A DNA stretch of 64,000 nucleotides from Rhizobium sp. ZPR4. GTDB taxonomy: Bacteria > Pseudomonadota > Alphaproteobacteria > Rhizobiales > Rhizobiaceae. Below the pieces are notes generated by a model. That model was given only the letters and a program-made list of their open reading frames with translations, did no database searches and had not been told where the DNA came from. Numbering within the stretch: position 1 is the first letter of the stretch; every line of letters begins with the position of its first letter. The stretch is taken from the NCBI RefSeq assembly GCF_040215725.1, contig NZ_CP157969.1, positions 1,054,001-1,118,000 of the forward strand. Direction: 5' to 3'. A program made the translations under genes and the position numbers. Of the stretch, positions 1 through 64,000 are shown piece by piece.

Positions 1-468
1 GATCCGGTCGCGTGGATTCCAGATGCGCAAGTCACCGCGGATGCCAAGACGAAGCCGCAGCTGCAGAGTGCGGTGCCGCCGAAGGGCAAGGTCTGCAGTG
101 CGCCCGTCATGGGTGGTCTTGGCCTTACCGTATCGAAATACTGCCAGGATCCGAAGCCGGCTGCCCAATATGTCGCCTGGTTCAACAGCCGCGACGTCCA
201 GTCGAACATGATCGTCCAGCATGGCGGTCAGCCGTGCCGCAATTCCGCCTGGGCCGCGAATGCGACCGCCAAGCCTTGGTTTTCGGCGGTTGCGGAGAGC
301 CTCAAGCTGGCGAAGGTGCGACCGCAGATTCCGGAATGGAGCCAGGTCGACGGCGAGGTCGGCATCCAGCTTAGCCGCGCTTTTGCAGGAGAAATATCGC
401 CGAAAGAGGCATTGGAGACCGCGCAGAAATCCGTCGACCAGATCATGCGCGATGCGGGTTATTATTGA
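1..468 (+). CDS. sugar ABC transporter substrate-binding protein, C-terminal part
   Basis: Open in frame 1 from the first base of the window to a TGA at 466-468, so the 5' part of the gene lies outside. The 155 visible codons contain no signal peptide and end in a helical tail (ALETAQKSVDQIMRDAGYY), typical of the C-terminal lobe of family 1 sugar-binding proteins (COG1653). Two MalF/MalG-type permease genes follow immediately, and the stop overlaps the next ATG as TGATG. That context supports a periplasmic sugar or polyol receptor of a CUT1 importer. The substrate cannot be read from this fragment. Confidence 0.8.
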   Translation, partial: DPVAWIPDAQVTADAKTKPQLQSAVPPKGKVCSAPVMGGLGLTVSKYCQDPKPAAQYVAWFNSRDVQSNMIVQHGGQPCRNSAWAANATAKPWFSAVAESLKLAKVRPQIPEWSQVDGEVGIQLSRAFAGEISPKEALETAQKSVDQIMRDAGYY

Positions 469-1361
469 TGCAGATGACGTCACGACGCGTCGCCTACGCT
501 TTCATCGCGCCCAGCCTTTTGTGCCTGCTTGGCATCATCGGCTGGCCGCTGGTGCAGGCCGTGTCGATCAGCCTCTATCGCTGGAACCTGATTTCCGGCG
601 TCAAGCGCTGGAATGGACTTCAGAACTTCATCGATATTCTGACCTCCGCCGACACCTTGCGCGTTGTCGGTGTCACTGTCGTCTATACCGGTCTCTCCGT
701 CCTTCTGGAACTTGTGCTGGGACTGGCGCTTGCATTGCTCGTCAGGCATGGCCTGCAGAAGAACTGGTCGGGTTTTGCGGTTTTCCGCGTCGTGCTCTGC
801 ATCCCGATCATGATAGCGCCGCTGATCTGGGCCTTCTATTTCAAGAGCATGTACAGTCCGCAGTTCGGAATGTTCAACATCGTTCTTTCGTGGCTCGGCA
901 TCTCTCCGGTTGCCTGGGTCAACAACCCGAGCATTGCCATTTACAGCCTGATCGTCGCCGATGCCTGGCAGTGGACGCCTTTCATGTTCGCAGTCCTGCT
1001 TGCCGGCCTGCTGACGCTGCCGGAAGAGGTGATAGAGGCAGCGGTCATCGACGGGGCGAGCCGCTGGCAGATCCTTCGTCTTGTCGAACTGCCGCTGCTG
1101 AAGCCGATCCTGATGGTCGCGCTGCTGCTTCGCCTGATCGACTCGCTGAAGAACATAGATCTGATCATCGTCATCACGCAGGGCGGCCCCGGCACGAGTA
1201 CCGAGATCCTGAACTACTACGCCTACAGCACCAGCTTCCAGGGCTTTCAAATGGGTTCGGGCGCGGCACTTGCTCTCATCGTCTTCGTCGTCATCATGGC
1301 GCTCGTGCTTGTCTTGATGGCAGCGCTCAATCGCACTGGCACCAAGGAAGCTCGGGCATGA
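468..1361 (+). CDS. CUT1 sugar ABC transporter permease (MalF type)
   Basis: A 297-residue inner-membrane protein with about six hydrophobic segments and a permease EAA loop around residue 190 (EAAVIDGASRWQ), the contact site for the ATPase. The ATG at 468 overlaps the upstream stop; a TTG at 465 is possible but less likely. It forms the importer with the upstream binding protein and the downstream MalG-type permease, whose start overlaps this stop as ATGA. No ATPase gene of this cassette is visible. It may lie left of the window, or a shared MsmK-like ATPase may serve. I am confident of the family and ignorant of the substrate. Confidence 0.9.
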   Translation: MQMTSRRVAYAFIAPSLLCLLGIIGWPLVQAVSISLYRWNLISGVKRWNGLQNFIDILTSADTLRVVGVTVVYTGLSVLLELVLGLALALLVRHGLQKNWSGFAVFRVVLCIPIMIAPLIWAFYFKSMYSPQFGMFNIVLSWLGISPVAWVNNPSIAIYSLIVADAWQWTPFMFAVLLAGLLTLPEEVIEAAVIDGASRWQILRLVELPLLKPILMVALLLRLIDSLKNIDLIIVITQGGPGTSTEILNYYAYSTSFQGFQMGSGAALALIVFVVIMALVLVLMAALNRTGTKEARA

Positions 1362-2140
1362 AGACCAAGTTTCTCTATGCTCTCGCCTTGGTCGCCTGCG
1401 CCCTTACAATCCTTCCTCCGCTCTGGGCGCTGTTTGTCTCCTTCTCCGTGCAGACGGATGCCGGCCCGGGGCTCGGTCTGGAAAACTATCGCGACGTCCT
1501 GTCCCAGGAGCAGTTCTGGGCCGCACTTTGGCATTCTTTTCTGACGGCGACCGCAAGCACGCTGGTTTCGATCGTGCTCGGGTCGATGGCAGCCTTCGGC
1601 ATGACCCGTCTGGGAAGCCGGTTCGACCGCCTGGCGCTTGCCATTCTTGCAATGCGCATGATCCCGAGCATCGTGCTGGTCATTCCGTTCTACCTGTTCT
1701 TCCGCAGTACGGGGTTCCTGGACTCGCTCGTCGGTCTGACCACAACCTATCTGACCTTTTCGCTGCCTTTTGCCATTTGGATGATCCAGGGTTTCTTTGC
1801 GGCGATCCCCGAGACGATCGACGAAGCGGCGCGGCTGGACGGCGCAAATTCCTGGACGATCCTCTGGCGGATCATCCTGCCGATTGCCGCGGGGCCGATC
1901 CTGACCACCGCCGTCCTGATCTTCTGCTTTTGCTGGAACGAGTTCCTGTTCGCTTTGGTGCTGACAGATCGCAATGCGCTGACCTTTCTGCCGCTCCTGA
2001 TGCGCTACGTACCGCCTCAAGGTCCGCTCTACGGTCAGATCTTTGCCGGGTCGACGATCTATTTCATCGTGCCGATCGTGGCACTGGCGCTGATCCGCAA
2101 GCAACTCGGCCGTGGCTTTGTCGCCGGCAGCGTGAAGTAG
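1358..2140 (+). CDS. CUT1 sugar ABC transporter permease (MalG type)
   Basis: A 260-residue membrane protein starting at the ATG that overlaps the previous stop (ATGA). The same frame stays open far upstream, but that part is a shadow of the preceding permease. The EAA loop lies near residue 155 (IDEAARLDGANSW), and the end (FVAGSVK) is the usual MalG-family C-terminus ('GLxxGAVKG'). It completes the membrane part of the importer. An SDR dehydrogenase follows 30 bases later, suggesting that the imported compound is a polyol or sugar oxidised in the cytoplasm. Confidence 0.9.
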   Translation: MKTKFLYALALVACALTILPPLWALFVSFSVQTDAGPGLGLENYRDVLSQEQFWAALWHSFLTATASTLVSIVLGSMAAFGMTRLGSRFDRLALAILAMRMIPSIVLVIPFYLFFRSTGFLDSLVGLTTTYLTFSLPFAIWMIQGFFAAIPETIDEAARLDGANSWTILWRIILPIAAGPILTTAVLIFCFCWNEFLFALVLTDRNALTFLPLLMRYVPPQGPLYGQIFAGSTIYFIVPIVALALIRKQLGRGFVAGSVK

Positions 2141-2170
2141 ATGAGGATTGACCAGATGGGAGAGGAGTCC

Positions 2171-2938
2171 ATGAAGCTACTTGATAACAAGGCCTGCATC
2201 ATCACAGGCGGCAGCGGTAGCGTCGGCCTGGCATCGGCGCGCCTGTTTCTGCAGCACGGCGCCAAAATCCTTCTCGTTGATCTCGACACCGATGCGCTGC
2301 GGGCCGCGCGCTCGCAGCTGGGATCATCCGACGTCGAGATCTTCGCCGGCGACGTCTCGGACGCGGAAACGGTGCGGGCCTATGTCGATGCTGCAGCCGC
2401 CAAATGGGGAGCAATCGACGTCCTCTTCAGCAATGCCGGCAACCAGGGAGCAATCGGTGAGCTCGAAGATTACGACGAAGAAGCGTTCGATCGCACTTAC
2501 CACATCCACGTGAAAGGCGCTTTCCTCGCATGCAAGTATGGTCCCCGCAGGATGCGCGATGGTGGCAGCATTGTCATAACCTCAAGCATGGCCGGCACGA
2601 GAGGCGGGGAGGGGGCAGGCCAGAACATCGCCTATGTCACGGCCAAGCATGCGCAAACTGGGGTCGTGCGGGCCGCTGCGCGTGCTCTTGCCCCGCGGGG
2701 CATCCGGGTCAACTCGCTCAATCCCGGACCGATCGCCAATGGTTTCCAGCAGAACATCGAAGATCGTATCGGGGCACTCAATGGCGTGAATGTCACCCAG
2801 CAGATTGACCGGGAGATTCCCCTGGGGCGTCACGCCGATCCGGTCGAGGTCGCCAGTGTGGCGCTCTATCTGGCCTCAGGGATGAGCAGCTTCGTTACGG
2901 GCCATATCCATGCGGTTGATGGCGGGCTGGCGTCGTGA
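2171..2938 (+). CDS. short-chain dehydrogenase/reductase
   Basis: A 255-residue classical SDR oxidoreductase. The cofactor motif TGGSGSVG spans residues 12-19, an NAG motif follows near residue 90, the catalytic serine lies in ITSSMAG, and YVTAK (Tyr about 155, Lys about 159) completes the active site. The C-terminal VDGG is typical of the family. An ATG at 2141 is in frame, but the ATG at 2171 has the better ribosome binding site (GGGAGAGGAG) and fits the usual SDR N-terminus. Its place between sugar permeases and an MFS transporter suggests oxidation of an imported polyol or sugar acid; the substrate is not readable. Confidence 0.9.
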   Translation: MKLLDNKACIITGGSGSVGLASARLFLQHGAKILLVDLDTDALRAARSQLGSSDVEIFAGDVSDAETVRAYVDAAAAKWGAIDVLFSNAGNQGAIGELEDYDEEAFDRTYHIHVKGAFLACKYGPRRMRDGGSIVITSSMAGTRGGEGAGQNIAYVTAKHAQTGVVRAAARALAPRGIRVNSLNPGPIANGFQQNIEDRIGALNGVNVTQQIDREIPLGRHADPVEVASVALYLASGMSSFVTGHIHAVDGGLAS

Positions 2939-2980
2939 ACGAAGACGAATTTCGTGTGCGGGAGCAGGGAAGAGGAAGAC

Positions 2981-4288
2981 ATGCATCATAAACGGATCTG
3001 GATCGCTGCTTTGATTTTTTCAGCCGTCATCATCAACTACATCGACCGTATCGCGCTTTCGATTGCCTCGAAGCCGATAGCGGCCGAATACGGCTTCTCG
3101 CCCGTGCAGATGGGCTATCTCTTTTCCGGCTTTCTCTGGACCTATGTGATCTGCCTTATCCCGCTGGGCCTGGCTCTGGAGAAGATTGGTGTCAAGAAGA
3201 TGATAGGCGGCGGCATCGCAATATGGTCGACCGCGACCGCCTTGACCTCCGCCGCCAGCGGATTCACCTCGATCCTGGTGGCACGCCTGGTCATGGGGGC
3301 GAGCGAGGCCACCTCTTATCCGGCATCGGGACGTGTGATCCGCGACTGGTTTCCCGAGCGCGAACGCGGTGTGGTAACCACGCTGTTCAACGGCGGCTCC
3401 ACGGCCGGGCCTGCGCTCGGAGCGATCATCACCGCAGGTCTGGTCGAATTCGTCGGCTGGCGGGCCTGTTTCGTGCTGCTCGGCATCCTTGGGTTCGTCT
3501 GGCTCGGCGTCTGGCTGTATTGGTACAAGGCGCCCGAGGACGCGCGGTGGCTGTCAGATGTCGAGCGCGACACCATCTTGGGCGAACGCAACGGAGACGT
3601 GAGATCCAGCGCATCCGCGTCGCCGTCAACGATCCGGCACCTCTTCGCCCAGCGCAGCATCTGGGGGCTCGTCATCACGCAGGCCTGCCTGGTCTATACC
3701 GCCTATCTGTTTCTGACATGGCTGCCTACCTTCCTGCAGTCGACCCGCGAGCTGTCGACCATGAGCACAGGATACCTTACCGCCATCCCCTATTTGATTA
3801 CGCTCGTCCTCAGCCTCATTATTGCTCGCACGAGCGATCGGCTTCTGTCATCCGAAGCTCTCCGCAACGGCAAGCGGCGAAATTTCATCGCCGTCATGGC
3901 GGTCCTATCCCTTCTGATCGTCCTGGCGCCTTCGGTTGGAAATCTTACCGAACTGCTTGTCGTCCTGACGCTTGTGCTGACCGGTTCGACCACGGGTGCA
4001 GGGCTGAATTTCACGCTTGCCAGCGACCTCTTGAGCGATCCCCGCGATGTCTCACGGGTCATTGCCATCACGGCGCTCGGCGGCAATCTTTTCGGACTGA
4101 TCGCGCCCATCATCACCGGCTATGTGGTTGCCGCAACGGGCGGCTATGACTGGGCGTTCGGTATCGCGGCGGTGTTGCTTCTCGTTGGTGCCGCGGCGAC
4201 GCTCACCATGACCAGGAAGCCTATCCTGCCGGAATTTCCCCTACCGGCGCCGATTGCGCCGCAAGCAAGCGAAACGGCCACAGCATGA
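2981..4288 (+). CDS. MFS transporter, anion:cation symporter (ACS) type
   Basis: A 435-residue protein with about 12 membrane segments. NYIDRIALSIA in the first helix and the cytoplasmic motif GASEATSYPASGRV...DWFPERERG are typical of the ACS family, which carries sugar acids such as glucarate and galactonate, and phthalates. The ATG at 2981 follows a purine-rich site (GGGAAGAGGAAG); the in-frame ATG at 2954 lacks one. The stop overlaps the start of the HD-domain gene by four bases, so the two are probably translationally coupled. The substrate is inferred only as an organic anion. Confidence 0.88.
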   Translation: MHHKRIWIAALIFSAVIINYIDRIALSIASKPIAAEYGFSPVQMGYLFSGFLWTYVICLIPLGLALEKIGVKKMIGGGIAIWSTATALTSAASGFTSILVARLVMGASEATSYPASGRVIRDWFPERERGVVTTLFNGGSTAGPALGAIITAGLVEFVGWRACFVLLGILGFVWLGVWLYWYKAPEDARWLSDVERDTILGERNGDVRSSASASPSTIRHLFAQRSIWGLVITQACLVYTAYLFLTWLPTFLQSTRELSTMSTGYLTAIPYLITLVLSLIIARTSDRLLSSEALRNGKRRNFIAVMAVLSLLIVLAPSVGNLTELLVVLTLVLTGSTTGAGLNFTLASDLLSDPRDVSRVIAITALGGNLFGLIAPIITGYVVAATGGYDWAFGIAAVLLLVGAAATLTMTRKPILPEFPLPAPIAPQASETATA

Positions 4289-4944
4289 CCTACCATTATC
4301 CGACATTACGGCGACCCATTACCGAGGCGACGAGAGCAAGCGTAATCGAAGACTTCCCCGAAATCGCCGAGATCGGCGATGCCGAAATCCGTGCGAAGGT
4401 GGTCGAGGCATGGAGCTACTCGCTCTGCTGTTCGGATTTCAGGCGCATCACGGATATCCCGCCCGACGGCAATCCGGGGGCGCCGGTCCTGACACAGGGC
4501 ACGCAGGCCGATCACGTCCGCGGTGTATTCCGCTACACGAGCGCCATCGCGCGCGAGTTCGAGGAGGTCTATCCCGAGGTCGTCATTGACTGGACCATAT
4601 TGCTTGCCGGCGCGGCGTGCCACGATGTCGGCAAGCCTTACGAATTCGATCCGTCCAATAGAATGCGCTGGGCCACCCTTCCGGCGGATGCGGGGCAGCC
4701 GACGTTTCGCCACTCCGTCTTCGGAATGTACGTCTGCCTTGTAACGGGGCTTCCCGAAGAGGTCGCCCATATTGCCGTCGGCCATTCATTTGAGGGTAAT
4801 CACATGGGGGTGAGTGCCGAATGCACGATCGTCCGGCAAGCAGATCATGGCTGGTGGCACGTAGCCGCCGCACTCGGTCTCGTCAGGCAAGAGACGATGG
4901 GAGGCCTTGCCAGCAACCTCCGCAGTCGCATGGGCAGAAAGTAA
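4285..4944 (+). CDS. HD-domain metal-dependent phosphohydrolase-like protein
   Basis: A 219-residue soluble protein with an HD-domain arrangement: His-Asp in GAACHDVGKPYEF (about residues 112-113), a later histidine in FRHSVFG, another in AVGHSFEGN, and an aspartate in QADHGWWH. HD proteins bind divalent metal and usually hydrolyse phosphoesters or related bonds. It overlaps the upstream MFS gene by ATGA and closes the sugar/SDR/MFS cluster, so it may act on a metabolite of that pathway. No second domain is visible. Specific function unknown. Confidence 0.75.
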   Translation: MTYHYPTLRRPITEATRASVIEDFPEIAEIGDAEIRAKVVEAWSYSLCCSDFRRITDIPPDGNPGAPVLTQGTQADHVRGVFRYTSAIAREFEEVYPEVVIDWTILLAGAACHDVGKPYEFDPSNRMRWATLPADAGQPTFRHSVFGMYVCLVTGLPEEVAHIAVGHSFEGNHMGVSAECTIVRQADHGWWHVAAALGLVRQETMGGLASNLRSRMGRK

Positions 4945-5002
4945 TGACACGCGGATCATCGGGGCCGCGGATGCCGTCCGGAGCCCCCTTGATCTATCCG
5001 AG

Positions 5003-5578
5003 CTAATCAATCACCGGCTCGCCGAGCGTATGCATCAAGCGGTTCGCCCAGCCGAAGATGGCTGACGACAGGACGAGGTCGAGGGATTCCAATTCAGAGA
5101 AGCCGACATCGGCCAATGCCTGTGCATCGGCCTTAGTGGCTTCGGGCGGTGTTGGCGAGAGGCGTGCGGAAAAGTCGAAGATCGCCTGCAGGTGCTCGTC
5201 GAGTTCCGCATCGAGGCCGTCCGCGAAGACTGCCTCGATCACGTCGGTTCTTTTGGTCTGGCTGATGAACCGGGAGGCGTGAACCGCGGCGCAGTAGACG
5301 CAGTGGTTGACGACGGATGCGGCCGTCGCGCCCAGTTCCCGTTCGCTCGAGGCAAGCCCGTCTTTTCCGTACATGATCAGATTGAACAGGGGAGAGCGAA
5401 CCGTAAGCGATTCCGGATCGTGCGCAAGTGTCAGAACATAGGGTGAGATGCCCTTGTTGGACGGCGTCACCTGCATCGCCGCGCGCTGCTCTTCGGTCGC
5501 AGTCTCCAGGTCGACCGGAACGACATAGGGCTGCCAACGGGGAACCTTGGTGGTGAAAGCGTGGACGACTTCGCTCAT
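5003..5578 (-). CDS. AhpD-like peroxidase-related enzyme (carboxymuconolactone decarboxylase family)
   Basis: A 191-residue protein with the AhpD/CMD signature CVYCAAVH at residues 93-100 (Cys93, Cys96, His100), the redox-active CXXC plus histidine of alkylhydroperoxidase D-like proteins. It overlaps the end of the neighbouring CMD protein gene by four bases and lies downstream of it in one transcript. From memory the pair resembles the Avi_7169 and Avi_7170 families that accompany ABC transporters in rhizobia. It is likely a thiol-dependent peroxidase or reductase; the electron donor is unknown. Confidence 0.82.
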   Translation of the reverse strand: MSEVVHAFTTKVPRWQPYVVPVDLETATEEQRAAMQVTPSNKGISPYVLTLAHDPESLTVRSPLFNLIMYGKDGLASSERELGATAASVVNHCVYCAAVHASRFISQTKRTDVIEAVFADGLDAELDEHLQAIFDFSARLSPTPPEATKADAQALADVGFSELESLDLVLSSAIFGWANRLMHTLGEPVID

Positions 5579-6057
5579 TGTCTTGCTCCGATCAGTGCCA
5601 ATCCCGCGATGACGCGCACCTGGTAGTTCACGAAGGCGGCCAGTTCGGAGAGCCGGACGATGTCGGCGTCGGTCACGCCCGTGCTGCGCAATGCTTCTAT
5701 GTGCGCTCGGGTCGCCTCCCGCGGTGCGACGGTCAGCCGGTCGGCGTGACGAGCGATCTCTGCGGTGCGTTCGTCCGCTGCGGTCATGTCGGGATCGGCG
5801 AGCGGAGCAGTCGATGGTTCTTTGGCTCGCGCGACCAAGGTGTCGTAGTGGCGCGCGAGCGCCTCGTTTTGATTTTGCCGGGCCATGCGGGCGGCAAGCG
5901 CTGCCCGAAGTCCATAGGAGAGACCGCCGGGATCACGCGGCAGCAGCACGGCATCATGGGCTGCCTCGCTCAGGCGCAGGATCTCCGCGCGCTTTTCCAT
6001 GGCTTCGGCGAGCGCGGAGCCGGGCTTCACGGAGACTAGGGTTTCGATGAGTGTCAA
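5575..6057 (-). CDS. CMD-domain protein, Cys-less partner of the AhpD-like enzyme
   Basis: A helical protein of 160 residues if it starts at the TTG at 6057, which is preceded by GAGGAG at a six-base spacing. An in-frame ATG at 6090 would add 11 residues but has no recognisable binding site. The sequence aligns in general plan with carboxymuconolactone decarboxylase-like proteins but contains no cysteine, so it cannot use the usual CXXC chemistry and may be a structural partner of the downstream AhpD-like protein. The two genes overlap and are divergent from the LysR gene at 6218. The match to the Avi_7170 family is from memory. Confidence 0.75.
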   Translation of the reverse strand: MTLIETLVSVKPGSALAEAMEKRAEILRLSEAAHDAVLLPRDPGGLSYGLRAALAARMARQNQNEALARHYDTLVARAKEPSTAPLADPDMTAADERTAEIARHADRLTVAPREATRAHIEALRSTGVTDADIVRLSELAAFVNYQVRVIAGLALIGARQ

Positions 6058-6217
6058 AACAGGCTCCTCGGTGCGTCTGTGGGGTAGCATCTAGGTAGGC
6101 GCGACATGTCATTATGTCAAATAATAATGAATGAGCGATCTTGATGCGAAATAATTATCTAATTCCGATCGTCAAGTGAGAATTCCTATGCTTTACTCAC
6201 ATTAAGAGGAGTGTTTC

Positions 6218-7216
6218 ATGTCATTTATGCATTCTAACTCTTTCGATATTCGGCAACTTGAAGCCTTCGCAGCCGTGATTTCCGCAGGCAGCGTGACCGG
6301 GGCAGCGCGCCTGCTGGGCCGATCTCAACCGGCGGTCACCAGGCTCATCCAGGATCTGGAAGCCGATATCGGCTATGCGCTCCTGCATCGAAGCGGTCCG
6401 CGGATCACGCCGACCTCGCGGGGGGTGCTGTTTCATTCCGAGGTCGAGCGTCATCTCGCCAGCCTCACACATATCCGCGAGCGTGCCGAGGCGATCGGTC
6501 GTGATGAGCCCCCCACGCTGACGATCGCGGCCACACCGTCGCTTGCGGCGGGCGTTCTTCCGCAGGCGCTAGCAGCCGTTGCCCCGGATCTGATCCCACG
6601 TCATCTGCATGTGCAGGCGCTTGCAGCCGAAAACGTCATTCAGGCAGTGCTCGCCCGTTCGGCGGATTTCGGGATTGCAAGCCTGCCGCTCGAACATCCC
6701 GGCCTCGAAATACACTGGATCGCGGAGGCGCCATGCGTTGTCGCGATTAGCGCGAGCGATCCGCTTGCCGACCGTGACGTGGTGCGCCTTGCCGATCTTG
6801 TCGACCGCCGCATCATCACTCTGGCAAACCCATATCGCTTGCGTCACCGGGTCGATGAGGCGCTGGAACGGGCAGGGATTTCGCCGGACCGGATCATCGA
6901 CGTCAATGCTTCGCTGACAGCGCTTTCGTTGGTTCGGGCCGGGCTTGGGGTTGGCATCGTCGAGCCGGCGACCGTCGTCGGCGTGCCGCTTGACGGCGTC
7001 GTAATGCGCGTGCTCGATCACACCATCCCCTTCCTGTTCGGTGCCATATCGCCCGCCGCGCTGCCGCTCACTTCGACGATCACCGCCGTGATCGAGGCGG
7101 CGCGCGCGGTGGCTTTGGCGATGCCAGGCTGCCGTCTGTTCGATTCGAGCGGCGTAGAAGCACTGGCCGACACAGTTTACGGGCAGGCACCGCGACCTGA
7201 GGGAGTGTCGATATGA
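6218..7216 (+). CDS. LysR-family transcriptional regulator
   Basis: A 332-residue regulator with an N-terminal winged helix-turn-helix (about residues 10-68, including GSVTGAARLLGRSQPAVTRL) and a LysR effector domain. It follows RBS AAGAGGAG. It is divergent from the CMD pair, with a 127- to 160-base AT-rich gap that is a natural site for LysR binding, and its stop overlaps the start of the flavin monooxygenase gene (ATGA). It probably controls both the divergent pair and the downstream monooxygenase/ABC genes. Inducer unknown. Confidence 0.92.
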   Translation: MSFMHSNSFDIRQLEAFAAVISAGSVTGAARLLGRSQPAVTRLIQDLEADIGYALLHRSGPRITPTSRGVLFHSEVERHLASLTHIRERAEAIGRDEPPTLTIAATPSLAAGVLPQALAAVAPDLIPRHLHVQALAAENVIQAVLARSADFGIASLPLEHPGLEIHWIAEAPCVVAISASDPLADRDVVRLADLVDRRIITLANPYRLRHRVDEALERAGISPDRIIDVNASLTALSLVRAGLGVGIVEPATVVGVPLDGVVMRVLDHTIPFLFGAISPAALPLTSTITAVIEAARAVALAMPGCRLFDSSGVEALADTVYGQAPRPEGVSI

Positions 7217-8688
7217 GCGACCTTTCCCTCTTGCCGAACGGTCTCGATGCTCTTGAGGTGCGGCTGCGACAGGATCTCGCCTGGCTGGAACTGCCGGCCA
7301 AATCGTGGATTCCGCAACGCGTGATCGACGGTCAGCCTGTCGTCGATGTCGTCATCATTGGTGCAGGCATGGCCGGCCTTGTTGCGTCCGGTATGCTGAA
7401 GCGTCTCGGGGTCGCCAACCATCTCGTCCTCGACAAGGCGCCTGCTGGTCAGGAAGGGCCGTGGGTCACTTTTGCCAGGATGCGTACTCTTCGTTCTCCG
7501 AAGCAACTCACCGGTCCGGCGATGGGGCTTCCGGCGCTTACCTTCCGGGCCTATTACGAAGCTCGTTATGGGCGTGAGGCATGGATCGCGCTCGACCGGG
7601 CTCCGCGCGAAATCTGGATGGAATATCTGGTCTGGTATCGGAAAGTGCTCGAGCTTCCTGTCCGCAACGGTGTGGCCGTCGATGCGATCCTGCCGCGCGA
7701 GGACGGGATGCTTGGTGTCGTCTGCAGTCAGGACGGACAGGTGGAAACGATGGTCGCTCGCCATGTGGTGCTCGCGACCGGTCGTGACGGCCTTGGCGGG
7801 CCATTCGTGCCCGCAATCGCAGCTAGCATAGACCGCAAGTTCTGGGCGCATACCGCCGACGATATCGATTTCGCAGAGCTGCGCGGCAAGCGGATAGGCG
7901 TCGTTGGTGCAGGCGCATCGGCGATGGACAATGCAGCGACCGCTCTCGAAGCTGGTGCGTTACGCCTCGATATGTTCGTGCGCCGCAAAGAACTGCCGCG
8001 GATCAACAAGTTCACTGGCATAGGCAGCCAGGGCGTCGTGCATGGATTTGCAGGCCTTCCCGATGAGTGGAAGTGGCGCTTCCTCAACTATGCCATGGGC
8101 CAGCAGACACCACCCCCGCGGCCGAGCGTCTTGCGTGTCAGTTCCTTCCCGCAAGCCCACCTCCATATTCAGAGCCCGATCAGCGGACTGGAGCAGGAAG
8201 GCGATCATGTCGTCGTTACGACGCCCAAGGGTCGATACTTGGTCGACTTTCTGATCTTCGGAACGGGCTTCAAGATCGACCTCAGCAATCGACCGGAACT
8301 TGCTGCCTTCGACCCGCATATCCGCCTGTGGCGCGATCGATTCCCGGTGCCGGCGGGAATGCCGAACGCCGAACTCGAGGGGGCTCCCGATCTTGGAGAA
8401 GCGTTCGAGTTCCTCGAAAGGGAGCCGGGCTCGTGCCCGATGCTGGCAAAGATTCACTGCTTCAATTTTCCGGCGACACTCAGTCACGGCAAGCTTACCG
8501 GCGACATCCCGGCAATCAGCGAAGGTGCCGATCGCCTGGCGCGTGGCATCGTCCGCGCCCTCTTCGTCGCCGACCGCGAAAAACATTTCGAAAACCTCCA
8601 GGCCTTCGACACGCCGGAACTCCTCGGAGACGAGTGGGCAGACGACGACACCGAAGAGCCTTCCGACCTCTCCTCCGAAAGGACCTGA
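7213..8688 (+). CDS. flavin-containing monooxygenase-like FAD/NAD(P) oxidoreductase
   Basis: A 491-residue flavoprotein with a dinucleotide-binding motif at residues 50-55 (GAGMAG), a second Rossmann motif near residue 229 (VGAGASAMDNA) for NADPH, and the ATG motif VLATGRDG between them. This two-domain plan is that of class B flavin monooxygenases and related NAD(P)-binding oxidoreductases. The classical FXGXXXHXXX(F/W) fingerprint is not clear, so the exact reaction (N- or S-oxygenation or another oxidation) is open. It sits between the LysR regulator and an amino-acid ABC importer, which suggests that it oxidises the imported compound. Confidence 0.82.
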   Translation: MSDLSLLPNGLDALEVRLRQDLAWLELPAKSWIPQRVIDGQPVVDVVIIGAGMAGLVASGMLKRLGVANHLVLDKAPAGQEGPWVTFARMRTLRSPKQLTGPAMGLPALTFRAYYEARYGREAWIALDRAPREIWMEYLVWYRKVLELPVRNGVAVDAILPREDGMLGVVCSQDGQVETMVARHVVLATGRDGLGGPFVPAIAASIDRKFWAHTADDIDFAELRGKRIGVVGAGASAMDNAATALEAGALRLDMFVRRKELPRINKFTGIGSQGVVHGFAGLPDEWKWRFLNYAMGQQTPPPRPSVLRVSSFPQAHLHIQSPISGLEQEGDHVVVTTPKGRYLVDFLIFGTGFKIDLSNRPELAAFDPHIRLWRDRFPVPAGMPNAELEGAPDLGEAFEFLEREPGSCPMLAKIHCFNFPATLSHGKLTGDIPAISEGADRLARGIVRALFVADREKHFENLQAFDTPELLGDEWADDDTEEPSDLSSERT

Positions 8689-8696
8689 GACCCGAA

Positions 8697-9437
8697 ATGC
8701 TGGAGATCAAGAACCTAAAGCTGTCCTACGGAAGCACGCAGATCCTGAACGGCGTCGACCTGTCGGTGAAACGCGGCGACGTGGTGTCGATCATCGGCCC
8801 GAGCGGCACAGGCAAGACCACGCTTTTGAAGTGCATCAACCATCTGGCCAAGCCGTCCTCCGGCTCGATCGCGTTCGACGACATCCGCATGGATTACGGC
8901 CGCCCCGACAAGGCGGCGGTGCAGGCGATCCGTCTTCGCACGGCGATGGTCTTCCAGCAGTTCAACGTCTTCAAGAACATGACGGTCATCCAGAATGTGA
9001 TGGACCCGCTTGTCGTCGTGCAGCGCAAGTCGAAGGAAGAAGCCCGCGCCATCGCCCTTAAGGAGCTTGAACGCGTCGGTCTTGCCGACAAGCTCGACAA
9101 TTATCCCTCTCAGCTCTCTGGCGGTCAGCTCCAGCGGACCGGCATCGCCCGCGCCCTGGCGGTCAAGCCGGACGTGATGCTGTTCGACGAGCCGACCTCG
9201 TCGCTCGATCCTGAACTCGTGAACGAGGTTCTGAAGGTGATCAAGGATGTGACATCCTCGGGCATCACCTCGCTCCTCGTTACCCACGAGATGCAGTTCG
9301 CCAAGAACATCTCGAACCGCATCGTCTTCATGGACCGGGGCGTCGTCGCGGCCGACGGAAGCCCTGCCGAAATCTTTGACACACCCTCCAACCCGCGCCT
9401 CGCTCAGTTTCTCAATTCCGAACGCGCGATCCAGTAG
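8697..9437 (+). CDS. amino-acid-type ABC transporter ATP-binding protein
   Basis: A 246-residue ATPase of the GlnQ/HisP type. Walker A GPSGTGKT is at residues 34-41, the Q loop lies in FQQFNVF, the signature is LSGGQLQR, and Walker B is MLFDEPTSSLDPE. The ATG at 8697 follows AAAGGA and lies just after the monooxygenase stop; the same frame remains open upstream only as a shadow. It energises the importer formed with the following binding protein and two permeases. Confidence 0.93.
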   Translation: MLEIKNLKLSYGSTQILNGVDLSVKRGDVVSIIGPSGTGKTTLLKCINHLAKPSSGSIAFDDIRMDYGRPDKAAVQAIRLRTAMVFQQFNVFKNMTVIQNVMDPLVVVQRKSKEEARAIALKELERVGLADKLDNYPSQLSGGQLQRTGIARALAVKPDVMLFDEPTSSLDPELVNEVLKVIKDVTSSGITSLLVTHEMQFAKNISNRIVFMDRGVVAADGSPAEIFDTPSNPRLAQFLNSERAIQ

Positions 9438-9451
9438 AAAGGATGCCTGAA

Positions 9452-10270
9452 ATGACTTCCATGAGTTCAATCTCGCGCCGTGGCCTCGGTCTCGCCGTAG
9501 CAGGCGTCGCAATCGCCTTCGCAACTGCCTCGTTCGCCGAGGACGTTCGCACGATCAAGATCGCCACCGCGGCGGAATCGAAGCCGCTCTCCTGGGGTGC
9601 GATCGGCGTCGAGCCGCAGGGCTACGAACCCGACGTGCTGAAGGCGATCAACGCCAAGCTGCCCCAATACAAGTTCGTCATGGAAGGTGCGGCCGACATC
9701 GCGCAGGAAACGGGCCTTGCTACCGGGAAGTACGACATCGCGACGGGCGGCTACTACCGCGCGCCTGCCCGCGAAAAGCAGTTCCTCATTCCTGACGCAC
9801 CGATCGGCGCGAGCCTGATCAAGATCTACAGCCGCAAGGACAGCGGCATCAACGAGATGAAGGACCTCGTCGGCAAGAAGATCGTACCCGTCACCGCCGG
9901 CGGTGGCATCTACAAGTTCGCCACGGCATGGCAGGAGCAGAACCCGACCTACAAGATCGAAATCACTGCCTCGAGCGCCGGCGTTCCCTATCCCGACCGC
10001 CTGAAGGAAGTGCAGAACGGCAAGTACGATGCGCTCGTGCTGCCGTCCAACCTTGGCGAGCAGACCGTGATCGACCAGCAGAAGCTCGAAATCAAGACGA
10101 GCGAGCCGGTCGCAATCAATCAGACCTTCGTCCTGATCCATCGTTCCGAGGAGAACAAGGCTCTTGCCGAAGGCATCGACAAGGCTCTGAAGGAGCTCAA
10201 GGCCGACGGCACGCTCGCCAAACTCTCGCAGAAGTGGTTCGGCGAGGACATCACCACGTACATGAAGTAA
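9452..10270 (+). CDS. amino-acid-type ABC transporter substrate-binding protein
   Basis: A 272-residue periplasmic receptor with an N-terminal signal peptide (SRRGLGLAVAG, probable cleavage after ATASFA) and the family 3 solute-binding fold. The ATG at 9452 is chosen over 9443 because AAAGGA lies eight bases upstream of it and would overlap the other. The arginine pair before the hydrophobic stretch could allow Tat export, but Sec is as likely. It lies between the ATPase and the permeases of one operon. The ligand is probably a polar amine or amino acid-like compound, possibly the substrate of the upstream monooxygenase. Confidence 0.9.
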   Translation: MTSMSSISRRGLGLAVAGVAIAFATASFAEDVRTIKIATAAESKPLSWGAIGVEPQGYEPDVLKAINAKLPQYKFVMEGAADIAQETGLATGKYDIATGGYYRAPAREKQFLIPDAPIGASLIKIYSRKDSGINEMKDLVGKKIVPVTAGGGIYKFATAWQEQNPTYKIEITASSAGVPYPDRLKEVQNGKYDALVLPSNLGEQTVIDQQKLEIKTSEPVAINQTFVLIHRSEENKALAEGIDKALKELKADGTLAKLSQKWFGEDITTYMK

Positions 10271-10326
10271 CGCCGCCCTCCGATCCCGGCGATCAGGCTA
10301 ACGACTGAAAGAAGGAGTGTTCCGAA

Positions 10327-11034
10327 GTGGACCTTTCCGTAATGATCCCAGAGCTGCTCTCGGCCCTGCCGCTGACGCTTGCGATCACGTTCACGGCCAT
10401 GATCGCCGGCTTCGTGCTGGCCTTGATTGCAACGACATTCCGGGTTCGCAGGATCCCGGTGGTCAGCCAACTGGCGGATCTCTACGTCTCCTATGCCCGG
10501 AGCGTTCCCGTCGTCCTTCAGTTGTTCGTCGCCTTTTATGGGCTTCCGGTGCTCGTGGGTGTGTTCGGCGTCGCGGACTTCGTGTCTCCGACGATCGCCG
10601 CGATGCTGGGCTTAAGCCTCTATCACGGAGGTTATCTGTCCGAAGTCATGCGGCCGGCCTATCTCGCCGTCGAACGTGGCCAGCACGATGCTGCGGACAG
10701 TCTTGGTTACACATTCCGCCAGAAGCTCACGCGCGTTCTAGGCCCGCAGGCGGTTCACATCGCACTTCCCGGCTACGGGAACTCGATCATCTACCTGATC
10801 CATAATGTTGCGCTCGTCATGTATATCGGGGCGGCTGATGTCATGGCGACGGCACACCTCGTCATGGAGCGCGACTATAATCAGTATCAGTTCGAAACCT
10901 ACCTCGTACTGGCGGTGCTCTATTCGCTGCTTTGCCTGGTCGCCTGGTCCATCGTTCGTTTCTTCGAGCTTCGTTCTGCAAGGTTCTCTCCCGGCGCGAA
11001 ACGCGGCGGAACCATGCTGATGGCAAGCGTCTGA
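10327..11034 (+). CDS. amino-acid-type ABC transporter permease
   Basis: A 235-residue HisM/GlnP-like membrane protein starting at GTG 10327, with AAGGAG nine bases upstream. Five or so hydrophobic segments are visible, together with the family's ATPase-contact loop (GQHDAADSLGYTFRQKL) and the RSVPVVLQLF motif. It forms a heterodimer with the next gene. Confidence 0.9.
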   Translation: MDLSVMIPELLSALPLTLAITFTAMIAGFVLALIATTFRVRRIPVVSQLADLYVSYARSVPVVLQLFVAFYGLPVLVGVFGVADFVSPTIAAMLGLSLYHGGYLSEVMRPAYLAVERGQHDAADSLGYTFRQKLTRVLGPQAVHIALPGYGNSIIYLIHNVALVMYIGAADVMATAHLVMERDYNQYQFETYLVLAVLYSLLCLVAWSIVRFFELRSARFSPGAKRGGTMLMASV

Positions 11035-11050
11035 TCGAGGAAGTTGCTAC

Positions 11051-11743
11051 ATGTTCGATATCGACGTTCTTCTTCCCGATCTTTGGGACATCCTCGGCGC
11101 AGTACCCCTCACGCTTGCGATGGCACTTGCGATCTTCGTCCTCTCGACGATCATAGGCAGCCTGTTCGCCATGGTCGAATATCGGCGGATCCCTGTCCTC
11201 CGCCAGCTTGTCGTCGCTTACAAGGTCGCCTTCAAGGGCGTGCCGATGGTCGTGGTGATCTTCCTCGCCTACTATGGCCTTCCTTCGACCCTGCAATTCC
11301 TCGCGTCGCTGTTGGGCGTGGACTACAACGGCCATTCGACACCGAACTGGGTCACGCTCATCGTCGCCCTGACCGCCTGCGTCGCCGCTTTCCAGGCGGA
11401 AGTCGTCAAAGGCGCACTGAACTCCTTCGACACTGGCCAGGCCGATGCGGCCTATTCACTCGGCTACAAGAAGAGCCAGCTCTTTCGTCGGGTCATGCTT
11501 CCGCAGGTCATCGTCGCAGCGATACCGGATCTTGCCAATTCCTTCATGGTTATCATGAAGGCGCTGTCTCTGGGGTTCGCCATCGAGGTGGTCGACATCT
11601 TCGCGCAATCGCAGCTGACTGCCGCGCTGAACTTCTACTATCTCGAGGCCTTCCTGGTCGCGGTCGTGATCTACATGGTGATCGCCTATGCCGTAACCCA
11701 GATCGCAGACAGGACGGAGCGGGCACTCAGGGTGCGGACTTAA
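11051..11743 (+). CDS. amino-acid-type ABC transporter permease
   Basis: A 230-residue paralogue of the preceding permease, 16 bases downstream, with the same contact loop (GQADAAYSLGYKKSQLF) and the FKGVPMVVVIFLAYYG motif. It ends the operon that began with the monooxygenase. The 194 bases that follow hold no clear terminator that I can see. Confidence 0.9.
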   Translation: MFDIDVLLPDLWDILGAVPLTLAMALAIFVLSTIIGSLFAMVEYRRIPVLRQLVVAYKVAFKGVPMVVVIFLAYYGLPSTLQFLASLLGVDYNGHSTPNWVTLIVALTACVAAFQAEVVKGALNSFDTGQADAAYSLGYKKSQLFRRVMLPQVIVAAIPDLANSFMVIMKALSLGFAIEVVDIFAQSQLTAALNFYYLEAFLVAVVIYMVIAYAVTQIADRTERALRVRT

Positions 11744-11937
11744 GCTCGACCCAACGCTTCCGACCCCGAAGCCAAGACGACCTCCATTGGCTGGTTGCTT
11801 TTGAAAATCGCAGCCAGGGATGAGCTGCTGTCCTGTCCACTCTTTTCCCTCGAGATCATCTTTTTGGAAATTCATTTCTCCTCATTCTCATTAGTCCACT
11901 TAATTTATAGACAAAAGTCAATTTGGAGAGAGTGGCA

Positions 11938-12951
11938 ATGAGCATTGAAAAGTCCGAAAGCGGTCTGGGAAGACGGGATCTGCTGAAACTGTCCGCAGCA
12001 GCCGGGGTTGCCGTCGCCGGCGCCTCGCTGGTCGGGCAGAAGCCCGTCTTCGCGGCCGATGAAGAACTTTCCCTGAAAGGCAAGCGTATCGCCATCAGCG
12101 CGACCGGAACCGACCACTTCTTCGATCTGCAGGCCTACAATGCCCAGATCGAAGAGGTGAAGCGCCTCGGCGGCGAGCCGATCGCCGTCGATGCAGGGCG
12201 CAATGACGGCAAACTGGTCTCGCAATTGCAAACGCTGATTGCCCAGAAGCCGGATGCGATCGTTCAGATCCTCGGCACGCTGAGCGTCATCGACCCCTGG
12301 CTGAAGAAGGCGCGCGATGCCGGCATTCCGGTTCTGACCGTCGATGTCGGCTCGACGAATTCGATCAACAATACCACCTCCGACAACTGGGGCATCGGCA
12401 AGGACCTGGCGCTGCAGCTCGTCTCCGACATCGGCGGTGAAGGCAATATCGTCGTCTTCAACGGTTTCTACGGCGTGACGCCTTGCGCGATCCGCTACGA
12501 TCAGCTGGTCAATGTCGTCAAATATTTCCCGAAGGTGAAGATCCTCCAGCCGGAATTGCGCGATGTCATCCCGAACACCGTGCAGGACGCTTTCACCCAG
12601 ATCACCGCAATTCTGAACAAATATCCGGAAAAGGGGTCGATCAAGGCGATCTGGTCGGCGTGGGATATTCCACAGCTCGGTGCGACGCAGGCGCTTGCTG
12701 CCGCAGGTCGTAGCGAAATCCGCACCTACGGCGTCGATGGCAGCCCCGAAGTGCTGCAGCTCATCGCCGATCCGAAGTCGCCGGCCGGCGCCGATGTCGC
12801 TCAACAGCCGGCAGAAATCGGCCGCACCGCCATCCGCAACGTTGCCAAGCTCCTTGCCGGCCAGACGCTGCCGCGCGAAACCTACGTTCCCGCACTTCTG
12901 GCCAACAAGGCCAATGTCGGCGAGGTCACCAAGAAGCTCGGCATCGGCTGA
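11938..12951 (+). CDS. CUT2 sugar ABC transporter substrate-binding protein (ribose-binding type)
   Basis: A 337-residue periplasmic-binding protein of the LacI/RbsB fold. Its N-terminus has a twin-arginine-like signal (GRRDLLKLSAAAG followed by a hydrophobic stretch, ending near VFAAD), suggesting Tat export of a folded protein. The ATG at 11938 follows GGAGAG; a TTG at 11923 is in frame but less likely. The segment VLTVDVGSTNSINN and the tail resemble other rhizobial sugar receptors. It is followed by a double ATPase and two permeases. Ligand unknown. Confidence 0.9.
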   Translation: MSIEKSESGLGRRDLLKLSAAAGVAVAGASLVGQKPVFAADEELSLKGKRIAISATGTDHFFDLQAYNAQIEEVKRLGGEPIAVDAGRNDGKLVSQLQTLIAQKPDAIVQILGTLSVIDPWLKKARDAGIPVLTVDVGSTNSINNTTSDNWGIGKDLALQLVSDIGGEGNIVVFNGFYGVTPCAIRYDQLVNVVKYFPKVKILQPELRDVIPNTVQDAFTQITAILNKYPEKGSIKAIWSAWDIPQLGATQALAAAGRSEIRTYGVDGSPEVLQLIADPKSPAGADVAQQPAEIGRTAIRNVAKLLAGQTLPRETYVPALLANKANVGEVTKKLGIG

Positions 12952-13028
12952 GAATCCGCGGCTGACTACCCGCTCTGGGCGATCCTGTCACAGCCGGATC
13001 GCCCGAATCATTTTCGCCGGAGACCGAC

Positions 13029-14579
13029 ATGACGGCCATTTCCTTCAAACAGCCGGTCACGGCGAAAGACGACATCATCCGCTTCGAAGGCATCGTCAAG
13101 CGCTTCGGTGGCGCGCAGGCGCTGGCCGGTGCGTCGCTGATTGTCAGGCGAGGGACCATCCACGGTCTCGTTGGCCAGAACGGCGCCGGTAAATCGACGC
13201 TGATCAAACTGCTCGCCGGTCTTCACCAACCCGATGACGGGCGGATCGAGATCGAAGGGCAAACATTCGGCAGGCTGACACCGCATCTCGCCGAAGAGCT
13301 CGGCATTCACTTCATTCATCAGGATCGGCTGCTGGTGCCGACTTTCACCATCGGCGAAACGCTGTTCCTCGGCCGTGAGCCACGCATTCCGGTCACACCA
13401 TTCCTCGACCGCCGGCTGATGCAGCGCCGTGCATCCGATATCCTCAACGACTATTTCGGTGTCAGGTTGCCAAACACCGCTCTGATTAGCGAATTGTCGA
13501 CGGCCGAAAAGCAGATCGTCCAGATCACCCGCGCGCTTCTCAACCAGCCGAAGGTCCTTGTCTTCGACGAGCCGACGGCCGCGTTGGTGCGTCGGGAGGC
13601 CGATATCCTCTTCCGGTTGATCCGCCGCCTGCGCGACGAAGGCGTGACGATCATCTACATCTCGCATTACCTGAGCGAAATCGAGGAACTCTGCGACCAC
13701 GTCACCGTGCTACGCAATGGGCTGGACGTTGCTTCCGTGCCGATCGGGGATACTTCGGCCGCGGCAATTGCGCGGCTGATGGTCGAGCGCGACATCAAGG
13801 AAATGTTTCCGAAGCCGGAGGTTGCTCTCGGTGAAGAAATCCTCAAGGTCGAGCAGCTTTCGGCTCCAGGAAAATATGGGGATGTCAGTTTCACGCTTCG
13901 CCGCGGCGAGGTGCTGGGCCTCACTGGCTTGCTCGGCTCCGGCGCAAAGGAGCTCATTCGTGCCCTCTTTGGCCTGGATACGCCAGCTTCCGGACGTATC
14001 GAAATCAGCGGCGAGGCTGTCCGTTTCGCCAATCCCACGCAGGCGGCAGGCCACAAGATCGCCCTGGTGCCCGAAGACAGGCGCCGCCACGGCGTCGCGC
14101 TCGACCTCAGCGTCACGGAAAATACGAGCCTTTCCAGCCTCGATCGCTTCGCGCGTTTCGGCTTTCTCGACCGCAAAGGCGAACGGCGTGAAGTCGATGC
14201 TCTGATTGCGCGGCTGCAGGTGAAGACCAGCGGGCGCGATGCCTTGCTGCGCACGCTCTCCGGTGGCAATCAGCAAAAGGTAGCGATTGCCAAATGGCTC
14301 AGTCGCCATTCCGAGGTCTACCTCCTCGACGAGCCGACTGTCGGCGTCGATATCGGCTCCAAGGTCGAGATCTATACGCTGATCGGCGAACTCACGGCGC
14401 GGGGCGCCGGCGTCATAGTCCTGTCTTCTGACCTGCCGGAGCTGATCGGCATCACCGATCGCATTCTTGTGCTCTTCCGCGGCCGCGTGGTGCGGGAATT
14501 CATATCGTCGGAGGTGACGGCGGATGCCGTGCTTGCCGAATCGACCGGATCGTCGGAAGGACAGCGCCATGTCGGCTGA
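13029..14579 (+). CDS. CUT2 sugar ABC transporter ATP-binding protein (RbsA-like, two ATPase domains)
   Basis: A 516-residue tandem ATPase. The first domain has Walker A GQNGAGKST at residues 50-58, signature LSTAEKQIV and Walker B VFDEPTAAL. The second has a degenerate Walker A region (LLGSGAKELIRA), signature LSGGNQQKV and Walker B LLDEPTVGVD. The degenerate second nucleotide site is normal for RbsA/MglA proteins. RBS GGAG precedes the ATG. The last 11 bases overlap the first permease gene, so the two are coupled. Confidence 0.94.
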   Translation: MTAISFKQPVTAKDDIIRFEGIVKRFGGAQALAGASLIVRRGTIHGLVGQNGAGKSTLIKLLAGLHQPDDGRIEIEGQTFGRLTPHLAEELGIHFIHQDRLLVPTFTIGETLFLGREPRIPVTPFLDRRLMQRRASDILNDYFGVRLPNTALISELSTAEKQIVQITRALLNQPKVLVFDEPTAALVRREADILFRLIRRLRDEGVTIIYISHYLSEIEELCDHVTVLRNGLDVASVPIGDTSAAAIARLMVERDIKEMFPKPEVALGEEILKVEQLSAPGKYGDVSFTLRRGEVLGLTGLLGSGAKELIRALFGLDTPASGRIEISGEAVRFANPTQAAGHKIALVPEDRRRHGVALDLSVTENTSLSSLDRFARFGFLDRKGERREVDALIARLQVKTSGRDALLRTLSGGNQQKVAIAKWLSRHSEVYLLDEPTVGVDIGSKVEIYTLIGELTARGAGVIVLSSDLPELIGITDRILVLFRGRVVREFISSEVTADAVLAESTGSSEGQRHVG

Positions 14580-15588
14580 AGCGGAATTTGCACCGTCGGG
14601 ATTTTCGACCGCGGAGCGGCCTGACCGATCGACCGGCAATATCGCGGCCGCGGCACTGCGCTTCGGATCGCTCATCGCCTTTGCGGCCATTCTGATCGTC
14701 TTTTCACTGACCGCACCTTACTTCCTGAGCGTCGGCAACATCGGCAATGTGCTCGGCCAATCCGCCATCTCCGGCGTGCTCGCGGTCGGACTGACAATCG
14801 TCCTGATCGCCGGCGGCTCCAACGTCGTTACCGGCGGCATCGACCTGTCGCTCGCCGCCAATATGGGCCTTAGCGCCGCCGTATATGCCAGCGTGACACA
14901 ACTCGGCTATGGCGACGTCACGGCGATCGCCGCATCGATCCTGACAGGGACCCTCATCGGTGCGGTCAATGCCATTGCCATCGTCTATGCCGGCATCGTG
15001 CCGCTGCTCGCCACGCTTGCCGTCATGAACATCGTCGCCGGTCTGGAACTGGTGCTGACGGGAAATACCGTCCTCCCGGCTTCCACGCCCTTTCTCTCGA
15101 TGCTTTCGGCTGCGGATCCATTCGGCATGCCTGTCCTTGCCTATGTGCTTATCGGCTTCACCGCGATCGCAACGGCGATCGTGCAATATACGCCGCTTGG
15201 CCTGCGCCTCTACGCAGTTGGCGAGTTTCCGGATGCTGCACGCGCCGCCGGCCTGCCGCTTCGCCGCCTGCTCGCCGGTGCATTCGTTGCCAGCGGCTTC
15301 TCCGGTGGCATCGCCGGCATCCTCTCGGTTTCCTACCTGAGTGGCAGCACGACGGGTTCCGGCGAGATGCTGCTGCCTGTTGTGGTCACCGCTTTGCTCG
15401 GCTCGGTCTTTTCACGCCGGCTGGTTCCGACCGTCACCGGAACGCTACTTTCAGCCCTACTGGTCGGCTTCCTCACCAATGGTTTCCAGCTGCTCAACAT
15501 TTCGAGCACATTGGTGAGTGGCGTTCAGGGCCTGCTCATTCTCATCGTCGTCTCCGCAACCACCTTATTGCGCCGGCAGGAGGCCTGA
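14569..15588 (+). CDS. CUT2 sugar ABC transporter permease
   Basis: A 339-residue RbsC-like permease with about nine hydrophobic segments and the family segments GGSNVVTGGIDLSLAAN and GVQGLLILIVV. The ATG at 14569 lies inside the end of the ATPase gene with GGAAGG upstream. An in-frame ATG at 14524 would overlap further and has no good site. It pairs with the following permease two bases downstream. Confidence 0.92.
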   Translation: MSAEAEFAPSGFSTAERPDRSTGNIAAAALRFGSLIAFAAILIVFSLTAPYFLSVGNIGNVLGQSAISGVLAVGLTIVLIAGGSNVVTGGIDLSLAANMGLSAAVYASVTQLGYGDVTAIAASILTGTLIGAVNAIAIVYAGIVPLLATLAVMNIVAGLELVLTGNTVLPASTPFLSMLSAADPFGMPVLAYVLIGFTAIATAIVQYTPLGLRLYAVGEFPDAARAAGLPLRRLLAGAFVASGFSGGIAGILSVSYLSGSTTGSGEMLLPVVVTALLGSVFSRRLVPTVTGTLLSALLVGFLTNGFQLLNISSTLVSGVQGLLILIVVSATTLLRRQEA

Positions 15589-15590
15589 AC

Positions 15591-16592
15591 ATGTCGCTCC
15601 ATACATCTGCACCCACCACGGCTGGCTTGCCACGCCTGATCGCCGGTGGCTTGATGCGCTACGGGCTGATCCTCGCCCTTGTTGCGGTATTTGCCGCCTT
15701 TTCCCTGATCACACCGACATTCCTGACCCTTGCCAACCTGCAGAGCATCCTGGTCAATAATTTCACGCTGCTTGCCATTGTCTCCATCGCCATGACTTTC
15801 GCCGTCGCCTCGGGCGGCATCGATCTTTCGGTGGGAACGGCGATGGATTTCGCAAGCTTTGCCTTCGTCTCGCTCGTGCTTGCCGGGCAGCCTGTTGTGA
15901 TTGCAGCATTGGCCGGGCTGGCGGCCGGGGCGCTCGTCGGCGCATTCAATGCACTGTTGATATCAGGGATCGGCGTCTCCCCATTTCTTGCGACGCTCGG
16001 CACGCTGTTCATCGGCCGTAGCATCCAGCAGCTTCTGACCAATGGCGGCAATCCCGTCTATCTGCCGCCGAACGGTGTACCGGAGGCTTTCCGTTTCCTT
16101 GGCCACGGCGCGATCGCGGGTTTCCCGGTACCGCTTGCAACCGCCATCGTCATCATCGCGGCCGCTACGGTCATTTTTGCCCGTACGCGGTTCGGCCGCA
16201 TCATCCTGTCAATCGGCATCCAGCCGGGCGTCGTACGCTATTCCGGCATCGCGGCTCCCACCTATATAGCGGCTACCTTCGTACTGGTCGGGTTGATCGC
16301 CGCCGTCGCCGGCCTGATTCTGACTGCTACCGTCACCGTCTATATCCCGTCTTCCGGCAATGCATTTCTGCTGAATGCCATCGGCGCAACCTTCATCGGT
16401 ACGACGCTCAGTCCGCTCGGGCGGCCGAACGTCGCTGGCACCGTCCTGGGCGTGCTCCTGCTCAGTATCGTGGCCAATGGGCTGCTGCTGACCGATCTGA
16501 ATTTCTATTGGCAGCAAGTCGGTACGGGAACACTGATCTTCGCCGTGCTCGCCCTGAGTTTTATCAACCGGAAAGCGGCTGGCCGCGCATAA
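15591..16592 (+). CDS. CUT2 sugar ABC transporter permease
   Basis: A 333-residue RbsC-like permease, paralogous to its upstream neighbour and sharing the motif ASGGIDLSVGTAMDF. With the binding protein and the double ATPase it forms a complete importer. No catabolic gene or regulator is attached, so the substrate cannot be inferred from context. It is the last gene of the operon and converges on the minus-strand glycosyltransferase gene, with a 207-base gap in which I see no strong terminator. Confidence 0.92.
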   Translation: MSLHTSAPTTAGLPRLIAGGLMRYGLILALVAVFAAFSLITPTFLTLANLQSILVNNFTLLAIVSIAMTFAVASGGIDLSVGTAMDFASFAFVSLVLAGQPVVIAALAGLAAGALVGAFNALLISGIGVSPFLATLGTLFIGRSIQQLLTNGGNPVYLPPNGVPEAFRFLGHGAIAGFPVPLATAIVIIAAATVIFARTRFGRIILSIGIQPGVVRYSGIAAPTYIAATFVLVGLIAAVAGLILTATVTVYIPSSGNAFLLNAIGATFIGTTLSPLGRPNVAGTVLGVLLLSIVANGLLLTDLNFYWQQVGTGTLIFAVLALSFINRKAAGRA

Positions 16593-16799
16593 GGCAAGGC
16601 GCTGAGAATTATGGAAGTCTGTTCTATCCGACCGCTGTATCCGCCAAATTCTTCTCGCTCGGTCCGATCCTGAAATTTACGCGCGAGCCAAGCGCCAACT
16701 ACGCTCGCCGATGCACATGAGTGTGTGGTAACAACCATGTACGACCTTGGCGCTAGGCGCGTTTGGACGCTTGGCGTAAAAGAAATCCATCAGGAATGC

Positions 16800-18848
16800 C
16801 TAGATTGCCGTGCCATTGGGCCAGAGGCGACCGTCTCGCTGCAATGGAGAATAATCATGCCATTCGGCAAGCCGCTTTCCGTATTCGCGCCTGTAAGTGC
16901 TATCGTCACAAAAGGCGATGTTGTCTTGCACCAATCCAACGCCAATCTCGTAATAGACATCGAGGTTGCGCAAGTCTGGCTGAGGAGTGTTTCCCTGCTC
17001 CGCTTCTCGTTGCATTTGCCAGAACAGCGTCTCCAGGCGCTGAACGAGGGCCGGAATATCACGCAACACGCTTGTGTCCCGTTGTTCCTGCATGGACGTT
17101 CTTATTCTCTTCAGGCTTGTTGAATCCTTTGCAAATCCGATTGCCTTTTGAACGTAGTCTTGCGGGTCTGAGCAAATCAGCTGTGCTGCGCCGGCGGCTG
17201 CAACGATGCTATGGCAGAAGCGTGCTGCAAAGCTCTTGCCCGGAATGGTGAGAACAGGCAGGCCCATGGTCAGGGCATCGGCTGCGGTCGAGTGTGCTCC
17301 ATAGGGAAATGTGTCGAGGAAAAGATCGGCAAGGCCAATCCTGGCAAGGTGTTTGGCGTTTGGTGCCTTGGGCGCAAAGATGAGACGCTCCGGCGCGACG
17401 TCGGCATTTGCTGCAAGCTGGCGCAGACGCGCGTCGACATCGTCGCTGCCGCTCAACAGCCACAACACGCTGTCGGATGTTGCCGCGAGAATTTCCATCC
17501 ACTGTGCAAACGTCTCCTTGGTGATCTTCTGCATCCCGTTGAAGCACGCGAAGACGAAGGCGCCTTCCGGCAGCCCCGCTTCGAGGCGAGTCGGCTTCTC
17601 GGCGATCGCTCTCTTGCGATCAATAGGCTGGGTGCAAGGGATCCTCCGGACCTTCTCGGAGTAGAAGATCTCATTTTCCGGGGGAATGACGTGTTCGTCC
17701 GCGATGATATAGTGATGAAATGGGCTGCCCATCGTGCCCGGATAGCCGCAGAAATTGACGATGACGGGGGCCGGTCGATATGCAAAGATTTTTGTTCGGG
17801 CGTGCTTGGTATAGCCATTGACGTCGACGAGGATATCGATGTCATCATTGGCGATCTGCCGTGCCGCATCCTGATCACTGAGCGCAGCGATATCGCGCCA
17901 GCAGTCGACGACGGCTTTCATGCGCATTTGCGTGGCATCTTGTTCCACTGGTTCGCTGCAGTAATAGGCGTAGATTTCGACGCTTTGCTTGTCGTGCAGC
18001 TCCAGCACTTCCCTCAATGCGAAGCCGACCGCGTGATCTCGCAGATCCGATGATACGTAGCCGATGCGAAGCCGCTGAGCGGTTCCCGATTTTTTCCGCG
18101 GCGCCTTGCGAGGAAATCCGCTTATGTCGGGGCGGCCAACGAAGGATTTGTTGTACTGGTAGGCTCTTGCAAGTTGAAATAGAGGATCGTCGGAATAGCA
18201 GGCAAGCGTCAGCGGCGACATGGAATCGAGGAGCTGACGAGTGGACACGTGGTCGGATGTCGCAAGAATGGGCCATTTGCACTGACGCTGGCGCAGGGCG
18301 CTCCAATGTTGGCCTGCCTCGCTCTTGTCGGGTCGTAGTTCGATGGCTTGCCATAGCGCCGCTTCGGCATCATCCAAGAGCCCCGCATTTTCCATGACGC
18401 GGCCAATATGCTGAAGCGCCATGAGGCGATGCGCAAGCTTGTCTGGAGTGCTTTCCGCCGTCATCTCGACGAAGCTTCGCCATTGCACGATGGCATGCGC
18501 CGCAACGCCGCTATCTTCCAATGCTCGTCCGAGATTGATGTGGGCCGGGCCGAATTGTGGATCGAGTTTCAGACACGCGCGCAGCGCCTGGATGGAGCCG
18601 GCTATGTCGCCGAGTTGTCGCAGCGTGACCGAATAGTTGAAGTAAACGAGATGCAGGTAAGGGTGGCCGTCGTTGAATGCAATCCAGACCTTGTAGGCCT
18701 CCGCCGCCTCCAGCTTCTGCCCAGCCGCACTTTGCGTTTCGGCAAATTGGAACAGGTCGTTGAAGGAGAGGCGCTGCGAACGTGCCAGGTCCAGGATGCC
18801 GGCAAGCGGCAGGACCGGGCTGGTGACTGAAGCATCATTGGTGAGCAT
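16800..18848 (-). CDS. TPR-containing glycosyltransferase, O-GlcNAc transferase/SPINDLY-like (GT41)
   Basis: A 682-residue protein, if the ATG at 18848 is the start (in-frame ATGs at 18854 and 18881 are alternatives). Residues about 30-220 look like TPR helices (YFNYSVTLRQLGDIAGSIQALRACLKLDP). The C-terminal half matches O-GlcNAc transferase landmarks: YVSSDLRDHAVGF, VDVNGYTKHAR, YRPAPVIVNFCGYPGTMG, the UDP-contact lysine in FNGMQKITKETF, and DLFLDTFPYGAHSTAADAL. Enzymes of this family add sugars to Ser/Thr of proteins in the cytoplasm. It lies directly downstream of the giant Ser/Thr-rich repeat gene on the same strand, which makes that protein, or the flagellar hook/filament, a candidate acceptor. 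The acceptor is inference. Confidence 0.87.
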   Translation of the reverse strand: MLTNDASVTSPVLPLAGILDLARSQRLSFNDLFQFAETQSAAGQKLEAAEAYKVWIAFNDGHPYLHLVYFNYSVTLRQLGDIAGSIQALRACLKLDPQFGPAHINLGRALEDSGVAAHAIVQWRSFVEMTAESTPDKLAHRLMALQHIGRVMENAGLLDDAEAALWQAIELRPDKSEAGQHWSALRQRQCKWPILATSDHVSTRQLLDSMSPLTLACYSDDPLFQLARAYQYNKSFVGRPDISGFPRKAPRKKSGTAQRLRIGYVSSDLRDHAVGFALREVLELHDKQSVEIYAYYCSEPVEQDATQMRMKAVVDCWRDIAALSDQDAARQIANDDIDILVDVNGYTKHARTKIFAYRPAPVIVNFCGYPGTMGSPFHHYIIADEHVIPPENEIFYSEKVRRIPCTQPIDRKRAIAEKPTRLEAGLPEGAFVFACFNGMQKITKETFAQWMEILAATSDSVLWLLSGSDDVDARLRQLAANADVAPERLIFAPKAPNAKHLARIGLADLFLDTFPYGAHSTAADALTMGLPVLTIPGKSFAARFCHSIVAAAGAAQLICSDPQDYVQKAIGFAKDSTSLKRIRTSMQEQRDTSVLRDIPALVQRLETLFWQMQREAEQGNTPQPDLRNLDVYYEIGVGLVQDNIAFCDDSTYRREYGKRLAEWHDYSPLQRDGRLWPNGTAI

Positions 18849-19226
18849 GGGCATTCCATAAGCTGGCGGCAGGCAACGCAACCATTTCCATAATGGCTGC
18901 CGATGCTTCGACTGTGCTTTGTTGCCGTCGGCATGTCATCAGCTCGCCGCGGGAATCGGCGATTGCGCGCCGGCAATCAACAGCTTTCAAACGCACGAAA
19001 GCGAATTGCAAACGACTGCGCGGGTCTCTGGGACCACCAGCGACTGTGATATGCCACGGGCGCTGCCCGCAATAGCGCGGATAACCTCTGAAATCGCCTG
19101 TCGCCGGGGGCTCCGTTGCGTGATTCGATCCAACAATGCTGCGGGCATATCGCGATCTCGAGGGTTCGCTTCCGGCGCCCTAGCCCTTGATCCCGCTTAT
19201 CTCTGTCGCAAAACCGTTGTGCTGTT
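18849..19226. other. intergenic region between giant repeat gene and glycosyltransferase gene
   Basis: About 378 bases with no convincing coding sequence on either strand. No run of T after a hairpin is visible that would end the giant transcript, so read-through into the glycosyltransferase gene is possible. No clear promoter hexamers were recognised. Confidence 0.5.
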
Positions 19227-22200
19227 TCACGTCACATAGCTTGAGATGACCGCCGCGATTTGATCCGAATTCAGATATGCCATCTGCGAACGCATCAATG
19301 CGAGCAACTGCGTGCTGGAAAGGCTTGCAATATCCTGCGTGGATAGGCCCGCTATGCCGTTCGAGTTAAAAGCTGCGATATCCTTGGTCGAGAAGGTCGA
19401 GAGCTCCTGAGTCGTCAGGGCCGCAACCTGCGCCGAGGTCAGCCCGCTGACCTGGGATGGTGCGAGAGCCTCGGCCTGCGCCGTCGTCAGCGCCGCGATG
19501 ACCCGTGTGGTCAATCCGGCGACTGCCCCCGAGCTCAAGGCGGCAATGTCATCGGTCGTGAAGACGGAAATATCGTCCGTATCCAGTGCCGCGACCTGAA
19601 GGGCGTTCAACGCGCCGATCTGTGACGTTGAAAGAGCGGCGATTTGAGTCGTGCTCATTGCCGCGATCTGGCCATAGCTCAATGAGGCGATCTGAGAGGT
19701 CGTCAGGACGGCGATCTGGTCGCTGGTAAGGGCTGCGACGACAGTGGTGGGCAGTCCCTGGATCGCGTCCGAATTGATCACGGATAGCTCGGCAGTGGAA
19801 AGGGTCGTCAGATCCGCCGTGGTCAGTCCCGCCAGGCCGGCTGAACTCAACGCTGCGATCTGGGTGGTCGTAAGTGCTTCGAACTGCTCAATGCTGAGCA
19901 CCCCGATCTGTGTACTGCTCAGGCCGGCAATGCTGCCCGTCCCGAGTGCTGCGATCTGGGCGGTGGAGAGGGAGGCAATGAAGTCGGTCGACAGGCCCTG
20001 GACCGAGCTGGAACTGATCGCTGCGATATCGGAAGTGGAGAAAGTTGCCAGATCGGCCGAGCTGAGGCCCGCAATGCCGGCGGAACTCAAGGCCGCGATC
20101 TGGGCCGTCGAAAATGCTGCGATCTGATCGACGCTCATTGCGGCGACCTGGGTGCTGCTCAAACCTGCCACGCCCGCCGTGCTCAACGCCGCGACCTGGC
20201 TTGTCGACAAGGCGGCGATATCGCCGGTGCTAAGGACTGCAATCTGCTTTGAGCCAAGAGCTCCGACTTGCGCCGCCGTCAAAGCCTCGACTTGATCAAT
20301 GCTGAGAACGGCGATCTGTGCCGTCGTCAATCCGGCAATGCCGCCCGTGCCCAGGGACGTAATCTGGGCCGTCGACAACGCCGCGACAATGGCAGTCGTC
20401 AGGCCCGACATGGCGCTCGAGCTGATCGCCGCGATATCCGCGCTTGAGAAGGTCTGAAGATCGTCGGTTCCGAGAGCGGCAATCTGCGCCGAGCTGAGCG
20501 CTCCGACCTGGGTAGGCGTTAGAGCCTCGGCCTGATCCGTGCTGAGCGCCGCCATCTGGCTGGTGGTGAGGCCTGTTATGCCGGCTATGCTCAACGCGGC
20601 AATCTGCGCCGTCGACAAGGCTGCGATTGCGGCGGTTGACAGGGCTGACATCGCAAGCGAGCCGATGGCCGCCATATCCGCAGTCGAGAAGGTCGCGAGA
20701 TCGTCTGTCCCGAAAGTGGCGATCTGCTTCGAGGTCAAGGTCCCGATCTGGGTCGGCGTCAAGGCCTCGGCCTGGTCGGTGCTGAGTGCCGCAATCTGAT
20801 CTGTCGTCAGTCCGGCAATCCCGCTTGTGCTCAGCGCTGCGATCTGGTTGGTGGAGAGGGCTTCGATGCCGCTCGTGCCGAGTACCGTGATCTGCTTGGA
20901 AGTGAGCGCTGCAACCTGAGCAGTGGTCAAGGCCTCCAATTGCCCGGTATTCAGGGTTGCTATCTGCGATGTTGTCAGGCCTGCAATGCCGGCTGCGCTG
21001 AGCGCTGCGATCTGATCGGTCGAGAATCCCGCGATCGTCGCCGTCGATAGGCCCGATATGGCACTCGAACTGATGGCGGCGATATCGGCGGTGGAAAAGG
21101 CGTCCAGATCATCAGTGCTGAGCGCTGCGATCTGGGTCGAGCTCAACACACCGATCTGCGCCGTTGTCAGAGCTTCGGCCTGGTCGACGTTGAGAGCCGC
21201 CAGCTGTGCCGTTGTCAGGCCGGCGATCCCGCCGGTGCTGAGCGCGGCGATTTGTGCGGTCGACAGGGCCGCAATATCGGCTGTCGTGAGTGCCGAAATC
21301 TGCTTGGAGCCAAGTGTGCTGATCTGGGCTGTCGTAAGTGCCGCGACCTGGTTGGTGCCGAGAGCCGAAATCTGCAGGGTGGTGAGACCCGCAATGCCGG
21401 CGGTGCCGATTGCCGCGATCTGGTCCCCAGAAAAGGCAGCGATGGTCGCCGTCGACAGGCCGGCGATGGCGCTCGAACTGATGGCTGCGATATCGGAAGT
21501 CGAGAATGTCTGCAGATTGGCAGGGTTCAGCGTCGCAATCTGGCTCGAACTGAGAGCAGCGACTTGAGCCGAGGTCAGGGCCTCGGCCTGGGCAGTATTC
21601 AAGACCGCGATCTGGGCACTCGTCAGACCCGCAATGCCAAGACCGCTCAAAGCAGCAATCTGCGCCGTCGACATTGCGTTTATGTCGGCGGTCGTCAGCG
21701 CGGTTACCTGCTTGGAGCCAAGGACGCTGATCTGTGTCGTCGTCAGGGCTTGCACCTGGCCCGTGCTCAAGGCTGCAATCTGCAGGCTCGTCAGTCCGAC
21801 AGTGCCGGATGAGCTGAGGGCGGCGATCTGCGCCGTCGAAAGCGAGGCTATGTCCGTTGTGCTCAAGGCGGAAACCTGCGCCGAGCTTAGCGCAGCAACC
21901 TGCTTGCTGCTCAAGGCATGGACCTGAGCGGTATTCAAGACTGCGATCTGTTTGGTCGACAGACCGCTGATCCCAAGCGTGCTGAGGGCTGCGATCTGAT
22001 TTGTCGTCAATGCCGCTATCGCGCCCGTGGACAGGCCCGATATGGCGCTCGAGCCGATGGCGGCTATGTCCTGCGTGGAAAATACGGCTATGTCGTCTGT
22101 CGTCAGCGCAGAAAGCTGGGTCGAGTTCAGGGCCGCGACCTGTGCTGTCGTCAACGCCTCGGCCTGGCTGGTGCTGAGCGCAGCGATCTGCTTCGTGGTA

Positions 22201-25200
22201 AGGCCAGCAATGCCCGAGGTACTGAGGGCCGCCACCTGGCTCGTCGACAAAGCGGCGATTGCTGTCGTGGGCACGCCCGATATGGCGGCGGAGGTGAGCG
22301 CCGCAATGCTCTTGGTCGACAGGGCAGCTACATCATTTGTCGTCAATACGGAGAGCTGCGCGGAACTCAGTGCCGCGACCTGTGCTGTCGTCAGTGCCTG
22401 GAGCTGACCGGTGCTCAAGGCGGCAATCTGCTGGGTGGTCAGCCCGGTAATGCCCGATGTGCTGAGGGCTGCGATCTGGGCCGTCGACAAGGCCGCAATG
22501 GCATCCGTCGACAAGCCGGAGATGGCGGCGGCGCCGATCGCGGAAATATCTTTGGTCGAGAAGGTAGCGATGTCGGCGGCACCCAGGCTGCCGATCTGCT
22601 TGGAACTCAGAGCCGCGACCTGAGCCGATGTCAGGGCTTCCGTCTGGTTAGTGTTGAGAGCCGAGATCTGCGCGGTCGTCAGGCCTGCAATGGCCGAGCT
22701 GCCGAGGGCCGCAATCTGCGCCGTCGAAAGGGTCGCGACGATGGTCGGGTCCAAAACCGCGATCTGCGCCGAGCTCAGGGTTGCGATCTGCTTGGTCGAC
22801 AACACATCTATCTGGCCGCTGTTGAGGGCACTGATCTGATCGGTGGTTATGCCAAGGATGCCGGTCGGGCTAAGTGCGGCGATCTGCGCGGTCGAGAAGG
22901 CCGCCAAGGCTGCCGTGGACAGACCGGAAATGGCACTCGAACCGATGGCGGCAATATCCGCGGTCGAGAGGGCAGCGACGTCGCCCGAGCTAAGGACGCT
23001 AAGCTGAGCTGAACTCAATGCTGCGATCTGCGTCGTTGTCAAAGCGGCAAGTTGCGCACTGCTCAGAACGTTGACTTGATCGGTGCTCAGTCCGGAGATT
23101 CCGGCGGTGCTGAGCGCAGCCATCTGGGCGGTCGTAAGCGAAGCGATGCTTCCTGTGCCGAGCGCTGCCACTTGCGATGAGCTCAGCGCGGCAATTCGGG
23201 TCGTGGTCAAGACGGCCACCTGTGCCGTGCTCAAAGCAGCGACCTGATCGGTCGTCAGGCCCGCGACGGTGGTCGTGCCGAGCGCTGCGATCTGATCCGT
23301 GGACAATGAACTAATGACGGATGTGCTGAGACCCGATACCGCCTTGTTTGAAATCGCTGCGATGTCGGCGGTCGAGAAGGTTGCTATGTCATCGGCACTC
23401 AGCGCGCCGAGCTGGGCTGAGCTGAGGGCCTTGACCTGCGCGGTGGTCAGTGCTTCGGCCTGTGCCGTGCTCAGTGCGGCCATCTGCCCCGTTGTCAAGC
23501 CGGCCACTCCAGAGGTGCTGAACGCGGCGATTTGGGCTGTGGAGAGAGAGGCGAAGATATCCGCATCTATGGTCGCGATTTGCGATTGGCTGAGGGCCGC
23601 GATCTGATTGGTGAGCAACGCATCGACCTGGCTACCGCTTAATGCATCGATCTGCGCGGTGCTGAGGCCTGCAATGCCTGCCGTGCTCAAGGCAGCGATC
23701 TGGGCGGTCGTCAGTGCGGCAATCGCATCGGTCGACAGCCCCGACATCGCGGTCGAGGTGATCACGGCGATATCGGCGACGGAAAGGGCGGCGACATCAT
23801 CGGTCCCGAGTGCGGAGAGCTGAGCGGTCTTCAGAGCCGCGACCTGATTTGTTGTCAGGGCTGAGACTTGCGTGGTGTTCAGCGCATTGACCTGGTCGGT
23901 CGTCAGGCCGGTAATCCCGGAGGTGCTTATCGCGGCGACCTGTGCGGTGGACAGAGCGGCGATGACATTGGTGTCGAGGGCTGCGATCTGAGTTGCGCTG
24001 AGAGCCGTCATCCACGATGCCGGCAGGGCGGCAATCTGCGCCGTATTGAGCGCGGTGATCTGGGTCGTCGTCAAGCCGGCGATCCCGACGACACTCAAGG
24101 AGGCGATTTGCTGCGTCGAGAGCGTCGAGATGACGCCGGTGCTCAACCCTGTTACCGCCTTGCTGGAAAGTGCGGCGATTTCGTCGGTCGTAAAGGTCGC
24201 AATGTCGTCCGTTCCGAGAGCGGAGACCTGTGTCGAGCTCAATTTGGCGATCTGGGCCGTCGTCAATGCCTGCGTTTGCGCCGTGCTCAGAGCGGCGATC
24301 TGATCTGTCGTGAGACCGGTGATGCCGGATGTGCTGAGGGCTGCAATCTGGCTGGCGGTAAGGGATGTAACGGTGCCCGTGCTGAGGGCTGCAACCTGGC
24401 TCGACGTCAGGCTCGCGACCTGTGTCGTGCTCAGCGCCGCGAGCTGCGCAGTGCTCAAGGTTGCGACCTGAGTGGTCGTCAGGCTCGCGAGCGTGCTCGT
24501 GGCCAGGGCCGCAATCTGCGCCGTCGAGAGACCGGCGACGGCACCGGTGCTCAAGCCTGCAATCGCCTTGGTGGCTATCGCGGCCAAGTCGGCCGTCGAC
24601 AGGGCCGCCACGTCGTTTGCCGTCAGCGCCGTCATTTGTGTCGAGCTCAATGCCGCAATCTGGCCGGTCGTCAGGCTTGCGAGCTGAGCAGTACCCAGCG
24701 TCGATATCTGGGTGGTCGTCAGGCCGGTGATGGCACTCGTGGTCAGGGCCTCGAGCTGCGCGCTCGAAAGGGAGGCGATGACGCTGGTTGTGAGGCCACC
24801 TATCGACTTGCTGGACAGCGCGGCGATCTCGTCTGTCGTGAAAGTTGCCACATCATCGGAACCCAGCGCGGCAAGTTGAGCGGAACTCAAAATTTTGAGC
24901 TGGCTCGACGACAGCGCTTCGACCTGCGTTGTCGTGAGCGCGGTGATCTGGCCCGTCGTCAGCCCTGTGATCGCGGTCGTGGTCAGTGCGCCAATTTGCG
25001 CAGTTGAAAGGGCTGCAATGTCGTTCGTGCTGATGGCCGCAATCTGGGCTGTTTTCAGCACGCTGATCTGGGTGGTCGTCAAGGCTGCGACCTGTTGCGA
25101 ACTCAGGCTTGACACTTGGCTCGTTGTCAAGCTCGCGACGGCACGCGTCGCAAGGCCCGAAATCTGGGTGCTCGAAAGTGCCGCGACCTGGGCCGTCGTC

Positions 25201-27119
25201 AGGCCCGCGACCGCGCTGGAGCTAAGGGCGGCAATCTGATCGGTCGAAAGGGAGGCGATGACCCCCGTACCTAATCCCGCCACGGCCTTGCTGGTAATGG
25301 CCGCAATTTCCGTCGTCGAGAATGTGGCAATTTCGTCCGCGCCGAGGGCCGAAAATTGCGTCGAACTCAGCGCCGCAATTTGAGCGCTGGTGAGCGCCTC
25401 CACTTGCTGCGTGCTTAGCGCCGCGATCTGATCTGTCGTCAAACCGGCAACGGTGGCTGCTTTCAAAGCTGCGATCTGTCCCGTCGAAAGCGCCGCAACA
25501 ACATCCGTACCCAACACGGCAATTTGGCTTGAGCCCAGGGCCGCGATCTGTGACGTGGTCAGCACGCTCGTTTTTGCCGTGCCCAGAACTGCAATCTGGG
25601 CAGTGCTCAACCCGGCAACCCCTGCCGCGCTTAACGCGGCAACTTGCGCTGTCGACAAGGCAGCGATGGCGGTCGTGCCAAGACCCGATATGGCCTTGCT
25701 GGTGATTGCCGCGATGCTGGCGGTCGAGAATGCGGCGATATCGTCCGTACTCAATGAGGATATCTGGGTCGAAGTCAGCGCTGCGACCTGTGCCGTCGTC
25801 AGAGCGGCAATCTGCGCTGTGGTCATCACGCTGATCTGGCTCGTTGTCAGCCCGGCGATGCCGCTTACGCTGAAGGCAGCAATTTGTGCGGTTGAAAGCG
25901 CTGCGATATCGCTTGTGCTCAAGACCCCGGTCTGCGTCGTTTTGAGCGAATTAATTTGGCTTGTCGTCAATGCGCCGATCTGTACCGTGCTCAGTGCGGC
26001 GATCTGGATGGTGGTCAGGCCGGTAACGGCCGATTTGCTGAGGGCTGCGACCTGTGAGGCCGAGAGGGCCGTAACATCGCCCGCGCTCATGACCGCAATC
26101 TGCGTCGCGGTGAGCGCTGCGATTTGTGCCGTTGTCATCGCGGCGATCTGCGCCGTGCCCAAGGCAGCTATCTGGGCCGTTGTCAGGCCGGATATCGCGG
26201 CCGTGCTCAAGGCGGCAACTTGATTCGTCGCGAGAGAAGAAATGGTTGCTGTCGAGAGGCCTGCGACCGCAGCAGCGGTAATCGCCGCCATGTCATCCGT
26301 CGAAAATGTGGCGATACTACCCGCAGACAGCACGGATAGCTGCGCCGAACCCAGGGCCTTGACTTGGCTCGAGGTGAGAGCCTCGGCTTGCGCAGTGCTC
26401 AGGGCTGCGACTTGCGCCGTCTTCAGGCTGGCAATCGCGCTGGCCGTCAGGGCCGCAATCTGAGCAGTTGAAAACACAGCTACGTCGCTCGTGGGCATGG
26501 CCGCGACCTGCGTCGTCTTGAGAGCGGCGATTTGCGCCGTCGTCAGGGCAGCAATTTGCGCGGTACCCAGGGCCGCAATCTGGCTCGTCGTCAGATTGGA
26601 AATGCTGCTGGTGCTCAATGCCGCGACCTGATCAGTCGAAAGCGCGGTCATTGCAGCGGTCGACAGGCCTGATATCGCCTTGCTGCTGATCGCAGCCATA
26701 TCGTCTGTCGAAAAGGTGGCCAGATCTGCGGCGCTAAGCGCAGAGAGTTGCGATGAGCTCAACACCCGGACCTGAGACGTCGTCAGGGCTTCCGCCTGTT
26801 CGGTGGTCAGAGCCTGGAGTTGCTGTGTCGTGATCGCGGTGATCTGCACGGAACTGAAGCTCTCGATCGCAGATGTCGTCAGGGCGGCCAATTGATCGAG
26901 CGTGAGCCCCGGAATGGCGCTTTGCGAAATCGCACTCAACTGCTGGGAGGTGAGAACCTCCACGTCCTCAGTATCCAGGGCGGCGATCTGCGCCGATGTG
27001 AGAACGCTGATCTGCTTGGTGGACAGCGATGCCACATCTTCCGTGGTCCAGGCTGCCACAGCCGATGTCGAAAGAGATCTGATCTGAGTGAGGCTCAGGG
27101 ATGAAACGATCGAAGTCAT
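19227..27119 (-). CDS. giant protein of uninterrupted 8-residue repeats
   Basis: A 2630-residue protein made wholly of octads with consensus L-[ST]-[TS]-x-[QD]-[IV]-A-[AG]. The length fits 7 N-terminal residues, 327 octads and 7 C-terminal residues, with no shift of register where I read it. Position 1 is Leu, or Phe/Ile/Met at fixed points, position 6 is Ile/Val/Leu, and positions 2-3 are almost always Ser/Thr. The S/T-x-x-Q/D pattern resembles a helix N-capping box, so each octad may form a short helix in a solenoid; a beta solenoid is the alternative. Cysteine was not noticed, and histidine and tryptophan are very rare. No signal peptide, membrane anchor, RTX motif or catalytic domain is seen. 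The ATG at 27119 follows a modest site (GGAAAGAG). flgE lies upstream behind its own terminator, and an OGT-like gene lies downstream. I do not recognise a named family. A surface, filament-associated or adhesive role is inference. Confidence 0.85.
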   Translation of the reverse strand: MTSIVSSLSLTQIRSLSTSAVAAWTTEDVASLSTKQISVLTSAQIAALDTEDVEVLTSQQLSAISQSAIPGLTLDQLAALTTSAIESFSSVQITAITTQQLQALTTEQAEALTTSQVRVLSSSQLSALSAADLATFSTDDMAAISSKAISGLSTAAMTALSTDQVAALSTSSISNLTTSQIAALGTAQIAALTTAQIAALKTTQVAAMPTSDVAVFSTAQIAALTASAIASLKTAQVAALSTAQAEALTSSQVKALGSAQLSVLSAGSIATFSTDDMAAITAAAVAGLSTATISSLATNQVAALSTAAISGLTTAQIAALGTAQIAAMTTAQIAALTATQIAVMSAGDVTALSASQVAALSKSAVTGLTTIQIAALSTVQIGALTTSQINSLKTTQTGVLSTSDIAALSTAQIAAFSVSGIAGLTTSQISVMTTAQIAALTTAQVAALTSTQISSLSTDDIAAFSTASIAAITSKAISGLGTTAIAALSTAQVAALSAAGVAGLSTAQIAVLGTAKTSVLTTSQIAALGSSQIAVLGTDVVAALSTGQIAALKAATVAGLTTDQIAALSTQQVEALTSAQIAALSSTQFSALGADEIATFSTTEIAAITSKAVAGLGTGVIASLSTDQIAALSSSAVAGLTTAQVAALSSTQISGLATRAVASLTTSQVSSLSSQQVAALTTTQISVLKTAQIAAISTNDIAALSTAQIGALTTTAITGLTTGQITALTTTQVEALSSSQLKILSSAQLAALGSDDVATFTTDEIAALSSKSIGGLTTSVIASLSSAQLEALTTSAITGLTTTQISTLGTAQLASLTTGQIAALSSTQMTALTANDVAALSTADLAAIATKAIAGLSTGAVAGLSTAQIAALATSTLASLTTTQVATLSTAQLAALSTTQVASLTSSQVAALSTGTVTSLTASQIAALSTSGITGLTTDQIAALSTAQTQALTTAQIAKLSSTQVSALGTDDIATFTTDEIAALSSKAVTGLSTGVISTLSTQQIASLSVVGIAGLTTTQITALNTAQIAALPASWMTALSATQIAALDTNVIAALSTAQVAAISTSGITGLTTDQVNALNTTQVSALTTNQVAALKTAQLSALGTDDVAALSVADIAVITSTAMSGLSTDAIAALTTAQIAALSTAGIAGLSTAQIDALSGSQVDALLTNQIAALSQSQIATIDADIFASLSTAQIAAFSTSGVAGLTTGQMAALSTAQAEALTTAQVKALSSAQLGALSADDIATFSTADIAAISNKAVSGLSTSVISSLSTDQIAALGTTTVAGLTTDQVAALSTAQVAVLTTTRIAALSSSQVAALGTGSIASLTTAQMAALSTAGISGLSTDQVNVLSSAQLAALTTTQIAALSSAQLSVLSSGDVAALSTADIAAIGSSAISGLSTAALAAFSTAQIAALSPTGILGITTDQISALNSGQIDVLSTKQIATLSSAQIAVLDPTIVATLSTAQIAALGSSAIAGLTTAQISALNTNQTEALTSAQVAALSSKQIGSLGAADIATFSTKDISAIGAAAISGLSTDAIAALSTAQIAALSTSGITGLTTQQIAALSTGQLQALTTAQVAALSSAQLSVLTTNDVAALSTKSIAALTSAAISGVPTTAIAALSTSQVAALSTSGIAGLTTKQIAALSTSQAEALTTAQVAALNSTQLSALTTDDIAVFSTQDIAAIGSSAISGLSTGAIAALTTNQIAALSTLGISGLSTKQIAVLNTAQVHALSSKQVAALSSAQVSALSTTDIASLSTAQIAALSSSGTVGLTSLQIAALSTGQVQALTTTQISVLGSKQVTALTTADINAMSTAQIAALSGLGIAGLTSAQIAVLNTAQAEALTSAQVAALSSSQIATLNPANLQTFSTSDIAAISSSAIAGLSTATIAAFSGDQIAAIGTAGIAGLTTLQISALGTNQVAALTTAQISTLGSKQISALTTADIAALSTAQIAALSTGGIAGLTTAQLAALNVDQAEALTTAQIGVLSSTQIAALSTDDLDAFSTADIAAISSSAISGLSTATIAGFSTDQIAALSAAGIAGLTTSQIATLNTGQLEALTTAQVAALTSKQITVLGTSGIEALSTNQIAALSTSGIAGLTTDQIAALSTDQAEALTPTQIGTLTSKQIATFGTDDLATFSTADMAAIGSLAMSALSTAAIAALSTAQIAALSIAGITGLTTSQMAALSTDQAEALTPTQVGALSSAQIAALGTDDLQTFSSADIAAISSSAMSGLTTAIVAALSTAQITSLGTGGIAGLTTAQIAVLSIDQVEALTAAQVGALGSKQIAVLSTGDIAALSTSQVAALSTAGVAGLSSTQVAAMSVDQIAAFSTAQIAALSSAGIAGLSSADLATFSTSDIAAISSSSVQGLSTDFIASLSTAQIAALGTGSIAGLSSTQIGVLSIEQFEALTTTQIAALSSAGLAGLTTADLTTLSTAELSVINSDAIQGLPTTVVAALTSDQIAVLTTSQIASLSYGQIAAMSTTQIAALSTSQIGALNALQVAALDTDDISVFTTDDIAALSSGAVAGLTTRVIAALTTAQAEALAPSQVSGLTSAQVAALTTQELSTFSTKDIAAFNSNGIAGLSTQDIASLSSTQLLALMRSQMAYLNSDQIAAVISSYVT
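19227..27119 (-). repeat. 24-bp coding tandem repeat array with 7- and 10-octad modules
   Basis: The array has a 24-base unit throughout. Octads group into larger modules. One is 10 octads (240 bases) and carries a DD-x-x-x-F-S-T-x-D-I-A-A-I segment. The other is 7 octads (168 bases) and lacks it. The codon pair marking D-I in the 10-octad module occurs at 20433, 20673, 21081, 21489 and 22065. The spacings are 240, 408, 408 and 576 bases, that is 10, 10+7, 10+7 and 10+7+7 octads. Synonymous divergence between copies is high, so the array looks old and selected rather than freshly duplicated. Confidence 0.85.
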
Positions 27120-27365
27120 AAACAGGACTCTTTCCGTAGCCGCGTTGCAATGCCGGCATATTCAAAGCCGACCAAGCTTGCCTTGCCGAAGCGTTGGCCG
27201 ATTAACACTCTCTAAAATTCATGCCCCACGCACACAGCGTAGTTCGACTGGCTTGCCTGAAGCTGTGCCTGAACTTGTGATTGTCGTTGTGGGGTATCGA
27301 ATTCTCTGATTGGTCGAAAGCCGTCATGCTGATCGGGCAACAGGCTTCGCCCGCGGAGTCTTACG

Positions 27366-27390
27366 ACAAAAGGGCCCCGGAGGGCCCTTC
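27366..27390 (-). terminator. rho-independent terminator of flgE
   Basis: Read on the minus strand, an AAGGGCCC/GGGCCCTT stem with a short loop (27370-27389 on the plus strand) is followed by TTTTGTC. It lies 20 bases past the flgE stop and separates flgE from the giant repeat gene, which therefore probably has its own promoter. Confidence 0.75.
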
Positions 27391-27409
27391 TGATTAAGCA
27401 GGCTGAAGA

Positions 27410-28702
27410 TCAGCGCTGAAGGTTGACCAGCACGTCCAGCAGGTCGGAGCCCGTCTGGAAGACCTTGGAGTTCGCCGTGTAGCTCTTCTGCGCCTGGATC
27501 ATGTCGGTGAGCTGGCCGGCGAGGTCGACGTTCGATGCTTCCAGCGAGTTCGACTGGATATAGCCCAGGCCGTTGCTGTTGGCGAAGCTCGTGACCGTCA
27601 CGCCGGAATCCGAATTGGCCTGATAGACGTTGCCGCTCAAGAGCGTGAGCTTGTCCGGGCTTGCAACGGTTGCCAACGGGATCTGATAGATCGCCTTCGG
27701 GTCTCCGGTCTTGTAGTTTGCATAGACGACGCCGCTCTTGTCGATCGTGACGCCGGTAACGGGGCTTGCCGCCTGGCCGTTGGTCGAGCCCGTCGAGCTG
27801 AAGTCGCTGGCCTTCTGGGTCATTCCGCTCAGATCCATCGCGATGGATCCGCCCGTCGTTGAATCGGTGATGGCGAATGTCCCACCGCTCGTCAGGTTTC
27901 CGCTTGAATCAAATGTCAATGTCGTCGAACCGACTTCTCCCGGCGGATCCGCATAAGGGAATGACGAGGTGCCGGAGGTGCTCGCATCGGCATTGCGATA
28001 GACGCTAACCTCCCACTGATCCGTCGCGCCCGTGGCGGAATCGGCAGACTGGGTCTTGGTGTAGTAAACGTCATACATGACGGAGTTGCCGAGCTTATCA
28101 TAGGCAACAACCGAGCTCTTCTGGGTATCGGAGGTAACCGAGGTCGGATTGGCGCTTGGCAGCGTCGATGAATCGGTAACGGTCGTTGCATTCGAATTGA
28201 GGTTGCCCGTGAAGGTGCCCGTCGTTGAGGGCGTGCTGGCGAGGCCGCTCTGATTGACATTGATCGGCACCAGGCCGTCGAAGCCGTTGACGACGACGGC
28301 AGGCGCGCCCGACGCATAGGAGTAACCCATCAGGGTATAGCCAGCGGAGTTGACCAGGTTACCATTCGCATCCGGCGTAAAGTCGCCTGCGCGGGTCAGG
28401 ACGGTCTTGCCGTCGGCGCCCTGCACGACGAAGAAGCCGGCGCCCTGGATCGAGAGATCGCTGCTCGACGAGGTGGAGACCGTATCGCCCTGCTGCGAGA
28501 CCGAATAGCTGACATTGGTTTCGACGCTGCCGGAGTTATAGCTGCCACCGCCCGAGGGCAGGATCAACGACGAAAAGCTGGTGCTCGCCGACTTGTAGCC
28601 CGTTGTATTGACGTTCGCGATGTTGTCCGACACGGTGCTAAGCTTATTTGCCTGCGCGTTCATGCCGGAAACTGCCGTTTTCATGCTACCAAAGATGCTC
28701 AT
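27410..28702 (-). CDS. flgE: flagellar hook protein FlgE
   Basis: A 430-residue axial protein. The N-terminal rod/hook motif (SGMNAQANKLSTVSDNIANV, then NTTGYK) and the C-terminal helix (SNVDLAGQLTDMIQAQKSY, ending DVLVNLQR) are diagnostic of hook proteins, and the Ser/Thr/Gly-rich centre is the surface-exposed domain. RBS GAGGAA precedes the ATG. Hook subunits pass through the flagellar type III export channel and assemble into the curved joint between rod and filament. In rhizobia flgE usually lies in the main flagellar cluster. Here no other flagellar structural gene is in the window, so this may be a second copy or a displaced gene. Confidence 0.93.
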   Translation of the reverse strand: MSIFGSMKTAVSGMNAQANKLSTVSDNIANVNTTGYKSASTSFSSLILPSGGGSYNSGSVETNVSYSVSQQGDTVSTSSSSDLSIQGAGFFVVQGADGKTVLTRAGDFTPDANGNLVNSAGYTLMGYSYASGAPAVVVNGFDGLVPINVNQSGLASTPSTTGTFTGNLNSNATTVTDSSTLPSANPTSVTSDTQKSSVVAYDKLGNSVMYDVYYTKTQSADSATGATDQWEVSVYRNADASTSGTSSFPYADPPGEVGSTTLTFDSSGNLTSGGTFAITDSTTGGSIAMDLSGMTQKASDFSSTGSTNGQAASPVTGVTIDKSGVVYANYKTGDPKAIYQIPLATVASPDKLTLLSGNVYQANSDSGVTVTSFANSNGLGYIQSNSLEASNVDLAGQLTDMIQAQKSYTANSKVFQTGSDLLDVLVNLQR

Positions 28703-29028
28703 TGGTTCCTCGCACGTTGCTGATGCCGGGATGGTAGCGATAATGACTTGTGTGAAGCTGGCTTTTTGGTGCGCACCGCCAGTTTGAATCAGTTCAAATC
28801 ATTCGACGATCCTTGAGCCGATAAGCGCCCCGCATCCTCAATTCGCGGAGGGCTCAGGGGATGGTCCGGATGTTCATATCCTGCGCGGCACACTTCGCTT
28901 TCTGTGGCAGGCTGCAACAAGCGCTGACAGCCAGGGCCTCGGCTGGCAAGGCATCATGAACGGCTTTCGCGTGCGGGAGATCAGTGCTTTGGCCCATGTT
29001 GGGTATTCGAGCCAGCCGCAGGGGCGTC
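28703..29028. promoter_or_regulatory. flgE upstream region with inverted repeat
   Basis: A 326-base gap upstream of flgE and downstream of the GntR gene, both on the minus strand. It contains the inverted repeat TTTGAA-TCAG-TTCAAA at 28783-28798, about 80 bases upstream of the flgE start, a possible regulator site. No coding sequence was recognised. Confidence 0.35.
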
Positions 29029-29724
29029 TTACGTTGCCGTATCAAGATCGGCTCGGATGATATCGGCCGTTTTTTCATAATGAAGCTGCAGCAACCGCTC
29101 GGCTTCCAGGGTGTCCCGGTCGAGCACGGCTCTGAGGATGCGCGCATGCTCGTCACTGACCTTGCGCACACGAAAGGCCTTGCGGATCGAAAGTGCACGA
29201 TAGCGGTAGAGCCTATCGGCAAGCTGCTCGCAAAAGCCTATCAACGGCTTCGATCCACAGCCCCCGATCAGCAGCGCGTGAAAGGCGCGGTGAAGCCTTT
29301 CCCATTCCGGATTGTCTTCGAAGTGCTCCAGATTGAGTGAGCGTGGGGTGCGCTCCAGCCGGTGATGGGCGACCAGAAGCGCCTCTTCCCAGTCGGGCGT
29401 TGCATTCGCCATTGATTCCCGTAGCGCCAGCGTCTCCACCCAGCAGCGCGTTTTCGTCAGTTCGTGCAGTTCATCCAGGCTGATGGGTTTGACGAAGAAG
29501 CCGCGCTGCTCCTTTCCGATGACGAGATCCTCCGTCGTCAATCGGTTCAGCGCCTCGCGCAACGGTGTCTGGCCGGCATCGTAGTGCTCGATCAGGAAGC
29601 GCAACTGCAGCTTCCGGCCAGGCTCCAGGCGCGTTGAGAGAATGTCGGCCTTCAGCCGCTCATAGATGCTGGTTGCCAATGTCGCGGGGCTTTCGGCCCC
29701 TTTCTTCAGCAAGTTGACGTTCAT
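29029..29724 (-). CDS. GntR-family (FadR subfamily) transcriptional regulator
   Basis: A 231-residue regulator with an N-terminal winged helix (about residues 15-80, including YDAGQTPLREALNRL) and a helical FCD effector domain with acidic and histidine residues suited to metal or carboxylate binding. It is divergent from the aromatic-degradation genes starting at 29849 and probably represses them until a pathway carboxylate is bound. The 124-base gap between them holds a perfect 16-bp palindrome. Confidence 0.9.
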   Translation of the reverse strand: MNVNLLKKGAESPATLATSIYERLKADILSTRLEPGRKLQLRFLIEHYDAGQTPLREALNRLTTEDLVIGKEQRGFFVKPISLDELHELTKTRCWVETLALRESMANATPDWEEALLVAHHRLERTPRSLNLEHFEDNPEWERLHRAFHALLIGGCGSKPLIGFCEQLADRLYRYRALSIRKAFRVRKVSDEHARILRAVLDRDTLEAERLLQLHYEKTADIIRADLDTAT

Positions 29725-29777
29725 GGTGCTCTCTGGCTTGCAAATCGCTTTTTATATACACGAGGAAGTGTCGGCAC

Positions 29778-29793
29778 AAAATTTATAAATTTT
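29778..29793. promoter_or_regulatory. 16-bp perfect AT palindrome in divergent promoter region
   Basis: AAAATTTATAAATTTT is a perfect palindrome between the GntR gene and the amidohydrolase gene. It is a candidate operator or part of a promoter. It lacks the GT...AC core of FadR-type sites, so assignment to the GntR protein is tentative. Confidence 0.35.
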
Positions 29794-29848
29794 ATCTTTA
29801 CGGCAAAAAGTTTGTACATTATGAGATGTCTTAACGAGGGAGGGTCCG

Positions 29849-30901
29849 ATGAGCGGAACGGAAAAGGGAGCGTCAGGCGCCTTTGCGAATCGCTGCGCTT
29901 GTTGCGGCATTGATATCCATTGCCACGTGGTGCCTGCACGTTTTCCGCTCTCCGCAGGGGACGCCCCGATCCGCGGCTGGCCTTCGATGGTTGCCGCAGA
30001 TGCTTGTCACGCAACGGTCGTGATCGATGACAAGCCTTATCGCACGGTCAGCGATGCCTGCTGGGTGGCTGAGCGGCGGCTGGAGGAGATGGACAGGACC
30101 GGCATCCACATTCAGGCTCTATCTCCCATGCCCGAACTCTTCGGCTACTGGATCGAAAAGACTGCGGCCCGCGACCTTGTCCGATTCGTCAACGATGCGA
30201 TCGCCGCGATCGTCGGAGAGGGTGAGGGGCGTTTCGTCGGGCTCGGCGGGCTTCCCCTTCAGGACATTGATCTTGCGATCCTCGAATTGCATCGCATCGT
30301 CGGCGAACTCGGTTTTCGCGGTGTTGAGATCGGCAGCAATATCAATGGCGTGCCGATCGGCGATCCTTGTTTCCATCCATTCTTTGCGGAAGCCGAGAAG
30401 CTTGGCGCTGCGGTCTTCGTGCATGCAGTGCGCCCGACCGGCATGGACAGACTGCTCGGGCCGGCCCCGCTTCAGCAGGTGCTCGGCTACCCGACCGATG
30501 TCGGATTGGCGGCCGCATCCGTGATTACCGGCGGGCTGCTTCAGAAATTCCCGAAGCTGCGGATCGCCTTCAGCCATGGCGGTGGAACGTTTGCCTCGCT
30601 GCTGCCGCGGCTGGAGCAGGGTTATTCGACCTTCCCGGCGCTCAACGAGATCATGCAGGAGAGCCCTGCTGTGCAGGCGCGACGCCTCTATGTGGATTCG
30701 CTGGTCTTCGATTTGAACATGCTGCGCCATCTGGTCGCCGTCTTCGGCGAAGATCGCGTGCTGCTTGGAACCGACTATCCCTTCAATTTTCGGGAGAAAG
30801 AGCCTGTCGCTCGCATCGAGGAAGCGTTTGCGGATGCAAGTTTGCGCGCGCGCCTGACATTTGCGAACGCACGAGCTTTCTTGGGCTTGGATGAGGTTTG
30901 A
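29849..30901 (+). CDS. amidohydrolase-family decarboxylase, ACMSD-like
   Basis: A 350-residue TIM-barrel metalloenzyme of the amidohydrolase 2 family. The metal motif DIHCH (His24, His26) is near the N-terminus, a later histidine lies in FSHGGGTFASL, and the catalytic aspartate is in LLGTDYPF. These are landmarks of 2-amino-3-carboxymuconate-6-semialdehyde decarboxylase and of hydroxybenzoate decarboxylases. RBS GAGGGAGG precedes the ATG. As first gene of an aromatic cluster it probably decarboxylates a ring acid or a ring-fission product. Which of these cannot be told. Confidence 0.85.
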   Translation: MSGTEKGASGAFANRCACCGIDIHCHVVPARFPLSAGDAPIRGWPSMVAADACHATVVIDDKPYRTVSDACWVAERRLEEMDRTGIHIQALSPMPELFGYWIEKTAARDLVRFVNDAIAAIVGEGEGRFVGLGGLPLQDIDLAILELHRIVGELGFRGVEIGSNINGVPIGDPCFHPFFAEAEKLGAAVFVHAVRPTGMDRLLGPAPLQQVLGYPTDVGLAAASVITGGLLQKFPKLRIAFSHGGGTFASLLPRLEQGYSTFPALNEIMQESPAVQARRLYVDSLVFDLNMLRHLVAVFGEDRVLLGTDYPFNFREKEPVARIEEAFADASLRARLTFANARAFLGLDEV

Positions 30902-30905
30902 TCCT

Positions 30906-31799
30906 ATGACTGAATTTCCTGTCATCGCTTTGCGCAGCGTGGAACTGGCTACGCCAGATCTTGCAACGTCTGTCGATTTTTATACCCGCATCTGGGGCCT
31001 GGATGTCGTTGCCGAAGTGGGAGGCAAGGTTTTCCTGGCGGCAGCGGGCGATGATTTTCATGTGCTGGAATTAAAGCAAAGCGACCGCTCGGAATTGCGC
31101 AAGATCAGTTTTCGCGTCGGCACGGCTGAAGCGCTAGCGTCGCTTTTTGCAAAGACGGTTGCTGCGGGCTGCACTGTTCTGCGCGAAATCGGAGCCGCCG
31201 ATGGACCGGCCGGCGGCGAGCGTTTCGTTATCCGAGAGCCGCAAGGCTCGGTACTGGAATTTGTCTATGGCGACCGCCGCAAGCAAGGGCGCGTCGTTCC
31301 CAACCGGCCGGGGCGCCTCGCTCATGTCAACATTAACAGCACTCAGATCGAGGCGCTTTCGGAATTCTATCGCGCTGTCCTGGGTTTCCGTCTGACAGAC
31401 CGGTCGAAACTCATGGCCTTCCTGCGCTGCAACGACGATCATCACGCGGTCGTGCTGGCCGAAGCGCCGGTAAATGGACTGAACCATGTCGCCTTCCTCA
31501 TGCCTGACCTTGAATCCGTCATGCGAGGTTCGGGCCGTGTCGTCGATCACGGCTATCCGATCGGCTGGGGTGTCGGCCGGCATGGGCCGGGCGACAACGT
31601 CTTTGCCTATTTTGTCGATCCGCAAGGTGTGGTGATCGAATACACCACTGAAGTCCTGCAAGTGGACGACAGCTACCGCGCCCGAGGCCCTGAGGAATGG
31701 GTCTGGCCGCCCGGCCGGACCGACCACTGGGGCATTGCGCCTCCAAAGAGCGACGCCTGTAAGAAGGCGCAGATTTCCATCGGATTTTCCGGCGTCTGA
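30906..31799 (+). CDS. VOC-family extradiol dioxygenase-like protein
   Basis: A 297-residue protein with two glyoxalase/bleomycin-resistance modules, the plan of type I extradiol dioxygenases. In the C-terminal module the metal ligands fit His in LAHVNI, His in LNHVAF and Glu in VVIEYTTEV, the 2-His-1-carboxylate triad. The ATG at 30906 lies four bases after the previous stop; an upstream in-frame ATG is ignored as overlapping. It probably opens a dihydroxylated aromatic ring. Its stop overlaps the next ATG as TGATG. Confidence 0.85.
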   Translation: MTEFPVIALRSVELATPDLATSVDFYTRIWGLDVVAEVGGKVFLAAAGDDFHVLELKQSDRSELRKISFRVGTAEALASLFAKTVAAGCTVLREIGAADGPAGGERFVIREPQGSVLEFVYGDRRKQGRVVPNRPGRLAHVNINSTQIEALSEFYRAVLGFRLTDRSKLMAFLRCNDDHHAVVLAEAPVNGLNHVAFLMPDLESVMRGSGRVVDHGYPIGWGVGRHGPGDNVFAYFVDPQGVVIEYTTEVLQVDDSYRARGPEEWVWPPGRTDHWGIAPPKSDACKKAQISIGFSGV

Positions 31800-33409
31800 T
31801 GCGCCCGTTAGATATTTGCAGAGGCATGCCTGTGAAGAACGACAGTGATATTTCGAACCGCTATGACGTGCTGGTGGTTGGGTTCGGCCCGGCTGGAGCT
31901 GTGGCCGCCGGCATGCTCGGTGCGCGCGGCCATTCCACGCTCGTCGTCGATCGGTTGACCGGCATCTACGACAAGCCGCGCGCCATCGCGCTCGACCACG
32001 AAATCCTGCGCCATTTCGACAATATGGGCATTGCCGACGAAGTGCTTCCCCATATCGCACCATTCACGGCCTCCCAGCACTTCGGCGCGGAAGGGCAGTT
32101 GATCCGCCGTATCGACATGGTGCCTGAGCCCTATCCGCTCGGCTATACCCCGAGCATGGTGTTTACCCAGCCTCCTGTCGAAGCTGTGTTGAGACGCCAT
32201 GCCGAGAGCTTTGACTGCGTGGCGATAGAGCTTGGCACGGAAATGGTCGATCTCGATCCACGCGCGGATGAGGTGGTCGTAACGCTTGAGGATTCGTCCG
32301 GCAAAAGTCGGAGGATCGCGGCAAAATATGTGATCGGCTGCGACGGTGCCTCAAGCCGGGTGCGCGAACTGTCCGGAATGAAGCTCGAAGATCTCGTCTT
32401 TGACGAGCCGTGGCTTGTGGTCGATGTCCAGGTGCATGAGGCCGCACTTGGCAGGCTGCCGCAGACTTCGGCCCAGTTCTGCAACCCGGCGCGTCCGACC
32501 AGCTACATCATGGGGCCGAAGAACCATCGCCGGTGGGAAATCATGCTGCTGCCCGGCGAAGACCCGCGTGAGATGGAAAAGTCCGACAATGTCTGGCGGC
32601 TGCTGTCGCCCTGGCTGGCGCCGGAGGAGGGCGAGCTTTGGCGTGCCGCTGCCTATCGGTTTCATGCGCTCGTGGCCGACGACTGGCGGCGGGGCAGGGT
32701 ACTGATTGCCGGCGATGCCGCCCATCAGCAGCCGCCTTTTATCGGGCAGGGCATGTGCCAGGGCCTTCGCGACGTTTCCAATCTCATCTGGCGGCTCGAC
32801 CGCATCCTGAAGGGACAGTCTTCCGAAGCGCTGCTGGACACCTACACGGTGGAACGCAAGCGGCATGTGCAGGCGCTGACCGGCAAGATCAAGGCGATCG
32901 GTCAGACGATCTGCGAACGCGATCCGGAGGCTGCTGCGGCACGTGACGCCCGCATTCTTGCAGAGGGCGGCGGTCGGCCGCTGACCATTACCCGTCAGGA
33001 AATCGTCCCGCCCATCGAGGATGGTCTGATCACAGAAGAAGGCACGCCGGCACGGGGACTACTGTTTCCGCAGCCGGCGATCGTCGAGGGTTCGGATCAA
33101 CGGCTGATGGACGCTTTCACCGGACCGGTTTGGCGACTTGTGCTCGACGGCCGCCAGATCGGGTCGGCGGAGGGACGGGCACTCGCGGAAGCGATCGACG
33201 GGATCGTGGTGAAGGCTGTTGTGCCCAAGGACACAGACGCAATCGATCCGTCGGTACTCCGGGAGAAGGACGGCGTGCTTTCTGCCTGGTTCGAACGACA
33301 TGGTGCGATCGCCGCGCTCGTGCGTCCTGACCACTATGTCTTTGGCGCTGCCCGAAGCGTCGAGGTCCTTCGCCAACAGATCGCCGATCTACGGACGCGT
33401 CTCGCCTGA
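31799..33409 (+). CDS. FAD-dependent aromatic hydroxylase (MhpA/PheA type)
   Basis: A 536-residue class A flavoprotein monooxygenase. The Rossmann motif VVGFGPAGAVAAG lies near the N-terminus, and the FAD ribityl-binding motif in the middle reads IAGDAAHQQPPFIGQGMCQG. The C-terminal thioredoxin-like region is typical of the 3-(3-hydroxyphenyl)propionate/phenol hydroxylase branch. The ATG at 31799 overlaps the previous stop; an ATG at 31826 and a GTG at 31832 are alternatives. It should hydroxylate a phenolic compound to the catechol cleaved by the upstream dioxygenase. Confidence 0.88.
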   Translation: MRPLDICRGMPVKNDSDISNRYDVLVVGFGPAGAVAAGMLGARGHSTLVVDRLTGIYDKPRAIALDHEILRHFDNMGIADEVLPHIAPFTASQHFGAEGQLIRRIDMVPEPYPLGYTPSMVFTQPPVEAVLRRHAESFDCVAIELGTEMVDLDPRADEVVVTLEDSSGKSRRIAAKYVIGCDGASSRVRELSGMKLEDLVFDEPWLVVDVQVHEAALGRLPQTSAQFCNPARPTSYIMGPKNHRRWEIMLLPGEDPREMEKSDNVWRLLSPWLAPEEGELWRAAAYRFHALVADDWRRGRVLIAGDAAHQQPPFIGQGMCQGLRDVSNLIWRLDRILKGQSSEALLDTYTVERKRHVQALTGKIKAIGQTICERDPEAAAARDARILAEGGGRPLTITRQEIVPPIEDGLITEEGTPARGLLFPQPAIVEGSDQRLMDAFTGPVWRLVLDGRQIGSAEGRALAEAIDGIVVKAVVPKDTDAIDPSVLREKDGVLSAWFERHGAIAALVRPDHYVFGAARSVEVLRQQIADLRTRLA

Positions 33410-33456
33410 GGCAGCGTCGGCAATTGCAGTTTTCATTGAGGTTCTGGGAGGAACAC

Positions 33457-34767
33457 ATGTCCGAGTCGACCGCCGATACCACCAGTAAATGGCAACCTTT
33501 TGCCGTCCTTATCCTGCTTTTCCTGTTCCAGACGCTGAACTTCTTCGACAAGCTGGTCTTCGGCCTTTCCGCCGTGTCGATCATGAAAGATCTCGGCATT
33601 TCGCCGCAGCAGTTCGGGTTGATCGGCAGCAGCTTCTTTCTCTTGTTCTCCATTTCTGGCGTTCTCGTCGGCCTCTTCGTGATTGGCCGCGTCCCCGTCA
33701 AATGGATTCTCGTCATTCTTGCGGCAATCTGGTCGATCGCGCAGATCCCGATCTATTTCACCAGCTCGGTGACGGTTCTTGTCGCCTGCCGCATCCTGCT
33801 CGGCCTCGGGGAGGGACCCGGGCTGCCGACGGCATTGCATGCCTGCCATAACTGGTTCAGCCCACAAAGGCGCAGCGTGCCGAGTGCCGTCGTGCTGCAG
33901 GGCATCAGCGTCGGCTTGCTCGCCGGTGGGCCGATCCTCACCTATGTCATCGTCAACTACGGCTGGCGTTCGGGCTTCCTTTTCTGCGGACTGATCGGCG
34001 TCGCCTGGATCATCGCCTGGCTGCTCATCGGCGGCGAAGGGCCGCATGCGGTCGCGGAGAACGAAAAGGCTCGCGCTGTGGTGGGAGAGACCCCGATCCC
34101 AGCCCGCAAGCTCTGGCTCGACCCGACCGTTATCGGCGTCATCATTATGTCCACCATGTCCTACTGGATCGTCGGCATGTCGGCCACCTGGCTGCCGCCC
34201 TTCCTGCAGCAGGGTCTCGGCTATTCGCAGACTGAGACCGGCTCGATCATTTCGGCCGTCTATATCTTCCAGTCGCCGCTGTTGCTCATCGGTTCGTGGA
34301 TTGCTCAGCGCATGCTTCAGAAGGGTGTCAGCAAGCGCGCCGCCCTCGGCAGCGCCTCGGGCTATGCGCTTCTCGTCAGTGGATTGGCGTTGATTGCCTC
34401 GGTTCATGTCAGCGGTCCGCTGCAACTGGCGCTGATCGCGATCGCTTTTGCCGCTCCGAGTCTGACGACGATCTACGGCCCGATCACGCTCGGTAGCGTC
34501 GCGCCCGCCGTCCAGCGCGGCCGGCTGATCGTCGTGATCTATTCGGCAAATGCGGTGTCGGCACTCGCATCCAACGCCGTTACCGGCATGATCGTGCAGG
34601 CGGCCGGACCCGACCATGTCGCGGCTGGCTATGCAAACGCCATGCTGTTCACGGCCGCAATCCTCATCATCGGCGCAATTTCCGCTTTCGCACTGATCTT
34701 TCCGGACCGCACCATCGAGCGCTTCGGCAAGATAACGCGCTTCACCGATCAAATGCAGCGGGTGTGA
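33457..34767 (+). CDS. MFS transporter (ACS-like, aromatic acid uptake candidate)
   Basis: A 436-residue protein with about 12 membrane segments. LNFFDKLVFGLSAVSI in helix 1 and GLGEGPGLPTALHA with NWFSPQRRS are typical of organic-anion MFS symporters. The ATG at 33457 has a strong site (GGGAGGA); an in-frame ATG at 33424 does not. It sits between ring-modifying and ring-fission-product enzymes, so it probably imports the aromatic acid used by the cluster. Confidence 0.88.
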   Translation: MSESTADTTSKWQPFAVLILLFLFQTLNFFDKLVFGLSAVSIMKDLGISPQQFGLIGSSFFLLFSISGVLVGLFVIGRVPVKWILVILAAIWSIAQIPIYFTSSVTVLVACRILLGLGEGPGLPTALHACHNWFSPQRRSVPSAVVLQGISVGLLAGGPILTYVIVNYGWRSGFLFCGLIGVAWIIAWLLIGGEGPHAVAENEKARAVVGETPIPARKLWLDPTVIGVIIMSTMSYWIVGMSATWLPPFLQQGLGYSQTETGSIISAVYIFQSPLLLIGSWIAQRMLQKGVSKRAALGSASGYALLVSGLALIASVHVSGPLQLALIAIAFAAPSLTTIYGPITLGSVAPAVQRGRLIVVIYSANAVSALASNAVTGMIVQAAGPDHVAAGYANAMLFTAAILIIGAISAFALIFPDRTIERFGKITRFTDQMQRV

Positions 34768-34810
34768 TAGCGCCCGCCGCCCAGTCCGACCCCCTACAGG
34801 AGCAAGAACC

Positions 34811-35659
34811 ATGAGACTGTCCACCGTCAAGATCGCCGGCCGTCCGACCTGGGGCGTTGTCGAGGACGATCGCTTCCTCGATGCCGGCGCGGCTCTCGCG
34901 GCGCGCTATGCCGATCTCAAAGCGGCTGTGGCCGTCGGTCTTGCCGGCGTTGCTGAGGCAGCTGCTTCCGCTGCAGCCACGCCGCTCGGTGAAATCGAAT
35001 GGCTGCCGGTCATCCCCAATCCCGACAAGATCCTCTGCGTTGGCCTGAACTATGAAATGCATCGCAAGGAGACGGGACGTGCGGAGGTGGAAAATCCGAC
35101 GATCTTTGCTCGCTATGCCAATAGCCAGACAGGCCATCTCGCCCCGATCGTGCGCCCGAAGGTCTCGACTGAGCTCGATTTCGAAGGCGAGCTGGCGGTC
35201 ATCATCGGCAAGTCCGGCCGTTACATCACCCGCGACGAGGCCATGGGCTACGTTGCCGGCTATGCCTGCTACAACGACGGCAGCGTGCGTGATTTCCAGC
35301 GTCATACGCATCAGTTCACGCCGGGCAAGAACTTCCCCGACACCGGTGCCTTCGGGCCGTGGATGATGACGCCGGACGAGCTCGGTCCGCTACCCGATCT
35401 TCGTATTCAGACGCGTCTCAATGGGGCAGTGGTTCAGGACGCGACGTTCGGCCAGATGATCTTCGATATCGCCCGGCAGATCGAATATTGCTCCAGCTTC
35501 ACGCGGTTGGAACCGGGTGACGTCATTGTCAGCGGCACACCGGGCGGGGTTGGCGCCAAGCGGCAGCCACCGCTGTGGATGAAGCCGGGAGACGTCGTGG
35601 AGGTGGAAATCGACAGGCTCGGCATTCTCAGCAATCCGATTGTCGATGAGTTGCGTTAG
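34811..35659 (+). CDS. fumarylacetoacetate hydrolase-family protein
   Basis: A 282-residue FAH-fold enzyme. The metal-binding acidic cluster is visible in TELDFEGELAVIIGK and the following NDGSVRDFQRH, and the C-terminal GTPGGVGAKRQPP loop is typical of the family. Members hydrolyse C-C bonds of acylpyruvates or act as hydratases or decarboxylases of ring-fission products. Being last of the cluster fits processing of the meta-cleavage product. RBS CAGGAGC precedes the ATG. Confidence 0.9.
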   Translation: MRLSTVKIAGRPTWGVVEDDRFLDAGAALAARYADLKAAVAVGLAGVAEAAASAAATPLGEIEWLPVIPNPDKILCVGLNYEMHRKETGRAEVENPTIFARYANSQTGHLAPIVRPKVSTELDFEGELAVIIGKSGRYITRDEAMGYVAGYACYNDGSVRDFQRHTHQFTPGKNFPDTGAFGPWMMTPDELGPLPDLRIQTRLNGAVVQDATFGQMIFDIARQIEYCSSFTRLEPGDVIVSGTPGGVGAKRQPPLWMKPGDVVEVEIDRLGILSNPIVDELR

Positions 35660-35794
35660 TTTATACTTACGTTATCGGCTGCAAACTGATGGGGGATCGG
35701 CGGGCCGACAGGTTCCGCCAAAGCACATGAGGCGGCGCAATCTGCGCCCCTTCAATTTGCCGGGATCGATTGAAATTCTTTCGGGAGGGATGCC

Positions 35795-37762
35795 ATGAAA
35801 CAGTTTATTGCCTTATGCGCGGCCGGATCGCTGCTCGCTTCAACAGCTTTGTCGCAGGAGCAGTCCGCGCTTTCGGCCCGTGTCGCCAAGACGCTGACCA
35901 TTGATGGGCTTTCCTTTAAGGATCTCAATCGCAACGGCAAACTTGATCCTTACGAAGACTGGCGCCTGCCGGCTGCCGAGCGGGCTGCCGATCTCATCAG
36001 ACAGATGACGCTGGAGGAGAAGGCCGGCCTCATGATGCATGGCACCGCTCCGTCTATCGGCCCCGGTTCCGGCATGGGGGTCGGGACCGAATATGATCTT
36101 GTGCGCGCCAAGGACATGATCGATGGGCGCAAGGTCGTGACCTTCATAACGCGATTGGCGGGTGATCCCGCTCTATTGGCCGAGCAAAACAACAAGCTTC
36201 AGGAGATCGCGGAGGCTGGACGGCTTGGCATTCCGGCGACGATCAGCACCGATCCTCGCAATCACTTCCAGTTCGTGCTTGGCGCAAGCGTTTCGGCGGG
36301 GGGATTCTCGAAATGGCCCGAGACCCTCGGGCTGGCGGCGATAGGAGATCCGTCGCTCGTTCGGCGCTTCGGCGATATTGTTCGCCAGGAATATCGCGCC
36401 GTCGGCATACAGGAAGCATTGTCTCCGCAAGTGGATCTTGCCAGCGAGCCGCGCTGGCCACGCACCAACGGGACGTTCGGTGAGGACGCGCAACTCGCCA
36501 AATCCATGGCGGAAGCCTATGTGGCCGGGTTCCAGAATGGCGAGAACGGCATCAACAAGGACAGTGTCGTTGCAGTGGCCAAACACTGGGTCGGCTATGG
36601 CGCGGCAAAAGACGGTTACGACAGCCACAACGTCTACGGACGCCACGCGACCTTTCCGGGCAATAATTTCGCCGAACATCTCATTCCGTTTGAGGGCGCC
36701 TTCAAGGCGAAGGTCGGCGGCGTGATGCCGACATATTCGATCCTGGATGGCGTGACCCTCGACGGCAAGCCACTGGAGCCGGTGGGCGCGGGATACAGCA
36801 AACAGCTTTTGACCGACCTGTTACGCGGCCATTATGGCTTCGACGGTGTCGTTCTCAGCGACTGGCTGATCACCAACGACTGCAAAGGCGCTTGCTTGGA
36901 TGGCGAGAAGCCGGGTGTAAAGCCAACCTTGAACGAGGAAACCTTTGGCATGCCCTGGGGTGTCGAGGATTTGAGCCGCGTCGACCGCTTCGCCAAAGCC
37001 GTCAATGCCGGGGTCGATCAGTTCGGCGGTGTCACCTCTTCCGATCTTCTTGTTCAGGCGGTGAAGGAAGGAAAGATCAACGAGCAGCGCCTCGATCAAT
37101 CTGCAGCCCGTATCCTTGTCCAGAAATTCGAGCAGGGCCTCTTTGAAAATCCGTATGTCGACCTGCAAAAGGCGCGGGCAATCGTTGGCAATGCGGCATT
37201 TGCTGAGGAGGCAACCGCTGCTCAAAGCCGAGCCATGGTCTTGCTCGACAACAAGGCTGGCCTGCTGCCGGTGAAGTCAGGAAAAAAGGTGTTCCTCTAC
37301 GGTGTCGATGCCAAAGTTGCGTCGGCGCAGGGCTTTACTGTGGTGGCCGATGCCAAGGATGCCGACTTTGCGGTGGTGCGTCTTAACGCGCCCTATCAGC
37401 AGCCGCATATGAACTACTTCTTCGGTTCCCGTCAGCAGGAAGGCGATCTGGATTTCAAGGACGGTAACGCCGATTTCGAGGCGTTCAAGGAGACGGCAAA
37501 GCAGGTTCCGACGATCGTTACCGTCTATCTGGCGCGTCCGGCGATCCTTACCGGCATCCGCGAGCATGCCGCTGCGATCCTTGCCAATTTCGGCGCAAGC
37601 GACGCAGCCTTGTTCGACGTGATCGAGGGCAAGCAGAAGGCGGAAGGCAAGCTGCCCTTCGAGCTTCCTTCATCGATGGATGAGGTCCGGAGACAGAAAT
37701 CCGATGTGCCGCACGATACATCCCATCCGCTCTATCCGATCGGCTATCACATGCAGTACTGA
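35795..37762 (+). CDS. secreted glycoside hydrolase family 3 (beta-glucosidase-like)
   Basis: A 655-residue exported enzyme with a Sec signal peptide (hydrophobic to about residue 18, cleavage near ALSQE). An EF-hand-like loop follows (DLNRNGKLDPYE, ligand positions D, N, N, D, E). The GH3 barrel shows KHWVGYG near residue 261 and the nucleophile aspartate in GVVLSDW near residue 354, and a second alpha/beta domain follows. No C-terminal fibronectin-like domain is evident. It is probably a periplasmic beta-glucosidase or exo-glycosidase. It stands alone between the aromatic cluster and a convergent PAP2 gene. Confidence 0.9.
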   Translation: MKQFIALCAAGSLLASTALSQEQSALSARVAKTLTIDGLSFKDLNRNGKLDPYEDWRLPAAERAADLIRQMTLEEKAGLMMHGTAPSIGPGSGMGVGTEYDLVRAKDMIDGRKVVTFITRLAGDPALLAEQNNKLQEIAEAGRLGIPATISTDPRNHFQFVLGASVSAGGFSKWPETLGLAAIGDPSLVRRFGDIVRQEYRAVGIQEALSPQVDLASEPRWPRTNGTFGEDAQLAKSMAEAYVAGFQNGENGINKDSVVAVAKHWVGYGAAKDGYDSHNVYGRHATFPGNNFAEHLIPFEGAFKAKVGGVMPTYSILDGVTLDGKPLEPVGAGYSKQLLTDLLRGHYGFDGVVLSDWLITNDCKGACLDGEKPGVKPTLNEETFGMPWGVEDLSRVDRFAKAVNAGVDQFGGVTSSDLLVQAVKEGKINEQRLDQSAARILVQKFEQGLFENPYVDLQKARAIVGNAAFAEEATAAQSRAMVLLDNKAGLLPVKSGKKVFLYGVDAKVASAQGFTVVADAKDADFAVVRLNAPYQQPHMNYFFGSRQQEGDLDFKDGNADFEAFKETAKQVPTIVTVYLARPAILTGIREHAAAILANFGASDAALFDVIEGKQKAEGKLPFELPSSMDEVRRQKSDVPHDTSHPLYPIGYHMQY

Positions 37763-37779
37763 CATAGGGCTCATGCGGT

Positions 37780-38328
37780 TCAAAGGATGCCGGTGATGAA
37801 GCGATCGACACGCGTCTCCGGTCTGTAGAGCGTTTTGACCAGGATTGCCGCGAAGATGCCTGTCAGTGCGCCGCCCATGACGTCGCTGATATAGTGCGTG
37901 CCGATGTAGACCCGCGAGAAGGACACCAGAACGGCGGCCAGAAGGAAGAAAAGGCCGCGCTTCGGCATCTTGTGCACAAGAAAAGCTGCCGCAATTGCGA
38001 AGCTCGCCGTCGCATGATCGGATGGGAACGAAGGATCGCTGCTGCGTTCAATCAAAAGCCGGGTGATCCCGACATCATATGGCCGGATGCGGTGATCGAA
38101 GAGCAAAATGATCTGGTTGATCCCAAGCCCGATGAGGAAAGTCAGACCGGCCGCGATCAGGACGTGGCGCGTTCTTGTCCGTTCGGAACCGACCCACCAT
38201 TGGGCGGCGACGGTCAGGATAAGCAGTGGAACGCCAACGGTGGAGACGGCGATCATGAGTTGGTCCAGAAGGCCGTTCCCGGCCAGACTGTTGATCCATC
38301 CGGTAATGGCAGCGTCGAGTGCGTACAT
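37780..38328 (-). CDS. PAP2-family membrane phosphatase
   Basis: A 182-residue membrane protein with about five hydrophobic segments and the three acid-phosphatase motifs: FDHRIRPY (RP of motif 1), SFPSDHA (motif 2) and SRVYIGTHYISDVMGG (motif 3, catalytic His and Asp). Family members dephosphorylate undecaprenyl diphosphate, phosphatidic acid or other lipid phosphates on the outer face of the inner membrane. Which lipid is acted on is not readable. Confidence 0.88.
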   Translation of the reverse strand: MYALDAAITGWINSLAGNGLLDQLMIAVSTVGVPLLILTVAAQWWVGSERTRTRHVLIAAGLTFLIGLGINQIILLFDHRIRPYDVGITRLLIERSSDPSFPSDHATASFAIAAAFLVHKMPKRGLFFLLAAVLVSFSRVYIGTHYISDVMGGALTGIFAAILVKTLYRPETRVDRFITGIL

Positions 38329-38415
38329 TTGGTCTCCTATCGTGTTGTGACGGGATGCACCAGTTCACTGACATCTGCCTGAAGCCATGGCGGGAGTTAC
38401 AAGCGAGCGAGCGGT

Positions 38416-39624
38416 TCAAGCCCTCTTGAGGCGCTCTCTGAAAGCAAGCAGGATCAGACCGGCCATGGACGCAAAAGCCGCGCCGGCGACAAAGGTGCTG
38501 TCAGGTCCGATCCATTCCCAGAGCCCACCGGCAAGAATGCTGGCGCATAGCAAGGCGATACCGGAAACGAGATTGAAGACTCCAAAGGCTGTTCCCCGCA
38601 GATTGCTCGGAGAGGCGTCGGCGACCAGCGTTGCAAAGATCCCTTGCGTGAAGCCCATATGCAAGCCCCAGAGCAAGACTCCCAGAGCCAGGCCAGGTAG
38701 CCCGGGAACGAAAGCCAGTGTCAGATCGGCTGTGACCAGCAGCCCGACACCGATCAAAAGCAACGTCACGCGGTCGACCCGATCGGCAAGAACTCCGACC
38801 GGGTATGCGGATAGCGAATAGACGAAATTCATGCCGATCAGCACAAGGGGAATTAGCATGACGGGCATCTCGAGGCTCTGGGCATCGAGCAGCAGAAAAG
38901 CTTCGCTGAAGCGCGCAAGCGTAAAAATCGCAGCTACCCCCGTTACAAGCCAGTATGCACTTGGGAGACGCAAGAGATCGGATTTTCGCAACGGAAATTT
39001 CGCGCCTTTGTCGCTGGGCGCTTTTGAAGGCTCCCTGACGAAGAAAAGGATGAGGCCGACCGCTATGAAAGCAGGGATGACGGCAATCCAGAAAACTGTG
39101 CCGAATTGATCCGAAGTCCACCACATGAGAAGCAGCGCAAGCGCCGGACCTAGGAAGGCGCCGACCGTGTCCAAAGACTGCCGCAGTCCGAAGCTCGCGC
39201 CGCGAACTTCGGGAGGCGAAATATCTGCAATCAGGGCATCCCGCGGCGCACCGCGAATGCCCTTGCCGATACGGTCGATGAAACGTGCTGCTACAAGCCA
39301 GCCGATCGACGGCGCAATCGGAAAAATCGGTTTCGTCAGTGCGGCCATCCCATATCCCAGCAGGACCAGCAGTTTTCGTTTGCCGAGCCAATCGCTTATG
39401 GCTCCAGAGAATACTTTGGTGATCGCAGCAGTGGCTTCCGCGATGCCTTCGATGATGCCGACGGAAAGCGTCGAGGCTCCAAGAACGGTAACCATGTAGA
39501 CAGGAAGCAGCGCATGGATCATCTCGGAGGAGATGTCCATAAAAAGCGAGACGAAGCCCAGTGCCCAGACGCCACCGGGTATGACTGGTGCCGGTCGCCG
39601 GCCTTTTGCGTTGACATCGACCAT
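38416..39624 (-). CDS. MFS transporter downstream of ChrB-like protein
   Basis: A 402-residue protein with about 12 membrane segments and MFS signatures (SDWLGKRKLLVLLGYG, DRIGKGIRGAPRDALIAD). The ATG at 39624 follows AGAGGA at seven bases; an in-frame ATG at 39645 is less likely. It lies 26 bases after the ChrB-like gene in the same direction, so an efflux role under that gene's control is plausible. No ChrA chromate transporter is present. Similar transporters are often of unknown substrate. Confidence 0.85.
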   Translation of the reverse strand: MVDVNAKGRRPAPVIPGGVWALGFVSLFMDISSEMIHALLPVYMVTVLGASTLSVGIIEGIAEATAAITKVFSGAISDWLGKRKLLVLLGYGMAALTKPIFPIAPSIGWLVAARFIDRIGKGIRGAPRDALIADISPPEVRGASFGLRQSLDTVGAFLGPALALLLMWWTSDQFGTVFWIAVIPAFIAVGLILFFVREPSKAPSDKGAKFPLRKSDLLRLPSAYWLVTGVAAIFTLARFSEAFLLLDAQSLEMPVMLIPLVLIGMNFVYSLSAYPVGVLADRVDRVTLLLIGVGLLVTADLTLAFVPGLPGLALGVLLWGLHMGFTQGIFATLVADASPSNLRGTAFGVFNLVSGIALLCASILAGGLWEWIGPDSTFVAGAAFASMAGLILLAFRERLKRA

Positions 39625-39650
39625 TGGCGGGTCCTCTCGGCGCATCTTAT

Positions 39651-40205
39651 TCAGCCGCCTTTGTTCTCTTCGTTGGCTTCGAAAACCTGGCGTGCATAAT
39701 CGTCGAGCAGGGCCTCGCAGGCTTTGAGCTTCTGGGCGGCCGACGTTGCTAATTGCGCGCCGTAGAAATCGAGCTTCTTGATCCGCTCAAACCATTCCTG
39801 GAGCTTCCCGAGGTCCGTGTCTTCTTCTTCGAGTTCGGCATAGGTGAACTTCTGTTTCGATATCTCCTTCGCGATTTCCTTCTCGAAATCGTCGCAGCGT
39901 CCGATGAACTCTCGGTAGAGCTCGTCACGATCTGCATTGAAGCGTTCGATCACTTTGTTGAGCTGAACGTCATCGAGAGGTGCTGATTCCAGCAACACGG
40001 ATTCGCCGCCCATCTCGGAGATGTCCAGTTCCGACATCTTCAGCCGTCGGAGGTTTTCATCGGTGCGGGGGAGGAGGCAAACCCCGTTCTGAAGATAGAT
40101 GGCTCCCAAGCCCTTAAGGCGTCGCCACAATGCGACCCTTCGGGCCGCAGGCTCCGAGGGCACCTTGTAGGTCAGCAAGATCCATTGGCTCAAGACGTTT
40201 CTCAA
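39651..40205 (-). CDS. chrB: chromate resistance protein ChrB, N-terminal-domain type
   Basis: The segment WILLTYKVPSEPAARR, then ALWRRLKGLGAIYLQNGVCLLP, is the hallmark of the ChrB N-terminal domain. An acidic coiled-coil-like region follows (YAELEEEDTDLGKLQEWFERI). The reading frame is open to 40391, but the early part is arginine-rich and unlike the family. I place the start at the TTG at 40205 or the TTG at 40193, giving about 180 residues; the start is uncertain. The C-terminal ChrB domain is absent. ChrB regulates or aids chromate efflux, but here it is paired with an MFS transporter instead of ChrA. Confidence 0.7.
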   Translation of the reverse strand: MRNVLSQWILLTYKVPSEPAARRVALWRRLKGLGAIYLQNGVCLLPRTDENLRRLKMSELDISEMGGESVLLESAPLDDVQLNKVIERFNADRDELYREFIGRCDDFEKEIAKEISKQKFTYAELEEEDTDLGKLQEWFERIKKLDFYGAQLATSAAQKLKACEALLDDYARQVFEANEENKGG

Positions 40206-40796
40206 TTTTGTTACGACCGTTACATATAATACATACCATGACGACCATGAAATGGAACCCGCAATCGAACTTTCCGGAGAACTATCGGCAAAAGACCGAC
40301 GCCGTCGGCTCTGCGTATAACCGCGGCGACCAAAAGGACCGCGAGCAGGGCGGGCGGTGAAGCTGGCAAAAATCTTGAGACGGCATTGCAAGGGAGCGGA
40401 ACGCCGTTTTCGCGAGCACAGGATCGTGCCCCCTCGGCTGCGATCTCGACATCGCTATCGTTGATGAAATTTTTCGCGATAGGAGCAGGATGGCTGGCGG
40501 GTCTACGACCAGGGAGCTTCCCTTCTGCCGAGACGATCGAGGAGGGCGCAATGGGTTTCGCGACCGCCACCAACCTCTGCTGGCTAGCAACGGCGTGATG
40601 GCGATCATCGGCGACTTCTTACTGACTGTCTGCACAGTCATATGCGTGACGATGAGCTCCAGCGCTCGTGACTGTGTCAAACGTCCAGTCAGGCAGCTTG
40701 CGCTGCCATTGGATCGAACGCCGATCCGAATGTGAATGCAGTTTCATGGTTGCTGACGCCGCTCTTGCGAGTGGCAGAGCGGCGTCAGCAAATGTG
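40206..40796. other. 591-base region without a recognised gene
   Basis: Several overlapping open frames exist on both strands but none has a convincing start site or family pattern. The part next to chrB is AT-rich with the repeated element GTTACGACCGTTAC at 40210-40223, a possible regulatory site. The far end carries the hairpin at 40750-40791. The middle may be decayed sequence. Confidence 0.5.
40750..40791 (-). terminator. strong 16-bp hairpin after the metal-resistance operon
   Basis: A perfect inverted repeat TTGCTGACGCCGCTCT / AGAGCGGCGTCAGCAA with a 10-base loop, starting six bases past the stop of the minus-strand gene at 40797. There is no run of U after it on the minus strand, so it is either an imperfect terminator or an mRNA 3' stabiliser. 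Confidence 0.5.
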
Positions 40797-41444
40797 TCAA
40801 TTCGCCAGCAGTACGGGAATGCTGCGAACGGCCTCTTTTCCAGCTCGCGTGACCGAGATGCGCGCGTAGACGGCATCCTTGATCTTGCCCTCCGCAATCA
40901 GAGCCTTGCCAGTGCCTGATGCTGCAGTCTTCAGGTTACGGATCTGATAGTCCTCGGCCTTAGGCCCGATGGCCTGGACGACGACTGCTTCGGCTTCAGG
41001 CGGCTCAATCGCGGCATCGCCGCTGATGAAAACGAGCTCCCAGGTCGCCGGATCGATCGGTTTGACCTCCACCTTGAGATCATCATCGAAGCCCGCCACC
41101 GAGCCTCCATTCGGTCCGACGACCGCGTCGATTGGCGCTGCACCTGGCAGATAGGCCTCGCGTGTATGGAAATGAGTGCCATGCCAGACACGGACACGGA
41201 CGCGGTAGGCACCTTCGACCCGTCCACTGGCGACGACAGTCGAACCGTCGGGACCGGCAGATATCGCTAGCGGGTGGATCTTTCCGGAAAGATCGATCGC
41301 ATCCGCCTCGATTTCGTTGAGAGGCGGCGCCTTGTAGTCGGTGACGCCTGCCTCGCTGAAAGCGATCTCCCATTTGTCGGCGCCCTTGCCGACAATATCG
41401 ACCATTTGGCCATGGCCCATATGAATCGAAGGCTGTTCGGACAT
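40797..41444 (-). CDS. unknown protein of the nickel/cobalt resistance operon
   Basis: A 215-residue soluble protein starting at the ATG at 41444 after GGAGAA. It begins with a His-rich tip (MSEQPSIHMGHGQMVDI) and contains HGTHFHTREAYLPGA, so metal binding is plausible. The rest alternates short strands rich in Val and Ala, suggesting beta-sandwich modules. No signal peptide is visible. It is the last gene of the operon containing rcnA, the sensor and DedA. I do not recognise a named family. Confidence 0.7.
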   Translation of the reverse strand: MSEQPSIHMGHGQMVDIVGKGADKWEIAFSEAGVTDYKAPPLNEIEADAIDLSGKIHPLAISAGPDGSTVVASGRVEGAYRVRVRVWHGTHFHTREAYLPGAAPIDAVVGPNGGSVAGFDDDLKVEVKPIDPATWELVFISGDAAIEPPEAEAVVVQAIGPKAEDYQIRNLKTAASGTGKALIAEGKIKDAVYARISVTRAGKEAVRSIPVLLAN

Positions 41445-41547
41445 TTGACATTCTCCTTCCGTGATTTGCCAGTCTGTGGCGGTTTGCATTGCATCGCTAT
41501 GAGCCGATCGCACTCACGCCGTCGCGGGAGAATGGGCTCGTCGGTAA

Positions 41548-42246
41548 TCAAATGTGGCCGGGGCAGGCAGGGTGCTTGCCTCCGCAGCAATGATGGATGG
41601 CATGATCGGTCGATTTTGCCCGCGTTGCATTGGCCCCAAGAACCTTCCTGGTGACTGCTCCGGCGCCGAGGATCAGAAAAAGGGAGAAGGCGAGCACAGC
41701 GGCACCTCTTTCCATGTATCCGACACTGTCGAGTTCCGCGGCGCCGATTGCCGCCAGCCAGCCCGGCAACAGCATGACGAGGCTCCAGACGACCGCTGAA
41801 GCTATGTTCGCAAGCTGGAACCGCCGATGGTCCATCGCCATCATGCCGGCCACCAGGGGAACCGTTGAACGAACAGGGCCGAGAAAGCGCCCGAAGAAGA
41901 CCGAGGAAGCGCCATGTTTCCGAAAGAAAATACGGGCTCTGGCCATGCCGGATTTGTACCGGGCGAGCGGCCACCGATCGGCAAGGCCCGGTCCCGCCCA
42001 TCGACCGATCCAGTATGAAACGGCGTCTCCAAGAATAGCGCCAATGATCGTAGCGGTGACGATGGGTACGGGCTGAATTGCGCCGGCACCGATAAGTCCT
42101 CCAAGAATGACCATCAACGCGGTGGCAGGGATCGCAAACCCGATGATGACGAGCGATTCCCCAAACGCGATCAGACCTGCAACCATGAACGCATACGTCT
42201 GGTGGTATTCGATAAAGTCGGCGATATGCCCGGCGAGCTGTTCCAT
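41548..42246 (-). CDS. DedA-family membrane protein
   Basis: A 232-residue membrane protein with the DedA/SNARE-associated pattern: E in FGESLVIIGFAIPA, the amphipathic segment GDAVSYWIGRWAGPG, and FFRKHGASSVFFGRFLGPVRSTVPLVAGM. The ATG at 42246 follows AAGGACT; an upstream in-frame ATG is rejected. The C-terminus carries a Cys/His tail (HHCCGGKHPACPGH), unusual for DedA and possibly metal-binding. DedA proteins support membrane lipid flipping and ion homeostasis. It lies downstream of the metal sensor and exporter. Confidence 0.88.
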   Translation of the reverse strand: MEQLAGHIADFIEYHQTYAFMVAGLIAFGESLVIIGFAIPATALMVILGGLIGAGAIQPVPIVTATIIGAILGDAVSYWIGRWAGPGLADRWPLARYKSGMARARIFFRKHGASSVFFGRFLGPVRSTVPLVAGMMAMDHRRFQLANIASAVVWSLVMLLPGWLAAIGAAELDSVGYMERGAAVLAFSLFLILGAGAVTRKVLGANATRAKSTDHAIHHCCGGKHPACPGHI

Positions 42247-42348
42247 TGGGAGTCCTTCAGCGAGTTTTGATCGCTCCGATCGATGACCGTGTCGTGTCAT
42301 GTGTCGATCTGACTGAGGTCTTTCCGCCGACGCGATGCGCGTCGGCAG

Positions 42349-42735
42349 CTAGAGATACTTGGTGATGGCCTTGAACTCGTCTATCGGGCGGCGCTTGTCA
42401 TGCGTCAGAGTTCCGACGACATCTTCCAGGCAATGATCGAGATGATCTTGTATGAGAGTTTTCTTAGCCTGCACGATCGCCTTTTCGACTGCTGAAAGCT
42501 GCTGGGCGATGTCGATGCATTCCCTGCCGTTGTCGATCATCTGGACGACGGTATGGAGATGTCCTTCGGCCCGCCTCAGCCGTTTGGCGATTGCTTCATG
42601 ATGATGATGGATGCTGTGGCCATCATCAGCCTTGCCGGGATTTGCTGGCAAGGCATGTTTCGATAAGGATTTGGATGACGAGCCTGAGCTTGTTCCTAAT
42701 GCGACCTGGGAATTGACACCAGTCTCCGAAGGCAT
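42349..42735 (-). CDS. CsoR/RcnR-family metal-sensing repressor
   Basis: A 128-residue all-helical repressor if it starts at the ATG at 42735 (AAAGGA about nine bases upstream); ATGs to 42789 are possible. The core keeps the Cys-His-Cys sensor arrangement (ECIDIAQQL, then DHLDHCLED), plus a His-rich N-terminal arm (HSIHHHHEA) such as nickel/cobalt sensors use. Compared with the usual 90 residues it has a 40-residue Ser-rich N-terminal extension. It lies between rcnA and dedA and probably represses this operon through the G-tract site at 44700-44718. Confidence 0.9.
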   Translation of the reverse strand: MPSETGVNSQVALGTSSGSSSKSLSKHALPANPGKADDGHSIHHHHEAIAKRLRRAEGHLHTVVQMIDNGRECIDIAQQLSAVEKAIVQAKKTLIQDHLDHCLEDVVGTLTHDKRRPIDEFKAITKYL

Positions 42736-42801
42736 ATCCATCATTCCTTTGACGTGGCTGTTGCAAGTTTCGCCGGCCGATTGTACCAAGATCCATCCTC
42801 C

Positions 42802-44001
42802 TTATTGAACGTTGACTGTGGCACCTGTTCCGGACTGCAGGAGGCTGGCGGCCTTCTCCACCGGTTCGTGATGGGGGTTCATGATGCCGTTGACGCCGTG
42901 ATAGCCCATGTAAAGCCCGACAAGTACGATGACTGCGCTGGAGAAATAGGGCGCGCGGGCAGCGGCGTTCGAGAGCCATGAAAACTTCTGGGTGGCCTTG
43001 CGCACACCGATTGCGGCGGCAGCACCGACCATGACCAGCGTGATTGCCAGACCGATCGAGAAACACAGGACGAGAACGGCACCCAGCGAAATCTCCTTGA
43101 GCTGCAGGCAGAGGAGGAGGACTGTAATTGCCGCAGGGCAGGGAATCAGGCCGCCGGTCAGTCCGAACAGGATGATCTGTCCGGTCGTGACTTGACGATT
43201 GGCGAACCGCTTGCGGATATCGTTCGCATGGGAAAGGGCATGGGCGTCCTGGTAGCCCTCAGTGGCGAGATTGACGCCGCTATCGGATGTTTTGGCCTTT
43301 GCCGAATCTGTCAGGAAAGAGACGTCGTAGTCGTGTTCGTGGTCGCCGTGATCGAGGCTGAGGCGAGCCACGAAATCAATGGGTTCGGCGATGGTTTCGA
43401 CGGACTCCATGTAGCCGTTGCGGTCGACAAAGGAGAACTTCTGCTTCGTGCCATCAGGGCGTTCCGTGGTCAAGGTGACATACTCGGCCGTCCAGTTGTC
43501 GCCGCTGACGACCTGTAGGCGCCAGAAGGCCGGTCGTTCCTTCGAGATTTCCATCGACATGAACCCATGGCCGGTATCGATACGCTGCGCCGGAATTGTC
43601 TTGTCACGGGTCTTTTCCCACTCGGCGACGTCGCGCTCATATTGCTTGGCCGCGCTCTGCTCCTTCCACGTCTGCCGGAACATCCAGGTGGCGACACCGA
43701 TGATGATGACGGCCGAGGCAATCTGGAAATACGGTTCTGCCGTTTCGGCATCGAGACCGGAAAAAAGATACATTCCGCCGAGCGCGATCGCCCACACGAC
43801 CAGCGTATGGGAGAATGTCGCCGCCAGCCCGAGCAGGATCGACTGAACGACCGTTCCCCTTACGGCCACGATGAATGCGGCCATCATCGTCTTGGAGTGA
43901 CCCGGTTCCAACCCGTGAAGGGCACCGAGGAGGATAGCGCTGGGGATATAGAGCCATGCTGCGCCGCTTCCCTGGGCGACCAAAGAACTGAAGGATTCCA
44001 T
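42802..44001 (-). CDS. rcnA: nickel/cobalt exporter, RcnA/NicO family
   Basis: A 399-residue inner-membrane protein with the family motif HGLEPGHSKTMMAAF near residue 33, a long loop containing a histidine/aspartate stretch (LDHGDHEHDYD) after the third membrane segment, and the second half motif GGLIPCPAAITVLL. NicO/RcnA proteins export Ni(II) and Co(II). The ATG at 44001 follows GGAG at six bases; a TTG at 44013 is the alternative. It is the second gene of the operon, after the GNAT gene. Confidence 0.92.
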   Translation of the reverse strand: MESFSSLVAQGSGAAWLYIPSAILLGALHGLEPGHSKTMMAAFIVAVRGTVVQSILLGLAATFSHTLVVWAIALGGMYLFSGLDAETAEPYFQIASAVIIIGVATWMFRQTWKEQSAAKQYERDVAEWEKTRDKTIPAQRIDTGHGFMSMEISKERPAFWRLQVVSGDNWTAEYVTLTTERPDGTKQKFSFVDRNGYMESVETIAEPIDFVARLSLDHGDHEHDYDVSFLTDSAKAKTSDSGVNLATEGYQDAHALSHANDIRKRFANRQVTTGQIILFGLTGGLIPCPAAITVLLLCLQLKEISLGAVLVLCFSIGLAITLVMVGAAAAIGVRKATQKFSWLSNAAARAPYFSSAVIVLVGLYMGYHGVNGIMNPHHEPVEKAASLLQSGTGATVNVQ

Positions 44002-44055
44002 AAGTTTCTCCAAGATGTGCTTCGAAGGAATGATTTTGCGATTGGTTTCACATGA

Positions 44056-44646
44056 TCATCGGAGGGCGGTGGCCTGCACGGCTTTGCCGTTGATCAGCTT
44101 GTCGAAATGAATGGTCTCGCCGTCATCGGCGAGCGCGACATATTGCCTGGACTTCCAAAAGCCGACGGTCGCGACTGCATCGGAACTCGCATGGAGGTAC
44201 ATGCGCCCATAGCCCTTGGCGAGCGCGTCGAACTCACAAAGCGCGGCAAGCCTCTTGCCCAGGCCGTGAGCGCGCTTGTCCTTGCGCACATAGAGACGCC
44301 ACAGAGAGGCTACATTCGTGCCGTCGCCATAAATATCGGCGAAGAGTGTTGCGCAGTTCGGTTTCCATCCAAGGTGCCGGATTCCGGTCGTGGCGATAAT
44401 CTCGCCAGTTTCGTCTTCGACGGTCCAGAAAGCGCCGCGGTTGGAGCTGCTGAAATGATTTCCACCGGGCGGAAGTAGGAGCGAGTCAAGGTCACCGTGC
44501 CAATCCGGCCGGTAGTCGAAACCGTAGAATTCCTTGATGACGTCGAGGCAGAATTTGCGCGCGCGAGCTGCGGTCTCGCCCGCTTCGTCATTCAGTTGCG
44601 TCAGAAGAAGCTGATTTGGAAAATTCGGGCTTGTCAAGTCAAGCAT
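44056..44646 (-). CDS. GNAT-family N-acetyltransferase
   Basis: A 196-residue acetyltransferase with the acetyl-CoA loop in LYVRKDKRAHGLGKRLAA (R/Q-x-x-G-x-G/A pattern) and the following helix. The substrate is not known. It is the first gene of the rcnA operon (55 bases before rcnA), so acetylation may modify a metal ligand or chelator. The upstream 75 bases hold the G-tract inverted repeat. Confidence 0.85.
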   Translation of the reverse strand: MLDLTSPNFPNQLLLTQLNDEAGETAARARKFCLDVIKEFYGFDYRPDWHGDLDSLLLPPGGNHFSSSNRGAFWTVEDETGEIIATTGIRHLGWKPNCATLFADIYGDGTNVASLWRLYVRKDKRAHGLGKRLAALCEFDALAKGYGRMYLHASSDAVATVGFWKSRQYVALADDGETIHFDKLINGKAVQATALR

Positions 44647-44699
44647 GGCAACGACCTATATGGGATATAGTCTATATGACCTGTCGATGCGTGACTCTA

Positions 44700-44718
44700 T
44701 ATCCCCTCAGGGGGGATA
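44700..44718. promoter_or_regulatory. G-tract operator 1 for CsoR/RcnR-type sensor
   Basis: TATCCCCTCAGGGGGGATA, an inverted repeat with a G/C tract flanked by AT, the general form of CsoR, RcnR and InrS sites. It is 54 bases upstream of the GNAT start of the rcnA operon. Confidence 0.65.
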
Positions 44719-44794
44719 GGATCAAGATGTTTTTTGCATCCCCGTCAATATTTCTATTGTTGACAATCCTACAATTGTGAATCCATCATGACAA

Positions 44795-44813
44795 TATGCC
44801 CTCCGGGGGGATA
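44795..44813. promoter_or_regulatory. G-tract operator 2 for CsoR/RcnR-type sensor
   Basis: TATGCCCTCCGGGGGGATA shares the plan of operator 1. It lies about 150 bases before the first ABC permease gene, immediately downstream of the TTGACA promoter candidate, where a bound repressor would block initiation. Confidence 0.6.
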
Positions 44814-44963
44814 GCTTCTAAATCTAAGATGGAATCCGAAGCGATGAAGCCTTCTTCTTATCGGTCAGACATCTTGAGGACGCCGACTGACGCGGGCAGG
44901 AGCCTGCTGCCAGACGGATATCCTTCAGGCTGCATTCCATTGTAACGGGGGAGGCGGGCGAAC

Positions 44964-45908
44964 ATGATGAAAATCCTGCTGCAGCGTCTTGCCTTTCTAG
45001 CCGCCACGACATTCGTGGTTTCCGTTCTCGCCTTTCTTGTTCCCTATGTGAGCGGCGGAGACCCTGTGCGAACCATCCTTCAGTCGCGCGTCGGCGACCT
45101 TGCTGTCGATGAAGACGCTGTGGAAGCGCTGAGAGTGAAATTGGGGCTCGAGCGGCCGCTGCATGAGCAATACGGGATTTGGCTGGCAGATGCGTTGAGA
45201 GGGGATCTGGGAATTTCGTTCGCCAACAAGATGCCCGTGGAAGGCGAGGTCGCACGGGCGCTGGGCGTTTCGGCAACCCTGGCGGCGGTTTCCCTGGCTT
45301 TCGCTCTTCTGTTGGCTTTTCCGCTCGGTACATTGAGCGCGATACGTCCTGGCGGGCGGTTCGATACTGCTGCGACTTTCGTGACGCAGACCTTCGTCGC
45401 GGTCCCGGAATACTGGATGGCTCCTATGGCCATACTTCTCTTCTCCCTCCATCTTGGCGTTCTTCCGTCTGCGGGGTGGCGGGGACCATCCTCGGTAGTC
45501 ATGCCCGCTCTCGTGCTGTCATTGCGTCCCATGGCCTATTTCACGCGGGTTACCCGCGCCGCCATGATTGACGTGCTGGGCGCACCCTACATCACAGCCG
45601 CCCTGTCGCGTGGATTGAACATGCGGCAGACCGTCCTGCATCACGGCGTACGCAATGGGGTCATGCCCGTGCTGACGCTTTTTGCAATGTGGCTGGCCGG
45701 TCTTCTCGGTGGTTCGGTGGTCGTCGAGGTGATCTTCTCGATACCAGGCATGGGGCGTCTGCTCTACGAGGCGGTGATCAACAAGGACATTCCAATGCTG
45801 CAGGGCGGCTTCGTTTGCATCGTCATCTTGTCCGTGGTGATCACCACGATCGCCGACCTCCTGCATATGTTCATCAACCCCGCTGTGAGGGCCGGCCATG
45901 TCCACTAG
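44964..45908 (+). CDS. nickel/oligopeptide-type ABC transporter permease (DppB/NikB type)
   Basis: A 314-residue permease with an N-terminal membrane segment, a long periplasmic region beginning VPYVSGGDPVRTIL, and five further segments. The ATPase-contact loop is near GLNMRQTVLHHGVRNG. RBS GGGGGAGG precedes tandem ATGs at 44964 and 44967. It overlaps the next permease gene by 11 bases. Members of this family import di/oligopeptides, nickel-chelates or metallophores. The flanking metal genes make a metal-chelate substrate worth considering. Confidence 0.9.
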   Translation: MMKILLQRLAFLAATTFVVSVLAFLVPYVSGGDPVRTILQSRVGDLAVDEDAVEALRVKLGLERPLHEQYGIWLADALRGDLGISFANKMPVEGEVARALGVSATLAAVSLAFALLLAFPLGTLSAIRPGGRFDTAATFVTQTFVAVPEYWMAPMAILLFSLHLGVLPSAGWRGPSSVVMPALVLSLRPMAYFTRVTRAAMIDVLGAPYITAALSRGLNMRQTVLHHGVRNGVMPVLTLFAMWLAGLLGGSVVVEVIFSIPGMGRLLYEAVINKDIPMLQGGFVCIVILSVVITTIADLLHMFINPAVRAGHVH

Positions 45909-46779
45909 CCAAAATCCCAGCATGTCGTCGGCGTGGACGGAAGATCAGGCGATATCGAAGCTGAAATTTCTTCGGCTCCTGGCACATTGGCACTGGACGC
46001 TCATAATCGGTACGGCGATGTCTGCCATCATCGCGGTGCTGCTCGTCCTTGGTCCCTGGATTGCGCCGCATGATCCTGCGGCACAGAGCCTGCTGAAGCG
46101 CCTGAAGCCGCCGAGCGCGACCTATTGGCTCGGAACGGACGAGCTTGGGCGGGATCTGTTGAGCCGCATTCTCACCGGCGGCCAGTTCGCTGTTGCTATC
46201 TCGGCTCTGACGCTCCTCCTTTGCGTGGTAATCGGCCTGGCCGTGGGCATGATGAGCGCCCGTGCGGGAGGATGGCTTGACGAACTCATGATGCGGATCG
46301 TCGATCTGATCCTGTCGTTTCCCGATGTCATAGTCGCAATGTTCATGGTTGCCATCTTTGGTTCCGGCTATGTCACGCTCATCGTATCGCTGACCGTCGT
46401 CGGATGGGCGCCGTTCGCTCGTCTCGCTCGCAGCCTCACGCTCACCATCAACACTCGCGAATATGTCGCCGCGGCGGAAGTGCTCGGCTGCCGTCCGAGC
46501 TTCATCCTGTTTCGCCATGTACTGCCCAATATATTGCGACCCGTCGCGGCGATCACATTTCTGCGCTTCGGCCACAAGCTGATAACCGTCGGTGGGTTGT
46601 CCTACCTCGGTCTCGGCGTTCAACCGCCTCATGCCGACTGGGCGCTAATGATGGCCTCGTCGCAGAACTATTTCGATCGCGTGCCGCTTCTGATCATTGC
46701 TCCAGGGCTCGCGATCTTCCTCACCGCACTTTCAGTCACCTGGCTCGGTCAGGGTCTCGAAAAGTGGCACAGACATTGA
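45898..46779 (+). CDS. nickel/oligopeptide-type ABC transporter permease (DppC/NikC type)
   Basis: A 293-residue permease with the usual N-terminal segment, the motif YWLGTDELGRDLLSRILTGG and the contact loop AAEVLGCRPSFILFRHVLPN. It overlaps the previous gene. A GntR gene follows 20 bases later, interrupting the standard permease-ATPase order. Confidence 0.9.
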   Translation: MSTSQNPSMSSAWTEDQAISKLKFLRLLAHWHWTLIIGTAMSAIIAVLLVLGPWIAPHDPAAQSLLKRLKPPSATYWLGTDELGRDLLSRILTGGQFAVAISALTLLLCVVIGLAVGMMSARAGGWLDELMMRIVDLILSFPDVIVAMFMVAIFGSGYVTLIVSLTVVGWAPFARLARSLTLTINTREYVAAAEVLGCRPSFILFRHVLPNILRPVAAITFLRFGHKLITVGGLSYLGLGVQPPHADWALMMASSQNYFDRVPLLIIAPGLAIFLTALSVTWLGQGLEKWHRH

Positions 46780-46799
46780 ACGGGTCCAGGGAGATTAGC

Positions 46800-47501
46800 A
46801 TGACGAAATTGAAGGGCGGCAATGCCAAGCTTCCACGCTCCAATCTGGCGACGCAGGTCGCCCATGAAATTCGCAATGGCGTTCTAAACGGTGCTTTCCC
46901 CTTAGGCTCGCAGTTGAACGAGGCCGAGCTCGCCGAGCGTTTCGGTGTCAGTCGTGGTCCTGTCCGCGAAGCCCTCGCGCGGCTGGCGCAGGAGGGGATC
47001 GTCAACAGCCTGCCGCATCGCGGGGTCTTCGTGCCGGAACTGACGGAAAGCGATGTCATCGACATCTACCTCGTACGCCAGCCCTTGGAGCTTACCGCGA
47101 TGGAAAAGATAATGGGCAGCGCGGAGAAGCGCATCGCCGTGCACAGGGAACTCAGCGCCATCGCCATCCGTATGGAGCGTGCCCGCCTCAGCCGCCATTG
47201 GTCACAGATTGCCGAGCTCGACATGCAGTTCCATCGAACCCTGGTCGATGCCGCCGAAAGCCCGCGGCTGTCGCGTGTCTATGCCACCGTACAGGCCGAG
47301 ACGAAGCTATGCCTGCACAAGCTGATGGGCGGTTACAAGGGAAACGACGCTCTTGTGCAGGAACATCAGCTTCTCGCGGATCTGGTCTTGTCCGGCACAC
47401 TGGAAGCCGGGGTTGCTGAGCTGCGCCGGCATTTTGGCAATCCTGTCGAAACGATGCGCAAGGCGATCCAGGCAAGGAAGGATGTCGCCTCAGCAGCGTG
47501 A
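46800..47501 (+). CDS. GntR-family (FadR subfamily) transcriptional regulator inside the ABC operon
   Basis: A 233-residue regulator with a winged helix-turn-helix (AELAERFGVSRGPVREALARL) and an FCD domain (LDMQFHRTLVDAAESPRL). The ATG at 46800 follows CAGGGAG; the frame is open further upstream only over the permease gene. It sits between permease and ATPase genes, so it is co-transcribed and probably autoregulates the cassette in answer to a ligand. Confidence 0.9.
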   Translation: MTKLKGGNAKLPRSNLATQVAHEIRNGVLNGAFPLGSQLNEAELAERFGVSRGPVREALARLAQEGIVNSLPHRGVFVPELTESDVIDIYLVRQPLELTAMEKIMGSAEKRIAVHRELSAIAIRMERARLSRHWSQIAELDMQFHRTLVDAAESPRLSRVYATVQAETKLCLHKLMGGYKGNDALVQEHQLLADLVLSGTLEAGVAELRRHFGNPVETMRKAIQARKDVASAA

Positions 47502-47533
47502 ATCCTCTGTTCCTCATATGGGAGAATGATCGC

Positions 47534-48586
47534 ATGACATGCAAGGCCTGCGAAAGTACCGACCGATCTGCAGATATCATAGACCCAATCCTGTCCGTCC
47601 GCGATCTGACGGTGCACTTCGTCGGACTGGATCAGCCGATGCTGGATCGAGTCAGCTTCGACGTTCGTAGGGGTGAGGTCGTTGCGCTGGTAGGCGAATC
47701 TGGTTCCGGCAAGAGCGTGACAGCGCTATCGATCATGCGCCTCTTGCCTTCAGCAGCGAAGATGTCGGCATCTGCTATTGAATTCGATGGTCAGGACCTG
47801 CAGAAGCTTTCCTCCACCGCGTTCGATCGCCTCAGAGGCGGCCGTCTTTCCATGCTGTTCCAGCAGCCGCAAGTCATGCTCGATCCGACATCGAAAGTCG
47901 GTGTTCAGGTGGGTGAGCCGCTCCTTTATCATAACGGCACGCATGGTCGGGAAAATCGCCGGCAGGTGGTTGGCCTTCTGGGGGAGGTCGGCATCCCGGA
48001 TCCAGCAGCGCGGGTGGATTGCTACTCCTTCGAACTTTCAGGCGGTATGGCTCAGAGGGTCATGATGGCCGCGGCACTCAGCGCCGGTCCGGAGTTGTTG
48101 ATTGCCGACGAACCGACCACGGCGCTCGATGTGACCGTCCAGACACAGATCCTGCGACTCCTCGATACCGAACGCCGTCATCGCCGCCTTGCCGTGCTGT
48201 TGATCACTCATGATCTTGCCGTTGTTTCAGCGATCGCCGACCGCATTGTCGTGATGTATGCGGGGCGTGTCGTCGAGGAGGGTCCAACGTCGCAGGTTCT
48301 GAAGAATCCCGCGCATCCCTATACGCAGGCCCTGATCCGTTGCTCGCTTCTTCAGGTCGACGCTCAGGGACGGCTATTCTCGTTGCCGCATGGCGCTGTG
48401 CATGCAAGGGATCTGGCCGTTGGCTGCCGCTTCCATCCGCGTTGTCCCGTGGCACAGGCTCATGGTTATCTGGAACGCTGTGTCATGGAGGAACCCGGTC
48501 TTCGAGACACCGACTTCGGGCGCAAGGCGCGATGCTGGACTGTCGTTGATCGCGAAGCCGCTGTCAGCGAAGGGGCTCCCGCATGA
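47534..48586 (+). CDS. ABC transporter ATP-binding protein (DppD/NikD type)
   Basis: A 350-residue ATPase with Walker A GESGSGKSV, signature LSGGMAQR, Walker B LLIADEPTTALD, and the C-terminal oligopeptide/nickel domain with its Cys-containing segment (GCRFHPRCPVAQ). The ATG at 47534 has GGGAG eight bases upstream; a GTG at 47498 overlapping the previous stop is the alternative. It overlaps the next ATPase gene by four bases. Confidence 0.92.
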   Translation: MTCKACESTDRSADIIDPILSVRDLTVHFVGLDQPMLDRVSFDVRRGEVVALVGESGSGKSVTALSIMRLLPSAAKMSASAIEFDGQDLQKLSSTAFDRLRGGRLSMLFQQPQVMLDPTSKVGVQVGEPLLYHNGTHGRENRRQVVGLLGEVGIPDPAARVDCYSFELSGGMAQRVMMAAALSAGPELLIADEPTTALDVTVQTQILRLLDTERRHRRLAVLLITHDLAVVSAIADRIVVMYAGRVVEEGPTSQVLKNPAHPYTQALIRCSLLQVDAQGRLFSLPHGAVHARDLAVGCRFHPRCPVAQAHGYLERCVMEEPGLRDTDFGRKARCWTVVDREAAVSEGAPA

Positions 48587-49611
48587 AGCCGCGCGTCTCA
48601 AGCACTGATTTCGTGATCGCAGAAGGCCTCACCAAGCATTATGCGCTGTCCGGGGGGAGGCTGGTACGTTCGGTCGATGGAGCCAGTTTCTCCATTCGGC
48701 ATGGCGAGGTCTTAGGACTCGTGGGTGAATCCGGCTGCGGCAAGAGCACTATCGCAAAGCTGCTCACGCGCCTGACGCCACTCACGTCGGGGCGTGTCAA
48801 AGTTGACGGTCGTGATGTCATGGCCTTGCGTGGCGAGGAGCTGCGCAAGATGCGCCGTACCATGCAGCTCGTGTTCCAGGATCCCTATTCGGCCCTTGAT
48901 CCTTCGATGACCATCGGCGAAAGCATGAAGGCGCCTCTTTCGCAACATGCGATGTACATGCCCGCCGACTGCAAGGGCAGGGTGATCGAAATGCTGCGCG
49001 AGGTCGGCCTTACAGAGGCTTTCTACGACCGCTATCCCAATCAATGCTCCGGCGGGCAGCTCCAGCGCGTCGGGATCGGGCGCGCGCTTCTTCTGCGACC
49101 GGAGTTTCTCATCTGCGATGAGCCAACCTCAGCTCTTGATTCCTCCATGCGCACGCAGATCCTCAACCTCCTGGCGGAACTGAGGGTGCGACGGCGCCTT
49201 ACGATCCTGATGATCACGCACGACCTCAGGCTGGTGTCTCGCTTCTGCGACAGGATTGCCGTCATGTATCTCGGTCAGATTGTGGAGATCGCTCCTGCCG
49301 CCGATCTGTTCGCGTGCCCCCGGCATCCGTATACCCAGGCCCTGATCGCCTCGTCCTTGCTCGAGGTGCATGGTCTTGAGGAGACGATCGACACTTTGCG
49401 GGGAGAGCCGCCCAGTCCTCTTGCTCCGCCCGAGGGTTGCCGTCTGCGGACGCGCTGTGCGCACGCCGATAACCGCTGCGCACAGGCGCAGCCTCAACTC
49501 CGCAGTATCACCGAGGACGATGGTGTCCGACACTTCGTGAGCTGCCATCATTTCGAGCGGATCGAGGAAGTCCGCAAGAAGCACCGCAGGCCTGCGGCCG
49601 CGACCGCCTGA
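48583..49611 (+). CDS. ABC transporter ATP-binding protein (DppF/NikE type)
   Basis: A 342-residue ATPase with Walker A GESGCGKST, Q loop VFQDPYSALDPS, signature CSGGQLQR, Walker [13 protein letters not shown], and the C-terminal segment GCRLRTRCAHADNRC. The SGGQLQR signature is preceded by Cys where Leu is usual. It completes the ATPase pair of the cassette. Confidence 0.92.
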   Translation: MKPRVSSTDFVIAEGLTKHYALSGGRLVRSVDGASFSIRHGEVLGLVGESGCGKSTIAKLLTRLTPLTSGRVKVDGRDVMALRGEELRKMRRTMQLVFQDPYSALDPSMTIGESMKAPLSQHAMYMPADCKGRVIEMLREVGLTEAFYDRYPNQCSGGQLQRVGIGRALLLRPEFLICDEPTSALDSSMRTQILNLLAELRVRRRLTILMITHDLRLVSRFCDRIAVMYLGQIVEIAPAADLFACPRHPYTQALIASSLLEVHGLEETIDTLRGEPPSPLAPPEGCRLRTRCAHADNRCAQAQPQLRSITEDDGVRHFVSCHHFERIEEVRKKHRRPAAATA

Positions 49612-49647
49612 ACATGCCAGAAAGTCCAAAAATCATTAAAGGGGAAT

Positions 49648-51144
49648 ATGAGCATGAAGCTTTTCAAGAGAATCTCCCTGCTGCCGCTGCTTCTGATGGC
49701 AACGACAGCTCACGCTGAATCCTTAGTCGTCGGCGACTTCTGGAGCATAAAAAACAATTGGGCGATGACATCGGATGATGTCTACGTCGGAACCGTGGCT
49801 GGCTGCTACGAAGGGCTTGCCCGCGTCAACTACGACGGCAAGCTCGAATCCTGGCTCGCCACTTCCTTCAAGCACGTCGAGCCGAACGTCTGGGAAGTCA
49901 CTCTGCGACAGGGCGTGGTATTTCAGGATGGAACCCCGCTGGACGCAGACGCGGTCGTGTTCGCGCTCGACAAGATCCTCCATGGCGAGGTAGCCGCGCG
50001 TGCCTTCTCGCCGAAGATATTCAAATCGGTGGAAGCGCTCGGCAAGGACAAGGTACGAATAACGACGGTTCAGCCGCTTGCGATGTTGCCGGCCCATCTT
50101 GCCGCGCCGGCGACAAGCATCCTTTCGAAGGCCGCTTACAGGCAAGACGGTACAGTCGATCCCATCAACCACTGCACCGGACCATACACGATCGTCTCCG
50201 TGGATCAGGCACAAGGGCTCAAGGTGAAAGCGAATCCGACATATTGGGGCAAGAAGCCCGCAGTTGACGAAGGTGAGGTGAGGTTTGTCCTCGACGCCAA
50301 TACACGCGCAGTCCAAGCGCGTTCGGGAGAGGCAGATATTGCACGTCTAGTACCGGCCTCCAGTGTCAAGCAGATCAATGACTCAGGCGTTGCGACCGTG
50401 TCCGAGGCCTCGACGCCGCGTACGACCATGCTGGTGATAAACAATAAGAAAAAGCCGTTCGACGACATACGCGTGCGAAGGGCAATACAGGCAGCGATCG
50501 ACAATCAGGCAATTTCCGACGCGCTGTTCGAAGGCTTGATGCCGGCCGCCAACGACGTCTTCCGCCCTACCGATGCCTGGGCGCCGAAGGATCAGAAGTC
50601 GACCTATAATCCCGACCTTGCCAAGTCTCTGCTGAAGGAGGCTGGCATCACGTCAGGAAGCCTGAAGGTAGAGATCATTGCCTATGTAGAGCGGGCCGAA
50701 TTCAAGGACATCGCCGCCGCCGTCCAGCAGATGCTCGCCGAAATTGGCATTGAGAGCACGATCAAGCAGGCTCAGTACAATGCCGTGGAACCGGATTTGC
50801 TGAAGGGCAATTTCGACCTCGCGTTTCTGTCGCGCAATTATCTGACCGACGTTCTGGATCCGGCTGGTTTTTTGTCCTCCGATTTCTCCTGCGATGGTAG
50901 CTACAACCTCGCGCACTATTGCTCGCCGGAAGTGGATGCCTGGATCAAGGATGCCCGCGCCAACGACAACGATGGGGAACGGTACGCGCTCTACGGCAAG
51001 ATTGCCCAGAAGCTGCAAGACGATGCGGCCGTCGTCGATATCGTCCATGTGAACACGTTCGATGCGATCAGCAAGCGCGTCCAGGGCTTTCGACCACACC
51101 CGCTCAATAATTATTATTTGACGCCCGATCTTTCTCTGAAGTGA
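49648..51144 (+). CDS. nickel/oligopeptide-type ABC transporter substrate-binding protein
   Basis: A 498-residue family 5 solute-binding protein with a Sec signal peptide (MKLFKRISLLPLLLMATTAHAE), the motif WEVTLRQGVVFQDGTPLDADAV, and the C-terminal lobe segments typical of DppA/NikA. RBS AAAGGGG precedes ATGs at 49648 and 49654. It is the last gene of the ABC operon, followed by a strong terminator. Ligand unknown; peptide, nickel-chelate or opine-like metallophore are all possible. Confidence 0.92.
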   Translation: MSMKLFKRISLLPLLLMATTAHAESLVVGDFWSIKNNWAMTSDDVYVGTVAGCYEGLARVNYDGKLESWLATSFKHVEPNVWEVTLRQGVVFQDGTPLDADAVVFALDKILHGEVAARAFSPKIFKSVEALGKDKVRITTVQPLAMLPAHLAAPATSILSKAAYRQDGTVDPINHCTGPYTIVSVDQAQGLKVKANPTYWGKKPAVDEGEVRFVLDANTRAVQARSGEADIARLVPASSVKQINDSGVATVSEASTPRTTMLVINNKKKPFDDIRVRRAIQAAIDNQAISDALFEGLMPAANDVFRPTDAWAPKDQKSTYNPDLAKSLLKEAGITSGSLKVEIIAYVERAEFKDIAAAVQQMLAEIGIESTIKQAQYNAVEPDLLKGNFDLAFLSRNYLTDVLDPAGFLSSDFSCDGSYNLAHYCSPEVDAWIKDARANDNDGERYALYGKIAQKLQDDAAVVDIVHVNTFDAISKRVQGFRPHPLNNYYLTPDLSLK

Positions 51145-51244
51145 TTTCGGGGAAGATCGCGCCTCGCGAGATCCCCGACCCGAAACGGTGCAGCCGGTCC
51201 CGTTCGATTGCGGCTGAGCTCTGGCGACGATCTCGGAAAAGTTT

Positions 51245-51290
51245 GCCGTTAGCGACACTTGGAGTTCCCCTTCGCTAACGGCGTTTTTTT
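51245..51290 (+). terminator. rho-independent terminator of the ABC operon
   Basis: Stem GCCGTTAGCG / CGCTAACGGC (51245-51254 and 51273-51282) followed by GTTTTTTT. It lies 100 bases after the substrate-binding protein stop. Confidence 0.85.
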
Positions 51291-51650
51291 CTTCCGCACC
51301 TGTAACCCGCAGGGCTGAAACGATTGATTTCATCCATCGTTCTGCAGGTTCGTACTTGCTGGTATCCTGACCGCAAGGGTAGGAAATTACGGCTTCTCGG
51401 CTGGCCGGCATCAATCTGAGGCCGAGCAAAGCGGCGGGGAACCATGCTTGCCACGACAAAAGACTGGCTTGATCGGGATGCTGAAGCCGTTGTCGTCCCC
51501 GATGACCCCTTGTCCCCCAGTCAAGTGCGCTACCGTCTGCCATGTCTTCATCAGACTCTTGAGGCCGCCGCAACGATCGCTGGCCGCAAGAGCTACCTCC
51601 GGTGTTCGCAGCCGCTGGATTTTTCGTGAAATCGGGCTGGTATTGACAGT

Positions 51651-51669
51651 TATCCTCTCTGGGGGGATA
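51651..51669. promoter_or_regulatory. G-tract operator 3 for CsoR/RcnR-type sensor
   Basis: TATCCTCTCTGGGGGGATA, matching operators 1 and 2. TTGACA at 51643-51648 lies just before it, and a weak -10 candidate (GATACA, 51666-51671) overlaps its right end, so a bound sensor would cover the promoter. The sensor ATG is only 10 bases downstream. Confidence 0.65.
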
Positions 51670-51678
51670 CAGGAAATC

Positions 51679-51954
51679 ATGACAGAACACACACATGACA
51701 CCCATCCCGAGATCGTCAAGCGGCTCAAGCGCGCCCACGGACATCTGAAGAGCGTCATCGCCATGATCGAGGATGGCAAGCCATGTCTCGACATCGCCCA
51801 GCAGCTATCCGCCGTCGAGAAGGCGATCGTCAACGCGAAGCGGACACTCATTCAGGATCATCTCGATCATTGCCTCGAGGAAACACTTGGCGCTCTCCCG
51901 CGCGATAAGCGCCAGTCCATAGACGAGTTCAAGACGATCACGAAGTATCTCTAA
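51679..51954 (+). CDS. CsoR/RcnR-family metal-sensing repressor (second copy)
   Basis: A 91-residue all-helical sensor of normal family length. Cys36, His61 and Cys65 match the CsoR ligand positions, and histidines 4, 6, 9, 20 and 22 line the N-terminal arm, which fits a nickel/cobalt (InrS/DmeR-like) rather than a copper sensor. Its core is nearly the same as the sensor at 42349 (both contain DIAQQLSAVEKAIV and TLIQDHLDHCLE), so the two are paralogues. RBS AGGAAA precedes the ATG. The next gene starts five bases after its stop. Confidence 0.92.
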   Translation: MTEHTHDTHPEIVKRLKRAHGHLKSVIAMIEDGKPCLDIAQQLSAVEKAIVNAKRTLIQDHLDHCLEETLGALPRDKRQSIDEFKTITKYL

Positions 51955-51958
51955 GGAT

Positions 51959-52396
51959 ATGATCGATTTGTTTGCCTATTTCGGGCTGTTCGTGGCGGCC
52001 TTTGGTGCGGCAACGATCCTTCCCATGCAATCCGAGGCGGCGCTTGCAGGGCTTCTTCTGACCGAAAGGTATTCGGCGCTTTGGCTCGTCATCACCGCGA
52101 GCCTCGGCAACATTTTGGGCTCCGTCGTCAACTGGATGCTAGGCAGGGGGATCGAACGGTTTCGCGACCGTCGCTGGTTCCCGGTCGGCAGCGACACGCT
52201 CGATCACGCTCGGGGATGGTATCGCCGTTACGGGCGATGGTCGCTGCTGGCAAGCTGGGTACCGGTTATCGGCGACCCGATCACCGTTGTTGCTGGCGTC
52301 CTGCGGGAGCCATTGTTGACCTTCCTATTGTTTGTAACGATCGCGAAGGTTGGGCGTTATGTCGCTCTTGCGCTGGTAACGACTAGCCTGACGTGA
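51959..52396 (+). CDS. small DedA-like membrane protein, YqaA type
   Basis: A 145-residue membrane protein with the VTT/YqaA pattern: E in LPMQSEAALAGLLL, the segment GNILGSVVNWMLGRGIERF, and a Trp-Tyr-x-x-Tyr-Gly motif in WYRRYGRWSLLASWVPVIGDP. It is co-transcribed with the second metal sensor, mirroring the sensor-DedA pair on the other side of the ABC cassette. Role in metal homeostasis is inference. Confidence 0.85.
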   Translation: MIDLFAYFGLFVAAFGAATILPMQSEAALAGLLLTERYSALWLVITASLGNILGSVVNWMLGRGIERFRDRRWFPVGSDTLDHARGWYRRYGRWSLLASWVPVIGDPITVVAGVLREPLLTFLLFVTIAKVGRYVALALVTTSLT

Positions 52397-52629
52397 CGCG
52401 CTGGAATCGCGCCGGGTGCGGTCAGCTCGTCGTGAACCACCAGCTTTCCTAGCTGCCGATCAATGAAGCGACGCGCTGGAGTCGCGGCTCGCTTCCATCT
52501 CTGCTCGATAGCGATGCGAGGTCTCTGCGCTATAAACGGATCTCCGCCGGATCATGCCCCGAAGCCCTTGCTTTGAGCTGAACGACGATCATGCGCAGCC
52601 TCCCGATTATCCGCGAATCGCCGCGGTTT

Positions 52630-52893
52630 CTACCGATTGAAATCTCGATCTACTTCGAACATCCAATGGCGCATATGATCGAGCAGGAGCGCGACGTCAT
52701 ATCGCCACTCCAGAGCTAGAAGTTTCAAGTCCATCCTGCCGCACTGAAGACGCAAATCAAGCGCGTGTCTGAGGTCCATAAGCTCGTCAGAGCTTGGCGA
52801 ATGCTGGAGAGTGTTCTTGAGCCTTGCGCCATGGGCCAGGCGCCTGGCAAACAGTTCCAGATCCGATGTTGTGTCCTGGGTCGTCTCGATCAT
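52630..52893 (-). CDS. small unknown protein under a palindromic promoter
   Basis: An 87-residue protein starting at the ATG at 52893, seven bases after GGAGG; an in-frame ATG at 52941 lies inside the promoter palindrome and is rejected. It is largely helical and charged (LELFARRLAHGARLKN, MFEVDRDFNR) with a Trp-rich end, and has no signal peptide. I recognise no family. It stands alone between the metal region and the IclR locus. Confidence 0.6.
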   Translation of the reverse strand: MIETTQDTTSDLELFARRLAHGARLKNTLQHSPSSDELMDLRHALDLRLQCGRMDLKLLALEWRYDVALLLDHMRHWMFEVDRDFNR

Positions 52894-53256
52894 AAATAAT
52901 CCTCCAAGCTGCAAATTATATCGTATTACGATATAATTCAACAGCGCGGCAGATTTTTGTCGACGCAGGATCCGGGTCCTCGAGCATTGGCACTCTTATG
53001 ACCGACAAGATCTTTGATTGGGCGCTAGAGGTTTTCATGACTTCCGGTCGATTGGACTCATAAGATGGAGCCAATTAACTCCAATCGGAATGGCGGAATT
53101 ATACCGGAAAACAATTCTATCCATGGTTGACCCATAATCATAATAGCGCCTACGGGTCGGGCGGGCCAATTGGTTGGCCCGTATCGGCAGCCTCACCTGA
53201 AAAAGGGTTGGCTGCCGTAGTTCGCGATACATCGAAACCGACTATATAGCGTTCCT
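52894..53256. other. intergenic region with the palindromic promoter
   Basis: 363 bases upstream of the 87-residue gene and downstream of the MHS permease gene. Apart from the palindrome listed separately, only a short minus-strand open frame (53035-53232) without a convincing start site is present. Confidence 0.5.
52914..52938. promoter_or_regulatory. 25-bp perfect palindrome over a promoter
   Basis: AATTATATCGTA-T-TACGATATAATT has two perfect 12-base arms around one base. On the minus strand it contains TATAAT (52915-52920) with TTGAAT (52936-52941) 15 bases upstream, so a dimeric repressor bound here would cover the promoter of the 87-residue gene. Which regulator binds is unknown. Confidence 0.65.
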
Positions 53257-54591
53257 CTAACTGTCTGATCTTGCAGCGCGCAATGCGAATGCGCAGACAG
53301 CCGAGAAGATGGCCATCAGTGCCATATAGACGGCGATAGGGGTGGTGTTTCCCGGATACTCCGCCATAAGCGTTGTTGCCAGCAGCGGCGAAAGGCCGCC
53401 GCCAAGGATCGGGCCGATCTGCTGAACCAGCGAAAGGCCGCTATAGCGGATGCGGGCAGGGAACAATTCGGAGAAGAAGGCACCCTGGGCACCGAAGACC
53501 GAACCGTGTCCGACCGCCAGGCCCAGTGCGATCGCGAGCCAGATGCTGGTCGTGTTGCCGCTGTCGAGCATGGCAAAGAAGACGATGGCGAGCGCGACCT
53601 GGAAAAGCAGGCCGGCGATGTAAACTGGGCGCCGCCCGATCCGGTCGGAGAGCGCACCGAACAGCGGAAGTGTCAGGCATTCCAGAGCGCAGCCGACCAG
53701 CACGCCGTTCAAGATCATTTGCCGCGGCAGGCCTAGCGAATTGACGCAATAGGTAATGGCAAAGACGGCATAGATGTTGAAGAGGCCGCTTTCGGCAATC
53801 TTGGCGCCTATTCCAAGGATCACGTTGTAGCGATGGTCGCGGACGGCTTCGACGACGGGCAGGGCGGCCGTTTCTCCCTGTTCCTGGATGCGCTTGAAGG
53901 CGGGCGTTTCGGAGATCTGGAAGCGGATGAACAGACCCAGGGCAACCAGCACGATGCTGAAAAGGAACGGCAGCCGCCAGCCCCAGGACAGAAAGGCTCC
54001 CTCGCTCATCTGTGTCGACAAGATGCCGAGCAGGGCGATCGGTATCAGGAAGCCGGCCGGTACGCCGATATGAACCAGGGAACTGTAGAAGCCTCGTTGC
54101 TCGGGCGGCGCGTGTTCGACCGTCATCACCATGCCGCCGCCATACTCCCCGCCTATCCCGATCCCCTGGGCAAGACGCAGGAGCAGGAGGCTGATCGGAG
54201 CCCATATGCCGATGCTGTCGTAGGAGGGTACGAGCCCGATGAGAAAAGTTCCGGCCCCCATGATGATCATCGTCAACAGCAATGCCGTCTTGCGGCCGAT
54301 ACGATCGCCAAAATGGCCGAACACGATGCCGCCGATGGGGCGCGCGCAATATCCGACAAAGAAAGTGGCGAATGCGGCGAGCGTTCCGATCAGAGGATTG
54401 TCGTTTGGAAAGAATATCTTATTGAACACCAGCGCCGTGGCGGTCGCGTAGAGCGTGAAATCATAATATTCGATCGTATTGCCCATGGCGCTGGCCAATG
54501 CGACCTTGCGCATATCCTTGGCCAGAACCGGTCGTGAATTGGCTATGCGGCTCTCGGTTGGAGAGATGTTTTCTGGGGCCGATGTTCTCAC
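53257..54591 (-). CDS. MFS transporter, metabolite:H+ symporter (MHS) type
   Basis: A 444-residue permease with about 12 membrane segments and MHS-family landmarks (ASAMGNTIEYYDFTLYATA, FGHFGDRIGRK, LRLAQGIGIGGEYGGG). The GTG at 54591 follows GGGAGGA; the frame is open far upstream but only as a shadow of the aldolase gene. MHS proteins import carboxylates and betaine-like compounds. It is the last gene of the minus-strand operon controlled from the IclR region. Confidence 0.88.
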   Translation of the reverse strand: MRTSAPENISPTESRIANSRPVLAKDMRKVALASAMGNTIEYYDFTLYATATALVFNKIFFPNDNPLIGTLAAFATFFVGYCARPIGGIVFGHFGDRIGRKTALLLTMIIMGAGTFLIGLVPSYDSIGIWAPISLLLLRLAQGIGIGGEYGGGMVMTVEHAPPEQRGFYSSLVHIGVPAGFLIPIALLGILSTQMSEGAFLSWGWRLPFLFSIVLVALGLFIRFQISETPAFKRIQEQGETAALPVVEAVRDHRYNVILGIGAKIAESGLFNIYAVFAITYCVNSLGLPRQMILNGVLVGCALECLTLPLFGALSDRIGRRPVYIAGLLFQVALAIVFFAMLDSGNTTSIWLAIALGLAVGHGSVFGAQGAFFSELFPARIRYSGLSLVQQIGPILGGGLSPLLATTLMAEYPGNTTPIAVYMALMAIFSAVCAFALRAARSDS

Positions 54592-54755
54592 TGTTTCCTC
54601 CCGTTCAGATCGTTTGTTGTTTCCGTCTGCTCGTGTCGCCTCCCTCAGCCAACCCACCCCACGCAGTGAGGCGAGTCGACTGACGACACGAGTCCGATCG
54701 TATGGATCGGGGTTGGCGGCGGGCTCTGTCCGTGCAGGACCTGCCATCGACGGTC

Positions 54756-55652
54756 TTATTTTTCTTCGTAGCGCAGCACGTTTCTGAGCTCGCGCTGGAT
54801 GTTTTCGAGCTGCGCGGGCGTCGTTGCCGGCATCGGCATCCGCGGCAGGCCTGCCTCGGTGCCCTGAAGCGCGATCGCCGTCTTGATGTTGGCCGGCAGA
54901 TTGTCGGCATAGATCGCGTTCCAGAAGCGCAGGAGCGCCTCGTGAATCTCCTTGGCGCGGGGATGGTCGCCACGCTGCACCGCATTCCAAAGGGCGACGC
55001 AGACGCTGGGAACCGCGGCCGGATTTGCCGCGATGGTGCCATGGCAACCCAATGCGAATGACGGGTAGAGCAGGGCATCGACCGCGGTATAGACCTTGCA
55101 GCCCTTCGGGATGCCGATCATCAGGTCGGCCATGAGCTTGAGATCGCCGGCGCTTTGCTTGACGGCCTGGACGCCGGGCAATTCCGTCATGAGGCGGATC
55201 AGCAGCGACGGGCTGAGATAGTTCCAGGGGACGACATTGTAGATGATGACCGGTATATCGGTGGCCGCCGTCAGCGTCTTGAAATGCTCGAATGTAGCGT
55301 TCTCGTCGGGTTTGAAGACATAATGGACCGGCGTCACCTGCAGGCCGTGGATTGGAAGGTGGGAGATGGCCTTGGCGCGACGCACGGCTTCGCGCGTGGA
55401 ATTGGCGATGATGCCCGCCAGGACCGGAATCTGTCCGTTGACCTCTTCCACCGTGATTTCCATCAGGCGGACGAATTCCTCGAATGTCAGCGTATGGCCC
55501 TCGCCGGAACTGCCGCCGACGCAGACGCCGTGAACCTTGTTCTTCAGGTTGAATTTGACGATGTTGCGGAAGGCCGTTTCGTCGATGTCGCCGTCCTTGG
55601 TGAAGGGGGTGACGATGGGGGGGATGATGCCGGAGACTTTGTCGAGATTCAT
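54756..55652 (-). CDS. DapA-family aldolase/lyase
   Basis: A 298-residue TIM-barrel Schiff-base enzyme of the dihydrodipicolinate synthase/N-acetylneuraminate lyase family. It shows GGSSGEGHTLT near residue 45 (the GTTGE-like loop), the tyrosine in IIYNVVPWNY and the Schiff-base lysine in AVKQSAGD. The ATG at 55652 follows AGGAAC; an in-frame ATG at 55703 is less likely. In a catabolic operon with an aminotransferase and a triose kinase it is more likely a pyruvate-forming aldolase than a lysine-pathway enzyme. Confidence 0.88.
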   Translation of the reverse strand: MNLDKVSGIIPPIVTPFTKDGDIDETAFRNIVKFNLKNKVHGVCVGGSSGEGHTLTFEEFVRLMEITVEEVNGQIPVLAGIIANSTREAVRRAKAISHLPIHGLQVTPVHYVFKPDENATFEHFKTLTAATDIPVIIYNVVPWNYLSPSLLIRLMTELPGVQAVKQSAGDLKLMADLMIGIPKGCKVYTAVDALLYPSFALGCHGTIAANPAAVPSVCVALWNAVQRGDHPRAKEIHEALLRFWNAIYADNLPANIKTAIALQGTEAGLPRMPMPATTPAQLENIQRELRNVLRYEEK

Positions 55653-55793
55653 GTTTGAAGTTCCTGTTTTGAGCGAGAGATGGCCGAGATCGGCCGATGA
55701 CATCAGGGCGCAGGTCGGGGATCGCTTCCCCTGAGGAAGACGCCATGAAATCCGGGTTGTTCGAATGTCGGTTGTGGCGTTACGCCAGCGAAA

Positions 55794-57488
55794 TCAGAGA
55801 CTTGTCGCCAGCGCCTCCATCCAGATCGCGACGGCCGCAGCCCCACCGTCCTCTGTTCCGAGCGCTCTTTCGCCGAGATAGCTTGCGCGACCGAGCTTCG
55901 GCACCATATCCGCCGTGCGGCGTGCGCCCTCGGCCGCTGCAGAGGCTGCACGTTTCCAGGCCTCGGCTGCCGGCAGGCTGCCGCCTTCCGTCTCGAGGGT
56001 CTTCAGTGCCGGGGCGAGCGCATCCAGCATGGTTCTGTCCCCGGGTTTTGCGCCGCCGATTTCGCTGATTGCAGCCATACCGATGGCAAACGCCTCCCGA
56101 AAATCATCGGGCGAGAAGCGATTGTTCCGGCCGAGATGGCGACCGGCCCGGGTCAGTGCGATGGCATAGAAGGGACCGGAGCTTCCGGCGATCGCCCGTC
56201 GCAGGGCATTGCCCATCGCAACCATGGCATTGGCCGGGTTGATCCAGGCGCTTTCCGGCAGCGCACGGATGGCCTCGGCCCCACGAAGCATGCTCGCACC
56301 CAGATCGCCGTCGCCTGCCTTGCTGTCGAGCTCGGTCAGATGGCCTTCGGCCGTTTCGAGCGCGTTACAGACGGCAAGACCAATGCGGCGCAATTCTTGC
56401 GGGTCGAAGCGTCCGGCATCGCCGAGAGGCGCGTCCGTCTCTGCGGTGCGCACCGCCGGCACGATATTAATGGTACCAGCAACCTCTCCGCCCCTTGGCC
56501 AGGCTGTTGCGGTCGTTGCCGCGTCCAACAGTTCGAGATCGTCTTGACGCAGATCGAGCAGTGAGATCGAGCAGCCCGGCATTTCCAGCGCGGTCAGGAA
56601 ATTGCCGCTCCAGGCCCGCTCGATCCTAAGGCCGCGTGAGCGCAGGGCAGCAACCGCACTGCGGGCGACGATGGCCAGTTCCATCGGGGGGGTCGCTCCA
56701 AGGCCGTTGACCAGCAGAGCAACCCGGGCGCCGGCATCGAGCTTCATGTCACTGACGATCTGATCGACGATCCTGTCGGTGACGGCATCGGCGGGCAGCA
56801 ATTTGGTGCGTTCGACGCCTTTTTCCCCATGAATGCCGAGGCCAAGCTCGATTTCATCCTCGCCGAGGGTGAAACCAGCCTTGCCGGCGGCCGGCACGAT
56901 GCAGGAGCCGAGCGCGACCCCCATCGTTCCGAGACGGGATGCGGCGGACCGCGCGATGTCGGCAACTTCCTTGAGGTTCTTGCCGCTTGCCGCGGCCGCA
57001 CCTGCGATCTTATGAACCAGCACCGTTCCGGCGATGCCGCGGCGGCGTTCGCGCGGTACGAGGCCGGAAAGCGCCACATCGTCCGCCACGACGACGAGTT
57101 CGGTGGGAATGCCTTCGATGGCGGCCAGTTCGCCGGCAAGGCCGAAATTCAAGCGGTCGCCGGTATAGTTCTTCACGATCAGAAGTGCGCCTGCCGGGCC
57201 GGCACTGGCACGGATGGCAGCAAGTACGGCATCGACGCTCGGGGAGGTGAAGACTTCGCCGGTAACAGCCGCAGTCAACATGCCAGGTCCGACATATCCG
57301 GCATGGGCCGGTTCATGTCCGGCGCCGCCGCCCGAGATCAGGGCGACCGGCCGGTTTGCGATCACGGGCAGGCCGGCGCGCAACACGACATTCTCCGTGT
57401 CGAGCAGCGCAAGGCCGGGTGCGAGAGCGACAATACCCTCCAGCATTTCCCGGACGACATCAGCGGGTCGATTGATGAGCTTCTTCAT
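55794..57488 (-). CDS. fused dihydroxyacetone kinase (DhaK-DhaL)
   Basis: A 564-residue ATP-type DHA kinase. The DhaK half has GGGAGHEPAHAGYVG, GEVFTSPS and VKNYTGDRLNFG, with the substrate-binding histidine in LGIHGEKG. The DhaL half holds the ADP/Mg site (LDSKAGDGDLGASM, then GSSGPFYAIAL and GDRTMLDAL). Fusion of both halves marks ATP-dependent rather than phosphotransferase-system enzymes. It phosphorylates dihydroxyacetone or a related short keto-sugar. The next upstream gene ends 11 bases before its start. Confidence 0.92.
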   Translation of the reverse strand: MKKLINRPADVVREMLEGIVALAPGLALLDTENVVLRAGLPVIANRPVALISGGGAGHEPAHAGYVGPGMLTAAVTGEVFTSPSVDAVLAAIRASAGPAGALLIVKNYTGDRLNFGLAGELAAIEGIPTELVVVADDVALSGLVPRERRRGIAGTVLVHKIAGAAAASGKNLKEVADIARSAASRLGTMGVALGSCIVPAAGKAGFTLGEDEIELGLGIHGEKGVERTKLLPADAVTDRIVDQIVSDMKLDAGARVALLVNGLGATPPMELAIVARSAVAALRSRGLRIERAWSGNFLTALEMPGCSISLLDLRQDDLELLDAATTATAWPRGGEVAGTINIVPAVRTAETDAPLGDAGRFDPQELRRIGLAVCNALETAEGHLTELDSKAGDGDLGASMLRGAEAIRALPESAWINPANAMVAMGNALRRAIAGSSGPFYAIALTRAGRHLGRNNRFSPDDFREAFAIGMAAISEIGGAKPGDRTMLDALAPALKTLETEGGSLPAAEAWKRAASAAAEGARRTADMVPKLGRASYLGERALGTEDGGAAAVAIWMEALATSL

Positions 57489-57499
57489 TGTCCTTCATC

Positions 57500-58690
57500 C
57501 TATTGCTGCTTGCACAGAAACGCTTCCAGTCGTTTCGCACCTTCCTCGATGAGTGCAGGATCAACGGCAAAACACACGCGTAGGAATTCTTCCCCGCCTG
57601 GGCCGAAAGCCGAGCCCGGAGCGACCCCCACGCCTGCCTCCTTCAGGATCCTGCGCGCCATATCATAGCCGCTATTCATGCCATGGACGGAGAAGAAGAA
57701 ATAAAAAGTTCCATCAGGCCAGAAGACACGGACATTCGGCAGCTTATCGAGCGTCGAGCAGATGATTTCGCGCCCACGCGTCGATCGTGCAACAAGGGAT
57801 TTGATGAATTCGTCACCCTGATCGAGTGCCGTGATAGCAGCGTGCTGAACGAAGGTGGCGACGCTGGTCGTGTTGTATTGGCTGAGATTGTCGAAGATCT
57901 TGGACATCCCCTTCGGGTAGATGACCCAGCCAATGCGCCAGCCAGTCATGCACCAGTTCTTCGAAAAGGTATTGGTGACGATCAGCCGATCGGTAGGCTC
58001 CATGATCTCCAGGAAGGAGGGGGCAAGAGCGCCGTTATAGGTGAAATGGGAATAGACCTCGTCGGATATGATCCAGATGCCCTTGCTTCTGGCGAAGTCG
58101 CGCACGGCCAGCATCTGCTCTTTCGGCATAACCCAGCCCGTCGGATTCGACGGGGAATTGATGGCGATCACGCGGGTCTTGGGCGTGACCGCGCCGAACA
58201 GATCGTCGAGATCGAGCGCGAAACCGCCTCCGGCAAGAGTACGGTAGGGTACCGGAACCACTTTGCCGCCGAGAATGCCGATGATCTCGATCAGGTTCGG
58301 CCAGGCCGGCACCGGCACGATGACTTCGTCGCCAGGGCTCAGGACAGCCTGGACCGCCTGCATGATGGCCTGAACACCGCCTGCCGTTATGCTGAAGCGA
58401 TCGGCGCCGATATCGACGTTGAAATGCCGTTTGTGATAGCGGTCGAGGCCTTCGCGCAGGGCCGGCACGCCCAGAGCGTAGGTATAACGGGTCTGTCCCG
58501 CAGCCAGCGCCGAGACCGCGGCCTCGCGTATGAATTGAGGTGTCGGCAGATCGCCTTCGCCGATCCAGAGTTTGATCACATCGGGATCTTCGCGCGCCAG
58601 GTCGGCAATATCGCAGATCTGGTTGAGCTCGATTCCATTGATGCGTGCTGGCGTGCCGGAAACCGGCCACTCGGTCGCCCGATAGTCCAT
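57500..58690 (-). CDS. PLP-dependent aminotransferase, class I/II
   Basis: A 396-residue fold-type I aminotransferase. The PLP contacts include NSPSNPTGWVM and DEVYSHFTY, and the Schiff-base lysine is in TFSKNWCMTGWRIGW. The ATG at 58690 is nine bases after GAGGAG; in-frame ATGs at 58699 and 58780 are less likely. It is the first gene of the operon with the kinase, aldolase and permease and probably deaminates the compound brought in by the divergent amino-acid ABC importer. Confidence 0.9.
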   Translation of the reverse strand: MDYRATEWPVSGTPARINGIELNQICDIADLAREDPDVIKLWIGEGDLPTPQFIREAAVSALAAGQTRYTYALGVPALREGLDRYHKRHFNVDIGADRFSITAGGVQAIMQAVQAVLSPGDEVIVPVPAWPNLIEIIGILGGKVVPVPYRTLAGGGFALDLDDLFGAVTPKTRVIAINSPSNPTGWVMPKEQMLAVRDFARSKGIWIISDEVYSHFTYNGALAPSFLEIMEPTDRLIVTNTFSKNWCMTGWRIGWVIYPKGMSKIFDNLSQYNTTSVATFVQHAAITALDQGDEFIKSLVARSTRGREIICSTLDKLPNVRVFWPDGTFYFFFSVHGMNSGYDMARRILKEAGVGVAPGSAFGPGGEEFLRVCFAVDPALIEEGAKRLEAFLCKQQ

Positions 58691-59037
58691 AGAAATCATC
58701 TCCTCGCGCGGTCGTCGAACGGTCCGCAGCGCAGTTGGCATCGATCCGGCGCCTGGCGGGCGGACTGATGAAAAAGTCATCTTGATTGTGCCTGAGCGCT
58801 TCTCCAGCGCAGCTGGCAGTTTAGCGCATCAGATCCGCTTGATTTTGCCCCGTCCTCCCCGACGCCGTCATTTGTCTTTATTCCGTAATATGGAATATGA
58901 TTTTCTAATATGTCGAGTTAAATAAATAAAAATGAGATAGTCAAGATAGATATTGCGGATTATTTTATTTTATGCGTTTATGAACTTGCTGATAATTATT
59001 ATTCCGCAATACGGAACAAGATAAAAGGGGAGTAGCG
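58691..59037. promoter_or_regulatory. divergent promoter region with two IclR-type sites
   Basis: A 347-base gap, very AT-rich near its centre, between the aminotransferase operon (left) and the ABC operon (right). It holds ATTCCGTAATATGGAAT at 58880-58896 and ATTCCGCAATACGGAAC at 59001-59017, two imperfect inverted repeats of the form TTCCG-N5-CGGAA used by IclR proteins. The second lies 20 bases before the ABC gene start, the first about 190 bases before the aminotransferase start. No gene was recognised. Confidence 0.65.
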
Positions 59038-59946
59038 ATGAAGAAGCTTGTAGTGCTCGCAATGGGGCTGATGCTGGTGATGGGAGGCGTTGCGTCGGCA
59101 GCCGACGATCCCAAAGGTACGCTCGGCGAGATTATGAAGGACAAGAAGATCGTCATCATGAACGATCTTTCGGCGGCGCCCTGGCAGTTCAGGGACGCAA
59201 ACGGCAATCCGGCCGGCTTTTCCGTGGATCTCGACAGGCTTATTGCCTCAAAACTCGACGTTGACCTCGAAATGCGGAATGTCGAGTGGGCGGGGCTCAT
59301 TCCCGGCCTTCTCAGCCGCAAATCCGATATTCTGGCGACGAGCATGTCGACGACGTTCAAGCGTGCGCAGCAGATCCTTTTCACGACGGAGAGCTGGTAT
59401 TCCACCGGCGTCGTGGCGATCGTCAAACCGGAAGACCAGGGCAAATCCTGGGAGGAGCTGAACGAGGCCGGCAAGCGCATCGCCGTCAAGGCGGGCACCA
59501 ATGCCGTCGATGCTGCCAAGCAGTTCTTCCCGAAGGCGGAGCTGCAAACCTACCCGAACGACACGGATACCTACCAGGCGCTGAAGACGGGCCGCGTCGA
59601 TGCGGCGCTCAACGACCTGGCCGTCCTGGGAGTGGTAAAATCGGAATATGGTTTCGAGGCCCTGAAGCAGCCGCGTGAACTGATCACGACCGATACCTGG
59701 GGCTTTGCCGTGCGTCCGGGTGACACCTACACCTGGCAATACCTGAATTTCTTCCTGGCGAAGATCCGGGATAGCGGTGAGTTGGCCGCGCTCAAGAAAT
59801 ACTGGGTCGACGGCGATACTTGGAAGAAGGACTTCCTGGAAAAGAACAATGGCGTTTCCGACGAGCGCAAGAAGCTGGTCGATCTGCTTGGCATCGGCGC
59901 CTATGCGCCGGAGAGTGGCAATGCCAGCCGTATGACATTGCAATAG
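59038..59946 (+). CDS. amino-acid-type ABC transporter substrate-binding protein
   Basis: A 302-residue family 3 periplasmic receptor with a Sec signal peptide (MKKLVVLAMGLMLVMGGVAS, cleavage near SAAD) and the motif PWQFRDANGNPAGFSVDLDR. RBS AAAGGGGAG precedes the ATG. It is the first gene of the importer whose substrate presumably feeds the divergent aminotransferase. Confidence 0.92.
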   Translation: MKKLVVLAMGLMLVMGGVASAADDPKGTLGEIMKDKKIVIMNDLSAAPWQFRDANGNPAGFSVDLDRLIASKLDVDLEMRNVEWAGLIPGLLSRKSDILATSMSTTFKRAQQILFTTESWYSTGVVAIVKPEDQGKSWEELNEAGKRIAVKAGTNAVDAAKQFFPKAELQTYPNDTDTYQALKTGRVDAALNDLAVLGVVKSEYGFEALKQPRELITTDTWGFAVRPGDTYTWQYLNFFLAKIRDSGELAALKKYWVDGDTWKKDFLEKNNGVSDERKKLVDLLGIGAYAPESGNASRMTLQ

Positions 59947-60024
59947 CGACGGATTTGGAGATGAGCGTCGGCCACTTGCCGACGCTCGGCCTATCGTCTC
60001 TCGGCAAGGTTATGGAGGATCGCG

Positions 60025-60756
60025 ATGGCATTTTTCGAAGCGCGCGACGTCAATTTGCATTTCAAGGATTTCCACGCCCTGCGCGGAATATCCATTCAGT
60101 TCGAACGGTCGGATGTGCTCGTTGTCTGCGGTCCGTCCGGCTCAGGCAAGAGCACCTTCATCCGCGCCATAAACAGGTTGGCGGGATCCTTGTCCGCCGG
60201 CCAGATCCTTCTCGGCGGCCAGGACATCGCCGCCATGCCGCGCCGCCAGCTGTATCGCAGGATCGGCATGGTCTTCCAGCGGTTCAACCTGTTCCAGCAC
60301 CTCAGCGTGCTCGACAATATAGCCTTGCCGCAAAGGCGTGTTCTCGGACGCAGTCGCAAGGATGCCGCAGCGCGGGCGATGGAGCTTCTGGCGCGCGTCG
60401 GGCTGGAGAGCAAGGCTGGCCGTTACCCCGCGCAATTGTCCGGCGGTCAGCAGCAGCGTGTCGCCATCTGCCGCGCCCTGGCGATGGATCCCGAGCTGTT
60501 GCTGTTCGACGAACCGACCTCGGCGCTCGATCCGGAAATGGTCGGAGAGGTGCTGCAGGTGATGCGCGAGCTGGCGGCATCGGGCATGACGATGATCGTT
60601 GTCACCCATGAAATGGGGTTTGCGCGGGAGCTTGCCACCGAGGTTGCCTTTCTCGATGCCGGTCAATTGGTGGAAAAAGCGCCCCCTTGCGAATTCTTCT
60701 CGCGGCCGAAAGAAGCGCGCACGCGCGCCTTTCTCAATCAGATCCTCCGTCACTAG
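60025..60756 (+). CDS. amino-acid-type ABC transporter ATP-binding protein
   Basis: A 243-residue GlnQ-like ATPase with Walker [11 protein letters not shown] loop [11 protein letters not shown], signature LSGGQQQR and Walker [23 protein letters not shown] precedes the ATG. It is followed 11 bases later by the permease pair. Confidence 0.94.
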
Positions 60757-60767
60757 GCTGATCGCAC

Positions 60768-61439
60768 ATGATCTCGGATGCTTACGATATCTTCTGGCAG
60801 TATCGCGATACCTATCTCACCGGCATGCGCAATGCGCTTGCGGCTGCGGCCGTCGGGCTGTTGCTTGCGCTTTGCGTCGGCATGATCGCCGGCATTGTGC
60901 GGTTTTCTTCGCGCGGCATTTTCAGCAGGGCAATTGCCGTCTATGTCTCGCTGGTTCGCAATACGCCGCTGCTTGTGCAGGTCTACTTCATCTATTTTGG
61001 TCTGCCGACACTTGGCATCACGCTGTCGGCCTTTTCGACGGGCGTGATTGCGCTGACGTTCAATTCGGGCGCCTATATCGCCGAAATGGTGCGTGGAGGG
61101 CTGAATGCGATCCCGCGAGGCCAGATCGAAGCGGCCCAGTCGCTCGGTTTGAAATGGCGCATTCTTCTGCGTTACGTCCTTCTCCCTCAGGCAGCACCGA
61201 CGATTCTTCCGGCAATAACCGGGCAGTTCGTGCAACTGGTAAAGGACACTTCGCTCCTCTACACGATTGCCGTGCTGGAAATCACCAAGGCTGCCGACGA
61301 TGTCGGCAACGAAACATACCAGTTCCTGCCAGCCTATCTGGTAAGCTGCATGATCTACATCGTTATCTGCGTCGTGCTCAACCTTCTCGTCGATGTCTAT
61401 GAAAGCCGTGCCGGCTTTTCCAAACACAAGCGGGCCTGA
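60768..61439 (+). CDS. amino-acid-type ABC transporter permease
   Basis: A 223-residue HisQ/GlnP-type permease with the segments RNTPLLVQVYFIYFGLP and the contact loop GQIEAAQSLGLKWR. It is three bases before the second permease gene. Confidence 0.92.
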   Translation: MISDAYDIFWQYRDTYLTGMRNALAAAAVGLLLALCVGMIAGIVRFSSRGIFSRAIAVYVSLVRNTPLLVQVYFIYFGLPTLGITLSAFSTGVIALTFNSGAYIAEMVRGGLNAIPRGQIEAAQSLGLKWRILLRYVLLPQAAPTILPAITGQFVQLVKDTSLLYTIAVLEITKAADDVGNETYQFLPAYLVSCMIYIVICVVLNLLVDVYESRAGFSKHKRA

Positions 61440-61442
61440 GCC

Positions 61443-62108
61443 ATGAGCACCATTGTTGCTGTCGCCGGCGATGCCATTCAGCTTATTCTCACCGGGCTTC
61501 CCATCGTCCTCTTCCTGACCGCCGCGGCGTTCTTTCCCGCACTCGGTCTCGGTATTGTAGGAGGGCTTCTCGCCTCGTCATCCCTCGGGCCGATCCGCTT
61601 CCTGGTCGGTGCTTATGTCTATCTTTTTCGCAGCATGCCGTTCCTGATGTTCGTTTTCCTCGTCTATTACGGGCTGCCGCAATATGACATCGATATCGGT
61701 CCAGTTTTGACGGCTGTCATCGCCCTTTCGCTGTCGCACGGTGCCTACATGACCGAAATCATACGCGGCGGCCTGAAGGGGCTGGACAAAGGCCAGAACG
61801 AGGCTGCCATAGCCGTCGGCTTCAGCCTGTTCCAGCGTCTGCGCGATATTACCATCCCGCAGACGCTGATGGCGGTCATTCCCTCGCTCGTCGGCCAGGC
61901 CATATTGATCATCAAGGATACCTCATTGATATCGGTGGTCGGCATCAGCGAAATCACGAGGCTGGGGCGAGAGGTAGTCATCCGAACCAACCAACCCTTT
62001 ATTGTGTTTACACTATTGGCGCTAACCTACTTCGTGGTCTGCTTCTCTTTGGAATTTATTGCGCGTAAACTCGAAGCAAGAGCAAAGCGGATTATGGCCG
62101 GGCATTGA
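61443..62108 (+). CDS. amino-acid-type ABC transporter permease
   Basis: A 221-residue permease paralogous to the preceding one, with RSMPFLMFVFLVYYGLP and the contact loop GQNEAAIAVGFSLFQRL. It ends the transport genes; the IclR regulator gene begins near its stop. Confidence 0.92.
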   Translation: MSTIVAVAGDAIQLILTGLPIVLFLTAAAFFPALGLGIVGGLLASSSLGPIRFLVGAYVYLFRSMPFLMFVFLVYYGLPQYDIDIGPVLTAVIALSLSHGAYMTEIIRGGLKGLDKGQNEAAIAVGFSLFQRLRDITIPQTLMAVIPSLVGQAILIIKDTSLISVVGISEITRLGREVVIRTNQPFIVFTLLALTYFVVCFSLEFIARKLEARAKRIMAGH

Positions 62109-62122
62109 AATTGGAAAGAGAT

Positions 62123-62929
62123 ATGAAAACGCATTCGGTGATCAATGAAGCGGCCGTTGACGAGGTTCCGGCAGGACCGGAAAGCAGGGATGCCGGCGCC
62201 AAATCGCTGCGCAAGATGGCGCGTGTGCTGGATACGTTTTCCCGCGCCAAGCCGAGCATGACGATCGCCGAACTCTCGGAAGCCACAGGGCTGCCGAAGA
62301 CGACGGTCCATCGTATCGTCGCATCCTTGCGGGAGGTCGGCCTGCTCGATCAGGACGGCAAGCGCCAGGGTTATCGGCTCGGCCTGAAGATGTTTCACTA
62401 TGGCAGCAGCGTCCTGGCAAGCCTCGACACGCCGACGCGGGCGCATCCGCATATCGCCAAGCTGCAGCAGCTGACGGGCGAAATCATCCATTTTCACATG
62501 TTCGATGGAAGCCAGATGGTTTGCGTCGAGCGCGAGGAGATGATTGCCTCCAGCCTGACGACGCTGCAGGCGGCGCCGACCTACTGTACCAGCGTTGGTA
62601 AAGCCTTCCTGGCGTTTCAGGACGAGGAGCTGATATTGCGGATTGCCCATGAGGGCTTACATGCCTATACCGCAAATACGATCACGAAGCTCGACGGGCT
62701 GATCGAGGAGCTGGCGGGCATCAGGGCCAAAGGGTTTGCGGTCGATAACGAGGAAATCGAGATCGGGGTGCGCTGCATCGGAGCGCCGGTGCGCGATTCA
62801 TCGGGGCGCGTCTTCGCGGCGGTAAGCGTTTCCGGGCCGAGCGAAAGAATGCCCGACGGACGCCTCGCAGGTCTCGCACCTGTCGTTGTCCAGACCGCGA
62901 ACGATATTTCCCAAGCTCTGGCCGATTGA
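62123..62929 (+). CDS. IclR-family transcriptional regulator
   Basis: A 268-residue regulator with an N-terminal winged helix (MTIAELSEATGLPKTTVHRI) and a C-terminal IclR effector domain with the family signature in KGFAVDNEEIEIGVRCIGAP. The ATG at 62123 follows GGAAAGAG; a TTG at 62105 overlapping the permease stop is the alternative. It probably binds the two TTCCG-type sites in the divergent region and governs both operons. Confidence 0.92.
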   Translation: MKTHSVINEAAVDEVPAGPESRDAGAKSLRKMARVLDTFSRAKPSMTIAELSEATGLPKTTVHRIVASLREVGLLDQDGKRQGYRLGLKMFHYGSSVLASLDTPTRAHPHIAKLQQLTGEIIHFHMFDGSQMVCVEREEMIASSLTTLQAAPTYCTSVGKAFLAFQDEELILRIAHEGLHAYTANTITKLDGLIEELAGIRAKGFAVDNEEIEIGVRCIGAPVRDSSGRVFAAVSVSGPSERMPDGRLAGLAPVVVQTANDISQALAD

Positions 62930-63100
62930 TGGACGAGCGGCTGAGAGGGATGCCTGCCGGAACTCGGCTATCCCAAGGCGACCTTTCGCGTTAGCCGCCT
63001 GACCGCTGATTTGAGATTGCCGAAGCGTGGGGTGGGTTTCGATATGAAGCCCGGTCGATATGATGGCGGGCCGGCAACGGGTGTATGGCTTGGTTGATCT

Positions 63101-63901
63101 CTATTGTGCCAGCATATCGGTGAGCGCATGCCGCATAGATTCGCTCGAAATGCCGAAGAGACCGCCGTAGGGAAGATCGAGATCCAGGATGACAAACATG
63201 ACGCTCGCCACCGAGACGATGGCGACGGCGACAATGGAACCCGTGAGCGGGTTTCTGGGAGCTTGAAGACCGAAGCTTAGGAATACCAGCATAAGCCAGA
63301 AGATCAGGACGCCGAGGAACGGTGCTGAAAGCGAGCCGTGCGCGTCCTCGATCACGATCCATCGCGCCGCCAAGAGATTGCTGAAGAGCTGATTGCAACG
63401 GGTTACGAGTAGCTGATGCAAGGGATCGGCTGGCTGTTCGCGGGCAATGCCGAGCCCCATGTCGTTGAGAATTGCTCCAAGAGCGGGCGCTTCGCCGGTC
63501 AAAGGCAATTTTGATATGTCAGGATATGTGACCCCCGGTGGAATTGGCTCACCTGGCCATGTGCTGGCAATGACAGCGGTTGTGTAGCTGCGCAGAAGTT
63601 GCCGCTCATTATCCAATGCCGGGCCATAATTCCTCAGGCAGCGGTCCATCTCGGCCAGACCGGAGGCGTAGCGGTTGCGATCGTGAGATGCCGTTGTGAA
63701 CGCATTCAGTTCCGATGCCAAAAGCAAGCTCATGACAAGTGCGGCAAAAGTGACGAGAAGGGCCGTGACGACCCGGAGGAAGTCTATTGTCTCGCTGCTG
63801 CGGTGCGGGGCAGGTAATCTCGCACGCAATGTCGAGCCGACTGCGGCGCTAAACACAAGAAGAACAAACAAAGCCAGCGTCCAGACCGCTTCGCGTTGCA
63901 T
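63101..63901 (-). CDS. DUF4239-like membrane protein
   Basis: A 266-residue protein with two N-terminal hydrophobic segments, a soluble middle part with ASHDRNRYASGLAEMDRCL, two C-terminal segments, and the end DLPYGGLFGISSESMRHAL. This pattern is that of the bestrophin-like DUF4239 family, of unknown function. No operon partner is visible. It is transcribed towards the IclR gene. Confidence 0.7.
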   Translation of the reverse strand: MQREAVWTLALFVLLVFSAAVGSTLRARLPAPHRSSETIDFLRVVTALLVTFAALVMSLLLASELNAFTTASHDRNRYASGLAEMDRCLRNYGPALDNERQLLRSYTTAVIASTWPGEPIPPGVTYPDISKLPLTGEAPALGAILNDMGLGIAREQPADPLHQLLVTRCNQLFSNLLAARWIVIEDAHGSLSAPFLGVLIFWLMLVFLSFGLQAPRNPLTGSIVAVAIVSVASVMFVILDLDLPYGGLFGISSESMRHALTDMLAQ

Positions 63902-64000
63902 CGAAAATGCTCCAGCTGCATATGGCCGTTGATTATGTCATGTATCTCGATGAAGCGGGAGAATAAAAGCTCCGCGATACTTTCGAGGCGTTCGCATAGC

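Follow-up and report, generated by a model that had tools for sequence, protein, structure and literature searches.

A giant ALTTAQ-repeat protein paired with a TPR/GT41 glycosyltransferase gene in Rhizobium: a candidate for a glycosylated surface rod

Two described bacterial systems come closest to the gene arrangement analysed here. In Haemophilus, the enzyme HMW1C, encoded at the HMW1 locus, is described as acting on HMW1 in the cytoplasm before export, using UDP-hexoses (PMC3983070), and in Caulobacter the cytoplasmic protein FlmG, which combines TPRs with a glycosyltransferase, is described as binding flagellins through its TPR domain and modifying them (PMC7591256). The locus of interest lies in a 64,000-nucleotide stretch of Rhizobium sp. 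ZPR4 DNA (the window; contig NZ_CP157969.1, positions 1,054,001 to 1,118,000) and resembles the HMW1 locus in that, as judged from the genes, a giant protein and a GT41 enzyme are encoded side by side. HMW1C is an N-linking enzyme with an AAD fold, whereas the neighbour of the array carries TPRs, and HMW1 belongs to the two-partner secretion proteins and has a dedicated outer-membrane pore, neither of which was seen for the window array. The likeness of FlmG to the window enzyme is one of description and not of sequence; FlmG has flagellins as substrates and pseudaminic acid as sugar, whereas the window GT41 gene does not stand beside flagellins, none being recognized by eye among the main open reading frames between positions 221 and 37762 of the window. 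By analogy with HMW1C and FlmG, the TPR/GT41 protein is proposed to decorate the giant protein, here through O-linkage to Ser/Thr. The features concerned are listed below in window coordinates.

27119..19227, minus strand: giant ALTTAQ-repeat protein of 2630 residues, with 328 in-register octads and 782 Ser plus Thr residues
25176..25895, minus strand: residues 409-648 of this protein (30 octads), modelled with a helix of 5-6 residues in nearly every octad
19230..19949, minus strand: its C-terminal 240 residues, in which an alignment-free model continues the octad helices and then forms two longer helices
16800..18881, minus strand: TPR plus GT41 (O-GlcNAc-transferase-like) protein of 693 residues as listed, with a TTG start, next downstream of the array
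27410..28702, minus strand: FlgE flagellar hook protein, upstream of the array on the same strand

The giant protein is a regular octad array from end to end. An earlier sequence-only reading of this DNA, which gave no strand, had counted 7 + 327 × 8 + 7 = 2630 residues; the arithmetic is correct and the register is unbroken. With an octad profile built from the protein itself, all 326 overlapping 32-residue windows chose the same phase, and two of the 328 octads had marginally negative scores. In-phase octads averaged 10.9, whereas 200 shuffles of the whole protein, put through the same scoring, reached -15 at most. A Viterbi parse returned a single unbroken octad run spanning all 2630 residues; loss of register over long stretches, which that reading had named as evidence against itself, was looked for with both the profile windows and the parse and was absent. 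In the arrays of relatives, the same parse revealed register slips, with two runs each in L052, L054, L065 and L067 and seven in L059 (L numbers denote loci and G numbers genomes). The octad consensus is S/T-T/S-x-Q/D-I/V-A-A/G-L, 260 of the 328 octads having Ser or Thr at position 1 and 282 at position 2, and the composition of the protein is dominated by Ala (21.6%), Thr (15.3%), Ser (14.4%) and Leu (11.9%). The plus-strand frame across 19227..27119 is full of stops, and plus-strand open reading frames within the array, such as 21918..23012 with 364 residues, were set aside as probable out-of-frame readings.

At the DNA level the octad copies have diverged, TRF reporting five short arrays with a 24-nt unit, each of 2.0-3.6 copies, and a further one with a 240-nt unit and 1.8 copies. 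The array is nevertheless under purifying selection: compared with its counterpart in Rhizobium dioscoreae it has a dN/dS of 0.11 at a dS of 0.38 over 2630 codons, with no gap column, and since the same 2630 residues are retained without a gap at this divergence, both the sequence and the length of the array appear to be constrained. The arrays of G001 (L049), G003 (L052 and L053), G008 (L076 and L077) and G013 (L057 and L058) are interrupted by runs of N or by contig ends, so that array counts from draft genomes can be too low.

The octad array belongs to an already described repeat family, on which the open-licence literature searched contained no study. Pfam PF20080 (ALTTAQ repeat) covers the whole array in 100 stretches (E 0; 1552.4 bits against a gathering cut-off of 26.4), and each of the 87 PF20080 matches in this genome falls inside the 2630-residue gene; no NCBIfam model matched the array. 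The sequence-only reading had held that no described family contains an unbroken octad array of this size and had named a confident match to a known repeat family as grounds for abandoning that view; with the PF20080 match, and with open-frame arrays of similar or greater size in relatives (for example 3535 and 3539 residues), the claim of novelty falls and the structural reading stands. The profile search for octad arrays across Rhizobiales that it had suggested found relatives in the same order. Neither the Pfam name 'ALTTAQ' nor the name HeliScrew4 (see below) occurs in the open-licence literature searched, which contained no study of the ALTTAQ family, of an ALTTAQ protein or of the pairing of array and GT41 gene.

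A minimal helical solenoid had been suggested for the octads, with structure prediction of a fragment as a check. The model of residues 409-648, the 30-octad segment (48 alignment rows; mean pLDDT 97.0, pTM 0.87), is consistent with this suggestion, and so is the top-ranking one of five models made for the C-terminus from the single sequence (pLDDT 89.8, pTM 0.84), in which the two longer helices comprise residues 2602-2615 and 2618-2629; both segments are predicted to have one helix per octad. A similar last-octad tail is found in 57 of the 74 array-bearing loci among the named enzyme loci described below (the best 80 of at least 562 relatives). Each octad is thus predicted to be one short helix, with Ser/Thr as N-cap and Gln/Asp three residues further on. 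The same octad pattern was detected by phmmer over 104 residues of HeliScrew4 (PDB 9zem, 120 residues; E 5e-16), which, to judge from its deposited name, is probably a designed protein. This likeness is at the level of sequence; fold searches with the models gave no clear match, ARM/importin-type alpha-solenoids included, and 9zem was not among the matches listed.

A relationship to leucine-rich repeats was considered and rejected. Repeats of that class are 20-29 residues long and each include a beta strand, whereas the present unit has eight residues and both models are helical and free of strands. LRR chains were weak phmmer matches (best 6e-6). LRR_EndoS passes the whole-protein Pfam cut-off (58.7 against 27.9 bits), as does Sigma70_r4_2; since no single stretch passes alone for either family, both matches are read as echoes of composition.

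A second period runs across the octads. In the window protein, octads are most alike at spacings of 7, 10, 17, 24, 27, 34, 37, 44 and 51, and Fourier analysis revealed peaks at 0.295, 0.410 and 0.115 per octad, with 9.0, 8.4 and 6.1 times the mean power, respectively, the 9.0 comparing with 2.4 for the best of 50 octad shuffles. A single period of 3.39 octads (27.1 residues) fits all three, as its fundamental and the aliased second and third harmonics. A harmonic fit over 16 arrays, which include orthologues and pieces of one gene (frequencies of 0.2-0.5 per octad; three longest runs per array), gave periods of 3.38-3.43 octads in 17 of the 18 stretches that were 40 octads or longer, which came from 14 arrays; the remaining stretch, of 40 octads, gave 3.32, and two arrays were too short for the fit. 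The strongest single peak was close to 0.295 in 14 of the 18 stretches and otherwise lay at a harmonic or at another value. The array of G028, from another family and 38% identical, has a fitted period of 3.43 (frequency 0.2915).

We read the period as the number of octads per superhelical turn. When the octads are sorted by this phase into seven bins, Gly at octad position 7 is concentrated on a single face, reaching 62% and 46% in two neighbouring bins; Phe/Ile (position 8) and Glu (position 6) gather on other faces. In the Rhizobium arrays, block duplication alone may be the source of the period, six arrays lying on 5/17 (0.294), the value expected from such duplication; the window array and others fit 0.295-0.296, an offset from 5/17 that for the window is below the resolution of one array and with which its third harmonic (0.115, not 0.118) agrees. 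Alpha-solenoids rise by 9-10 Å per turn. If this rise is assumed, the 328 octads, at 3.39 per turn, would form approximately 97 turns and a rod with an estimated length of 90-100 nm.

The gene next downstream of the array encodes a GT41 protein with TPRs. It matches PF13844 (Glyco_transf_41) with 247 bits against a cut-off of 25, passes the cut-offs of TPR_8, TPR_14 and TPR_2, and was matched in profile searches to human OGT and XcOGT, OGT being its closest solved relative. Its GT41 domain keeps many invariant columns across relatives of 40-78% identity. Its closest relative among the best 80 of at least 562 is that of R. dioscoreae (94%), against which its dN/dS is 0.07.

The array and this enzyme are paired across genomes. 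In a set of 31 genomes (that of the window and 30 relatives), a full-length close enzyme was found in eight of the ten genomes with arrays and in none of the 21 without; the two genes adjoin in seven of the eight, divergently in G001, and the enzyme of G003 lies at a contig start. In a sample of 397 genomes from the order, which shares G000 and G028 with the first set, the close enzyme was found in 15 genomes, all with arrays, and in none of the 372 array-free genomes (Fisher P of 6e-6 for the first set and 6e-21 for the second, phylogeny ignored). The cut-off for a close enzyme, E < 1e-150, was set after a gap between 1e-157 and 1e-106 had been seen; seven genomes of the order sample whose best enzyme scored between 1e-106 and 1e-91 had no listed arrays. 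The pair is adjacent in 14 of the 15 enzyme genomes, which span six families (read in the DNA for 13, the window included, and from coordinates for G154), the enzyme of G313 lying at a contig end, and in nine genomes of other families 18-174 bp separate the two genes.

With the enzyme as query, named genomes were scanned and the best 80 of at least 562 confirmed relatives examined; these belong to Rhizobium, Sinorhizobium/Ensifer, Ciceribacter, Neorhizobium, Agrobacterium and others. Several of the loci come from genomes that also appear here under G numbers, L167, L193, L195 and L216 corresponding to G002, G001, G013 and G015, so that the counts are not independent. Open reading frames of relatives were called with a simple GC3-biased caller and arrays detected with the octad profile at a score threshold of 100. 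An array lay within 10 kb of the enzyme in 74 of the 80 loci. The nearest array precedes the enzyme gene in the same orientation in 31 of these, stands divergently upstream of it in 26 and follows it in 17; in the 26 divergent cases the two genes do not form an operon. A second GT41 paralogue (33-39% identity), found elsewhere in the same genomes, stands beside flagellin-like genes in the two loci read (L112 and L116), as expected of an FlmG-like enzyme. The TPR/GT41 protein beside the array is proposed to be the dedicated glycosyltransferase of the rod.

Genes for sugar nucleotides recur around the pair. A UDP-galactopyranose-mutase (UGM)-type gene is present in 56 of these best 80 enzyme loci and lies within 1.5 kb on the strand of the enzyme in 50; the member tested matched PF03275 with 264 bits and fell just under the NCBIfam equivalog cut-off (296.4 against 303.75 bits). 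GalE-like genes are found in 13 of the 80, and a 417-residue protein with a Methyltransf_FA match (PF12248; for example L049:14393-15646) has its gene on the strand of the GT41 gene, no more than 1.5 kb away, in 22. Besides the enzyme, the UGM-type gene and the 417-residue protein, no neighbour cluster occurs in more than 16 of the 80 loci. Among ten genomes of other families, an SDR-type epimerase/decarboxylase gene lies near the pair in five and a UDP-glucose/GDP-mannose-dehydrogenase-type gene in three. Family searches covered two SDRs, neither of which passed an NCBIfam equivalog cut-off, and one dehydrogenase; UXS, UGD, GalE, FtcR/Rem, flagellin, flgD, flgK, flgL and fliD are names given by reading. 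The locus of the window contains no UGM, the nearest in this genome (48% identical) lying on another contig. Judging from the neighbouring pathway genes, UDP-Galf and UDP-Xyl would be the donors. Near the pair in G002, an EF-hand protein (L050:5010-5831) matches the NCBIfam family XopAW, a type III secretion calcium-binding effector family (137.4 against 120 bits).

The reading that we favour, and hold to be somewhat better than an even bet, is that of a rod O-glycosylated in the cytoplasm and then exported to form a long sugar-coated surface fibre, in a manner like HMW1 and HMW1C. The gene product would be an elongated, nearly pure ALTTAQ solenoid with one helix per octad and approximately 3.39 octads per superhelical turn; the adjoining TPR/GT41 enzyme would attach O-linked sugar to Ser/Thr residues of the array while it is still in the cytoplasm, drawing on a UDP-sugar for which the supply genes are often neighbours, namely UGM in Rhizobiaceae and, in some other families, a UDP-glucose-dehydrogenase-type gene together with an SDR of possible decarboxylase or epimerase function; and the glycosylated rod would then be exported to the cell surface, where it could serve in adhesion, spacing or matrix. 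The array as substrate of the enzyme, the identity of the sugar, export and the surface role are all steps that we infer. A more specific version, which we regard as tentative and rather doubtful, is a two-gene system in which the GT41 enzyme coats hundreds of Ser/Thr on a rod of approximately 0.1 µm with an unusual monosaccharide, forming a mucin-like filament, with galactofuranose in Rhizobiaceae and perhaps xylose in other families, the sugar being set by exchangeable neighbouring sugar-nucleotide genes.

Alternatively, the array could be an intracellular scaffold or filament on which the GT41 enzyme places a regulatory mark of the O-GlcNAc type, with no export. Such a role would fit an enzyme whose nearest relative of solved structure is OGT, and also the lack of any Sec signal visible by eye on the array protein. 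That lack counts against the favoured reading too, as do the absence of any recurring exporter gene among the neighbours in the relatives' loci read by eye, the divergent orientation in 26 of the 74 loci and the absence of a UGM from the window's own unit. The relatives of the repeat point the other way. Among the 120 listed (the first 120 of at least 236 protein matches, from 7994 candidates scored), 28 carry PF05860 and 15 PF00353 by our count. These we take to be the TPS and RTX domains, the names of the further Pfam accessions in the list being likewise presumed. The occurrence of the repeats in large proteins with such secretion- or surface-type domains favours the cell surface, and the nearby sugar-precursor genes are of kinds that serve surface glycans; an intracellular role is considered unlikely. 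Most of the 120 have further Pfam accessions and ten show PF20080 alone; the window protein differs from most of them in being an array alone with its own GT41 gene beside it, and neither PF05860 (two-partner secretion) nor PF00353 (RTX repeats) is among its six Pfam families at E up to 1. One member of the family, P0005, is a metagenomic protein of 2492 residues in which 28 ALTTAQ stretches are combined with FlgE_D2 and FlgD_ig domains.

The protein could also be an ordinary ALTTAQ array, the GT41 and UGM genes merely sharing with it an island for surface glycans and having no action on it. Array and enzyme do occur apart, which also counts against the favoured reading: ten of the 25 array genomes of the order sample have no close enzyme, eight of them with five or fewer repeat matches counted, G366 with at least 20 and G280 with at least 25 (these numbers being lower bounds, with up to 18 candidates scored per genome); G016 has two long arrays and only a 36% identical GT41 paralogue; and G008 has array pieces at contig ends only and no close enzyme. 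Even enzyme-bearing genomes contain at least four arrays with no adjoining enzyme (L054, L056, L059 and L065), and no array was detected in the examined DNA of six of the 80 enzyme loci (L175, with an upstream flank of 2.7 kb, L177, L181, L187, L198 and L215). What such sharing accounts for poorly is the restriction of the close enzyme to array genomes (15 of 15, against none of 372) and the short gaps between the two genes in several families, and we judge it quite improbable. In both G013 (L054:9849-17195) and G018 (L065:8984-16252), the further array lacking a GT41 neighbour lies among similar genes, and its two halves are in different octad registers.

The flagellar gene upstream raises a further alternative, a flagellar protein secreted through type III flagellar export and serving either as a fibre attached to hook or filament or as a length ruler. 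FlgE is next upstream of the array both here and in R. dioscoreae (L161:174-1466), the sole such case in the examined DNA of the 80 named loci, which suggests that FlgE is probably outside the system, and in G299 genes reading as flgD, flgE, flgK, flgL, fliD and flagellin (FlgE by BLAST, the others by eye) lie just upstream of the array. The N-termini of the repeat open reading frames are rich in Ser, Thr and Ile and resemble flagellins starting with MTSI (MTSI-SSL type in 35 of 84 called, the others being truncated or different), and P0005 joins ALTTAQ to FlgE_D2/FlgD_ig. An FHIPEP match was present in 24 of 24 array genomes tested, out of 33, yet FHIPEP is common, occurring in 311 of the 397 genomes overall, and the array genome G274 is absent from the listed FHIPEP matches. 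In G085, FHIPEP matches nothing beyond the ~60 C-terminal residues of flhA. A deletion has fused this tail to the beginning of a response-regulator-like gene (L242:9472-10140) and removed flagellar-type genes that G152 has at this place (L243); array and enzyme are intact there, with dN/dS of 0.20 and 0.14, respectively, against G225. The retention of the pair beside a mere flhA remnant disfavours flagellar export, although this selection may predate the loss of flhA. A flagellar function is, in all, very improbable.

A conserved three-gene unit of FlgE, array and GT41 was likewise set aside, FlgE being found in one of the 80 loci and not beside the relatives' arrays examined. In the window, flgE lies 8.5 kb from the GT41 gene; it is the only FlgE-like match of the genome besides FlgG/FlgF-like ones at C1:225-230 kb, and is thus on a different contig from those rod genes.

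The adjacent GT41 gene and the 3.39-octad superperiod are new relative to the sequence-only reading, and it is the paired glycosyltransferase, the sugar genes and this period that make a rod from a known family worth pursuing. The pairing provides a functional handle on a repeat family for which the open-licence literature yielded no study. If cytoplasmic glycosylation and export of the rod are borne out, an enzyme and substrate pair would be added to those of GT41, possibly with furanose or pentose sugars, and the array would represent a natural rod with a length set by the number of octads and a twist that can be read from its sequence.
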